Below, piece after piece: positions 1-36,252 of a DNA stretch of 36,252 nucleotides. The notes beneath the pieces are model-generated. The model was not told the DNA's origin, did not search any database, and saw nothing but the letters and a program-made list of their open reading frames with translations. Positions within the stretch are counted from its first letter, which is position 1, and the number at the start of each line of letters is the position of its first letter. This DNA comes from a virus: positions 1-36,252 of the IMG/VR virus record IMGVR_UViG_3300030104_002911; one strand, 5' to 3'. The position numbers and the translations under genes were made by a program.

Positions 1-2
1 AA

Positions 3-71
3 GCAACGGCAGCAACTGCAAATAGACTTCATGTTGTTGCAAGTATATTAGAATTTACAAATTACAGATAA
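3..71 (+). CDS. 3' end of an upstream gene (partial)
   Basis: The third frame is open from the left edge to a TAA at 69-71 and encodes about 22 residues ending ILEFTNYR. The next gene starts 33 bases later on the same strand. Being at the edge and followed by the virion-protein operon, it is probably the C-terminus of another structural protein, but nothing in these residues identifies it. The other two forward frames hit stops at 22-24 and 49-51. Confidence 0.35.
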   Translation, partial: ATAATANRLHVVASILEFTNYR

Positions 72-104
72 TGATATATATTTTTTTAAATATGTGAGAA
101 AAAG

Positions 105-848
105 ATGATTGGCAATATTTTAGCAGCATTAGCAGGTCCAGCACTAGGCAACGTAGTTCAAACTGGTATTGGTTCATTATTAGGTAAAGAAGTTGGTACA
201 AGTATGCTTGGCAAACTGCTTACTGGTGCAGTAGGTGGTGGTATAACATCTAAGTTGTTAGGTAGAAAAGATAAAGACACTTTAAAAGATGCTTTGATGG
301 CAGGAATAGGTTCTGGAACATTAGGTGGAACAAATATTTTAGGTAATCTAATTGGTGGTTCGTCTGGTGAAGCGGCAAAAAGTGCTTCAAGTGCGAAAGC
401 GGTTGCAGATGCAAAAGCTGCTTCAGAAGGTATTGCTGCTGCTAATACGATGTCTGGTGAAGTCGCAAAAATGTTCGGCTTACCATTAGATTCTGGCATT
501 GGTTCTTTGTTAAATAGTAAGTTAGGTGAGCTTGGTATGTTTACGCTATTACCATATCTTTTTGGAGGAGATGAAGGAGAGGAGAGAAAGCCAAGACCTT
601 TTGGTGGAACGGATGAGCTAATACCACTTATGCCATATAATTTAGGTGGCGTAGCTAATTTTCCTAGAAGAGATGGTGGTATAAGCCCAAGTGAAGGTTC
701 TGGAACAAAAGATGATGTTCCAGCCATGTTGACTGCAGGAGAATTTGTTTTGACTAAAGATGCAGTAAAAGGTTTAGGTGGTGGCAATAATGAAGTTGGT
801 ATAAAAAGAGCTTATAATATGATGAATAAACTAGAGGGGATGGCATAA
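105..848 (+). CDS. Gly-rich putative internal virion/tail protein
   Basis: A 247-aa protein, rich in Gly, Ala and Leu in its first 100 residues. Near the C-terminus (about 200-222) it carries DDVPAMLTAGEFVLTKDAV, a signature common in tape-measure-like and internal virion proteins of tailed phages. Residues 175-195 contain GGV and GGI motifs like those in other virion-region proteins here. A purine-rich stretch (gagaaaaag) directly before the ATG may be a weak ribosome site. The stop overlaps the next start by one base (TAATG), so it is translated with the following virion genes. The structural role is inferred from the signature and neighbours; the exact component is unknown. Confidence 0.6.
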   Translation: MIGNILAALAGPALGNVVQTGIGSLLGKEVGTSMLGKLLTGAVGGGITSKLLGRKDKDTLKDALMAGIGSGTLGGTNILGNLIGGSSGEAAKSASSAKAVADAKAASEGIAAANTMSGEVAKMFGLPLDSGIGSLLNSKLGELGMFTLLPYLFGGDEGEERKPRPFGGTDELIPLMPYNLGGVANFPRRDGGISPSEGSGTKDDVPAMLTAGEFVLTKDAVKGLGGGNNEVGIKRAYNMMNKLEGMA

Positions 849-1843
849 TGACTGCATCTGACGGAACTGTAGAGACTATACAGAGAAAACCAGAGTATAT
901 TGAAACTCTGGAAAAAGGTATATTAGATTATCTTTTTGGTTATGACCCAGATTCAGGAACGTACTCAGGAATATTAGGACCTTTAGGTAAAGAGAAAGGT
1001 TATTTTGATTTACCTGAATATAAAATAGCTCCTTATACCGATATTCAAAAAACTCTTTTAGACTATGTTGGCGGTGAAGGTTTTCAAGATAGATACAAAG
1101 ATTACATTGATACAGGCTCACAAGCTATGGAGAAAGGCATTGGTTATTTTGACACAGCAAAAGATTTAGTCGGTTCAGGTGTAGGATCGTTTGATCCTAG
1201 CTCTGAAGTAGAAAAGTTTATGAACCCATATATGGATCAGGTTGTTGATCCTGCTTTAAGAAAGCTAGATGAGCAAGGACAACAAGCTTTGATGGGTCAA
1301 AGAGCGAAAGCTGCATCAAGAGGAGCCTTTGGAGGTAGTAGAGCAGGAATACAAGAAGCGGCTACAGAGGGTAAGATACAAGATGCTAAGAGCGATACAT
1401 TAAGTAAGTTGATGGCAGGTGGATATGACAGAGCTATGAAGTCTGCTCTCACATCCTTTGCAGACGAGCAAAAACGCAACCTAGAGGCTGGAAGATTAAC
1501 TGGAGGTCTTGGTAGTGCTTTAGGTACTTTGGGCGGTCAGTCAGGAGATTTAGGACGCTTATATGGTCAGTTAACAGGTGCTGATGTTAATTTAATGTCA
1601 GGACTAGGTGGAGCACAACAATCTTATGAACAGTCCATACTTGATAATTATAGAAAAAATATGATGTTACCATTGCAATCTGCATTAATGCCAGCACAAA
1701 TAGGTATGGGTTACTTGTCAGGAACGCCTTCTGCAGGATTAACTAATGTATATAGAGATACTTATTTACCTCCTGCTAACCCATTTTTACAAGGTCTTGG
1801 AGCGTATAGCACTATTCAAGGTCTTAATCAACAAACGGCATAG
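848..1843 (+). CDS. Virion protein of the NPY...AFGGSR type (putative DNA-ejection protein)
   Basis: A 331-aa protein. Residues about 118-175 contain FMNPYMDQVVDPALRKLDE followed by AASRGAFGGSRAGIQEA, a combination I recognise from a widespread family in marine podoviruses and siphoviruses that is often annotated as an internal or DNA-transfer virion protein. The middle is helical and rich in Ala/Gly. The C-terminal part (LPLQSALMPAQIGMGYLSGTP) is also typical. It overlaps the previous stop by one base and ends 8 bases before the next gene, placing it in a virion operon. The biochemical role has not been established for the family as far as I know; ejection is an inference. Confidence 0.6.
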   Translation: MTASDGTVETIQRKPEYIETLEKGILDYLFGYDPDSGTYSGILGPLGKEKGYFDLPEYKIAPYTDIQKTLLDYVGGEGFQDRYKDYIDTGSQAMEKGIGYFDTAKDLVGSGVGSFDPSSEVEKFMNPYMDQVVDPALRKLDEQGQQALMGQRAKAASRGAFGGSRAGIQEAATEGKIQDAKSDTLSKLMAGGYDRAMKSALTSFADEQKRNLEAGRLTGGLGSALGTLGGQSGDLGRLYGQLTGADVNLMSGLGGAQQSYEQSILDNYRKNMMLPLQSALMPAQIGMGYLSGTPSAGLTNVYRDTYLPPANPFLQGLGAYSTIQGLNQQTA

Positions 1844-1851
1844 GAGAAGTT

Positions 1852-3771
1852 ATGACCAAACTTTCAGCTTTTGAAAAAGCACTTTTAAGCGGTCAGTCTT
1901 TTGCTGGTGGTCCAACTGTAAAAAGTTTAGAGGACGCAGCGAGTGCTGAAAGACAAATTAAATCTGGTGTAGAGTCAATTTCTGATGCTTTAGGAAAAGG
2001 AATTAATTATGGTACTGGTGCTTTAACTGATTTGTTTGGATTTGGTATAAGTCCTTTTATCCCTGAATTAGGTGCAAAATCATTTGATTTAGCAGATCAA
2101 TTTTACTCTGGTGAGATGATGGAAAAATCTGCTAAAGAAATTGCAGAAAACATTGCAGAGCAACAAAGATTAAATCAACGTGCAGGTCCAAAAAGTTTTT
2201 TTAGAAAAAGTCCTCCTGAGTTAACACCTAGAAACACTACATCAGAATTTAATAAAGCACAGTTAGAAAAATTTGGTGGTTTTGATAATTTGGGAATTAT
2301 TCCAAAATATTCTTCAGAAGCTCTTAAAAACATTTCTAAATTTGATTTAAGATCAATAGACAAAGATTTATCTGCGTTGCAAGAATCTTTAAAGGAACAA
2401 CCTTTAAAAGAAATGCAAGATATTACTAAATTTGGGCAAGTTCCTCCTGAAGGTATTAGATTTGATCGTCAAAATAGAAAGATAGAAAATACAAGCGGAT
2501 TGCCTGATGAGTATGTAGAAGATAGGTTAGGTGGCACTAAAGATGAGTCAGACGTTATTGAACGTGATTTGACTCAAAAGGAAGGAGTAGCTCTTCAAGA
2601 CGCTTATATGCAAACAATGCAGTCAATATCTGATACTCCTGCTAAAGGTAAAACTCTTGAGGATTATAAAAAAGAATTTGCAGAGGCTACAGGAATTGAT
2701 CCATCTGGTAAGATAGATAAGAGTGATGCTCTTATGGCATTTGGTCTAGCATTACTACAAAACAGAGCAGGTAAAGGGTTTAGTGCAGCATTGCGTGGTA
2801 TCGGTCAAGCTGGTGAAAAAGCTCAACCACTGCTTATGGAAGCAAAGAAACAAGCTAAAGCTGAGAGATTAGCTGCTGGTAAATACGCTTTGGATATGGT
2901 TAAAAGAGATGAAGATTCTGCTGCTGCAACTGCTGCAGCACATGATGCTTTTCAAAGAGAAATTTTTCTTAAGAATTACGAAGCAGAATTAGAGATGAAA
3001 CAAAAATATCAAGAAGCATTACTTGAAGGTAAAGATCCTACTGAAATAAAAAGTCCTGGTACTAAAACTATACAAGTTGGTTCTACTAAACATGAAATTA
3101 CAACTGCTCTTGAAGGAAGTAAAACTATATATACAAACGCACCTGCAGATGCAAAGGTTATTGTTGCTGCTCACCGTAAGGCTAGTGATGGTTTAACTGC
3201 CTTAAATCAAATGGATTCTTTATTAACTCTTTTAGCAGAAGAGGGAGAAGAAAATTTTCTAGGAACATCTGGAGCAGTATTTATGGGTAAAGCAAAAGGT
3301 GTAATGGCTGCAATGGGTATAGGTGATGCTAAAGAACTTTTTTCAGAAGTAAAAAATTTAAAAGGATATGGAGATAAGTTTGCTGGTGTGTCTATAGAAT
3401 CTAATGTTACAATTCTTAGAGATGCCTTATTAGCAAGATTTAAAAGATTTTTAAGTCAAGAAACTGGTAATGGTATATCAAATATAGATATGGATCTTTT
3501 GCAAACACAAGCTGGTAAAATTGATATATTTACAAACCCTGCAGAATATAAAGCTAGAGTAAGAGAATTAAGAAAACCTTTTAAAGACGCTTTAAGAACA
3601 ACAGAAGATGAATTAAACAATATGACTCAAAGATATTTTTATGCAGAGGGTGATAGTGGGTTAGAGGCTTTTGAAAGAACACAACAAGCAATTTCAGCAG
3701 GACTAATTGAATCTATTAATCCGATAATGTCAAGTTATCAAGGATATAGCTTTGATGTAAGTGATGAGTAA
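1852..3771 (+). CDS. Putative internal virion protein, 639 aa
   Basis: Start chosen at the ATG preceded by aggagaagtt. The protein has a mixed N-terminal part, then at about 285-400 a helical region (ALMAFGLALLQNRAGKGFSA followed by Lys/Ala/Glu-rich helices, probable coiled coil) characteristic of internal virion proteins in marine phages. Residues about 520-600 form a helical domain with SQETGNGISNIDMD; the same motif appears twice in the small protein at 29386-29766. No catalytic motif is visible. The stop overlaps the next ATG by one base. Membership in the virion is inferred from the conserved helical segment and the operon. Confidence 0.55.
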   Translation: MTKLSAFEKALLSGQSFAGGPTVKSLEDAASAERQIKSGVESISDALGKGINYGTGALTDLFGFGISPFIPELGAKSFDLADQFYSGEMMEKSAKEIAENIAEQQRLNQRAGPKSFFRKSPPELTPRNTTSEFNKAQLEKFGGFDNLGIIPKYSSEALKNISKFDLRSIDKDLSALQESLKEQPLKEMQDITKFGQVPPEGIRFDRQNRKIENTSGLPDEYVEDRLGGTKDESDVIERDLTQKEGVALQDAYMQTMQSISDTPAKGKTLEDYKKEFAEATGIDPSGKIDKSDALMAFGLALLQNRAGKGFSAALRGIGQAGEKAQPLLMEAKKQAKAERLAAGKYALDMVKRDEDSAAATAAAHDAFQREIFLKNYEAELEMKQKYQEALLEGKDPTEIKSPGTKTIQVGSTKHEITTALEGSKTIYTNAPADAKVIVAAHRKASDGLTALNQMDSLLTLLAEEGEENFLGTSGAVFMGKAKGVMAAMGIGDAKELFSEVKNLKGYGDKFAGVSIESNVTILRDALLARFKRFLSQETGNGISNIDMDLLQTQAGKIDIFTNPAEYKARVRELRKPFKDALRTTEDELNNMTQRYFYAEGDSGLEAFERTQQAISAGLIESINPIMSSYQGYSFDVSDE

Positions 3772-6700
3772 TGGGAACTGTTAGCGTAAATACACAAGCA
3801 GGAGTTCTTAACTTCACAATTAAAGGAGATAAACCATCTCCTACAGAATTATTAAAAATACATAGAGTTATAAATACTGAAGTTCCTAAAATGAAACTTT
3901 CTAATCTTGCAAAGTCTCCAATTGAACAAAAAGAAGAACAGACATTTGATACTACAACTGGAATAAAGGATGCTAAATTAAGAGCTGCTTTATCTATAGT
4001 TGATGAGAACAAAGAACAAAATAGAGTTCTTGGTGAGTTTGGATTTTTACCAGAAGATTACATAAGAGATAGTAGAGGTCGATTAGCACTCACACCGTCT
4101 GGTGCTAAAAAGACAGGTTTAGAAACAGATAAAAATGTTTTGATAGATGAGTCTGGTTTTAGTCGTTATGACTTTGCAGATTTAGCTGGTATCGTTCCAG
4201 AAGTAGGTGGTGCTGTTACAGGAGCCATAAAGGGTGCAGGTGTAGGAACTGCTATAGCACCTGGCTTTGGAACATTATTTGGTTCTGCAATAGGAGCTTT
4301 TACAGGTGCATTTGGTGGCTCTTTAATAGAAGAGCAAATGGAAAAATCATACAATGTATCTACACAAACTCGTGATGAGATATTAAAACAAGCTACAAGA
4401 GAAGGTTTATTTGCTGGTGGTGCTGAACTTTTATTTGGAGCACCATTTTTAATATTCAAAGGTCTACAACCTAGAGCAGGTATACTAAAAGAAGGAACAG
4501 ATAGTCGAGCCGTACAAGATGCAGCATTGGCAGTAGAAAGAAGATATGAACCTAGTACCTCTGCAATGGGTATGAACCCAATGGTTCAAAAAGTAGAAAG
4601 TATGCAAGAGGCAGTATATGGTGCGTCTAAAAGAACTGTTAACAACGCAAATCAAATGAAAAAAGATGTAGGTGAATTTAATAAAATAAGATCAGATTTA
4701 ATGAAAAAATCTGGTGCTCAAAATTTTGGAGATTTATTAAAAGGTTTGGATGATGCATCATTAGCAAAATATCGAGTTGCCGAGGAAAAAGCAAGAAAAG
4801 CAGTTGATGTTGCTATAAAAGATTCTGCTGATGTATTAAATCGTTCTTTAGCAGGTAATGCTAGAATAGATGATGATTTATATAATCAATTATCTGATAG
4901 TTTATTAGAATTTGACAGACTAGCTACCGAAAAATGGAAAAACATAGATGCTGTTTTAGAAAGTAAATCAGGTTTAGGAAGTGCTAGTGTCATACCTGCT
5001 GGAGCCATAAGTGAGATAGGGGAAAACATTGTTGCTAGTTTGGGAAGACCAGTATCTGCTTTGGGAAATTCTGCTGAAGATCAAGCATATAAATTCTTAA
5101 TAAGAGAATTATCACCTGGATTACAAAGTAATGGAAAGATAAGTTTTTCTCAGGCTTATAACGCAAGAAAACAAATTATGTCTGCCATAAGAGGTGACAC
5201 AAGATTTTTAGGTGAAGACGTTGTAAATGCTGTTAGAAACAATCGTAATTTGTTTGAAAATTATAAGTCAGCCATGAATGAGTTTGACAATCTTTTGAGC
5301 AAAAACAATATTTTATTATACTCTGATGATATAACTAAAGCAGTTGGCGATGATGGTTTAAGAGCAATAACAAGAGCTGCTGAAGAATGGCCTGGTGCAA
5401 AAAAATGGTATCAAAGTGGAATGAGCGCATTTGATGATATAGCAGATGCTATGGGTTCAAAAGAAATAATAAAAGTAATAAGAGAAAACAATAGACTTGG
5501 TGTTCCAAATGTGAAGCCAGAAAATTTAGAAGGTTTTGCCTTAAGCATTGTGCGTAACAATAAGCCTGGTAAATTTAAAAATTTAGAAAAAGCCTTTGGT
5601 TACAGTAAACAAGGTAAAGCTCAATATGCAAAATTAAAAAATCAAATTGGCGATGTATGGGTAAAGTCCAAACTAGAAAGTTCTGGTATGGGTAGTATAA
5701 ATCCAAACATACTAAACCCTGAACAATTTTTAAAAGAAGTAACAGATTTAGGTAAAACAGGAGATGTGTTATTCACTCCTGCAGGGTATCAATCTATTAT
5801 AGCAAAAGCAAAACAACTTAATAATTTAAAAACATCTAAAATTGATATTAATCTTTTAAAACAAATTGAAGATGTCACTCCTGGTCAAACTGTAGAAAAA
5901 AGCATTGTAAAAGCTCTAGATGAAGCAGTACAAATTGGAAAAGAAGTTGGTGAATTACAGACTAATAAAATACTAAGACAGATAAGGCAATTAGGACCTA
6001 AACCTTCAGCAGATGAAGCAGTTAATGTAATAAGTGCTAATGGTGTTGCTTTTGATGATTTAAAAGTAATTATGGATTACTTCAGAAAAAATGATCCGTC
6101 AGGTTTAGCTACGATACAAAAACATTATTTAGATACAATGTTTGATGGTGTTGGTGCAACAGTTAGTAAAGATACTTTATTAGATGTAGCTAAAGCAATA
6201 GATAAAGCTGATGGTACATTTTCCAATATGCCAGGTGTTCCAGGAAAAAAATTAAATGTTATATTCGCAGGTGATGAGTATGCAACAAAAACAATAAATG
6301 CTAAAGGGAAAGTTGAAATAGTAAAAACTTTTTCTGAAAATTTAAGAGAATTTTCAAGAATAATGAAATTTATTGCAAAAGACACTCCTAATAGTAATTT
6401 AGTAGCAAGTAACATGACAGCAAATGTTTTAAATAATGTTGGTAAGATAGCTAGAATTGGTATTCTAGGTAATTTAGTTTCAAATAGAAGAGCATTAGAG
6501 CAATTATCAAGAGTGAATGGTGCTACAAAAAGTCTTCCAGATTCACAAAGAAGAACAATATTAGCACAAGCAGTATCAAATATGTTTAAACAAAGTTCTG
6601 CTCAAACAACTAATGAAGTCATGCAGGAAAGCACTAGACAGTTAAAAACATCTATTGATAATTCAAAGATAAGTCAGGAGTTAGCTAATATTAAAAATCA

Positions 6701-6914
6701 AGCAAACCAATCTCAAAATATGTTTAATATTAATCAACAACCTGGACCACAACCACAGTTACCACAGAATATAACCACACAACCAACCCCTATTAGTGGA
6801 GAAAATGAGTTTCAAAGATATAATGCTAATATAAGACAGAGAGCCGCACAAAATCCTGCTGTAGCAGCTTCTCTATTAGGTGGTTTAGGTAGTGCTGGTT
6901 TGTTGAAGAACTAA
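3771..6914 (+). CDS. Large internal virion protein (1047 aa), putative ejectosome component
   Basis: The longest gene in the window. It opens with SVNTQAGVLNFTIKGDKPSP, a style of N-terminus seen in large internal proteins of marine podovirus-like phages. Residues about 140-185 are a glycine-zipper-like hydrophobic segment (GAIKGAGVGTAIAPGFGTLF, GAFTGAFGGS), suited to membrane insertion during DNA ejection. The long middle is alpha-helical and charged. The last about 100 residues are Gln/Asn/Pro-rich (low complexity). I see no lysozyme or transglycosylase motif. It starts on the previous stop and its last 30 bases run into the 3' end of the minus-strand regulator gene. Function inferred from size, hydrophobic segment and position. 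Confidence 0.55.
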   Translation: MGTVSVNTQAGVLNFTIKGDKPSPTELLKIHRVINTEVPKMKLSNLAKSPIEQKEEQTFDTTTGIKDAKLRAALSIVDENKEQNRVLGEFGFLPEDYIRDSRGRLALTPSGAKKTGLETDKNVLIDESGFSRYDFADLAGIVPEVGGAVTGAIKGAGVGTAIAPGFGTLFGSAIGAFTGAFGGSLIEEQMEKSYNVSTQTRDEILKQATREGLFAGGAELLFGAPFLIFKGLQPRAGILKEGTDSRAVQDAALAVERRYEPSTSAMGMNPMVQKVESMQEAVYGASKRTVNNANQMKKDVGEFNKIRSDLMKKSGAQNFGDLLKGLDDASLAKYRVAEEKARKAVDVAIKDSADVLNRSLAGNARIDDDLYNQLSDSLLEFDRLATEKWKNIDAVLESKSGLGSASVIPAGAISEIGENIVASLGRPVSALGNSAEDQAYKFLIRELSPGLQSNGKISFSQAYNARKQIMSAIRGDTRFLGEDVVNAVRNNRNLFENYKSAMNEFDNLLSKNNILLYSDDITKAVGDDGLRAITRAAEEWPGAKKWYQSGMSAFDDIADAMGSKEIIKVIRENNRLGVPNVKPENLEGFALSIVRNNKPGKFKNLEKAFGYSKQGKAQYAKLKNQIGDVWVKSKLESSGMGSINPNILNPEQFLKEVTDLGKTGDVLFTPAGYQSIIAKAKQLNNLKTSKIDINLLKQIEDVTPGQTVEKSIVKALDEAVQIGKEVGELQTNKILRQIRQLGPKPSADEAVNVISANGVAFDDLKVIMDYFRKNDPSGLATIQKHYLDTMFDGVGATVSKDTLLDVAKAIDKADGTFSNMPGVPGKKLNVIFAGDEYATKTINAKGKVEIVKTFSENLREFSRIMKFIAKDTPNSNLVASNMTANVLNNVGKIARIGILGNLVSNRRALEQLSRVNGATKSLPDSQRRTILAQAVSNMFKQSSAQTTNEVMQESTRQLKTSIDNSKISQELANIKNQANQSQNMFNINQQPGPQPQLPQNITTQPTPISGENEFQRYNANIRQRAAQNPAVAASLLGGLGSAGLLKN

Positions 6915-7082
6915 ACTAGAAGCAATGCCAGCTTTCGCTTTATACTTATTATCATACGCTTCATCAATTAATTTAGAAGCTTGTTGTCCAACTGAACGTC
7001 TTTCATCTTCTGAAAGTTTCTTTAATTTTTCATAACTCTCTATTCTCATACCTACGCTTTTGTATTTACTTATATCTGGCAT
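6885..7082 (-). CDS. Ribbon-helix-helix (Arc/CopG-like) transcriptional regulator
   Basis: A 65-aa protein and the only minus-strand gene. The pattern fits an Arc/MetJ-type ribbon-helix-helix: a short strand (about residues 6-14, KYKSVGMRI), helix A (ESYEKLKKLSEDE) and, after RRS, helix B (VGQQASKLIDEAY). Such proteins bind as dimers to tandem operator repeats. A GGGAAG ribosome site lies about 10 bases before the ATG. Its promoter is TTGACT (7145-7150) and TATTAT (7121-7126) on the minus strand, overlapped by two TGGTA elements 10 bp apart (7115-7129), which suggests autoregulation. Similar phased elements at 17593-17619 and 21629-21645 are candidate further targets. It meets the 1047-aa gene tail to tail with a 30-base overlap. 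Confidence 0.7.
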   Translation of the reverse strand: MPDISKYKSVGMRIESYEKLKKLSEDERRSVGQQASKLIDEAYDNKYKAKAGIASSLVLQQTSTT

Positions 7083-7101
7083 TTTGCTATTCTTCCCATA
7101 A

Positions 7102-7476
7102 ATGATTAATCAATTACCATATAATACCAGATTTAAATTTAAAAAGTCAAGTAAGTTTGGTGCAAAAAAAACTATTGTTGATGGCATTACCTTTGATTCC
7201 AAGTGGGAGTCAGAAAGATATGGTCAATTAAGGGCTATGGAACGTGGTGGTATTGTTACTGATTTAGAACTGCAAGTTAAGTATGACATTGTTGTTAACG
7301 ATATTAAAATTTGTAAATACATAGCAGATTTCGTTTACAAAGAAGAATCACCTGATGGCGAAATAAAAGAAATCGTAGAAGATGCCAAAGGATTTGAAAC
7401 GCCAGAATTTAAGTTAAAAAAGAAACTTATGAAGGCCGTTCACAACATAGATATATATCTTTCCAAAAAAAAATAA
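7102..7476 (+). CDS. DUF1064 family nuclease-like protein
   Basis: A 124-aa protein matching the DUF1064 pattern: KFGAKKTIVDGITFDSKWE, then an aromatic YGQLRAMERGGIV helix, IADFVY, and EIVEDAKGFETPEFKLKKKLM near the C-terminus. The D...E-D-x-K arrangement (ADF then EDAKG) fits a PD-(D/E)XK nuclease core, and the family is common in phage replication regions; a DNA-processing or resolvase-like role is inferred. No Shine-Dalgarno sequence precedes ATG 7102, which is only 19 bases from the divergent regulator start, so it may be leaderless or begin elsewhere. It ends just before promoter 7487-7515. Confidence 0.75.
   Translation: MINQLPYNTRFKFKKSSKFGAKKTIVDGITFDSKWESERYGQLRAMERGGIVTDLELQVKYDIVVNDIKICKYIADFVYKEESPDGEIKEIVEDAKGFETPEFKLKKKLMKAVHNIDIYLSKKK
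7115..7150 (-). promoter_or_regulatory. Promoter and phased operator of the ribbon-helix-helix gene
   Basis: Read on the minus strand: -35 TTGACT (7145-7150), an 18-base spacer, -10 TATTAT (7121-7126). Two TGGTA elements (7125-7129 and 7115-7119) lie exactly 10 bp apart and straddle the -10 box, so a bound repressor would block polymerase. The site lies inside the first codons of the divergent DUF1064 gene. The promoter call rests on sequence only. Confidence 0.55.
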
Positions 7477-7486
7477 CATCTACCCC

Positions 7487-7515
7487 TTGACTTAATTGCA
7501 ATGACTGCATATGTT
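7487..7515 (+). promoter_or_regulatory. Class A promoter for the DNA-metabolism operon
   Basis: TTGACT (7487-7492), a 17-base spacer and TATGTT (7510-7515). The spacer carries the imperfect palindrome TTGCAA-TGA-CTGCAT (7496-7510), the same operator-like element found at 19845-19859, 22082-22096 and 24438-24452. It lies 37 bases upstream of the 7552 gene and probably drives the Sak4-helicase-primase run. Confidence 0.6.
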
Positions 7516-7551
7516 GGTGAGTGCAACTAGAATTAATTTATGGAGTACATG

Positions 7552-7959
7552 ATGCTTAAAGCAAATAATTTATTCTCTCAAAGAGAGGATATCAAAGCTC
7601 GTATTGACGCTGAAAAGAAGAAGTTGAGCGAAATAGATAATCAAATTAAAGATTTGTATTTACCTGTTGGTAAAGAACAGTTGGGTTCTGAAGAGAAAGA
7701 CTTTGGTACTACAACTGTAAACTTACCAGAGGGTAAAGCAAAAGTAACAATCTCTAAAAAAGTTGAATGGGATCAAAAAAAACTTGTAGAGATTGGTAAT
7801 CAATTAGATCCAACCGTAGCGAACACCTTAATTAAGTATGTCGTGAAGGTTGATGAAACTGTTTACAAAAACTTAGACGACAATTTCAAAGAGCTTTTCG
7901 TTGATGCTAGAATTGTCAAGGAAGGCACAATAACTATTTCTGAAGTAAAGGAGAACTAA
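7552..7959 (+). CDS. Hypothetical protein upstream of Sak4-like ATPase
   Basis: A 135-aa protein; ATG 7552 is preferred because GGAG (7542-7545) sits 6 bases upstream, although ATG 7540 and 7549 are in frame. Residues 5-35 form a charged helix likely to be a coiled coil (REDIKARIDAEKKKLSEID). The middle has a strand-rich pattern (FGTTTVNLPEGKAKVTISKK) and VEWDQKKL, a combination I have seen in small phage proteins near recombination ATPases. No catalytic residues are recognisable. It is the first gene after the class A promoter and is separated by one base from the ATPase, suggesting a shared recombination/replication role. Confidence 0.55.
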   Translation: MLKANNLFSQREDIKARIDAEKKKLSEIDNQIKDLYLPVGKEQLGSEEKDFGTTTVNLPEGKAKVTISKKVEWDQKKLVEIGNQLDPTVANTLIKYVVKVDETVYKNLDDNFKELFVDARIVKEGTITISEVKEN

Positions 7960-7960
7960 T

Positions 7961-8839
7961 ATGGGATTAAAGATTATCTCAGCAGAAGAACGGATGAAAG
8001 AGAAGCGAGGTCATAAAATGGTCATCGTAGGACAGGCAGGAGTGGGTAAAACCACTCTTGCCAGAACTCTTGATTCTGATACTACATTATTTATGGATCT
8101 GGAGGCAGGAGACTCAGCTATTGAAGGATGGCCTATAGATGTCATAAGACCGCAGACATGGACAGAGTGCCGTGACTTTGCAACCTATCTAGGTGGGGCG
8201 AACCCATCATTATCAGACGATCAACCATATAGCCAAGCACATTATGATTATGTTGTTCAGACATACGGTGATCCAACTGAAACTCTTAAAAAATATGCTA
8301 CGTTGTTTATTGACAGTATTACAGTCGCAGGTCGGTTGTGCTTTCAGTTCTGTCAAATGCAACCAGAAAACAAATCAGATCGAACTGGTAAGTTAGATAC
8401 TCGTGCAGCATATGGTCAACATGGTCGTGAGATGATGGCTTGGTTGACACACTTACAACACATTCGAGAAAAGAATGTAATCTTTGTCGGTATTCTTGAT
8501 GAAAGAATAGACGACTACAATCGCAAAATTTACGAACTGCAAATCGAAGGATCGAAAACAGGTCGTGAACTGCCTGGCATTGTTGATGAAGTATTAACAA
8601 TGGCTGTAATGACAGGAGATGAAACTGTAGGACCATACAGAGCATTTGTCTGTCAAACATTAAATGAGTGGGGTTATCCTGCAAAGGACAGGTCTGGTAG
8701 ACTTGACGTTGTAGAGGAACCACATCTCGGTAAACTGTTAACAAAGATGAGTGGTGGTATTCCACAGTCGGAAAGAACACTTGATTTTGTTGACCCTAAA
8801 TCTCAACAAGCGAAAGAAGGAGTTTCCAATGACGCTTAA
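7961..8839 (+). CDS. Sak4-like RecA-fold ATPase (AAA_24)
   Basis: A 292-aa P-loop ATPase. The Walker A motif is GQAGVGKTT (24-32) and a Walker B-like strand is TLFIDSIT (114-121). A RecA/Sak4-type core follows, including TRAAYGQHGREMMAWLTHL and an ending strand ELPGIVDEVLTMAVM. Sak4-type proteins are small phage recombinases that anneal single strands and cooperate with a single-strand-binding protein. Here the next gene encodes a DUF669 protein, the usual partner, overlapping by 11 bases. A role in recombination-dependent replication is therefore well supported by family and context, though no activity is shown by sequence. Confidence 0.8.
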   Translation: MGLKIISAEERMKEKRGHKMVIVGQAGVGKTTLARTLDSDTTLFMDLEAGDSAIEGWPIDVIRPQTWTECRDFATYLGGANPSLSDDQPYSQAHYDYVVQTYGDPTETLKKYATLFIDSITVAGRLCFQFCQMQPENKSDRTGKLDTRAAYGQHGREMMAWLTHLQHIREKNVIFVGILDERIDDYNRKIYELQIEGSKTGRELPGIVDEVLTMAVMTGDETVGPYRAFVCQTLNEWGYPAKDRSGRLDVVEEPHLGKLLTKMSGGIPQSERTLDFVDPKSQQAKEGVSNDA

Positions 8840-9443
8840 TTTAAATGACTTTGAATCTAGTTCTGTACCTAGTAATGATTTCAGTTTAATTCCTGCTGGA
8901 ACTGTAGCTAGGGCAGCTATAACCATTAAACCTGGAACTCATGTAATGGAGATGTTTGGTAAAACACAATCATTTCATTACTCAGCATCTACCAAAGCAA
9001 AGTGGGTGGAGTTAGAATTTACTATTATCGGTGGTGAGTTTGATAAACGAAAGGTATGGGATAGGCTATTTGTTGATGGGGATAAGATGAACCCCAATAC
9101 AAATAAACCTGTGGCATATGAGATCGGTATGAGTACTCTAAGAGCAATGATAGATAGTATAAATGGCCTTGATCCATCAGATCAGTCTGAAAATGCTCAA
9201 AGGTTAAGAAACCTTAATGGCATTGAAGATATTAATAGTAAAGAGTTCTGCATGAAAATTGGTATCAAGAAAGGTACGAATGGTTATGAGGATTCTAATA
9301 AATTGATGGTTGCTTTAACACCAAAAGATGCCGATTATATAGGTACTAGCGTTGGAGGTAATACTGCACCTCCTAATCCATCTCCTATTAATCAAGGAGG
9401 TGGACAAGCTCCTCAAGGGAATGTACCATCATGGGCAAAGTAA
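8829..9443 (+). CDS. DUF669 protein, putative single-strand DNA-binding partner
   Basis: ATG 8829 is chosen over an upstream in-frame start because AAGGAG (8817-8822) lies 6 bases before it; this gives 204 aa and an 11-base overlap with the ATPase gene. DUF669 features: LNDFE near the start, DFSLIPAGTVARAAITIKPG, GGEFDKRKVWDRLFVDGD and the KIGIKKGTNGYEDSNKL strand. The last about 35 residues are Pro/Gly/Gln-rich, like the flexible tail of single-strand-binding proteins, though it ends PSWAK rather than with an acidic tip. The family is a regular neighbour of Sak4-type recombinases; DNA binding is inferred from that. Confidence 0.75.
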   Translation: MTLNLNDFESSSVPSNDFSLIPAGTVARAAITIKPGTHVMEMFGKTQSFHYSASTKAKWVELEFTIIGGEFDKRKVWDRLFVDGDKMNPNTNKPVAYEIGMSTLRAMIDSINGLDPSDQSENAQRLRNLNGIEDINSKEFCMKIGIKKGTNGYEDSNKLMVALTPKDADYIGTSVGGNTAPPNPSPINQGGGQAPQGNVPSWAK

Positions 9444-9445
9444 TA

Positions 9446-9513
9446 GCAACGGCAAGTCTCCATAGACTCTAGTTGCATACCACTGCAGGGGGGAGTGGGC
9501 CGTTAAACCCCCC
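9446..9513 (+). other. Two intercistronic hairpins before the helicase gene
   Basis: The 95-base gap between the DUF669 and helicase genes holds a two-step stem (GCAAC 9446-9450 with GTTGC 9472-9476, enclosing AGTCT 9455-9459 with AGACT 9464-9468) and then a GC stem GGGGGG (9488-9493) with CCCCCC (9508-9513). No T-run follows, so a simple terminator is unlikely. It may stabilise mRNA or damp expression of the downstream gene. Confidence 0.45.
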
Positions 9514-9538
9514 AACATACAAAAGAAAAGAGGACGAT

Positions 9539-11221
9539 ATGATGTTACGACCTTATCAGGAGGTAGCTATCAATTCAGCAAACAAAGCATTAGACGAACA
9601 TTCTAATACGATTGTTGTCGCTCCAACTGGAGCAGGGAAAACAATTATGTTGTCTGCATTGATTGGCGAAAGACATAAGAAAAATAAAAATGTTTTGGTG
9701 TTACAACATAGAGATGAACTTGTTTCTCAAAACAGTATAAAGTTTAAAAATGTAAATCCATCTATATCTACTTCTGTGGTAGATGGAACAACAAAAGATT
9801 TTACAGGTAATGTGGTGTTCAGCATGGTTCAGACATTATCCAGAAACAATAATTTAAATAAGATGAAGCCGTTTGATATGCTCGTTATTGATGAGAGCCA
9901 TCATTCTGCAGCCAGAACTTACAAGAAAGTTATTAATAAAGTTAGAACTGACAACGAAAAAGCAGAGATTGTAGGTTTTACGGCTACACCTAACAGAGGT
10001 GATGGTAAAGGTTTGAGAGATGTATTTAATAATTGTTGTCATCAAATTGAAGTAGCTACTCTCATTCGTGAGGGATTTCTTGTACCACCCAAAACATTTG
10101 TAATTGATGTGGGTGTTCAAGATGAACTAAGTCATGTTCGTAAGACTGCTGACGATTTCGATATGGGTCAGGTTGAAGAAATTATGAACAAGAGAGTTAT
10201 TAACCAAAGAGTTGTAGAAGAGTGGAAAGATAAAGCGTCTGACAGAAAGACTGTTATATTTTGTTCGACTATTGCTCACGCTGAAAATTTACATGAGGAG
10301 TTTATAGAAGAGGGTGTTCACGCAGAGATCGTCACAGGTAATACACCTAAAGAAGAAAGGCGGCAAATACTTGAAGATTTGGAGCATGGAGATGTGCAAG
10401 TCGTTGTGAATGTAGCAGTGCTTACTGAAGGGTTTGATGCCCCTCCTGTGTCTTGTATCGTGCTTATGAGGCCATGTTCATATAAATCAACAATGGTACA
10501 GATGATTGGTAGAGGGTTACGAACAATAGACCCAGAGCTATATCCAGGTGTTGTGAAGAAAGATTGTGTCGTTCTTGACTTTGGTTACAGTCTGCTCACA
10601 CATGGTTCTATTGACGAATCAGTTGATTTAGATGGTAAAGATAAAGAGACAGGTGGTGATGCACCTACAAAAGTATGTTCAGCGTGTGATTCTGTAATTC
10701 CTATTAATGTAAAAGAGTGTCCTGTTTGTGGTCATGTATTTGAAGGCATGATAGGTGAAAACGCTGAGATGTCACGTTTTGTGATGACAGAGATTGATGT
10801 GTTCGATAGTTCTCCTTTTCGTTGGATAGATATGATGGGCAATGGGAAGATGCTTATGGCTTCTGGATTTAATGGTTTTGGTCTTATTGCCACACTTGGA
10901 GAAAACTCTATTGCTATGGTTAAGAAGAAGAATGGACAAACAAGGACTGTTGCTATTGGAACGAAAGTGCAAGCTATTGCATCTGCAGATGATTTCTTAC
11001 GTCAGATTGAAACATCTAATGGAGCTAATAAAAGCAAGCGTTGGTTAAACGAGTTAATATCAGACAAACAACGTGAGCATTTAGCTAGGTATGGAGTTTT
11101 TGTAGATAAGGTTGATTTTTCTTGGAATAAATATAAAGCCGCTTGTTGGTTAAATTATCATTGGAATAATCAGGCTATTGATAATATTGTTATAACAAAT
11201 GGATATGATAATGCAGCGTAA
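9539..11221 (+). CDS. SF2 DEAD/DEAH-type helicase with zinc ribbon
   Basis: A 560-aa start at ATG 9539 is preferred (GAGG 5 bases upstream); a TTG at 9473 would add 22 residues lying over a hairpin. Motifs: RPYQ near residue 4 (Q-motif-like), Walker A APTGAGKTI (28-36), DESHH (118-122), TATP (148-151), and motif VI QMIGRGLRT (321-329). A zinc ribbon follows: C380, C383, C394, C397. The C-terminal about 150 residues have no motif I know. This is the UvsW/RecG-like or XPB-like group common in phages, expected to remodel forks or recombination intermediates together with Sak4 and DUF669. Some relatives are annotated simply as DNA repair helicases. Confidence 0.85.
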   Translation: MMLRPYQEVAINSANKALDEHSNTIVVAPTGAGKTIMLSALIGERHKKNKNVLVLQHRDELVSQNSIKFKNVNPSISTSVVDGTTKDFTGNVVFSMVQTLSRNNNLNKMKPFDMLVIDESHHSAARTYKKVINKVRTDNEKAEIVGFTATPNRGDGKGLRDVFNNCCHQIEVATLIREGFLVPPKTFVIDVGVQDELSHVRKTADDFDMGQVEEIMNKRVINQRVVEEWKDKASDRKTVIFCSTIAHAENLHEEFIEEGVHAEIVTGNTPKEERRQILEDLEHGDVQVVVNVAVLTEGFDAPPVSCIVLMRPCSYKSTMVQMIGRGLRTIDPELYPGVVKKDCVVLDFGYSLLTHGSIDESVDLDGKDKETGGDAPTKVCSACDSVIPINVKECPVCGHVFEGMIGENAEMSRFVMTEIDVFDSSPFRWIDMMGNGKMLMASGFNGFGLIATLGENSIAMVKKKNGQTRTVAIGTKVQAIASADDFLRQIETSNGANKSKRWLNELISDKQREHLARYGVFVDKVDFSWNKYKAACWLNYHWNNQAIDNIVITNGYDNAA

Positions 11222-11471
11222 TGAAATTTTGAAAAAAGCAAAAAGTAAAATAAATGGTGATCGTCATAAGGATTATGGCGAGGCTTATGAAAATCACAAT
11301 AATATAGCGAGATTATGGTCTGTTATATTACAAAAAGAAATAACACCAGAGCAAGTATATCAGTGCATGATAGCGGTTAAACTAGGCCGACTTATCCACA
11401 GCCCCAATCATGAGGACAGTGCCATAGATATATGTGGTTATGGTGCTTTGTTAGGGGAGAAAGCAAAATGA
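11199..11471 (+). CDS. Small phage protein, DUF6378-like
   Basis: A 90-aa protein with the pattern DRHKDYGEAYENHNNIARLW, then QVYQCMIAVKLGRL, then HEDSAIDICGYGALL, which I recognise from a common phage family usually labelled DUF6378. The conserved His, Asp and Tyr residues resemble MazG-type all-alpha nucleotide hydrolases, but no E-x-x-E signature is clear, so function stays open. No good ribosome site precedes ATG 11199; ATG 11205 and 11211 are in frame too. It overlaps the helicase end by 23 bases, implying translational coupling. Confidence 0.65.
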   Translation: MDMIMQRNEILKKAKSKINGDRHKDYGEAYENHNNIARLWSVILQKEITPEQVYQCMIAVKLGRLIHSPNHEDSAIDICGYGALLGEKAK

Positions 11472-12340
11472 GTGATACATCAAAAATTGGATATCGTGTG
11501 GGATTTATTGAAACCATTGATGATACTTTAAAGATTTATAGGCATTGTCTTAATAGTGATGAATATACATTTGAAGAAAAAATGTCTCAAAGGGATGCTG
11601 TTGAGCATATTAAGAATTGTGATTTATATTACATGGGTGAAGAATTTAACGATATGCTTACAGAGTGGGGAGATCAATACCATGATATTCTGCACAGCGA
11701 ATCACGTTTTAGTAAATTTACAAGACCACCCTCAAGATTGTGTTACATTCGTGTTGATATACCTGAAATTAAATCTGGCACAGTTCCAAATTCAGGGTAT
11801 TTAACCACATACTATGAAGATGGTATGACTTCAATTACATTAGTTTCTCCAGTTCTTCCACCTACTAAAATTGGTTCTTATCATCCAGATAAGGGTACAT
11901 TTTTTCATTCCGATCAAGAGATTGATAATTGGGATGAAGAGAAGATGAAATATATGTCAAATACAATTTTAGCTATTGCAGGTTCTTTTGAGTTGATTAA
12001 CAACCCTCGTTTTATTGTATCTGAAACCGCAGGAACTAGAGCACAGAGAAAACAAATGAAGCGTGAACAAAATATTCCTTTGGAAGCATGGCATAAAATC
12101 ACATGGAATGTTGATGAAAGCACTGTATTTGTAAATGAAAATGAACGTGGTGGATGGAATATGCCTCTTCATTATACTAGGGGTCATCCCAGAAAGGCTG
12201 AACCGCATCATAAAAATCTCATGTACAAAAACGGTAAACCTTACAAATGGATAGAAGGATTTTGGTCTGGACATCCTGCTTTTGGAATTAAAAAGGGGTA
12301 TCATGCTCCTAAAATAGGAGAATCAGATGGAAAGGTTTGA
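11468..12340 (+). CDS. Hypothetical phage protein, 290 aa
   Basis: Start at ATG 11468, which overlaps the previous TGA (ATGA) and has GGGGAG about 8 bases upstream. I do not recognise the N-terminal two thirds. Near the C-terminus the protein has RAQRKQMKRE, then HYTRGHPRKAEPHH, then YKWIEGFWSGHPAFG; a similar RGH...W..G..rG pattern ends several phage hypothetical proteins. The high His/Arg content there would suit nucleic-acid or metal binding, but that is only a guess. It belongs to the replication operon by spacing. Confidence 0.6.
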   Translation: MSDTSKIGYRVGFIETIDDTLKIYRHCLNSDEYTFEEKMSQRDAVEHIKNCDLYYMGEEFNDMLTEWGDQYHDILHSESRFSKFTRPPSRLCYIRVDIPEIKSGTVPNSGYLTTYYEDGMTSITLVSPVLPPTKIGSYHPDKGTFFHSDQEIDNWDEEKMKYMSNTILAIAGSFELINNPRFIVSETAGTRAQRKQMKREQNIPLEAWHKITWNVDESTVFVNENERGGWNMPLHYTRGHPRKAEPHHKNLMYKNGKPYKWIEGFWSGHPAFGIKKGYHAPKIGESDGKV

Positions 12341-12641
12341 AATACATATAGATATGCAAATGATGACTTCCGATTTAGGTATGTTTAAAAATAGCGTTAA
12401 AGCTATTAGTAGAATGAATATAGCACATGGAGAAGGGATGTCATATTCCGTTAGCGATTTACAAAATAAGCTACAAGATAAAATTTATTCTATGATTGAA
12501 AAAGAAGAAGACATTAAAAATGCTTACTTTGTATTTGGTGAAGTTACAGTTCAGCATAAGGATAAAACAAGGGTTTACTCTATAGCATCTTCAGAGTTTT
12601 CAAATGTTTTTAACATGGAACAAGGGGAGACATATCATTGA
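12327..12641 (+). CDS. Hypothetical protein, 104 aa
   Basis: ATG 12327 is preceded by AGGAGAATCAG, a good ribosome site, and overlaps the previous gene by 14 bases. The protein has alternating strands and one amphipathic helix, with no cysteine cluster, membrane segment or known motif. Its end overlaps the TTG start of the next gene. I do not recognise it; operon position suggests an accessory replication-region gene. Confidence 0.6.
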   Translation: MERFEIHIDMQMMTSDLGMFKNSVKAISRMNIAHGEGMSYSVSDLQNKLQDKIYSMIEKEEDIKNAYFVFGEVTVQHKDKTRVYSIASSEFSNVFNMEQGETYH

Positions 12642-12886
12642 AGTTTAATCCAAAAACAGACAGTGGAGTTATAGAACCTATACCTGCATTTGCGAATTTT
12701 TGTAGCAATGTCGGTTGGGATACGAAGTTGTCTGAATTAACTGAAGAACAGATGAGAGCATTAATATTTATAATACAGGAGGCGAAGAGTATAACCTATG
12801 GTCACAAAGACATCCAAAATCTTGAACTTGAACACGTTAAGTGGTCAGGAGGACATTGGCCTCCGTCAGCAGGGATACCGTTCTGA
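12638..12886 (+). CDS. Small hypothetical protein with TTG start
   Basis: An 82-aa protein starting at TTG 12638, 7 bases after ggggaga and overlapping the previous TGA, an arrangement used repeatedly in this genome. Residues 30-55 form an acidic helix (ELTEEQMRALIFIIQEA). The end, HVKWSGGHWPPSAGIPF, overlaps the annotated start region of the following nuclease in another frame; one of the two overlapping segments is probably not translated. No family recognised. Confidence 0.5.
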   Translation: MKFNPKTDSGVIEPIPAFANFCSNVGWDTKLSELTEEQMRALIFIIQEAKSITYGHKDIQNLELEHVKWSGGHWPPSAGIPF

Positions 12887-13589
12887 TATTGTAGAACAGT
12901 TTCACGAGGCTATTGATAACGCTATCGTTGCTGATAATAAGACGAGGCCAAAAAGAAGTTATATCGGAGGTTCTTCTCTAGGTGATGATTGTGTTCGGAA
13001 GATACAATATCGTTTTATGGGAATGGAGCCAGATAAAGAAAAAGAATTTAATGCTAAGACTTTAAGAATATTTGAGTTCGGACATAACATAGAATATCAA
13101 GCGGCAGGGTGGATACAATCAGCAGGGTTCGACTTACGCACAGAGGACAAACAAGGCGAACAATTTGGTTTTAAAATTGCTGATGGAAAAATAAGAGGGC
13201 ATATTGATGGTGTTCTGTGTGGAGGTCCTATAAAGATACCATATCCTATGCTCTGGGAGTGTAAGTCAGCAAATGAAAGGAAGTTTAAGGAATTTGTTCG
13301 AGTTGGTGTAGCTCAAGCCAATAAAATTTACGCAGCACAAATCGCAGTATACCAAGCATATATGGATTTAACAGAAAACCCAGCGTTGTTTACAGTCGTG
13401 AATAAAAATACCAGTGAAATACATTTTGAACTCGTGCCATTTGATAAAGCTCTGGCACAAAAGATAAGTGATCGTGGTGTTCAAATCTTGACAGCAACCG
13501 AATCTTCTGAAATTCTACCTAGAATTTCGCACACAAGGGAGTATCATTTATGTAAGTGGTGTGAGTTTCAAAGCACCTGTTGGAAATAA
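12798..13589 (+). CDS. Cas4/AddB-like PD-(D/E)XK nuclease with Fe-S cysteines
   Basis: A 263-aa protein. Nuclease residues are visible: H96 and E99 (GHNIEY), D137 (GHIDGVL), E154 and K156 (WECKS), then Q181 (QIAVYQ). Four cysteines are placed as in Cas4/AddB iron-sulphur nucleases: C65 before the nuclease core and C252, C255, C261 at the end (CKWCEFQSTC). This suggests a 4Fe-4S-stabilised exonuclease for end resection that would feed Sak4/DUF669 recombination. The start is uncertain: ATG 12798 has GAAGAG 8 bases upstream, but it overlaps the previous gene by 89 bases and the first about 28 residues look unlike the family. Confidence 0.8.
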   Translation: MVTKTSKILNLNTLSGQEDIGLRQQGYRSDIVEQFHEAIDNAIVADNKTRPKRSYIGGSSLGDDCVRKIQYRFMGMEPDKEKEFNAKTLRIFEFGHNIEYQAAGWIQSAGFDLRTEDKQGEQFGFKIADGKIRGHIDGVLCGGPIKIPYPMLWECKSANERKFKEFVRVGVAQANKIYAAQIAVYQAYMDLTENPALFTVVNKNTSEIHFELVPFDKALAQKISDRGVQILTATESSEILPRISHTREYHLCKWCEFQSTCWK

Positions 13590-13593
13590 AAAA

Positions 13594-13618
13594 AAGGAGG
13601 AGAGGGGAAATCTCCTCC
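13594..13618 (+). other. Perfect 9-bp hairpin in primase leader
   Basis: AGGAGGAGA (13594-13602) pairs perfectly with TCTCCTCCT (13610-13618) around a ggggaaa loop. No T-run follows. The 3' arm could instead pair with the primase ribosome site AAGGAGA (13640-13646), so the two pairings are mutually exclusive and could tune primase translation. Confidence 0.5.
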
Positions 13619-13651
13619 TGAAGTAACGAGGTCACTAATAAGGAGAATATA

Positions 13652-15595
13652 ATGCGTCTTTTACACTTTGACAACACTAAATCTAGTATATCTGCTATAG
13701 ATTTGGTTGAAGAAATTAGCAGAAAAGTACCAGCATCTGTACAAATTGAGATATTAAAAGAGACATATCCACAAGGGGAGGTTCGAGGAAATCAGTTTGT
13801 AATCGGATCTTTGGCAGGGGAAGCTGGCAAATCATTAAAGATTGATATGACCCCTGGCCCTTATTTTCTTAAAGGAACGGACTTTAACGGTGGTGAAGGA
13901 GTGGGGGGTATTGTTAAGATTATGATGGAGGGAAGAAACATGAAACTTCCTGAAATTAAGGAATATTTTTCAGATTACCTAGACGGAACTCGAAGAAATG
14001 TTCGAGATAACCACCATGAATACCCAGCAACGAATCCATTTAAGAACGAATCAACTAGGAAAAAATACGATATAAATACACCCCATGATGGGGAACATCA
14101 TTATTTATCCGTAGATGGTGAGGTATTAGCGACAGTTCGTAGATACAATATTCGTGATGATTTCGGTAATGTTGAGGTTGATGCAAGTGGTAAGCCCAAA
14201 AAAGAGTTTAGGCAGTTTACGGCAAATAATCCGTATCCAAAGATGCCTGATGTACGCCCATTATATAATATACCGAACATATCTTCATCTGACAGAGTTA
14301 TATGGGTCGAGGGTGAAAAGTGTGCAGACGCTCTAAATTCACTCGGATTTACGGCAACGTGTCATATGGGTGGTGCAGGTATGTTATCCAAGAACTCGGC
14401 TCCTAGCTATGATTTTTCGCCTCTCAACGGCAAAGAAGTCATACTGTGGCCTGATAACGATAAAGCAGGTAAGAAGGTTGCTGATTTAATACAACACTTG
14501 GCACTGCAAGCAGGGGCTAAGTCGGTCACTATGCTGACACCACCACAAGGTAAGCCTGAAAGATGGGATGCTTCAGATGCGGTTGCAGAAGGATTTAATG
14601 TTAGCAGTTTCCTAAATGATGCTCGGCAGAAGGTTCAGAAGTCGGTAAACTTACTTGATGACAGTCTATCTATTCGTAGGTTCGTGGACAAAGCACCAGA
14701 GCAGAAGTTCGTGGTTAATAATGTGATGCCTTTGGGTGTTCCTGCACTTTTTGCTGCGGCAGGTGATTCTGGTAAAGGTATGATGACTATGGATTTAGCT
14801 ATGAAAATAGCATCTGGTAAGCCAATGCAGAGTGCTTTTGGAGGTGAGATAGCATCTTTCGGAAATACAGTTGTGTTTACGGCTGAAGATGACGAAGCAG
14901 AGGTACACAGGAGAATACAAAGGCTAGACCCTGATAACGAGAGATTTAACTATGAGCATGACATGAAAATCATACCATTACCTAATTACGGTGGTGTGTT
15001 TCCTATTATGCAGTCTGGTTCTGATAAAAGCTATCATACTGGCGAGGAGTTCGATAAGTATTACGATCAGTTGCTACAAATTAAAGATTTAAAGCTGATT
15101 GTGTTTGATCCGTTAGCGTCTTTTGTCCACGCTGATGTAAATGCTGATCCTGCGGCAGGGGCTGCTCTTATGGGTTTAACTGCTAAGATGGCTACAGAAA
15201 CAGGAGCTACAGTCTTGTTGTGTCACCATATGGCTAAGATTAAGGACAATGACCCACCTAGTACACCTGAAGAAGCTCGGAATCTTATTAGAGGTACATC
15301 TGCATTGGTGGACGGTGTTCGGTTTGCGTATGCAGTTTGGAATGTAAGACACGCTGAAGGTGATAAAAGATCAAAGTTAATCGCAATGGAATACAAAAGA
15401 AATATGTTTTTTGATGGAGCTGTTGTGAAATCAAATGGCCCTGCAGACCGTGAAATCCGAAAATTTGTTCGAGATATGAATACAGGACTCCTGGTTGATA
15501 AAACCGAACAACTTAACGCAACTATCAAAGATGATGAAGTAAAGATGGAATTTTTGAAGCGAGAAGTAATGAACCATCTGTACCAGTACAATTAA
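13652..15595 (+). CDS. Primase-helicase with TOPRIM and RepA-like ATPase domains
   Basis: A 647-aa protein with AAGGAG 6 bases before the ATG. An N-terminal domain (1-120) is followed by a TOPRIM domain: E220 in VIWVEGEKCADAL, then D268/D270 in WPDNDKAG. A RepA/DnaB-like P-loop ATPase follows: Walker A AAGDSGKGM (369-377), FTAEDDEAEVHRR, a Walker B strand LIVFDPLASF, and a His-rich sensor LLCHHMAK. The protein should prime and unwind DNA at phage forks; no DNA polymerase is seen in the window, so it presumably works with a host or off-window polymerase. The frame ends at 15595 but a coding-like stretch continues in the -1 frame to 15756 (separate entry). Confidence 0.85.
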   Translation: MRLLHFDNTKSSISAIDLVEEISRKVPASVQIEILKETYPQGEVRGNQFVIGSLAGEAGKSLKIDMTPGPYFLKGTDFNGGEGVGGIVKIMMEGRNMKLPEIKEYFSDYLDGTRRNVRDNHHEYPATNPFKNESTRKKYDINTPHDGEHHYLSVDGEVLATVRRYNIRDDFGNVEVDASGKPKKEFRQFTANNPYPKMPDVRPLYNIPNISSSDRVIWVEGEKCADALNSLGFTATCHMGGAGMLSKNSAPSYDFSPLNGKEVILWPDNDKAGKKVADLIQHLALQAGAKSVTMLTPPQGKPERWDASDAVAEGFNVSSFLNDARQKVQKSVNLLDDSLSIRRFVDKAPEQKFVVNNVMPLGVPALFAAAGDSGKGMMTMDLAMKIASGKPMQSAFGGEIASFGNTVVFTAEDDEAEVHRRIQRLDPDNERFNYEHDMKIIPLPNYGGVFPIMQSGSDKSYHTGEEFDKYYDQLLQIKDLKLIVFDPLASFVHADVNADPAAGAALMGLTAKMATETGATVLLCHHMAKIKDNDPPSTPEEARNLIRGTSALVDGVRFAYAVWNVRHAEGDKRSKLIAMEYKRNMFFDGAVVKSNGPADREIRKFVRDMNTGLLVDKTEQLNATIKDDEVKMEFLKREVMNHLYQYN

Positions 15596-15756
15596 AGAAT
15601 TTTAAGAAAAGTTGGTATTGTGAATTATATCTTGAACTTGAAGCCACTGGTAGAGCCAGAAGATATAGATTAAATAACTCTGGTCCTGAAGCATGGATAG
15701 GTGTTGAAGATGGCCCATTGAGTAGAGGAGAATACGAGCCTGTTACTGGAATGTAA
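15538..15756 (+). other. Coding-like -1 frame extension of the primase-helicase gene
   Basis: The -1 frame relative to the primase is open from 15538 to a TAA at 15754-15756 and beyond the primase stop reads like real protein (KSWYCELYLELEATGRARRY, then GPEAWIGVEDGPLSRGEYEP). It has no ATG, GTG or TTG start. The A-TTT-TTG run at 15550-15556 could permit slippage, or an indel may have split an original C-terminal winged-helix tail from the primase. Without a start it is unlikely to be a separate gene. Confidence 0.45.
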
Positions 15757-15763
15757 AAAAAAC

Positions 15764-15790
15764 TTGCAATCGTTGCAAAAAATATTATAT
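15764..15790 (+). promoter_or_regulatory. Class A palindrome with weak promoter features
   Basis: TTGCAA-TCG-TTGCAA (15764-15778) is a perfect-arm version of the class A element; AT-rich TATTATATAG (15783-15792) follows. There is no consensus -35 at the right distance, so it may be an operator for a weak promoter feeding the structured RNA downstream. Confidence 0.35.
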
Positions 15791-15799
15791 AGTGTTTTA

Positions 15800-15886
15800 G
15801 ATTTTTAAATTGGCTGTAAGTCAATGGTTGGGTACTCATTTCCCATTGATCGTAGATTTAAAAATCGCCTTTTGTGTTGTTTAACT
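15800..15886 (+). ncRNA. Candidate structured non-coding RNA
   Basis: A perfect 11-bp inverted repeat (GATTTTTAAAT 15800-15810, ATTTAAAAATC 15856-15866) encloses a second stem (TCAATGG 15821-15827 with CCATTGA 15843-15849). The element lies between a class A palindrome and a strong intrinsic terminator, and no ORF fits. It could be a small RNA or the leader of a terminated transcript. Family unknown. Confidence 0.4.
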
Positions 15887-15920
15887 AGCGGTGGTGTAAA
15901 AGCCACCGCTTTTTTTTTAT
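15887..15920 (+). terminator. Rho-independent terminator
   Basis: AGCGGTGG (15887-15894) pairs with CCACCGCT (15903-15910) around an 8-base loop, followed by a run of nine T, an A and more T. It ends the replication transcript and/or the candidate RNA. Confidence 0.85.
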
Positions 15921-15927
15921 TTTTTTG

Positions 15928-15956
15928 TTGACAATATTTTTTATCTGGCATAATGT
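15928..15956 (+). promoter_or_regulatory. Promoter for the 16009 accessory operon
   Basis: TTGACA (15928-15933), a 17-base spacer and TAATGT (15951-15956), immediately after a T-rich tract that could act as an UP element. A small palindrome GGAATTATTCC follows at 15958-15968, placed where a repressor could act. It lies about 50 bases before ATG 16009. Confidence 0.65.
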
Positions 15957-16008
15957 GGGAATTATTCCATATTTTGTGGGATAGAGTTAAACAAAAAAAG
16001 GTAAAAAA

Positions 16009-16419
16009 ATGAAAGCAAAAGTAAAAAGAATTGATATGGCAATCCATATCCAGGAAATTTGTGCGAAGCATAATCTTATTGTTCGTTATCAAACTTTAAA
16101 AGCTAAAAGACCAAACTATTATGCTCGTCCTGCAACTAAAGAAATTCATGTAAGACCTACTAAAAATACTGGCTACTATGTAAGCACTTTACATGAGATT
16201 GGGCATATCTTGGGAGATTATCAAGGTGCTCAATGGGGAACTCGAACTAAAGAAATTCATGCTTGGATTTATGCAAGAAAGAACGCTCTTGTATGGACAG
16301 AAACCGCTGAAAGAGTAATGCGTAAAGCTATGGATACTTATGGTTGGGGTGAAATTGAAAAGAAAATTTGGAAAGACACAACTGATAGATGTGAAAAATT
16401 AGAAAAGGTTGGTGCGTAA
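16009..16419 (+). CDS. Zincin-like metallopeptidase protein (HExxH)
   Basis: A 136-aa protein with STLHEIGHILGD; H62, E63 and H66 form the HExxH zinc site. The size and the His/Glu pattern downstream (TKEIHAWIYARKNAL) resemble short ImmA/IrrE-like (DUF955-type) phage peptidases, which cleave repressors in some systems, but the rest of that family's sequence is not clear. It is the first gene after promoter 15928 and overlaps the next by one base. The target is unknown; the repressors encoded here would be obvious candidates to test. Confidence 0.65.
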   Translation: MKAKVKRIDMAIHIQEICAKHNLIVRYQTLKAKRPNYYARPATKEIHVRPTKNTGYYVSTLHEIGHILGDYQGAQWGTRTKEIHAWIYARKNALVWTETAERVMRKAMDTYGWGEIEKKIWKDTTDRCEKLEKVGA

Positions 16420-16658
16420 TGTATGTAATCGTTGTCGATACGATTTGTAACGGTTGGCAAGCACTCGAAAGAGATGAGCATAACAATCTTATTCTATACG
16501 CTACAGAAGAAGAAGCGAATAAAGAGATTATGGACAATAACGCAGTCCGTGATGAACCTGATGAGGAACCAGAAGAATTTGTGGTTCCTTATGAGGACTA
16601 TATTGAAGGCAGAAAAACAATTTATAAAGGAGAAAATGATGAAGATATACGCATATAA
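16419..16658 (+). CDS. Acidic hypothetical protein, 79 aa
   Basis: Starts on the previous stop (TAATG). The N-terminus is YVIVVDTICNGWQALERDEH; the C-terminal half is very acidic (RDEPDEEPEEFVVPYEDY), ending in DEDIRI. Acidic small proteins in phages sometimes act as DNA mimics, but there is nothing specific here. No family recognised. It overlaps the next gene by 23 bases. Confidence 0.55.
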   Translation: MYVIVVDTICNGWQALERDEHNNLILYATEEEANKEIMDNNAVRDEPDEEPEEFVVPYEDYIEGRKTIYKGENDEDIRI

Positions 16659-16812
16659 TTTATTTGATAAATCTAAGTTTGAAACAACTATAGAAAAAAT
16701 CCTTAATCAAATTAATTGTGACAGTATTTTTAGTGATGACGAATATTTTTACACATCAAAAGAAGACAGAGATTTTCACTTTGACCAAAATGTAAAAGAA
16801 AATAAATTATAA
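16636..16812 (+). CDS. Small hypothetical protein, 58 aa
   Basis: ATG 16636 follows AAAGGAG at a good distance, so the short form (MMKIYAYNLFDKSKFETTIE) is preferred over a long in-frame ORF from 16432 that fully shadows the acidic gene. The protein is Asp/Phe/Tyr-rich at the end (SDDEYFYTSKEDRDFHFDQN). No family recognised. The next gene starts 8 bases later. Confidence 0.55.
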   Translation: MMKIYAYNLFDKSKFETTIEKILNQINCDSIFSDDEYFYTSKEDRDFHFDQNVKENKL

Positions 16813-16820
16813 GGGAAAAA

Positions 16821-17084
16821 ATGATGCCTAAGATGGTCACAACACCACTTTCCGATATCGCTAATATCGAATTACTTGATAAGCGATACGATATTTTTGA
16901 CTCTAAAGTTAGAGGTTTAGGTATTCGTATATCACCACATGGTAAAAAAAGTTGGTTTGTAATGAGAATGGTTAATGGTCGTAAGGTTCGTAAGACCTTT
17001 GGCAGTTACCCTGATACTTCTTTAGCTAATGCAAGAAAGTTAGCTAAAGAAATAATATATTTTTATAAAAAATTTAATTTTTAA
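16821..17084 (+). CDS. Orphan integrase N-terminal arm-binding domain (DUF4102-like)
   Basis: An 87-aa protein matching the start of P4-type tyrosine integrases: LSDIANIELLDKRYDIFDSK, VRGLGIRISPHGKKSW, then VNGRKVRKTFGSYPDTSLANARKLA. In full-length integrases this arm-type DNA-binding domain precedes the core-binding and catalytic domains. Here translation stops after a degenerate end (EIIYFYKKFNF) and no catalytic RHRY residues are encoded downstream in any frame; the following bases encode other small genes. It is either a decayed integrase or a reused stand-alone DNA-binding domain. Codon use looks like that of neighbours and the frame is intact, favouring reuse. Confidence 0.75.
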   Translation: MMPKMVTTPLSDIANIELLDKRYDIFDSKVRGLGIRISPHGKKSWFVMRMVNGRKVRKTFGSYPDTSLANARKLAKEIIYFYKKFNF

Positions 17085-17100
17085 ATTTAAGGAGAGCAGA

Positions 17101-17280
17101 ATGACTGATGAGGAGTTAAAGGATAGAATTAAAAAACTCAACAGAAGGTTGGAAGAGGAAACTGATAAATCCAATCCTGATAAAGAGTTAGCATCTATAA
17201 TAAAGACTGATTTAATCAACGCACTCAGAGAACTTGTTACAAGAATGGAGAGTGGTTGGAAAAAAAAGAACTATAACTAA
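17101..17280 (+). CDS. Small coiled-coil hypothetical protein, 59 aa
   Basis: ATG 17101 is preceded by AAGGAGAGCAG, an excellent ribosome site. The protein is almost entirely charged helix (EELKDRIKKLNRRLEEETDK, then a second helix ASIIKTDLINALRELVTRME), ending KKKNYN. It overlaps the next start by one base (TAATG). A short coiled-coil protein of unknown role. Confidence 0.6.
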   Translation: MTDEELKDRIKKLNRRLEEETDKSNPDKELASIIKTDLINALRELVTRMESGWKKKNYN

Positions 17281-17471
17281 TGTTAGTTATAGAAACGTAC
17301 ATGATGGTATTCTTTACGGCTACGCTAGAAATAGTTGCAGTAGCATTTAGAGATTACGATCTATGTGTACAAGTTGTGATGCACTTACAAGGGGAATTAT
17401 CAGACCAATGTTATTCAAGATATAACTACATGGATATTCCCCCACCAAGACCAACAATATTAGAAAGGTAA
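17280..17471 (+). CDS. Small hypothetical protein with hydrophobic N-terminus, 63 aa
   Basis: Starts on the previous stop. Residues 1-22 are hydrophobic (MLVIETYMMVFFTATLEIVAVA) and could be a membrane or signal segment; the remainder has two cysteines and ends YNYMDIPPPRPTILER. No family recognised. It is followed after 5 bases by another very small gene. Confidence 0.45.
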   Translation: MLVIETYMMVFFTATLEIVAVAFRDYDLCVQVVMHLQGELSDQCYSRYNYMDIPPPRPTILER

Positions 17472-17476
17472 AACAA

Positions 17477-17587
17477 ATGACCGATACGAGTGAAAGACTA
17501 GCTATCCAAAGAATTTTATCCGATCTAAGATATTTGCCAAAAGAGAAGGCTGATAAAATTAGAGCTATTTTAGAAAATAGCACTTGA
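17477..17587 (+). CDS. Very small hypothetical protein, 36 aa
   Basis: ATG 17477 follows gaaagg at a fitting distance. The 36 residues form one or two charged helices (ERLAIQRILSDLRYLPKEKA, then KIRAILENST). The TGA stop overlaps the TTGACC of the next regulatory region. Supported by ribosome site and operon spacing only. Confidence 0.45.
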   Translation: MTDTSERLAIQRILSDLRYLPKEKADKIRAILENST

Positions 17588-17623
17588 CCATATTTGGTAA
17601 TCTATGGTAAAAGTTGGTATATT
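17584..17623 (+). promoter_or_regulatory. Class B promoter/operator with three phased heptamers
   Basis: TTTGGTA (17593-17599), TATGGTA (17603-17609) and GTTGGTA (17613-17619) repeat at exactly 10 bp. The last overlaps a -10-like TATATT (17618-17623); TTGACC is at 17584-17589. The same phased element covers the ribbon-helix-helix gene's own promoter, making that protein the likely regulator of the 17647 gene. Confidence 0.55.
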
Positions 17624-17646
17624 AATTAAACAAAAGAGGTAAAAAA

Positions 17647-17970
17647 ATGCAAATTGTTGATTCCGCTATGAAATTTTCAAATCTATTAAAAAATATTTCC
17701 GTACAAGGAGAAGAAGGCAAGCCAAAGGTAGTTTTTTGGCAAGGCAAAGAGGCTCCTACACTTAAAGAATCACAAACTATCGTGGGTGGATTAATTGAGT
17801 GTGTTGCGGAAATTTACCACAATGAAACTAGGATTAAGGACGTAGATATTATTATTAATGAAGAGGGTTTACTCATTGGTCTTGAATTAAATGAGGCTGC
17901 AAAAGAATTTTGCAAAATCCCTTTAGCAGGTAATGTACTTGTTCTTAAAGGTGAGCAAAGGTTGAAGTAA
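17647..17970 (+). CDS. DUF3846-like protein
   Basis: A 107-aa protein whose second half fits DUF3846: TIVGGLIECVAEI, then DIIINEEGLLIGLELNEAA, then IPLAGNVLVLKGEQ. The family is frequent in phages and mobile elements and has no assigned function that I know. AGAGG lies about 6 bases before the ATG. The gene is first after a phased operator (17593-17619), so its expression is probably controlled by the ribbon-helix-helix protein. It overlaps the next start by one base. Confidence 0.7.
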   Translation: MQIVDSAMKFSNLLKNISVQGEEGKPKVVFWQGKEAPTLKESQTIVGGLIECVAEIYHNETRIKDVDIIINEEGLLIGLELNEAAKEFCKIPLAGNVLVLKGEQRLK

Positions 17971-18158
17971 TGCCTATTCCATATGTAAATAGATATTACA
18001 TGATGAAACTCAATGTTAAGGTGGGCAATATATTTGACCACCTTAATAAAGAAGAAATTGATTGGCTTATAGCAGAAGCTAGTGACATGAAAACAGATAT
18101 AGGAGTTGTAGTAGCATCTATCATTAAAGATGCGTATTTTGAAGAGCAGGATATGTAA
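17970..18158 (+). CDS. Small helical hypothetical protein, 62 aa
   Basis: Starts on the previous stop (TAATG); an in-frame ATG at 18000 is an alternative. The C-terminal part, EIDWLIAEASDMKTDIGVVV followed by ASIIKDAYFEE, looks like the two helices of a ribbon-helix-helix or similar small DNA-binding fold, but the preceding strand is not convincing. It precedes the methyltransferase gene by two bases and is likely cotranscribed with it. Confidence 0.5.
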   Translation: MPIPYVNRYYMMKLNVKVGNIFDHLNKEEIDWLIAEASDMKTDIGVVVASIIKDAYFEEQDM

Positions 18159-18160
18159 AC

Positions 18161-19324
18161 ATGACTGCAACTTATATAAAAATACTTCAAGGAAATTGTT
18201 TAAAAACTTTATCTTCTTTAAAAGATAAGTCTGTAAATACTTGTGTTACCTCGCCCCCTTATTGGGGTTTAAGAGATTATGGAACTGCTGAATGGCAGGG
18301 AGGTGATCCAGATTGTCTACATATGAGAACAACAAAAATAAGCAAAGACACTGCTACTGGTCATAAAGGAATGTTCGATCAGGGAAGTGTTGTAGGTGAT
18401 GCAATCTATAAATCTAAATGTCCTAAATGTGGTGCAACTAGAAAAGATGAACAACTTGGTTTAGAGGAAACACCAGAGGAATTTGCAGAAAATCTGGTAA
18501 AGTTGTTTCGTGAAGTCAGAAGAGTTTTGCGTGATGATGGTACTGTTTGGTTAAATCTTGGCGATAGTTATTGTAGTTCAAGACCAATGGGAACAAGTGG
18601 TAATTCAGACAATGTTGGCAATGCCTACAAAAAACATACAGAGAAAAATTTTGATTTTGGAAGAATAGGAAAAACTTCAATGTTAAAAACAAATCAACAT
18701 AGGGGTAGAGGAAAAGTTGTAAATAATTTAAAACAAAAAGACCTTATTGGTATCCCTTTTCGAGTTGCTTTTGCATTACAAAATGATGGTTGGTATTTGC
18801 GTCAGGATATTATTTGGCACAAACCTAATCCAATGCCAGAAAGTGTAACAGATCGTTGCACAAAGGCACATGAGTATATATTTTTATTAAGTAAGTCACC
18901 AAAGTATTATTATGACAGTGAAGCTATTAAAGAAAAAGTTAAACAAGATTGGGGTACAAGAGATAGATCAAGTGGGAAATATCACAATGAGGGAACTGGT
19001 TTACAACCTCACAGTGGACTTGAAAAATCTTATGAAACAAAAAACAAACGCTCTGTATGGTCAGTATCTCCCATAGCTTACAAGGAAGCACACTTTGCAA
19101 CCTATCCTCCAGAGCTTATTAAGCCATGTATTCTGGCAGGTTGTCCAGAGGGAGGTACAGTACTAGATCCATTTGGTGGGTCAGGAACAACTGCACAAGT
19201 TGCAAATAATCTAAATAGAAACGCTATTCTATGTGAACTAAACCCAGAATACGTTGAAATTGCGAAGGATCGCTTACATCAAAGTCTAGGAATGTTTCTT
19301 AATTTAACCGTTGAAAAACCATAA
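18161..19324 (+). CDS. Beta-class DNA methyltransferase (N6-adenine or N4-cytosine)
   Basis: A 387-aa enzyme with catalytic motif IV TSPPYWGLRDYG (30-41) ahead of the AdoMet-binding motif I VLDPFGGSGTT (about 336-346), the beta-class order. SPPY and the overall layout fit amino-methyltransferases; base and target site cannot be read from sequence. A CPKCG...C-type stretch at about 87-95 might be half of a zinc site. No restriction endonuclease gene is adjacent, so it is an orphan enzyme, most likely protecting phage DNA from host restriction or marking it for regulation or packaging. It follows the 17970 gene by two bases. Confidence 0.9.
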   Translation: MTATYIKILQGNCLKTLSSLKDKSVNTCVTSPPYWGLRDYGTAEWQGGDPDCLHMRTTKISKDTATGHKGMFDQGSVVGDAIYKSKCPKCGATRKDEQLGLEETPEEFAENLVKLFREVRRVLRDDGTVWLNLGDSYCSSRPMGTSGNSDNVGNAYKKHTEKNFDFGRIGKTSMLKTNQHRGRGKVVNNLKQKDLIGIPFRVAFALQNDGWYLRQDIIWHKPNPMPESVTDRCTKAHEYIFLLSKSPKYYYDSEAIKEKVKQDWGTRDRSSGKYHNEGTGLQPHSGLEKSYETKNKRSVWSVSPIAYKEAHFATYPPELIKPCILAGCPEGGTVLDPFGGSGTTAQVANNLNRNAILCELNPEYVEIAKDRLHQSLGMFLNLTVEKP

Positions 19325-19337
19325 AAAGGAATAAAAA

Positions 19338-19610
19338 ATGAACACAGAAGAATTTATTAAGAATTATAAATATAAAAAAAATTATAACAGATTAAAAGTA
19401 AAAAACAGATTAGTTAATAAAAGATATAGAAAATCTATGAATATTATTAACTTTCAATACAGTAAACCAGAAAAAGCAAAAGCATTTGGTACGTTTAATA
19501 CTTTTGAAGAAATGGGCATGATGCCAACAGTGGATCCAATCCAGGAAAACGAAGACTTGTTCGATTTAGTATACAATATTAAGCGAGGCCACACTGGTTT
19601 AGAAGTTTAA
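19338..19610 (+). CDS. Basic hypothetical protein, 90 aa
   Basis: ATG 19338 follows aaaaggaataaaaa. The first 40 residues are very Lys/Arg/Tyr/Asn-rich (NYKYKKNYNRLKVKNRLVNK) and may bind nucleic acid; the rest is neutral to acidic (FNTFEEMGMMPTVDPIQENE). No family recognised. It is the last gene before the structured non-coding region. Confidence 0.5.
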   Translation: MNTEEFIKNYKYKKNYNRLKVKNRLVNKRYRKSMNIINFQYSKPEKAKAFGTFNTFEEMGMMPTVDPIQENEDLFDLVYNIKRGHTGLEV

Positions 19611-19835
19611 AGGAACGTAAGCAGGGAGAGCGTAATTGTGAAAAGATGAGCTTTTACAATTTGGTCGTTTTTTGTATTCATTGTTCGACAACATCCCCTG
19701 CACCAAAGGCGATCCCACAGATGTAAATTAAGCAATATAGTTTACATCCACCTAGATTGTGACTTTGGCGATTAGGACACGATACGTTTAGCCCTCCCAT
19801 ACTCAAATATGGGGGGCATCTTATTAAATTAATCC
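19611..19835 (+). other. Non-coding region with nested stems; candidate structured RNA
   Basis: No convincing gene. Stems seen: AATTGT-G-AAAAG (19634-19645) with CTTTTACAATT (19651-19661); CCAAAG (19703-19708) with CTTTGG (19763-19768), enclosing CACA/TGTG (19716-19719, 19758-19761) and ATGTAAA/TTTACAT (19721-19727, 19741-19747); then GCCCTCCCATA (19791-19801) with TATGGGGGGC (19808-19817), a possible terminator. A class C half-site ATTGTTCGAC is at 19680-19689. It is not a tRNA: there is no T-loop consensus or CCA-acceptor pairing. Confidence 0.4.
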
Positions 19836-19864
19836 TTGACATTAATGCAACTATTGCATATATT
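19836..19864 (+). promoter_or_regulatory. Class A promoter of the GGCT-like gene
   Basis: Consensus TTGACA (19836-19841), a 17-base spacer and TATATT (19859-19864). The spacer holds ATGCAA-CTA-TTGCAT (19845-19859), a class A palindrome ending at the -10 box. This is one of the two cleanest promoters in the window. Confidence 0.75.
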
Positions 19865-19872
19865 ATATTTCG

Positions 19873-19889
19873 AAAGGAGGTGAAAACCT
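19873..19889 (+). other. Strong Shine-Dalgarno inside a small hairpin
   Basis: AAAGGAGGTG is close to a perfect anti-16S match. AGGT (19878-19881) can pair with ACCT (19886-19889) around a GAAA tetraloop, partly hiding the site ahead of ATG 19891. This could give temperature- or protein-dependent translation of the GGCT-like gene. Confidence 0.4.
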
Positions 19890-19890
19890 T

Positions 19891-20322
19891 ATGATTTATA
19901 TTGCTTACGGCAGTAACTTAAACAAAGAACAGATGTCTTTCAGATGTCCTAATGCTACACCACTTGGTAAAATGTATTTACCAGACTACAAGCTAGTATT
20001 TAGAGGTGTGGCTGACATCATTAAGAAAGAAGGCGAGTTTGTACCAGTAGGTATCTGGGATGTTACAGATGATTGCGTCAAAGCACTCGACAGATATGAG
20101 GGTGCTCCAAGACTATACCAAAGGGTAGATGTTGGTATGGGCTTTACTTACATGATGCGACATAGAGATTATGCAGTTCCTAGTGACCGATATTTTGAGT
20201 CTATCAGGAGAGGTTATCAGGACTTTGATATGTACGATAAGGTAACTATCGAAAAGCTATACGAAGCTTATGACGAAGCTACAGATATGTACGATTTAAA
20301 CTATGACGAATTAGCTAGATAA
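19891..20322 (+). CDS. Gamma-glutamylcyclotransferase-like (AIG2/GGCT fold) protein
   Basis: A 143-aa protein with the GGCT signature AYGSNL (5-10) that binds the gamma-glutamyl group, and the catalytic-type glutamate E70 in LDRYEGAP. The C-terminal YAVPSDRYFESIRRGYQDF is also typical of bacterial and phage members. Characterised family members release gamma-glutamyl groups as 5-oxoproline; phage members have no established substrate that I know. The gene is a stand-alone unit with its own class A promoter, a very strong ribosome site and a terminator overlapping its stop. An amidoligase gene lies 2.5 kb away, and the two activities would be chemically opposed. Confidence 0.85.
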   Translation: MIYIAYGSNLNKEQMSFRCPNATPLGKMYLPDYKLVFRGVADIIKKEGEFVPVGIWDVTDDCVKALDRYEGAPRLYQRVDVGMGFTYMMRHRDYAVPSDRYFESIRRGYQDFDMYDKVTIEKLYEAYDEATDMYDLNYDELAR

Positions 20323-20347
20323 CCCCCTATATTGGGGGTTACTTTTT
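20321..20347 (+). terminator. Rho-independent terminator after the GGCT-like gene
   Basis: AACCCCC (20321-20327) pairs with GGGGGTT (20334-20340) around TATATT, followed by ACTTTTT. The stem begins inside the TAA stop codon (20320-20322). Confidence 0.8.
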
Positions 20348-20595
20348 CCATTTCCAGAGTTCCACTCGTGGAAAAACTTCAGTGGAAATTATAACCTACT
20401 GTTTTTAAACAATTATTTTTAAAGTTTCCAGAGTTCCATTTGGGTCGTGGAAGTTTAAGAATATACTGTAAGTCATTGTTTTTAAACGAGTTCCACAGTT
20501 CCACGAGTTCCACTCTCTATAGAGAGAGGTATATGGGTCTGGAAGAACCCATTATACCTTCTACTGATAGTACCTTGTCAGTGGAATTTTTTTTT
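20348..20595 (+). repeat. Iteron-like GTTCCAC repeats upstream of the small terminase gene
   Basis: Non-coding. An imperfect direct duplication of about 75 bp: TTTCCAGAGTTCCA occurs at 20351-20364 and 20425-20438, each followed by TCGTGGAA and then by TGTTTTTAAAC (20400-20410, 20478-20488). A third cluster reads GTTCCACAGTTCCAC then GAGTTCCAC around 20490-20512, and GTGGAA recurs at 20581-20586. GTTCCA and its complement occur on both strands. Such iterons can serve as replication or packaging (pac) sites; the small terminase gene follows directly. Confidence 0.65.
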
Positions 20596-20637
20596 GATAT
20601 TATCCCATAACACCATAACACGAGGAATTGTTCGATT

Positions 20638-21174
20638 ATGCCTAAGTTCGGAGATAATATGACTAAAGAACAGTCGGTAGCAGGATACCGAAGGTTGAAT
20701 AAGAAACAACAAGAGTTTCTGAATAACTATGTGCATAAAGATATGACCCAAACAGCTTCTGCTAGAGAAGCAGGATATTCAAACCCCACAGTTGACGCAG
20801 TAAGGCTCTTACGCATTGTTGCAGTACAAGAACGACTAGATGAGATGAGAGGGGAGTTAGAGAGCAAATTTGGTGTCACTGTAGCGAAGTCTGTAAGAGA
20901 TCTACAGTTCATTCGTGACAAAGCACTTGATTTAGGTAAATTCGGTGATGCGATAAGGGCTGAAGAGCTAAGATTAAAGGCGACAGGACTACTTGTTAAC
21001 AAAACCCATGTAAAGCACGAGAACGTGGATGCAATGTCACGAGAGCAAATCCTTGAAAAACTAGGGGATTTTATGAAGATAGCTCAGTCACGCATGAAGG
21101 ATATTACGCCTGACCCAGATAATCCCAACAAAATAGTTGATAATAGCGAGAATGTGGTAATACCAGCAGAATAA
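20638..21174 (+). CDS. terS: Terminase small subunit
   Basis: A 178-aa protein with the Terminase_2 pattern: LNKKQQEFLNNYVHKDMTQ, helix-turn-helix ASAREAGYSNPTV, then a long oligomerisation helix (VQERLDEMRGELESKFGVTV) and a C-terminal helical region. Small terminases form rings that recognise viral DNA and hand it to the large subunit, here encoded 6.7 kb away, an unusual separation. ATG 20638 overlaps a class C half-site and has GAGG only at long distance; ATG 20659 has GGAG 5 bases upstream and may be the true start. The C-terminus is polar and low in conservation cues (DPDNPNKIVDNSENV). Confidence 0.85.
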   Translation: MPKFGDNMTKEQSVAGYRRLNKKQQEFLNNYVHKDMTQTASAREAGYSNPTVDAVRLLRIVAVQERLDEMRGELESKFGVTVAKSVRDLQFIRDKALDLGKFGDAIRAEELRLKATGLLVNKTHVKHENVDAMSREQILEKLGDFMKIAQSRMKDITPDPDNPNKIVDNSENVVIPAE

Positions 21175-21600
21175 CAATCGGGCCTGCCTCAAACGGACTT
21201 GTTCGGTTTAATCGGAGCTGGCAGAGTTGGGCACACCTGCTGTTGCAGTATTTTTTTGAATCGGAGCCAGCATCGGAGCCATAAGTCGAAAACTTGTTCG
21301 GTTTAAGCACCCTGTGCAGTAGCTCCACGCCAGGGAAGTCTGCCGTGCCCCAGCTGCCCTGGCTGTTTCTTCGGATCAAACCGAATAATTGTTCGGATTC
21401 GGGCCGCTGTTTACCTGGTCGGGCCGCTGGATTGGGGTGTTTTCCCTGGCAATACTCTCCGTGACTTCCTCGAAATCGCTGCCTTCCCTGGCAGCCGCCC
21501 TGGGCAGCAACAGTAAAACCGAACATTTGTTCGACTTATTCCCCTGGGAACCAGGCTGCAGTTGCCAGGAGAGCTGCCGTAAATTTTTTTTTATTTTTTT
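21175..21600 (+). repeat. GC-rich non-coding repeat block with four class C palindromes
   Basis: About 425 bases with no credible gene, much richer in GC than the surrounding genes. Class C sites: 21191-21212, 21282-21306, 21377-21400 and 21515-21540, sharing the core form CGAAC-N4-GTTCG with flanking TTAAG/CTTAA-like arms (best CGAACATTTGTTCG at 21520-21533). Two other short families are interspersed: CCTGG/CCAGG-CAGC words (for example CCCTGGCAGCC at 21486-21496) and TCGGA(G/T) words (21212, 21260, 21273, 21371, 21393). The block ends in a T/A tract at 21582-21601. Confidence 0.65.
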
Positions 21601-21601
21601 A

Positions 21602-21649
21602 ATTTAGTTGTTGACAGGGTTGGGAGAGTATGGTAACTTATGGTATATT
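21602..21649 (+). promoter_or_regulatory. Promoter with class B phased heptamers
   Basis: ATTTAGTTGTTGACA (21602-21616) includes a consensus -35; a 14/15 copy is at 22065-22079. TATGGTA occurs at 21629-21635 and 21639-21645, 10 bp apart, running into TATATT (21644-21649). The exact -10 is uncertain because no good box lies 17 bases from TTGACA. It is the likely promoter for the 21671 gene, with control by the ribbon-helix-helix protein inferred. Confidence 0.6.
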
Positions 21650-21670
21650 ATATAGAAAGGGAACGACACA

Positions 21671-21892
21671 ATGCGAGAATACAATGGACATAGATCTTGG
21701 AACTCTTGGAATATTTGTCTGTGGATCTATAACGATGAACCACTTTACAGATACGCAAGAGATTTAGTTTTAAATCACGGAGTAAAGAAAGCCGTAAAGA
21801 TTATGGCTGAAGATTTCAAAGGAAGACGAACACCTGATGGCGGTGTTTATAATCATCTTAGTATCAAGTTAGCTTTAGAACATATCGAATAA
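21671..21892 (+). CDS. Small phage protein with SWNxWNxxLWIxND signature
   Basis: A 73-aa protein beginning MREYNGHRSWNSWNICLWIYNDEPLYRYA (split here as GHRSWNSWN and LWIYNDEPLYR). I recognise this Trp-rich start from small proteins found in many phages (DUF7249-like); their function is unknown to me. The middle KAVKIMAEDFKGRRTPDGG is basic. gaaaggg lies 11 bases before the ATG. It is a single-gene unit: its own promoter with phased operators and its own terminator at 21918. Confidence 0.65.
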   Translation: MREYNGHRSWNSWNICLWIYNDEPLYRYARDLVLNHGVKKAVKIMAEDFKGRRTPDGGVYNHLSIKLALEHIE

Positions 21893-21917
21893 TCGGATCG
21901 GAGTTAAATCGAACAAA

Positions 21918-21949
21918 ACCTCCAGCAGAAATGTTGGGGGTTTTTTTTT
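21918..21949 (+). terminator. Rho-independent terminator after the 21671 gene
   Basis: ACCTCCAGC (21918-21926) pairs over nine positions, with G-U pairs, with GTTGGGGGT (21933-21941), followed by a run of T. A class C half-site (AAATCGAACAAAA) lies just before the stem. Confidence 0.8.
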
Positions 21950-22060
21950 GTCCTGCTGGCAGCCGCTGCTGGATTCTTTTAAGTCGAACATTTGTTCGAG
22001 TTCTTTCCTGTAGCGGCTGGACGCTGCTACCTGCAGCCAGTAAAAAAAAGTTTATTTTTT
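21950..22060 (+). repeat. Short GC-rich repeat block with class C palindrome
   Basis: Non-coding. TCGAACATTTGTTCGA at 21984-21999 is the cleanest class C core, flanked by AAG and GTT. It is preceded by CTGCTGGCAGCCGCTGCTGG and followed by GCGGCTGGACGCTGCTACC, the CTGGCAGC word family also seen at 21175-21600. It ends in an A/T tract (22042-22064) before the next promoter. Confidence 0.6.
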
Positions 22061-22064
22061 TTTC

Positions 22065-22102
22065 ATTTAGGTGTTGACACAATGCAATCATTGCATTATA
22101 TT
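22065..22102 (+). promoter_or_regulatory. Class A promoter of the 22141-22433 genes
   Basis: TTGACA (22074-22079), a 17-base spacer and TATATT (22097-22102), with ATGCAA-TCA-TTGCAT (22082-22096) in the spacer. The upstream ATTTAGGTG is shared with promoter 21602. It is practically identical in design to the promoter at 19836. Confidence 0.75.
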
Positions 22103-22140
22103 ATATATATAAACGCAAACACAAAAGAAGGATTAGTAAA

Positions 22141-22347
22141 ATGACTTTAGAAATTAATAAGAAACATGGTAGCCCTTATGATCGTGGAAGTGCAGACTTT
22201 TATTATCATAGAGATTTTGATCCTCACTACTGGCCTCAAGGAACTGGACACGGCACAAGGGTCGAGCAAAAAGATATGACTTTAGTAGAGCAAACTGATT
22301 ATATGCTTGGCTACACAGAACAAGTGGAGCAAAAAGTATGGGATTAA
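22141..22347 (+). CDS. Small phage protein (GSPYDRGSADxYYxR type)
   Basis: A 68-aa protein with GSPYDRGSADFYYHRDFDPH followed by YWPQGTGHGTRV and, at the end, VEQTDYMLGYTEQVEQKVWD. This pattern is familiar from small conserved phage proteins without an assigned function. gaaggatt lies before the ATG. It overlaps the following 31-aa gene by 10 bases. Confidence 0.65.
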   Translation: MTLEINKKHGSPYDRGSADFYYHRDFDPHYWPQGTGHGTRVEQKDMTLVEQTDYMLGYTEQVEQKVWD

Positions 22348-22433
22348 AAGAAAAAATTTGGAACGTCATTGAAGGATTTGCCTTGATGGCGGTTGTCGGA
22401 GGAGCGATTTGGCTTATGCACTTACTCGGATAA
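22338..22433 (+). CDS. Single-span membrane peptide, 31 aa
   Basis: ATG 22338 has GGAG (22326-22329) 8 bases upstream, inside the previous gene. The peptide is MGLKEKIWNVIE followed by a hydrophobic helix (GFALMAVVGGAIWLMHLLG), so a basic head and one membrane span. Such peptides in phages can act as small inhibitors or holin-like factors; nothing here decides. It ends 42 bases before a strong terminator. Confidence 0.5.
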   Translation: MGLKEKIWNVIEGFALMAVVGGAIWLMHLLG

Positions 22434-22475
22434 TATTATTTACAATTATATTTGCCTACGTCACGGCATACCTGT

Positions 22476-22500
22476 AGCCCCCACTTTGGGGGCTTTTTTT
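22476..22500 (+). terminator. Rho-independent terminator after the 22141-22433 genes
   Basis: AGCCCCC (22476-22482) pairs with GGGGGCT (22488-22494) around ACTTT, followed by TTTTTT. Confidence 0.85.
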
Positions 22501-22760
22501 ATGTGCCCCTGGAAGACAGCTCGGATTAAGTCGAAGAATTGTTCGACTTAACGCCACAGCAACCAGGTGTTGCTGCCAGGTAATCGGAAGTCGGACATCG
22601 GATCGGAATCGGATCGGATCGGAGCCTTTGGTTCGGTTTTATATTGGATTGGCCCCACCTTTTCCCAGCGTTTTACCTGTTTTTCCAGCGTTTCAGCCCA
22701 ACGCCAAACCTAATTAAACCTAACAATTGTTCGATTTAATCCATAAAATACCAAACTTTT
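22501..22760 (+). repeat. Repeat block with class C palindromes and TCGGA cluster
   Basis: Non-coding. A nearly perfect 26-bp palindrome at 22526-22551 (arms TTAAGTCGAA / TTCGACTTAA) is the longest class C copy; another lies at 22713-22740 (ATTAAA...TTTAAT arms around AACAATTGTTCGA), and a half-site at 22627-22641. Between them, 22582-22626 packs seven TCGGA words into 45 bases. TTTTCCCAGCGTTTTACC and TTTTCCAGCGTTTCAGCCCA (22660-22700) form a short direct repeat. Confidence 0.65.
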
Positions 22761-22762
22761 AC

Positions 22763-22823
22763 TTGTTATATGGTACGTTATATGCAATACTTTACTTAAG
22801 GTTATTCTATACCTTACTATAAT
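22763..22823 (+). promoter_or_regulatory. Probable promoter region of the amidoligase gene
   Basis: A single TATGGTA (22769-22775) lies upstream of a consensus TATAAT (22818-22823); the -35 is weak (TTAAGG at 22796-22801, 16-base spacer). The closest class C palindrome is 22713-22740. Promoter assignment is tentative. Confidence 0.4.
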
Positions 22824-22862
22824 TAAAAAAACGTAATAAAAACAACAACTTAAGGAAAAACG

Positions 22863-24251
22863 ATGAATATAGATAGAATAATAAGTAGCTTACCAATAGC
22901 AAATTTAGATGAAACCAGTACTGGTTTTAGGCCAACTGTATCTCTTGAAATAGAATTTGTGGCGTACAAAGACGGTGAAATGTTGAAATCAAGACATTTG
23001 GATTTAATACAGTCTTTATTTGGTGAGTATGCCAACGAAAATGAGATTAAGACTGATGCCAGTGCCGCTTATAATTACCAAAACAAAGGCCGTATGTTCG
23101 AATTTAACGGTTTCCCTAGCCCAATTTGTCCATTATATATAGAGTATATGAGAAACCTACTAAAAACATTTAAGGATAATTGCAGGGCTAACAATATTAA
23201 AATTAAAGTTAATACAGACAATACTGGCTTACATTGTCACCTAAAATTACTTTCAATAAAAGACGGTGTTTCTAATAAAGAGTTCTTTGAAACGTCTAGA
23301 GATCACTTTCATTATAGAAATCTTACAACTTGTCCAGTTGTCCCAAATAGAAACAAAGTTAAAGCTTTATGGGATGAAACAACACTAGTTGAACCTATGA
23401 TAATAGCTGAGATGATGAAAAGATATTCATTTGATCAAAGTACTATTTATACATTCATGAGAACTTGTAGAAATGGTGAAGGCTCATATAGTTGGGCGGT
23501 TCCAACTTGTCCAACTATTCAAAGCTTAGATGTCACGACAATAACAGATATTGTTGACTTGCACCCATACACAGACGGCAATGATAAATATCAAGCTTTA
23601 AGCTTAAAGAAATATTCAACATTTCAAACCATTGAAGCAAGGCAATTTCATTCAACACTAGAGATCAACGCTATTACTTGTTGGGCCTTATTTCTTCAAA
23701 ACTTATTAACTACAACTCTTGATAGGTTCCAAGTATCAGATGCACCAATAACTAGAACAATTGATCTACCAGATAATATTTTAGATCTACCTATTCCAGA
23801 AGGTGCAAGGCAGATTAGATCAAATAGTAATATGATACCTTTATACAATCTGATTTATAATAATGAAATGAATGTTAATGATATTATTAGCTATATGAAT
23901 ATGAGTAATTCAGATGCACCAAACAAGGTTAGAGTTTATATCTCTAATCTTAGAGATAGGCTACAAGTTGTATACGGTGAAGCGATTGCAAGTAAAATAT
24001 TACCAACAGAAACATTCATAAATAACGGTTTCAATTACGGTGACGGTGTAACCAATACATCTTATAAAATAAATAAGACTGTAGAAGTTCAAGAAGCAAA
24101 TTCTGAAATGATATTAGTTGATAATGAGTTTACTAGATCAAGCTTTGTAAATTTACCAGTTGACCAATTAAATTTCTGGCAAGAGCAAAAAGAAAAGGCC
24201 AGATTGGAAAGCTTAAAAACTATAATAATATCAAGGCCAACTTACAGATAA
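22863..24251 (+). CDS. Amidoligase (glutamine-synthetase-like COOH-NH2 ligase), 462 aa
   Basis: Matches the putative amidoligase family (Amidoligase_2). Acid pair E29/E31 in SLEIEF; D65 and E80 in IKTDAS...MFEFNGFPSPI; the H124/H126 motif TGLHCHLKL; and KYQALSLKKY (242-251) followed by TIEARQFHSTLE (256-267) and a Trp helix. These are the metal/ATP-binding positions of the glutamine-synthetase fold, so the protein is expected to use ATP to join a carboxyl to an amine. Substrate unknown. Residues about 320-385 (NVNDIISYMN...NKVRVYISNLRDRL) resemble a winged helix. aaggaaaaacg precedes the ATG; the gene has its own terminator. Comparative work on these enzymes predicted peptide tagging or surface modification; the GGCT-like gene fits that theme. 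Confidence 0.8.
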   Translation: MNIDRIISSLPIANLDETSTGFRPTVSLEIEFVAYKDGEMLKSRHLDLIQSLFGEYANENEIKTDASAAYNYQNKGRMFEFNGFPSPICPLYIEYMRNLLKTFKDNCRANNIKIKVNTDNTGLHCHLKLLSIKDGVSNKEFFETSRDHFHYRNLTTCPVVPNRNKVKALWDETTLVEPMIIAEMMKRYSFDQSTIYTFMRTCRNGEGSYSWAVPTCPTIQSLDVTTITDIVDLHPYTDGNDKYQALSLKKYSTFQTIEARQFHSTLEINAITCWALFLQNLLTTTLDRFQVSDAPITRTIDLPDNILDLPIPEGARQIRSNSNMIPLYNLIYNNEMNVNDIISYMNMSNSDAPNKVRVYISNLRDRLQVVYGEAIASKILPTETFINNGFNYGDGVTNTSYKINKTVEVQEANSEMILVDNEFTRSSFVNLPVDQLNFWQEQKEKARLESLKTIIISRPTYR

Positions 24252-24273
24252 TAAAAACCAAATATAAAAAACT

Positions 24274-24302
24274 AGGCCGTCTTTTTAGACGGCCTTTTTT
24301 TT
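24274..24302 (+). terminator. Rho-independent terminator after the amidoligase gene
   Basis: AGGCCGTCT (24274-24282) pairs perfectly with AGACGGCCT (24287-24295) around TTTT, followed by a T-run. Confidence 0.9.
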
Positions 24303-24427
24303 GGCAGGTACCCTAAGTTCTAAAAGTGAACGGATCGGATTGATTTTAAAAAAGTGCGACCCCCCCTAAAAAAAACTTGCAAAATTTGGCAAAAACCCCC
24401 TGTTTCCCACAAACAATCATGGTTCCC

Positions 24428-24457
24428 TTGACAATCAGTGCAATAATTGCATATACT
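24428..24457 (+). promoter_or_regulatory. Class A promoter of the XRE regulator operon
   Basis: TTGACA (24428-24433), an 18-base spacer and TATACT (24452-24457), with GTGCAA-TAA-TTGCAT (24438-24452). Because the operon encodes a helix-turn-helix regulator, the palindrome could be its autoregulatory operator. Upstream, 24303-24427 holds no gene, only a C-run and a degenerate TTGCAAAATTTGGCAA. Confidence 0.7.
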
Positions 24458-24484
24458 ATATTGAGAGAATAGAAAGGATCAATT

Positions 24485-24736
24485 ATGAGGCTTAAAGTAG
24501 ATTTCGGTCATATAGACCAAGAGTTAAGCATAGGTTCTCCGAAGGAGTTCGTAGAGTTTATGGCGAAGAACACTACAATACCTGGTCACGGTGAGGAGTT
24601 TCGTAAGAATTTAGCGAACTCAGCGTTAGATACTGGTGTGACTCCCACAGAGATTTTTAGATTTCATAGCGACAAGGTGCTTATGGATGATTTTATAGCA
24701 GCAGGGTTACTGGAGGTTCTTGATGAAAGACCGTAA
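24485..24736 (+). CDS. Hypothetical protein upstream of the XRE regulator, 83 aa
   Basis: agaaagg precedes ATG 24485. The protein is mixed helical (SPKEFVEFMAKNTTIPGHGE, then EFRKNLANSALDTGVTPTEI) and acidic at the end. No family recognised. It overlaps the regulator gene by 14 bases and shares its promoter, as in small regulator or toxin-antitoxin-like pairs, but there is no toxin motif. Confidence 0.55.
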   Translation: MRLKVDFGHIDQELSIGSPKEFVEFMAKNTTIPGHGEEFRKNLANSALDTGVTPTEIFRFHSDKVLMDDFIAAGLLEVLDERP

Positions 24737-25103
24737 GTTTAGTGATTTAGAGGCGAAAGAGTTGCGTGAGGCTCGTAAGGGTCGTGGGATGACGCAGAGA
24801 GCTATGGCAGATTTGCTAGGGGTGAGCATGAGGATGTACAATTACTACGAAAGTGGTGAAAAACGTATTCCTGTGGTGGTTGCTCGTGCTTTAGGTAGCG
24901 AAAGTAACGTAAAAGTTGGTAAAGATACCATAGATTCCGTAGGTTCTACGCTAACGGATTTTGATTTTAAGCGTATTAGGCGTTTGAAGGGGTCTATTGA
25001 CGATGTTTTGTCTATTGGTAGCGTAGATGGCGATCATTTGGAGCGTATTCTGAAGCAAAGTTCTAGCGAACTAGAAAAAGTGTTGTCAAATACATCTGTT
25101 TAA
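24723..25103 (+). CDS. XRE-family helix-turn-helix transcriptional regulator
   Basis: ATG 24723 is chosen because GGAGG (24712-24716) lies 6 bases before it. The 126-aa protein has an N-terminal Cro/C1-type helix-turn-helix: LREARKGRGMTQRAMADLLG then VSMRMYNYYESGEKRIP (about 12-48). The C-terminal half is helical and charged, probably for dimerisation. The operon promoter carries a class A palindrome, and the same palindrome occurs at promoters 7487, 19836 and 22074, so this is the prime candidate for a repressor of the replication and accessory units. Confidence 0.8.
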   Translation: MKDRKFSDLEAKELREARKGRGMTQRAMADLLGVSMRMYNYYESGEKRIPVVVARALGSESNVKVGKDTIDSVGSTLTDFDFKRIRRLKGSIDDVLSIGSVDGDHLERILKQSSSELEKVLSNTSV

Positions 25104-25144
25104 ATTACACTTCTTTTTAAAATTTTTAAAAAGGTGGTGCAGTA

Positions 25145-27883
25145 ATGAACAATCCGATTGGTCGTATGCCTAATCCAATGGCTCCAGTTACCCCAATGGG
25201 GGCAAATCCAACTGCTCAAAATCCGTCTGCAATGCCTCTGCCTGTGGTCAATCAACCAAAAGTTGATATGCAGATGGGAAATACGGCTGACCAGAGGAGG
25301 AAGTTTAACGATTTGTTGGAAAGTTTATCTGCACCACGACAGAAATCTGAAGATCTACCTAATGTTCAAGGTTTGCATTATGGTGGTATGGCAGGGGGTT
25401 TTGGTATGCCAATGATGCCCATGATGAACCCTTATATGGGCATGGGGATGGGTTATGGTGGAATGGGGGGCTTTGGTGGTATGGGTGGACTTGGTATGTT
25501 TGGTTCACCTTTTGCGTATAATGCAACGCAACCTTTAAATTCTGGTAATCCTTTTGGCACTAGCATGGATAGTGGAACTTTTCCAGATACATCAGGTAAT
25601 TATATTCCAAGGATTCCAGGTGTAGGTATGAGAGATGAATATAAGGCTGCAGTGATAGATCCAAACAGTCCTCAAGAGATAGAAAAAAACAAAGTTTTAC
25701 AGGATTTTTTAAGTAGTTTAGGAACTTTTCCTAAGAATAATATTCAACCCTTCCAAGGTTTACAAGGTTATGCTAAAGGTGGCGGTGTTGGTCGTATGAG
25801 AGAGGCTAAACTTAGAAGATTAGATCCTCTTGCTGAAAATCGTCTTGGTACGAATGAAGAAGCTGCAGCGAGAAGTAGAGCTATACAATCTCAAGTTGAT
25901 AAATTAATAAAGGGGTCTTATTTTTCTGGTCCTGATAAAAGAGCACAAGATGATCCAAAAGTTGCTTACGATATGGGTGTAAGGTCAACGTATGATTCTA
26001 ATCCTATAGTTATGCCAGGTGATCCTGGCTATGATAAGGCAAGAGGTTTACAGCATGGAAATTTTAGTTTGCCTGGTACTTTTAATAGTCTTATGGGCCT
26101 TCACGATATGGTTATTCCAGATTTTGTAAAAGATCGTGAAGGTAATGTTACTTTTAAAGACCGAATGTTACAACCAGAAGAAACACTTCCTTCGACTACT
26201 ACAGATAGGAATTTATTTGGTGTAGCTCTTGATGCTGCTAATCCAATTTCAGCTTTAGGAAGAGAAGCTTCTGGACCAATTAATACTCTTTTAGACAAAA
26301 CTGGTATTAATAGTGTGATTAGTGATGTTATATCTAATTTGGATTTGGAAGATGTGACTAATGTATTGAATCCTGTTGGTTTCGCTATGGATAAGGTTGG
26401 TTTAGCCAATGGTGGTGAGGTTCAGTATTTAAGGGGTGGTGGTCCGACTAATCCTATTAGTAAGACGAACATAGTTCCTTCTGTGGAAAAAGAAAAAGAT
26501 TTTAATTTAGATAAAACAATACCTAATTTTTTTACAAAAACTTTACCTAATGTTGTTTCTAGTGTTAAAGATTTTCTTGATACACCAGTTGTAGAGCTTT
26601 TTACAGGCCCTGGCCCAGGTCCTGAAATAAAGGAAATACCACAAAAAAGTCCTTTATTTAGTGGCCCACAAGGACCTGCAGGTTTGTTGCCTCAAGCTAA
26701 TGTGGACACTACTCAGCAAGTTAATTTTGATTCTCCTACTAAATTTGGTTCTCGTCCCTCTTCATTTTTAACTTTTGATGAGCAAATAGATGATCTTAGA
26801 TATCCAAAAATATTGAATACATATGCTAATATTGAAGATCCATCAGAAATTTTATATTCACCTTTTAAAGAAGATCAAAAATCTTATATAGGGCCTGGTT
26901 ACGTAAGTCCTTTTAGTGAAGAAAAACCTAGTTATACGATACAACCAATAGATATAATTGATGTTAACAAACTTGATACAGATGTATTAGATATGAAAGC
27001 ACCTATGGATGTAGCACCTCCATTACCACCAAAAAGAGGGGGGGCAGGTCTTAATCCTAATACTTTATATGATTTTGATGCCTTTGATATTGGTACAGGA
27101 ACTCCTAAAATTGCTGATCCTTTCAATGTTGGTAGTATGGGTGAGTTTGATACATCTCCTGCAGGGTTAGATCCTTTTGAAAGAGCTAGAAGAGAAAGAC
27201 CACCTCTTTCATCTCTGGTGGAGCAAGCAGTTAAAAATGTTAAATCTGTTGATAGCACATCTGGTGATAGCACATCTGTTGATACTGGAGCAGCTACTAC
27301 TGATAATGTAACAAATCAACAGGGTGGTTTGCTTTCAGGAGGTATTGGATCGTTACTACCATTAATTGTTGGTATGTTTAATCCTACTGCTGGTATGGCA
27401 TTGGGAATTATGCAAGCTATGGGTGGTGAAGGGCAAGGTCAAGGTATTTTTGGAAACTTATTTGGTGGTGGTAAAAAAGAAACTAATCCTTTATATGATT
27501 TTGATACTTTCGATATTGGCACAGGAACAGATCAACGTAACTTTATAGAAAAGTTTTTGGGATTAAAGGCAGGTACTATAGGACCAGGTGAAGCTCAATC
27601 AGTAGGTGATATTGGTCTTCCAGATAATGTTCAGAAGAAAATTGAGAAAATAGCAGAGCCGACTGTTCCAGACCCTATTTTAGGTGAAGATGGAACGTAT
27701 AGTTGTCCGTTGCCATATGTGTACGATCCTAACACAAAATTGTGTGTGATGATGGAGGCAGGTCTTGGTGGTCAGGGTATTGCAGCGAATCAGACTAAAA
27801 CACCTGCAGGTATGCAGATGGGAGGTCAGGTAAATCCTAGTTTAAATAACGCTGTGGATAATTTCTTACAAGCATTAGCGTAA
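25145..27883 (+). CDS. Large Gly/Met-rich putative virion protein (912 aa)
   Basis: AAGGTGGTG precedes the ATG. Residues about 80-125 are a low-complexity Gly/Met stretch (MPMMPMMNPYMGMGMGYGG). GG-x-V motifs (YAKGGGVGRM, ANGGEVQYLRGGG, QMGGQVNP) match those of other virion-region proteins here. An internal repeat, LYDFDAFDIGTGT and LYDFDTFDIGTGT, lies at about 640-652 and 783-795. About residue 740-790 is hydrophobic and Gly-rich. Near the end is CPLPYVYDPNTKLCV, a two-Cys motif found in phage structural proteins. No enzyme motif. The position directly before terL argues for a packaging or virion component; the role is unknown. Confidence 0.55.
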   Translation: MNNPIGRMPNPMAPVTPMGANPTAQNPSAMPLPVVNQPKVDMQMGNTADQRRKFNDLLESLSAPRQKSEDLPNVQGLHYGGMAGGFGMPMMPMMNPYMGMGMGYGGMGGFGGMGGLGMFGSPFAYNATQPLNSGNPFGTSMDSGTFPDTSGNYIPRIPGVGMRDEYKAAVIDPNSPQEIEKNKVLQDFLSSLGTFPKNNIQPFQGLQGYAKGGGVGRMREAKLRRLDPLAENRLGTNEEAAARSRAIQSQVDKLIKGSYFSGPDKRAQDDPKVAYDMGVRSTYDSNPIVMPGDPGYDKARGLQHGNFSLPGTFNSLMGLHDMVIPDFVKDREGNVTFKDRMLQPEETLPSTTTDRNLFGVALDAANPISALGREASGPINTLLDKTGINSVISDVISNLDLEDVTNVLNPVGFAMDKVGLANGGEVQYLRGGGPTNPISKTNIVPSVEKEKDFNLDKTIPNFFTKTLPNVVSSVKDFLDTPVVELFTGPGPGPEIKEIPQKSPLFSGPQGPAGLLPQANVDTTQQVNFDSPTKFGSRPSSFLTFDEQIDDLRYPKILNTYANIEDPSEILYSPFKEDQKSYIGPGYVSPFSEEKPSYTIQPIDIIDVNKLDTDVLDMKAPMDVAPPLPPKRGGAGLNPNTLYDFDAFDIGTGTPKIADPFNVGSMGEFDTSPAGLDPFERARRERPPLSSLVEQAVKNVKSVDSTSGDSTSVDTGAATTDNVTNQQGGLLSGGIGSLLPLIVGMFNPTAGMALGIMQAMGGEGQGQGIFGNLFGGGKKETNPLYDFDTFDIGTGTDQRNFIEKFLGLKAGTIGPGEAQSVGDIGLPDNVQKKIEKIAEPTVPDPILGEDGTYSCPLPYVYDPNTKLCVMMEAGLGGQGIAANQTKTPAGMQMGGQVNPSLNNAVDNFLQALA

Positions 27884-27886
27884 TGT

Positions 27887-29374
27887 ATGAAAGATCTTCC
27901 TAATATAGAAGGTTTAGAGGATTACCTTACAGACGATGAGTTAACTAAACTTGCTCCTATGTTGGAGCGTCTTTCTACTTTAGATAATAGGCAGAAAAAG
28001 CACGATAACTTTCTTAATTTTGTAAAGACTGTGTGGCCTCAGTTTATTGAGGGTTCGCATCACAAGATTTATGGGCAAAAACTACAAGACGTTGCAGATG
28101 GTAAGATTAAGCGTTTGATTATTAATATGCCTCCCAGACATACAAAGTCAGAATTTGCGTCTTATTTGTTTCCAGCGTGGCTTATGGGCAGAGATCCATC
28201 AAAAAAGATTATTCAGGCAACGCACACGGCAGAATTAGCTGTGGGTTTTGGTAGAAAAGTTAAAAACCTTATTGATAGCGAGGATTTTAGAGATGTTTTT
28301 CCAAATGTTAAATTGGCGACAGACGCAAAAGCGAGTGGAAGATGGTCAACTTCAGGCGGTGGAGAGTATTATGCTGTGGGGGTTGGTGGTGCTCTTGCTG
28401 GTCGTGGTGCTGACCTTTGTATTATTGATGACCCTGTATCTGAGCAAGATGCACTAAGTCCTACTGCTTTAGATCATATTTACGAGTGGTACACATCTGG
28501 ACCAAGACAAAGACTTCAACCAGGGGGAGCCTTGATAATCGTTATGACACGATGGAGTATTCGTGATTTAACGGCAAAAGTGTTGCATAAACAGAGCGAA
28601 ACAGGAGCAGATAAGTGGGATGTTGTGGAGTTTCCTGCAATTATGCCTTCTGGTAAACCATTATGGCCTGAGTTCTGGAGTTTAAAAGAACTTGAGGGTG
28701 TAAAAGCTTCTATTCCTGTATCAAAGTGGAACTCTCAATATATGCAGAACCCAACTGCTGAAGAGGGTGCTATTATTAAGCGAGAATGGTGGCAAATATG
28801 GGAAAAATTAGACCCTCCTAATTGTGATTACATTATTCAGAGTTACGATACGGCATTTAGTAAGTCTGATAGGGCTGACTATAGTGCTATTACCACATGG
28901 GGTATATTTCAACCTGAAGAAGGTGGGGCAGATGCAATTATTTTGTTAGATGCCGTAAGAGGACGGTGGGATTTTCCAGAATTAAAGAATATTGCCTATG
29001 AATTGCACGATAAATACGAACCAGATATGATTTTAATAGAGCAAAAAGCGAGTGGTATGCCCTTGTCGCAAGAGCTTATTCGTATGGGTATTCCTGTTAC
29101 TCCATTCACTCCAAGTAGGGGTGCGGATAAGTTTACGAGAATGAATGCTTGCTCTCCAGTGTTTGAAAGTGGTATGGTATGGTGTCCTGACACCAAATTT
29201 GCAGAAGAGGTGGTCGAAGAATGTGCTGCTTTTCCAAATGGTGAACATGATGACTTGGCAGATAGCATGACTCAGGCTATACTGCGATTTAGACAAGGGG
29301 GTTTTATTATAACTCCAGATGACTATGACGAGGATGAAGATAAGCAGTGGCGAAGTAGAAGAGAGTATTATTAA
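27887..29374 (+). CDS. terL: Terminase large subunit
   Basis: A 495-aa packaging motor. The ATPase has the variant Walker A MPPRHTKSE (81-89), Walker B ADLCIIDDP with D181/D182, and the coupling segment IIVMTRW (217-223). The RNase H-like nuclease starts with D321 in SYDTAF and continues with DAVRGRWDF, then LIEQKASGMPL and FPNGEHDDLADSM, which supply acidic metal ligands. Length and motifs are typical of phage terminases that cut concatemers and pump DNA into the portal. It lies in the same direction as portal, 0.8 kb upstream of it, but 6.7 kb from the small subunit gene. Confidence 0.93.
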   Translation: MKDLPNIEGLEDYLTDDELTKLAPMLERLSTLDNRQKKHDNFLNFVKTVWPQFIEGSHHKIYGQKLQDVADGKIKRLIINMPPRHTKSEFASYLFPAWLMGRDPSKKIIQATHTAELAVGFGRKVKNLIDSEDFRDVFPNVKLATDAKASGRWSTSGGGEYYAVGVGGALAGRGADLCIIDDPVSEQDALSPTALDHIYEWYTSGPRQRLQPGGALIIVMTRWSIRDLTAKVLHKQSETGADKWDVVEFPAIMPSGKPLWPEFWSLKELEGVKASIPVSKWNSQYMQNPTAEEGAIIKREWWQIWEKLDPPNCDYIIQSYDTAFSKSDRADYSAITTWGIFQPEEGGADAIILLDAVRGRWDFPELKNIAYELHDKYEPDMILIEQKASGMPLSQELIRMGIPVTPFTPSRGADKFTRMNACSPVFESGMVWCPDTKFAEEVVEECAAFPNGEHDDLADSMTQAILRFRQGGFIITPDDYDEDEDKQWRSRREYY

Positions 29375-29385
29375 AGGAGATTAAT

Positions 29386-29766
29386 ATGAGTGGTGAAACT
29401 GGAAGATCTATATCAAATGCAGATATGAGAAAAATAAAACGTCTAATTTCTCAGGAGACAGGTAATAGTATATCAAATGCGGATAAAGAAAGAATACAAA
29501 CCTTAATTGGTAGTGGAGGTGAGATGATGAAAAACTTACCTAGAAAATTATTTAATAAATCTAAAACAAATAAAAAACCAAGACCATTTAAAACAGGAGG
29601 AGAAGTTCCTTCTAAATTAAAAGGTTTTTCAAAGCTTCCTGAACCAGTTCAACAAAAGATGAACCCATCTTTAGCTAAGAAGTATGAGCAAGGTGGAGAA
29701 GTCAAAGGACATTCTCGTGGTGGTAAAGCAGCCATTGCAGGTACAAAGTTTGTAGGTGTTAGGTAA
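29386..29766 (+). CDS. Small protein with ETGxSISNAD repeats and GGEV motifs
   Basis: AAGGAG precedes ATG 29386 (126 aa). The N-terminus contains two copies of a motif: GETGRSISNADMRKIKRLI and QETGNSISNADKERIQTLI, also present once in the 639-aa virion protein (SQETGNGISNIDMD). The C-terminal half is basic and has KTGGEVPSK and QGGEVKGHSRGGKAAIAG. No known enzyme domain. Lying between terL and portal and sharing motifs with virion proteins, it is probably a virion or packaging accessory protein. Confidence 0.6.
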   Translation: MSGETGRSISNADMRKIKRLISQETGNSISNADKERIQTLIGSGGEMMKNLPRKLFNKSKTNKKPRPFKTGGEVPSKLKGFSKLPEPVQQKMNPSLAKKYEQGGEVKGHSRGGKAAIAGTKFVGVR

Positions 29767-30197
29767 TGAGCCAAACTGAAACAGAGGGTGCTCTCGAAGA
29801 CCTCATGCTTAAATTCGAGGGCATGGGATATCCACCTGAGATAGCTGAAAAATTAGCTCGTGAAATTATGTATGGTCGTGGTGTTGCTCAAGAGAATGAA
29901 TATCGAGTGCGTCCTGGCAGAGGTTTTAACACAGGTGGTTCTGTTGACACGAATCAATATGGGTTGGGGCAGTTTTCTGTTCCCTTTTCCTCCCTAGATG
30001 GGGGCGAGTCTGCCTCAACACCAGATAAAGCAATAAAAAATGCTTTAAAAAGTGGTGATGCGTCTGATGAGTATTTAGTTGCATTAGCAAAAGCAGATAA
30101 AGCAAAAAGTCCAGCAGCAAGAAAAGCTCTTTTAGATATAGCAAATGAAAAGAATATGGCAGATAAATTTTCATATAACATGGGGATGTTTGGATAA
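29766..30197 (+). CDS. Hypothetical protein between terminase and portal, 143 aa
   Basis: Overlaps both neighbours by one base, so it is translationally coupled to the portal. The first 45 residues are acidic and helical (EDLMLKFEGMGYPPEIAEKL); NTGGSVDTNQYGLGQFSVPF is a GG-x-V motif with a following Gln/Phe segment also familiar from marine phage virion proteins; the end is helical. Function unknown. Confidence 0.6.
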   Translation: MSQTETEGALEDLMLKFEGMGYPPEIAEKLAREIMYGRGVAQENEYRVRPGRGFNTGGSVDTNQYGLGQFSVPFSSLDGGESASTPDKAIKNALKSGDASDEYLVALAKADKAKSPAARKALLDIANEKNMADKFSYNMGMFG

Positions 30198-32638
30198 TGG
30201 CAGTTGAAACAGGAACAGGGGCTGGTGGTAATGTCGATGGTGTATCTCCAGAACTTGAACAGGCAGAGATAGACCTGATTGAGTTTGATAAAGAAAAAGA
30301 CATTACAGAGTTTGATGATGGCACTGCTATCATAGGTGAGTTTGAAGAACAAACCGAAATGATGCAACAGCCAATGGATTTTAACGCTAATATAGCTGAT
30401 TTTGTTGATGACAGTGTTTTAGGACCTATATCCAATGACCTTATTGGTGATATAGATGATGATATATCCTCTCGTAAAGAGTGGGAAGATAACTACAAGG
30501 ATGGCTTGTCTTTTCTAGGTATGAAGCCAGAAGAGAGGTCACAACCATTTGAAGGAGCTTCTGGAGTTGTTCATCCATTGCTTGCAGAGTCTGTAACACA
30601 GTTTCAAGCACAAGCTTATCGTGAGATGTTACCTGCAGGTGGTCCTGTTCGTACACAGGTTATAGGTGCTGATAATCCTATGCTTTCTGCACAAGCAGAA
30701 CGTATTAAAGAGTATATGAATTATCAAATTACTTACGAGATGGAGGAGTATGACCCTGAATTAGACCAGATGTTGTTCTATCTACCGATTGTGGGTTCTA
30801 CGTTTAAAAAAGTTTACTTTGATCCGTTGTTACAAAGAGCCGTAAGCAAGTTTGTCTATGCTGAAGACTTGGTTGTTCCTTATGCTGCAACTGATTTACT
30901 TACAAGCCCTAGAATAACACACATTATTCGTATGAGTGAGAATGAAGTACGAAAGATGCAAATTGCAGGTTTTTACCGTGATCTTGAATTACCGTCTACT
31001 GGATCTATTAGCAATTTATCACAGGTTCAAGAAGCAGTAGACGATATACAGGGGGTAGGACCATCAAGCGTAAATGAAGAATTGACGATATATGAAGTCC
31101 ATACAAATCTTGATATTGAAGGTTTTGAAGATATGGGTGCAGACGGACAACCATCAGGTTTGAAACTACCATATATTGTTACAATTCTTAAAGAGACAAG
31201 CGAAGTTTTGGCTATTCGTAGAAACTATAACGAACAAGACATGATGCGAAAACAGAAGCAGTATTTTATACATTATAAGTTTCTTCCTGGCCTTGGATTT
31301 TATGGATTTGGTCTTACTCATATGATTGGAGGTCTTGCTCAAGCTTCTACATCATTACTACGGCAACTTATTGATGCAGGTACTCTCTCTAATCTCCCTG
31401 CAGGTTTTAAGTCTCGTGGTGCTCGTATTCGTGATGAGGACAATCCAATCCAGCCAGGAGAATTTAGAGATATAGATGCAATAGGTGGTGATATTAGGGG
31501 TTCCTTAATGCCATTGCCGTTTAAAGAGCCATCAGGAACTTTGTATAGTCTTTTAGGAACTTTGGTTGATGCAGGTAGACGTTTTGCTTCAATGGCAGAC
31601 ATGAAAGTTGCGGAGATGGGCGGTGAAATGCCTGTAGGAACAACTATGGCTATTATGGAGCGTGGCACAAAAGTTATGTCTGCGATACATAAACGTCTGC
31701 ATTATTCACAAAAGATAGAATTTAAACTGTTATCTAGGATATTCTCAGAAAACCCTACACCATATCCTTATATGGCTGCAGGAGGTCCACCTGAGATAAA
31801 AGCACAAGACTTTGATAGCAGAATTGATGTATTACCAGTTAGCGACCCCAACATATTCTCTATGTCACAGAGGATTTCACTTGCACAGACACAATTACAA
31901 CTTGTGCAGTCAAACCCACAGATACATGGTGGTCCACAAGGTTTATATCAGGCATATCGTAAAATGTACGAGGCTCTTGGTGTTGGTAATATTGAAGCTA
32001 TACTACCACCCCCTCCACAACCTATGCCAATGAACCCTGCAAAGGAGAATCAAGCGTTTTTAACAGGAGGAATGGCACAAGCATTTCCACAGCAAGACCA
32101 TCAGGCTCATATTAAGGCTCACCTAGCGATAATGTCTACTCCTGCAGTGCAATCTAATATGAATGCTATTGCGGTTGTACAGGGTCATATTCAGGAGCAT
32201 ATAGGAATATTTGCAGAGATACAGGCTCAAGAGGAGATTATGGCTAATTTACCACCTGAAGCACAACAGATGATGCAGACAAGTCCTGAGTTCCAAGCAC
32301 AGATACAAGAGCAAGTTCAGAACATGGCTGCAAGCTTGGCTGCAGAGATGATAGAGCAATATGCTCAAAGTGTTACACCTGAGAAGTCAGAAGATCCACT
32401 TGTGACGATTAGGAAGCAGGAATTAGCATTGAAAGGTGCTGATATTGAGAGAAAGAAAGAAGAATTTGATAGATCTCAAGAACTTGACAGAGAGAAAGAA
32501 AGAAACGATGCTCTCGTACAGCAACAACGAATTGATATTTCAGAGGAAGCTCTGCAAGATAAAACTCGTATTGCAGAAGATAGAATACAAACGCAGCGTG
32601 ATATTGCTGCAATGAATAACTTATCAAGGAGGCAATAA
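30197..32638 (+). CDS. Portal protein
   Basis: An 813-aa protein of the long P22/T7-like portal type found in marine phages. The N-terminal about 90 residues are acidic. The core has SRKEWEDNYKDGLSFLGM, EGASGVVHPLLAESVTQFQA, and LPAGGPVRTQVIG; later GFGLTHMIGGLAQASTSLLR and MGGEMPVGTTMAIMERGTKV, a conserved stem/wing region. The C-terminal 200 residues are Gln/Met-rich and end in a long charged coiled coil (about 740-800). It forms the dodecameric DNA gate used by the large terminase. Family features and the terL context make the call secure. Confidence 0.85.
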   Translation: MAVETGTGAGGNVDGVSPELEQAEIDLIEFDKEKDITEFDDGTAIIGEFEEQTEMMQQPMDFNANIADFVDDSVLGPISNDLIGDIDDDISSRKEWEDNYKDGLSFLGMKPEERSQPFEGASGVVHPLLAESVTQFQAQAYREMLPAGGPVRTQVIGADNPMLSAQAERIKEYMNYQITYEMEEYDPELDQMLFYLPIVGSTFKKVYFDPLLQRAVSKFVYAEDLVVPYAATDLLTSPRITHIIRMSENEVRKMQIAGFYRDLELPSTGSISNLSQVQEAVDDIQGVGPSSVNEELTIYEVHTNLDIEGFEDMGADGQPSGLKLPYIVTILKETSEVLAIRRNYNEQDMMRKQKQYFIHYKFLPGLGFYGFGLTHMIGGLAQASTSLLRQLIDAGTLSNLPAGFKSRGARIRDEDNPIQPGEFRDIDAIGGDIRGSLMPLPFKEPSGTLYSLLGTLVDAGRRFASMADMKVAEMGGEMPVGTTMAIMERGTKVMSAIHKRLHYSQKIEFKLLSRIFSENPTPYPYMAAGGPPEIKAQDFDSRIDVLPVSDPNIFSMSQRISLAQTQLQLVQSNPQIHGGPQGLYQAYRKMYEALGVGNIEAILPPPPQPMPMNPAKENQAFLTGGMAQAFPQQDHQAHIKAHLAIMSTPAVQSNMNAIAVVQGHIQEHIGIFAEIQAQEEIMANLPPEAQQMMQTSPEFQAQIQEQVQNMAASLAAEMIEQYAQSVTPEKSEDPLVTIRKQELALKGADIERKKEEFDRSQELDREKERNDALVQQQRIDISEEALQDKTRIAEDRIQTQRDIAAMNNLSRRQ

Positions 32639-32874
32639 TGTCATCATCAGTCTATGAAAAAATCGCTAAACAAATGAAAGAAGCGAAAGTTATGCGTAGA
32701 GAAGCTATAAATAAAGCGAAAGAAGTTGCGGAAACCGTTATGGTTCGTGCAAGAACTGCCGCTGGTCATTATGTAGCTGATAATCCAGATACGCCTGAAA
32801 ATGAAGCTTGGGAAGAAAAGCCTAAAGTTGAAGTTAAGAAAAAAACAACAAAGAAAGCTAAGAAGAAGAGTTGA
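32638..32874 (+). CDS. Small basic helical protein, 78 aa
   Basis: Starts on the portal stop (TAATG) after an aggaggcaa ribosome site. The protein is a charged helix (SSVYEKIAKQMKEAKVMRRE) followed by a Lys-rich tail (KVEVKKKTTKKAKKKS). It could be a small virion or DNA-binding accessory protein; no family recognised. It overlaps the TTG start of the next gene. Confidence 0.55.
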   Translation: MSSSVYEKIAKQMKEAKVMRREAINKAKEVAETVMVRARTAAGHYVADNPDTPENEAWEEKPKVEVKKKTTKKAKKKS

Positions 32875-33062
32875 CAAAGCCAACAGTAAATTCCCTTAAC
32901 CAAGAGATACACTCTCTTGATTCACGCACTACTCGCCTCGAAACTGAAGCCAATATTCAGTTTAAGGACATTTACAATCGTTTTCGGAGGATTGAAAATA
33001 TCCTTATTAGTGCTTTTGGTGCTACTTTTCTTCTACTCATAACAATCGTCATACGGATGTAG
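32871..33062 (+). CDS. Coiled-coil plus C-terminal membrane anchor protein (XhlA-like layout)
   Basis: A 63-aa product from TTG 32871, which overlaps the previous stop. Residues 8-38 are a heptad-type helix (LNQEIHSLDSRTTRLETEAN) and 41-60 a membrane span (ENILISAFGATFLLLITIVI). This layout, coiled coil then tail anchor, is that of XhlA-type lysis helpers, but the length and fit are only general. It opens the membrane/lysis group. Confidence 0.5.
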   Translation: MTKPTVNSLNQEIHSLDSRTTRLETEANIQFKDIYNRFRRIENILISAFGATFLLLITIVIRM

Positions 33063-33063
33063 T

Positions 33064-33552
33064 ATGGATCCGATCACTATAAGTGCGGCTATCTCAACTG
33101 CCACAGCCGCCTTTGGTGGAATAAAAAAAGCGTTCATGGCAGGTCGAGAACTGGAAAGCATGACACAAGATTTGTCTCGCTGGATGGGTGCTGTTTCAGA
33201 CGTATCAAACATTGAAAAACGAGCCAAAAATCCGACTTTATTTTCTAAAGTTTTCAATGGACAGAGTATAGAGCAGGAAGCTATCGAAGCTTTCGCTGCT
33301 AAAAAAAAATTACAACAGCAGCGTGACGAATTGAAAACCTTCATAATGTTTGCACATGGAACTTCAGCTTGGGAGGAATTAGTTCAGATGGAAGGAACTA
33401 TTCGTAAGCGTAGACAGAAAGAAATTTATGAAGCACAAGAAAGAAAAGAAAAGATTTTATTCTGGGTTATCCTTATTTGCACCCTTGGCATTGGCACTGC
33501 TATTCTCATTGCTATTGCATACGGCCTCTGGCTCGTGGACAGAAGCGCATGA
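33064..33552 (+). CDS. Conserved marine-phage protein with C-terminal membrane span
   Basis: A 162-aa protein. MDPITISAAISTATAAFGGIKKAF and GRELESMTQDLSRWMGAVSD resemble a conserved protein in marine podovirus-type genomes. The middle is helical (KKKLQQQRDELKTFIMFAHG) and residues 133-155 are a strong membrane span (ILFWVILICTLGIGTAILIA). Its last 125 bases also encode the signal-like segment of the next gene in another frame. Function unknown; the setting suggests a role in lysis or membrane-associated assembly. Confidence 0.65.
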   Translation: MDPITISAAISTATAAFGGIKKAFMAGRELESMTQDLSRWMGAVSDVSNIEKRAKNPTLFSKVFNGQSIEQEAIEAFAAKKKLQQQRDELKTFIMFAHGTSAWEELVQMEGTIRKRRQKEIYEAQERKEKILFWVILICTLGIGTAILIAIAYGLWLVDRSA

Positions 33553-33814
33553 GCATTACAAGAGGCCAACCCTCGACAATGGGGGATATACAATTTGCAG
33601 ACTTAAAAAAGTCGAAAAAGTTCATGAAAGTTTTCGAGGAAAAACAACAAGACAATACTGGTGTCTGTATGAAGGAGCTAACGGAAGTGGAGGTATTGAA
33701 ATCATGGAAAGCATTGATGCTTGTCCTAGAGAAATCGTATGTCTTTATGACCCAAAAGAAAAACGAGTTACAGTTAAAGATTTAATGAACTCAATGAAGG
33801 AGGCGTTTAAATGA
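33428..33814 (+). CDS. Secreted/anchored protein overlapping the preceding gene
   Basis: A 128-aa protein. Residues 1-40 form a basic head (MKHKKEKKRF) and hydrophobic core (LSLFAPLALALLFSLLLH), a signal peptide or anchor. The rest (YTICRLKKVEKVHESFRGKT, then REIVCLYDPKEKRVTV) has four cysteines and looks extracytoplasmic. The first 125 bases overlap the end of the 33064 gene; the frame has no later plausible start, so the overlap seems real. No lipobox is present, so it does not fit an outer-membrane spanin. The stop overlaps the next ATG. Confidence 0.55.
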   Translation: MKHKKEKKRFYSGLSLFAPLALALLFSLLLHTASGSWTEAHEHYKRPTLDNGGYTICRLKKVEKVHESFRGKTTRQYWCLYEGANGSGGIEIMESIDACPREIVCLYDPKEKRVTVKDLMNSMKEAFK

Positions 33815-34134
33815 CACAAAAGACTTTTAAAGGTAAAGCAGCTAAAGAATTTGCAGCTAAGTTAGATAGTAATGGAGATGAACAAATAGACGACCTTGAG
33901 ATTATGGAGAGAAAGATCCGTCTGGAGAACGATAACGCCAAACAAGATCAACAAAGATATATGGTCTGGTTCTCTGCGGTGTCCGTTACAGCTTATATTG
34001 CAGTGCTTATGACAGATCTCGTTCCGTTGGATAGATTGGATCATTTAAGTAGTATTGGTAGCACTTGGGTTCTTTCAAATATGGGTATAATTGGAGCCTT
34101 CATAGCCTCCAGTGCTTTTACAAAGAATGGCTAA
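33811..34134 (+). CDS. Membrane protein with a canonical EF-hand loop
   Basis: A 107-aa protein with AAGGAGG before its ATG. Residues 19-30, DSNGDEQIDDLE, are a textbook calcium-binding EF-hand loop (D19, N21, D23, Q25, D27, E30). Two membrane spans follow: about 52-75 and 88-104. A calcium sensor on a two-span protein in the lysis region may couple ion conditions to membrane function, but this is inference. A single EF-hand without a partner would need dimerisation for tight binding. Confidence 0.7.
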   Translation: MTQKTFKGKAAKEFAAKLDSNGDEQIDDLEIMERKIRLENDNAKQDQQRYMVWFSAVSVTAYIAVLMTDLVPLDRLDHLSSIGSTWVLSNMGIIGAFIASSAFTKNG

Positions 34135-34411
34135 TGTTAACTTCCAATCAATAGCTTTGGGAGTGTATCTCTTTATATGTTTATTTGATTTTGTCCTCGT
34201 TCCTGTGTGGTATGGCGTAAATAGACCAGAGATAGCTAGTTTTATAAATACAATGAATACAATGGAGGATACCCAACTTCAAATGGAACTTATGAGAAAA
34301 ATGACAGACCACCATAATCCATACACTTTGATGGGTGGGGGCTTGTTTCATTTGTCATTTGGAGCCATATTAACAGGAAGTGTTTTAAATAAAAAAAATA
34401 AGGAGGAGTGA
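34127..34411 (+). CDS. Two-span membrane protein, putative holin-like
   Basis: ATG 34127 gives 94 aa (an in-frame GTG at 34112 would add five residues). The first span is ALGVYLFICLFDFVLVPVWY; a polar helix (NTMEDTQLQMELMRKMTD) and a Gly-rich second span (LMGGGLFHLSFGAILTGSVL) follow, with a Lys-rich end. The size and two-span topology fit a holin or antiholin, and I have seen similar proteins in marine phages. It overlaps both neighbours by a few bases. Confidence 0.55.
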   Translation: MANVNFQSIALGVYLFICLFDFVLVPVWYGVNRPEIASFINTMNTMEDTQLQMELMRKMTDHHNPYTLMGGGLFHLSFGAILTGSVLNKKNKEE

Positions 34412-34806
34412 TGTACGAATATGCAGTTAAGGAAATAGTAAAAGTCGTAGATGGCGATACTGTTGACGTTATAATAGACTTGGGATTTGACCTTTCTAAA
34501 AAAGAACGTGTGCGACTTGCTGGTATAGACACTCCTGAAAGCAGAACAAGAGATGCAGAGGAAAAAGTATTTGGTCTTGAGGCTAAAGCTTATCTTACGG
34601 AAAGATTAGAAGGTTCTAAAGATTTAATTGTAAAAACAGAAAAAGACGGAAAATATGGTAGAATGTTAGGTTGGTTTTATAGCAATAAATCTGAAAACAG
34701 TATAAACAATGAAATGATTGCAAATGGATACGCTTGGGAGTATGATGGAGGCAAGAAAGAAAAGAATTTACAAGATTTAGCAGATATAAGGGGAGTTCCA
34801 ATTTGA
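34411..34806 (+). CDS. Thermonuclease (staphylococcal nuclease family)
   Basis: AGGAGG (34401-34406) precedes ATG 34411; a GTG at 34408 is also possible. The 131-aa protein has the family core: VVDGDTVDVIIDLGF (calcium-site aspartates D14/D16), RVRLAGIDTPE with R35, D40 and E43, and GKYGRMLGWFY with R84, plus NNEMIANGYAWEY. All catalytic positions appear intact. There is no signal peptide, so activity would be in the host cytoplasm or in released lysate; roles could include host DNA breakdown or limiting release of competing DNA. Confidence 0.88.
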   Translation: MYEYAVKEIVKVVDGDTVDVIIDLGFDLSKKERVRLAGIDTPESRTRDAEEKVFGLEAKAYLTERLEGSKDLIVKTEKDGKYGRMLGWFYSNKSENSINNEMIANGYAWEYDGGKKEKNLQDLADIRGVPI

Positions 34807-35183
34807 GTGTATTAACGAGTTTAGTAGGTCCAGTAACAGGTCTTTTAGACAAATTTATCGAAGACAAAGATCAAAAGGCTGCTTTGGCTCACGAAATAGC
34901 TACTATGGGCGAGAAACACGCTCAAGAGGCTTTATTAGCACAGCTTGCAATAAACAAAGAAGATGCGAAAGGAAACTGGTTTCAAAGTTCTTGGCGACCA
35001 TTGACTGCTTATGTTTGTTTGTCAGGCTTTGTTATAAACTATTTAGTAAGCCCACTGGCTGCACCATTTGGGGTTGTTATTCCTCAAGTGGACGTATCCA
35101 TGATGGTTCCGATTTTAACTGGAATGTTGGGTCTTGCTGGATTACGTTCATTCGAACGTGTTAAAAAAGTAGGTAAAAAATAA
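34803..35183 (+). CDS. Holin of the GTA-type three-helix family
   Basis: A 126-aa product from TTG 34803 (GGGGAG upstream, overlapping the previous stop). An amphipathic helical N-terminal half is followed by the signature GNWFQSSWRPLTAYVCLSGF (59-78) and two further hydrophobic helices, the pattern of the three-transmembrane holin family known from gene-transfer agents and related phages. It should permeabilise the inner membrane and release the muramidase encoded at 36045. Confidence 0.75.
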   Translation: MSVLTSLVGPVTGLLDKFIEDKDQKAALAHEIATMGEKHAQEALLAQLAINKEDAKGNWFQSSWRPLTAYVCLSGFVINYLVSPLAAPFGVVIPQVDVSMMVPILTGMLGLAGLRSFERVKKVGKK

Positions 35184-35197
35184 CTAAGGAGAAAATT

Positions 35198-35356
35198 ATG
35201 AAGTCTAAAGGCGGTGCGAAAGGCGGCTCAATGCAAGGTCGCAAAACTAAAAAAATGATGGGTGGAGGTAAAGTAAAGAAAAAAGGTTACGCAATGGGCG
35301 GTAAAGTCGGTATGCGTAAGAAAGGTTATAAGAGAGGCGGTAAAGTCAAAAAGTAA
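35198..35356 (+). CDS. 52-aa Lys/Gly repeat peptide (GGKV repeats)
   Basis: Starts after aaggagaaaatt. The peptide is nearly all Lys, Gly, Arg, Met and Tyr, with repeats GGGKVKKKGYAMGG, GGKVGMRKKGYK and RGGKVKK. The GG-x-V unit is the same as in virion-region proteins here. Similar very basic small peptides occur in marine phage genomes. It may bind DNA or membranes or be a virion component. It overlaps the next gene by one base. Confidence 0.65.
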   Translation: MKSKGGAKGGSMQGRKTKKMMGGGKVKKKGYAMGGKVGMRKKGYKRGGKVKK

Positions 35357-36048
35357 TGGCATATTTACAGAGCAATGTACCGCACTTTAAATGTTGGGTG
35401 CGGAGGGAGTACACTTGCAACCATAGTAGATACCAAGGAGAATTTCTTCATGCTATGGTGATAGCTGTAACGACCATACCGAATAGGTGTCTTAGCTTCC
35501 AAGTAATTTTTACTGGATGCGAGACAGACGACACAGATGAAACAAACGTACATGGTGGTGCGATGTGGGCTAGGATGCCCATAACAGGATTGGTGGGTGA
35601 TACACCTTTTGAAGAGTGGCCTGAACCAATGCTTACGCATCAAGCACAACCTTGGGATTGTGCTTCTCGCAATCATGCAGTTTATGTTTTAGATAGAGCA
35701 ACACCTTGTCCTTGGCTGGCTAAAATAGATGGCGAGTTTTATCCTGCTAAATATTATTTTACTGTTGATTATACAGACAGTGAAATAGCAGACGATCCTG
35801 CACAACATAAACAAAGTCATGTTATGGAATTGTTAGATGCTGGTTCTTGGACAGGCAATATTATAGCTTTGCCTAATAATCGTGTGAGGGTTACACACCC
35901 TGCATGGTTTGAAACTGGAGATGGTGCTCCAGATTTTTTACCATCACAACACATTCATTACTCAAAATCTAATTTAGATTATACGCTTGACGTAAATCAA
36001 ATATTCAATAATCTTTATGCAGAAGAAAAAGGGAGTAAGAAAAAATGA
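35356..36048 (+). CDS. Conserved marine-phage protein, 230 aa
   Basis: Starts on the previous stop (TAATG). Conserved stretches include HFKCWVRREYTCNHSRYQGE, TTIPNRCLSFQVIFTGCETD, GGAMWARMPITGLVGDTPF, YPAKYYFTVDYTDSEIADDP and QSHVMELLDAGSWTGNIIAL. I recognise this as a protein widespread in marine cyanophage- and pelagiphage-like genomes with no assigned function. It is strand-rich, Trp/Tyr-rich and cysteine-containing, with no signal or membrane segment. It overlaps the muramidase start by four bases. Confidence 0.75.
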   Translation: MAYLQSNVPHFKCWVRREYTCNHSRYQGEFLHAMVIAVTTIPNRCLSFQVIFTGCETDDTDETNVHGGAMWARMPITGLVGDTPFEEWPEPMLTHQAQPWDCASRNHAVYVLDRATPCPWLAKIDGEFYPAKYYFTVDYTDSEIADDPAQHKQSHVMELLDAGSWTGNIIALPNNRVRVTHPAWFETGDGAPDFLPSQHIHYSKSNLDYTLDVNQIFNNLYAEEKGSKKK

Positions 36049-36242
36049 AAGAAAATTTTGAAGAATGTTTAAAAATGCTTCTTCATCATGAAGGGGGATA
36101 TGTCGATCATCCTGAAGACCCAGGTGGAGAAACAAATTTAGGAGTGACTAAGAAAGTCTATGAAGAGTGGGGTGGTACAAAAAATATGAAAGACCTTACA
36201 GTTGAAGATGTAGCTCCTAATCCCGTTAATCCCATAACTTGA
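36045..36242 (+). CDS. GH108 muramidase (lysozyme), 3' part missing or scrambled
   Basis: The N-terminus matches glycosyl hydrolase family 108: LLHHEGGYVDHPEDPGGETN (12-31) with catalytic E16, then LGVTKKVYEEW and MKDLTVEDVAP. After residue 58 the expected iYxxnYW segment is replaced by NPVNPIT and a stop, 11 bases from the window edge. The intact family protein is about 160-180 residues, so about two thirds is missing. The last 34 bases look foreign to the gene: either the reading reaches a rearranged or chimeric end, or the gene is truly truncated. Confidence 0.7.
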   Translation: MKENFEECLKMLLHHEGGYVDHPEDPGGETNLGVTKKVYEEWGGTKNMKDLTVEDVAPNPVNPIT

Positions 36243-36252
36243 TCTGCTGGAT

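Follow-up and report, generated by a model that had tools for sequence, protein, structure and literature searches.

The stretch of marine viral DNA considered here raises the question of why a phage should carry, around its small terminase gene terS, one gene for an enzyme predicted to build amide bonds and another for an enzyme predicted to break them, and whether the two belong to a single system. By the window we mean the whole of the stretch analyzed, a 36,252-base IMG/VR virus record representing a partial podovirus of marine origin. The two reading frames, P0001 (amidoligase) and P0002 (gamma-glutamyl cyclotransferase, GGCT), lie on the plus strand as initially annotated (Table 1). The large terminase subunit (TerL) of the window is 55–61% identical to those of phage 023Pt_psg01, DSL-LC04 and the Pelagibacter phages HTVC027P and HTVC023P, and its portal protein has the same relatives; these comparisons relate the phage to the HTVC023P-type pelagiphages. 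A scan of a genome collection with TerL retrieved two MAG contigs (Maricaulis, Chloroflexi), matches too weak for naming a host, while the same scan with P0001 gave no match. Neither tblastn nor distant blastn against a phage collection turned up an annotated sequence related to P0001 or to this DNA zone, and Rfam had no match within the window.

Table 1. Positions of genes, residues and putative regulatory elements in the window
Feature	Position	Strand	Basis
GGCT-fold gamma-glutamyl cyclotransferase (P0002)	19891..20322	+	PF06094, phrog_2520, PDB human GGCT, alignment
GGCT YGSN, residues 6-9	19906-19917	+	alignment
GGCT catalytic Glu, E70	20098-20100	+	aligned to human E98
Divergent Amidoligase_2, glutamine-synthetase fold (P0001)	22863..24251	+	Pfam, 47-member alignment, fold match
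Amidoligase invariant residues	E29 (22947), E31 (22953), E80 (23100), H124 (23232), E258 (23634), R260 (23640)	+	alignment
Amidoligase C-terminal region, residues 300-462, helix-turn-helix-like	23760..24248	+	DUF3489 in homologues; helical prediction
Sigma70-like promoter for GGCT, TTGACA-17-TATATT	19836..19864	+	consensus scan 11/12; operator-like dyad in spacer
Operator-like dyad TGCAACTATTGCA in spacer of GGCT promoter	19846-19858		dyad search
Intrinsic-terminator-like hairpin after GGCT	20320..20341	+	terminator scan
terS (context, outside module)	20638..21174	+	phrog_51 7e-14
Terminator-like hairpin upstream of amidoligase	22476..22494	+	terminator scan
Bidirectional terminator-like hairpin after amidoligase	24274..24295	.	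found on both strands
Sigma70-like promoter upstream of 83-aa ORF and HTH gene, TTGACA-18-TATACT	24428..24457	+	consensus scan, dyad
Dyad TGCAATAATTGCA in promoter upstream of 83-aa ORF/HTH gene	24439-24451		dyad search
HTH_3 regulator	24720..25103	+	PF01381 1.4e-9; between amidoligase slot and terL throughout clade

The GGCT/AIG2 assignment of P0002, initially made from a YGSN motif and a catalytic glutamate, agrees with its matches to PF06094 (39.9 bits against a cut-off of 22.8), to the GGCT family phrog_2520 (1e-23) and to human GGCT in the PDB (E 9e-21). Y6, G7 and N9 of the YGSN loop are conserved in the GGCT alignment together with E70, the residue that aligns with E98 of the human enzyme, which we take to be catalytic. 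Sequence comparison thus identifies P0002 as a true, unambiguous GGCT, predicted to cleave gamma-glutamyl amides.

As a single sequence, P0001 scores right at the Pfam cut-off for Amidoligase_2 (PF12224; 22 bits), with 21.5 bits over residues 180-281 only in hmmscan and 22.4 bits in a six-frame search. P0001 on its own had no match in PHROGs or PADLOC, and searching the PDB with the amidoligase profile, by sequence alone, yielded nothing relevant. The assignment is secured by the family as a whole: all 47 aligned amidoligases match PF12224 (best E 6e-67), a profile built from the clade connects P0001 with canonical amidoligases, and the ExE, E, HxH and ExR residues of Amidoligase_2 are conserved in P0001. 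E29, E31, E80, H124, E258 and R260 are invariant across the 47 sequences and H126 is nearly so; the four positions on which the initial annotation had let the assignment depend (E29, E31, E258 and R260) are all among the invariant ones. The AlphaFold model (pLDDT 83.5) matched glutamine synthetases and the GCS2-type YbdK in the PDB (Foldseek E about 1e-4, probability 1.00, TM-scores of only 0.3–0.4) as well as named amidoligases of phages (best E 9e-8); with TM-scores of 0.3–0.5 overall, this is a match at the superfamily level. Alignment and modeled fold together identify P0001 as a divergent member of the glutamine-synthetase-fold amidoligases, predicted to use ATP in forming amide bonds. 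In the pairs tested, dN/dS was 0.08–0.18 for the amidoligase and 0.06–0.16 for the GGCT, values indicating purifying selection on both genes; a chance motif match for P0001 is ruled out by the alignment, the fold and dN/dS. No TM-like hydrophobic stretch was found, so the enzymes are probably cytosolic.

Relatives of the window's TerL were gathered and scanned with Pfam and custom HMMs (L-numbers such as L002, L009, L040 and L055 denote the relatives' sequences compared with the window). Presence and absence were counted where a contig extends 9 kb or more beyond terL on its upstream side; shorter contigs with a single gene mostly end before the other. Thirteen of the 14 uncultured relatives that qualify carry both genes and one (L055) carries neither, while in four cultured relatives neither gene was found when PF12224 was sought over the whole records and GGCT over 25 kb around terL. 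Contigs and cultured relatives combined give 13 with both genes, five with neither and none with a single one (Fisher p about 1e-4, ignoring phylogeny); for the contigs alone p is 0.07. The order is GGCT-terS-amidoligase in 10 cases (counting L071) and terS-GGCT-amidoligase in 11. Amidoligase and GGCT distances remain correlated (r 0.38, p 0.0005) in a partial correlation that accounts for terL, terS and the HTH gene, although the value between GGCT and HTH is higher (0.55), and physical linkage may therefore explain part of the former. Overall, the co-occurrence anticipated for related phages is found, at a level that indicates a real link far from chance, and the term "accessory" proves too strong for two genes that are near-core within the clade.

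The association extends to unrelated phages. A GGCT-seeded search found PF12224 in 24 of 35 records (31 with a GGCT and four references without one). Outside the clade, 18 of 19 GGCT loci include an amidoligase, which in 17 precedes the GGCT gene on the same strand, no more than 1.2 kb away; having been found by similarity to P0002, these GGCTs represent a linked subfamily and not a random sample of the fold. The spacing is within 80 bp in 10 of the 19 loci, two of them overlapping by 1 nt, an arrangement suggestive of concurrent expression within a single pathway and not of a timed reversal. One example is the gut phage Ca. Heliusvirales PV036455, in which an annotated amidoligase gene directly precedes the GGCT gene, with a DNA methyltransferase gene lying before the pair and terL after it.

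In the window a distance of 2.5 kb that includes terS separates the two genes, and their upstream regions differ. The proposed position of both genes next to terS describes the GGCT gene well (315 bp upstream of terS), but not the amidoligase gene, which starts 1.7 kb downstream of terS beyond two small ORFs. The proposal that each is an independent transcription unit likewise holds in part: the GGCT gene has a promoter-like site of its own and a terminator-like hairpin, and the amidoligase gene lies between two such hairpins, but the consensus scan gave no strong promoter match upstream of it. Terminator-like sites are enriched in the region (19 against 4.6 expected), while promoter-like matches are in total as frequent as in shuffled sequence, and support for the promoters hence rests on a shared dyad. 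Each of the three 11/12 sites, located before the GGCT gene, a 68-aa ORF (22074) and the 83-aa ORF/HTH pair, contains the dyad TGCAAnnATTGCA within its spacer; this dyad was matched 13 times where 1.7 matches would be expected, a count in which palindromes score on both strands. L002 and L042, whose contigs end short of the GGCT gene, retain the copies before the 68-aa and 83-aa ORFs; L040 and L009 lack them. The HTH_3 protein is a candidate autoregulator of the zone. A LexA/SOS-box reading of the palindrome CGAACAATTGTTCG, suggested by GAAC-N4-GTTC, was not adopted since its center is fixed as AATT and its copies are not promoter-placed. The separate regulation in the window makes a timed write/erase scheme possible; the modification-and-removal system envisaged in the initial annotation is a possibility, against whose timed removal the operon-like coupling elsewhere argues.

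The amidoligase slot turns over rapidly. Between L040 and the window TerL is 98.8% and the HTH protein 90% identical, whereas the amidoligases in the same slot are only 27% identical and their regions have no nucleotide similarity. Mean identity across the clade is 0.31 for the amidoligase as against 0.84 for TerL. In L055, the member with neither gene, the slot just upstream of the HTH gene is occupied by an ArdC-type anti-restriction protein (ArdcN and MPTase-PolyVal), a single case, and L040 and L009 have a C5-type DNA methyltransferase in the zone. Allele swapping and this one substitution by ArdC would favor a host-facing role.

We tentatively favor, at somewhat less than even confidence, a minimal two-enzyme gamma-glutamyl-amide module with such a role. 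GS-fold amidoligases make an acyl-phosphate and then join it to an amine, and the substrates of GGCT must bear a gamma-glutamyl group whose alpha-amine is free. In the proposed module the amidoligase would form, at the expense of ATP, an amide between an amine and a carboxylate (most likely that at the gamma position of glutamate), and a gamma-glutamyl product whose alpha-amine is free would be cleaved by the GGCT with release of 5-oxoproline. On the simplest reading the two enzymes would catalyze successive steps of one pathway, with a shared type of target, some small amine or peptide of the cytosol, in a manner resembling the gamma-glutamyl protection and deprotection by BtrJ and BtrG in butirosin synthesis. 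Their role would most likely be aimed at the envelope metabolism of the host, at a competing phage or at a defense, and not be a housekeeping one. What is observed directly is that both proteins belong to their families and keep their catalytic residues, and that the genes are under purifying selection, are present or absent together and are syntenic; the reaction, substrate, shared pathway and biological role of the pair are what we infer from this. The literature found neither establishes which carboxylate Amidoligase_2 enzymes use nor reports a substrate for the phage pairs.

A somewhat unlikely alternative is that the pair modifies peptidoglycan or the cell surface, blocking superinfection or preparing lysis, as proposed for phiEco32, phiRIO-1, PSA-HP1 and LUZ24-like phages. 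Homologous amidoligase and GGCT cassettes have been predicted to act in peptidoglycan modification or superinfection exclusion (PMC5498523; PMC11945000; PMC11253131; PMC11318856; PMC10580990). The description of phage versions as essentially uncharacterized therefore needs qualification, in that they have already been predicted and discussed, though the literature found holds no experimental work on them and no wet-lab test of the cassette proposals. Against wall modification, GATase_6 was absent from all 44 related records (several partial, the window itself not among them) while positive controls matched; COOH-NH2_lig also matched none of the 44, but no positive control matched either. The D-Glu of the stem peptide is moreover N-acylated, so that GGCT could not act on it directly, and the wall would fit GGCT chemistry less well.

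It is less probable still that the pair serves auxiliary metabolism, turning over glutathione-like or other gamma-glutamyl peptides and recycling glutamate and amines during infection. The GCS2/YbdK-like fold matches and the closeness of P0002 to human-type GGCT are in line with this, as is the preference of Iyer et al. (2008) for peptide metabolite synthesis over protein conjugation (PMC2588565), but the allele swapping and low amidoligase identity relative to TerL would be unusual for a housekeeping metabolic gene.

The amidoligases of the clade carry roughly 120–160 extra C-terminal residues, predicted helical in P0001, and we consider it improbable that the enzyme is directed by this winged-helix-like region to DNA, or to proteins bound to it, in counter-defense or host takeover. 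DUF3489 was found in 13 of the 47 homologues, above the cut-off in L030 (29.7 against 29.5 bits), and relatives carry ArdC, methyltransferases and the HTH regulator in the zone. In P0001 itself, however, DUF3489 was not detected, its C-terminal model gave nothing below E 0.001 in Foldseek (many of the weak matches being winged helices), and canonical phage amidoligases such as L033 do without the region. There is an equally slim chance of the fuller scheme in which a DNA-targeted amidoligase and its GGCT partner form a counter-defense or host-takeover module, within an anti-restriction island under the autoregulatory HTH protein, its amidoligase alleles being swapped between near-identical phages as hosts change. 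That these are two independent genes sharing a neighborhood by chance or as common cargo is very unlikely: terS stands between them in the window and their terminators are separate, but their linked presence and absence in the clade and their immediate adjacency in unrelated phages rule out chance neighbors.

Returning to the gamma-glutamyl-amide module, amidoligase-GGCT pairs occur in phages of the gut, of cultured hosts and of the ocean, and a near-core pair of enzymes, jointly present or absent, offers a small expressible system for a direct test of the wall-modification idea. Allele swapping and ArdC substitution suggest a role in conflict, which would change the annotation of such genes.

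One known system of comparable chemistry is butirosin biosynthesis, in which the ligase BtrJ installs a gamma-glutamyl group and the GGCT-fold enzyme BtrG removes it as 5-oxoproline. The likeness lies in this installation and removal; BtrJ is an ATP-grasp ligase, not a GS-fold enzyme, and belongs to an antibiotic pathway. Neighborhoods of Amidoligase_2 and Aig2-family GGCT genes in Firmicutes were reportedly described by Iyer et al. in 2009. The amidoligase-GGCT link was already published, as the initial annotation stated (Iyer et al. 2008; PMC2588565). The same two families are neighbors in those Firmicutes (PMC2588565), where the genes are adjacent; the window pair surrounds terS in a marine podovirus clade, and its divergent amidoligase has the extra C-terminal region. 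The cassettes of phiRIO-1, PSA-HP1, LUZ24-like phages and phiEco32 share with the window a phage-borne amidoligase, and PSA-HP1 and the LUZ24-like phage U17 also a GGCT, but they comprise 5–7 genes with ATP-grasp, GATase or COOH-NH2 ligase, whereas the 44 records related to the window gave no GATase_6 and no detected COOH-NH2 ligase. Ca. Heliusvirales PV036455, Terrisporobacter TPDSL_ph1 and C. clostridioforme prophages have the same pair; in these gut phages and clostridial prophages it is adjacent and operon-like, while the genes of the marine pair stand apart or on either side of terS, have putative promoters and terminators of their own and include a divergent amidoligase. The pairing of amidoligase and GGCT is thus already known from other phages. 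New are the minimal near-core two-gene module without a GATase partner and its placement, the DUF3489/winged-helix-like C-terminal region on the amidoligase, the swapping of amidoligase alleles, and the occurrence of ArdC, an anti-restriction gene, at this position in the single clade member that has neither gene.

Palindrome CGAACAATTGTTCG is present in 10 copies in the window when up to two mismatches are allowed, against about 0.1 expected, and these cluster in the terS–amidoligase zone. Across 24 clade relatives it recurs in 2–17 copies apiece, with none in the uncultured relative L055 or in four cultured relatives, all of which lack the amidoligase-GGCT gene pair.

Coordinates of sequence elements and genes in the window and in uncultured clade relatives
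Feature	Source	Coordinates
Palindrome CGAACAATTGTTCG	window	13991, 15458, 19550, 20621, 21287, 21382, 21520, 21985, 22532, 22720
Operator-like dyad TGCAAnnATTGCA	window	15765, 19846, 22083, 24439
HTH protein	window	24720-25103
Stand-alone Arm-DNA-bind_3 domain	window	16821-17084
Gly/pro/met-rich protein	window	25145-27883
ArdC-type anti-restriction protein	L055	5440-6372
C5 cytosine methyltransferase	L040	3187-4794
C5 cytosine methyltransferase	L009	9151-10091
Amidoligase, apparently two ORFs	L071	4114-5461 (4114-4320, 4340-5461)

The amidoligase gene has a GC skew of approximately 0 (window 23001-24000) as against approximately 0.2 across most of the window, which is in line with its recent acquisition. 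In L071 the gene is apparently split, and its short 5' ORF is also a profile match.

The slot 5' of the HTH gene encodes an ArdC-type anti-restriction protein in L055, a clade member devoid of both amidoligase and GGCT. A C5 cytosine methyltransferase adjoins the 83-aa/HTH genes in L040 and L009, and none is found at the corresponding place in the window. The 912-aa gly/pro/met-rich protein encoded 5' of terL has no PHROG match, and is 35-74% alike between phages whose TerL proteins are 95-97% identical. The window additionally codes for an 87-aa integrase arm domain (44 bits), with no full integrase seen in the record.

Three copies of the dyad TGCAAnnATTGCA are enclosed by strong promoter-like sites, which suggests a single regulator for the sites bearing this putative operator, perhaps the HTH protein.
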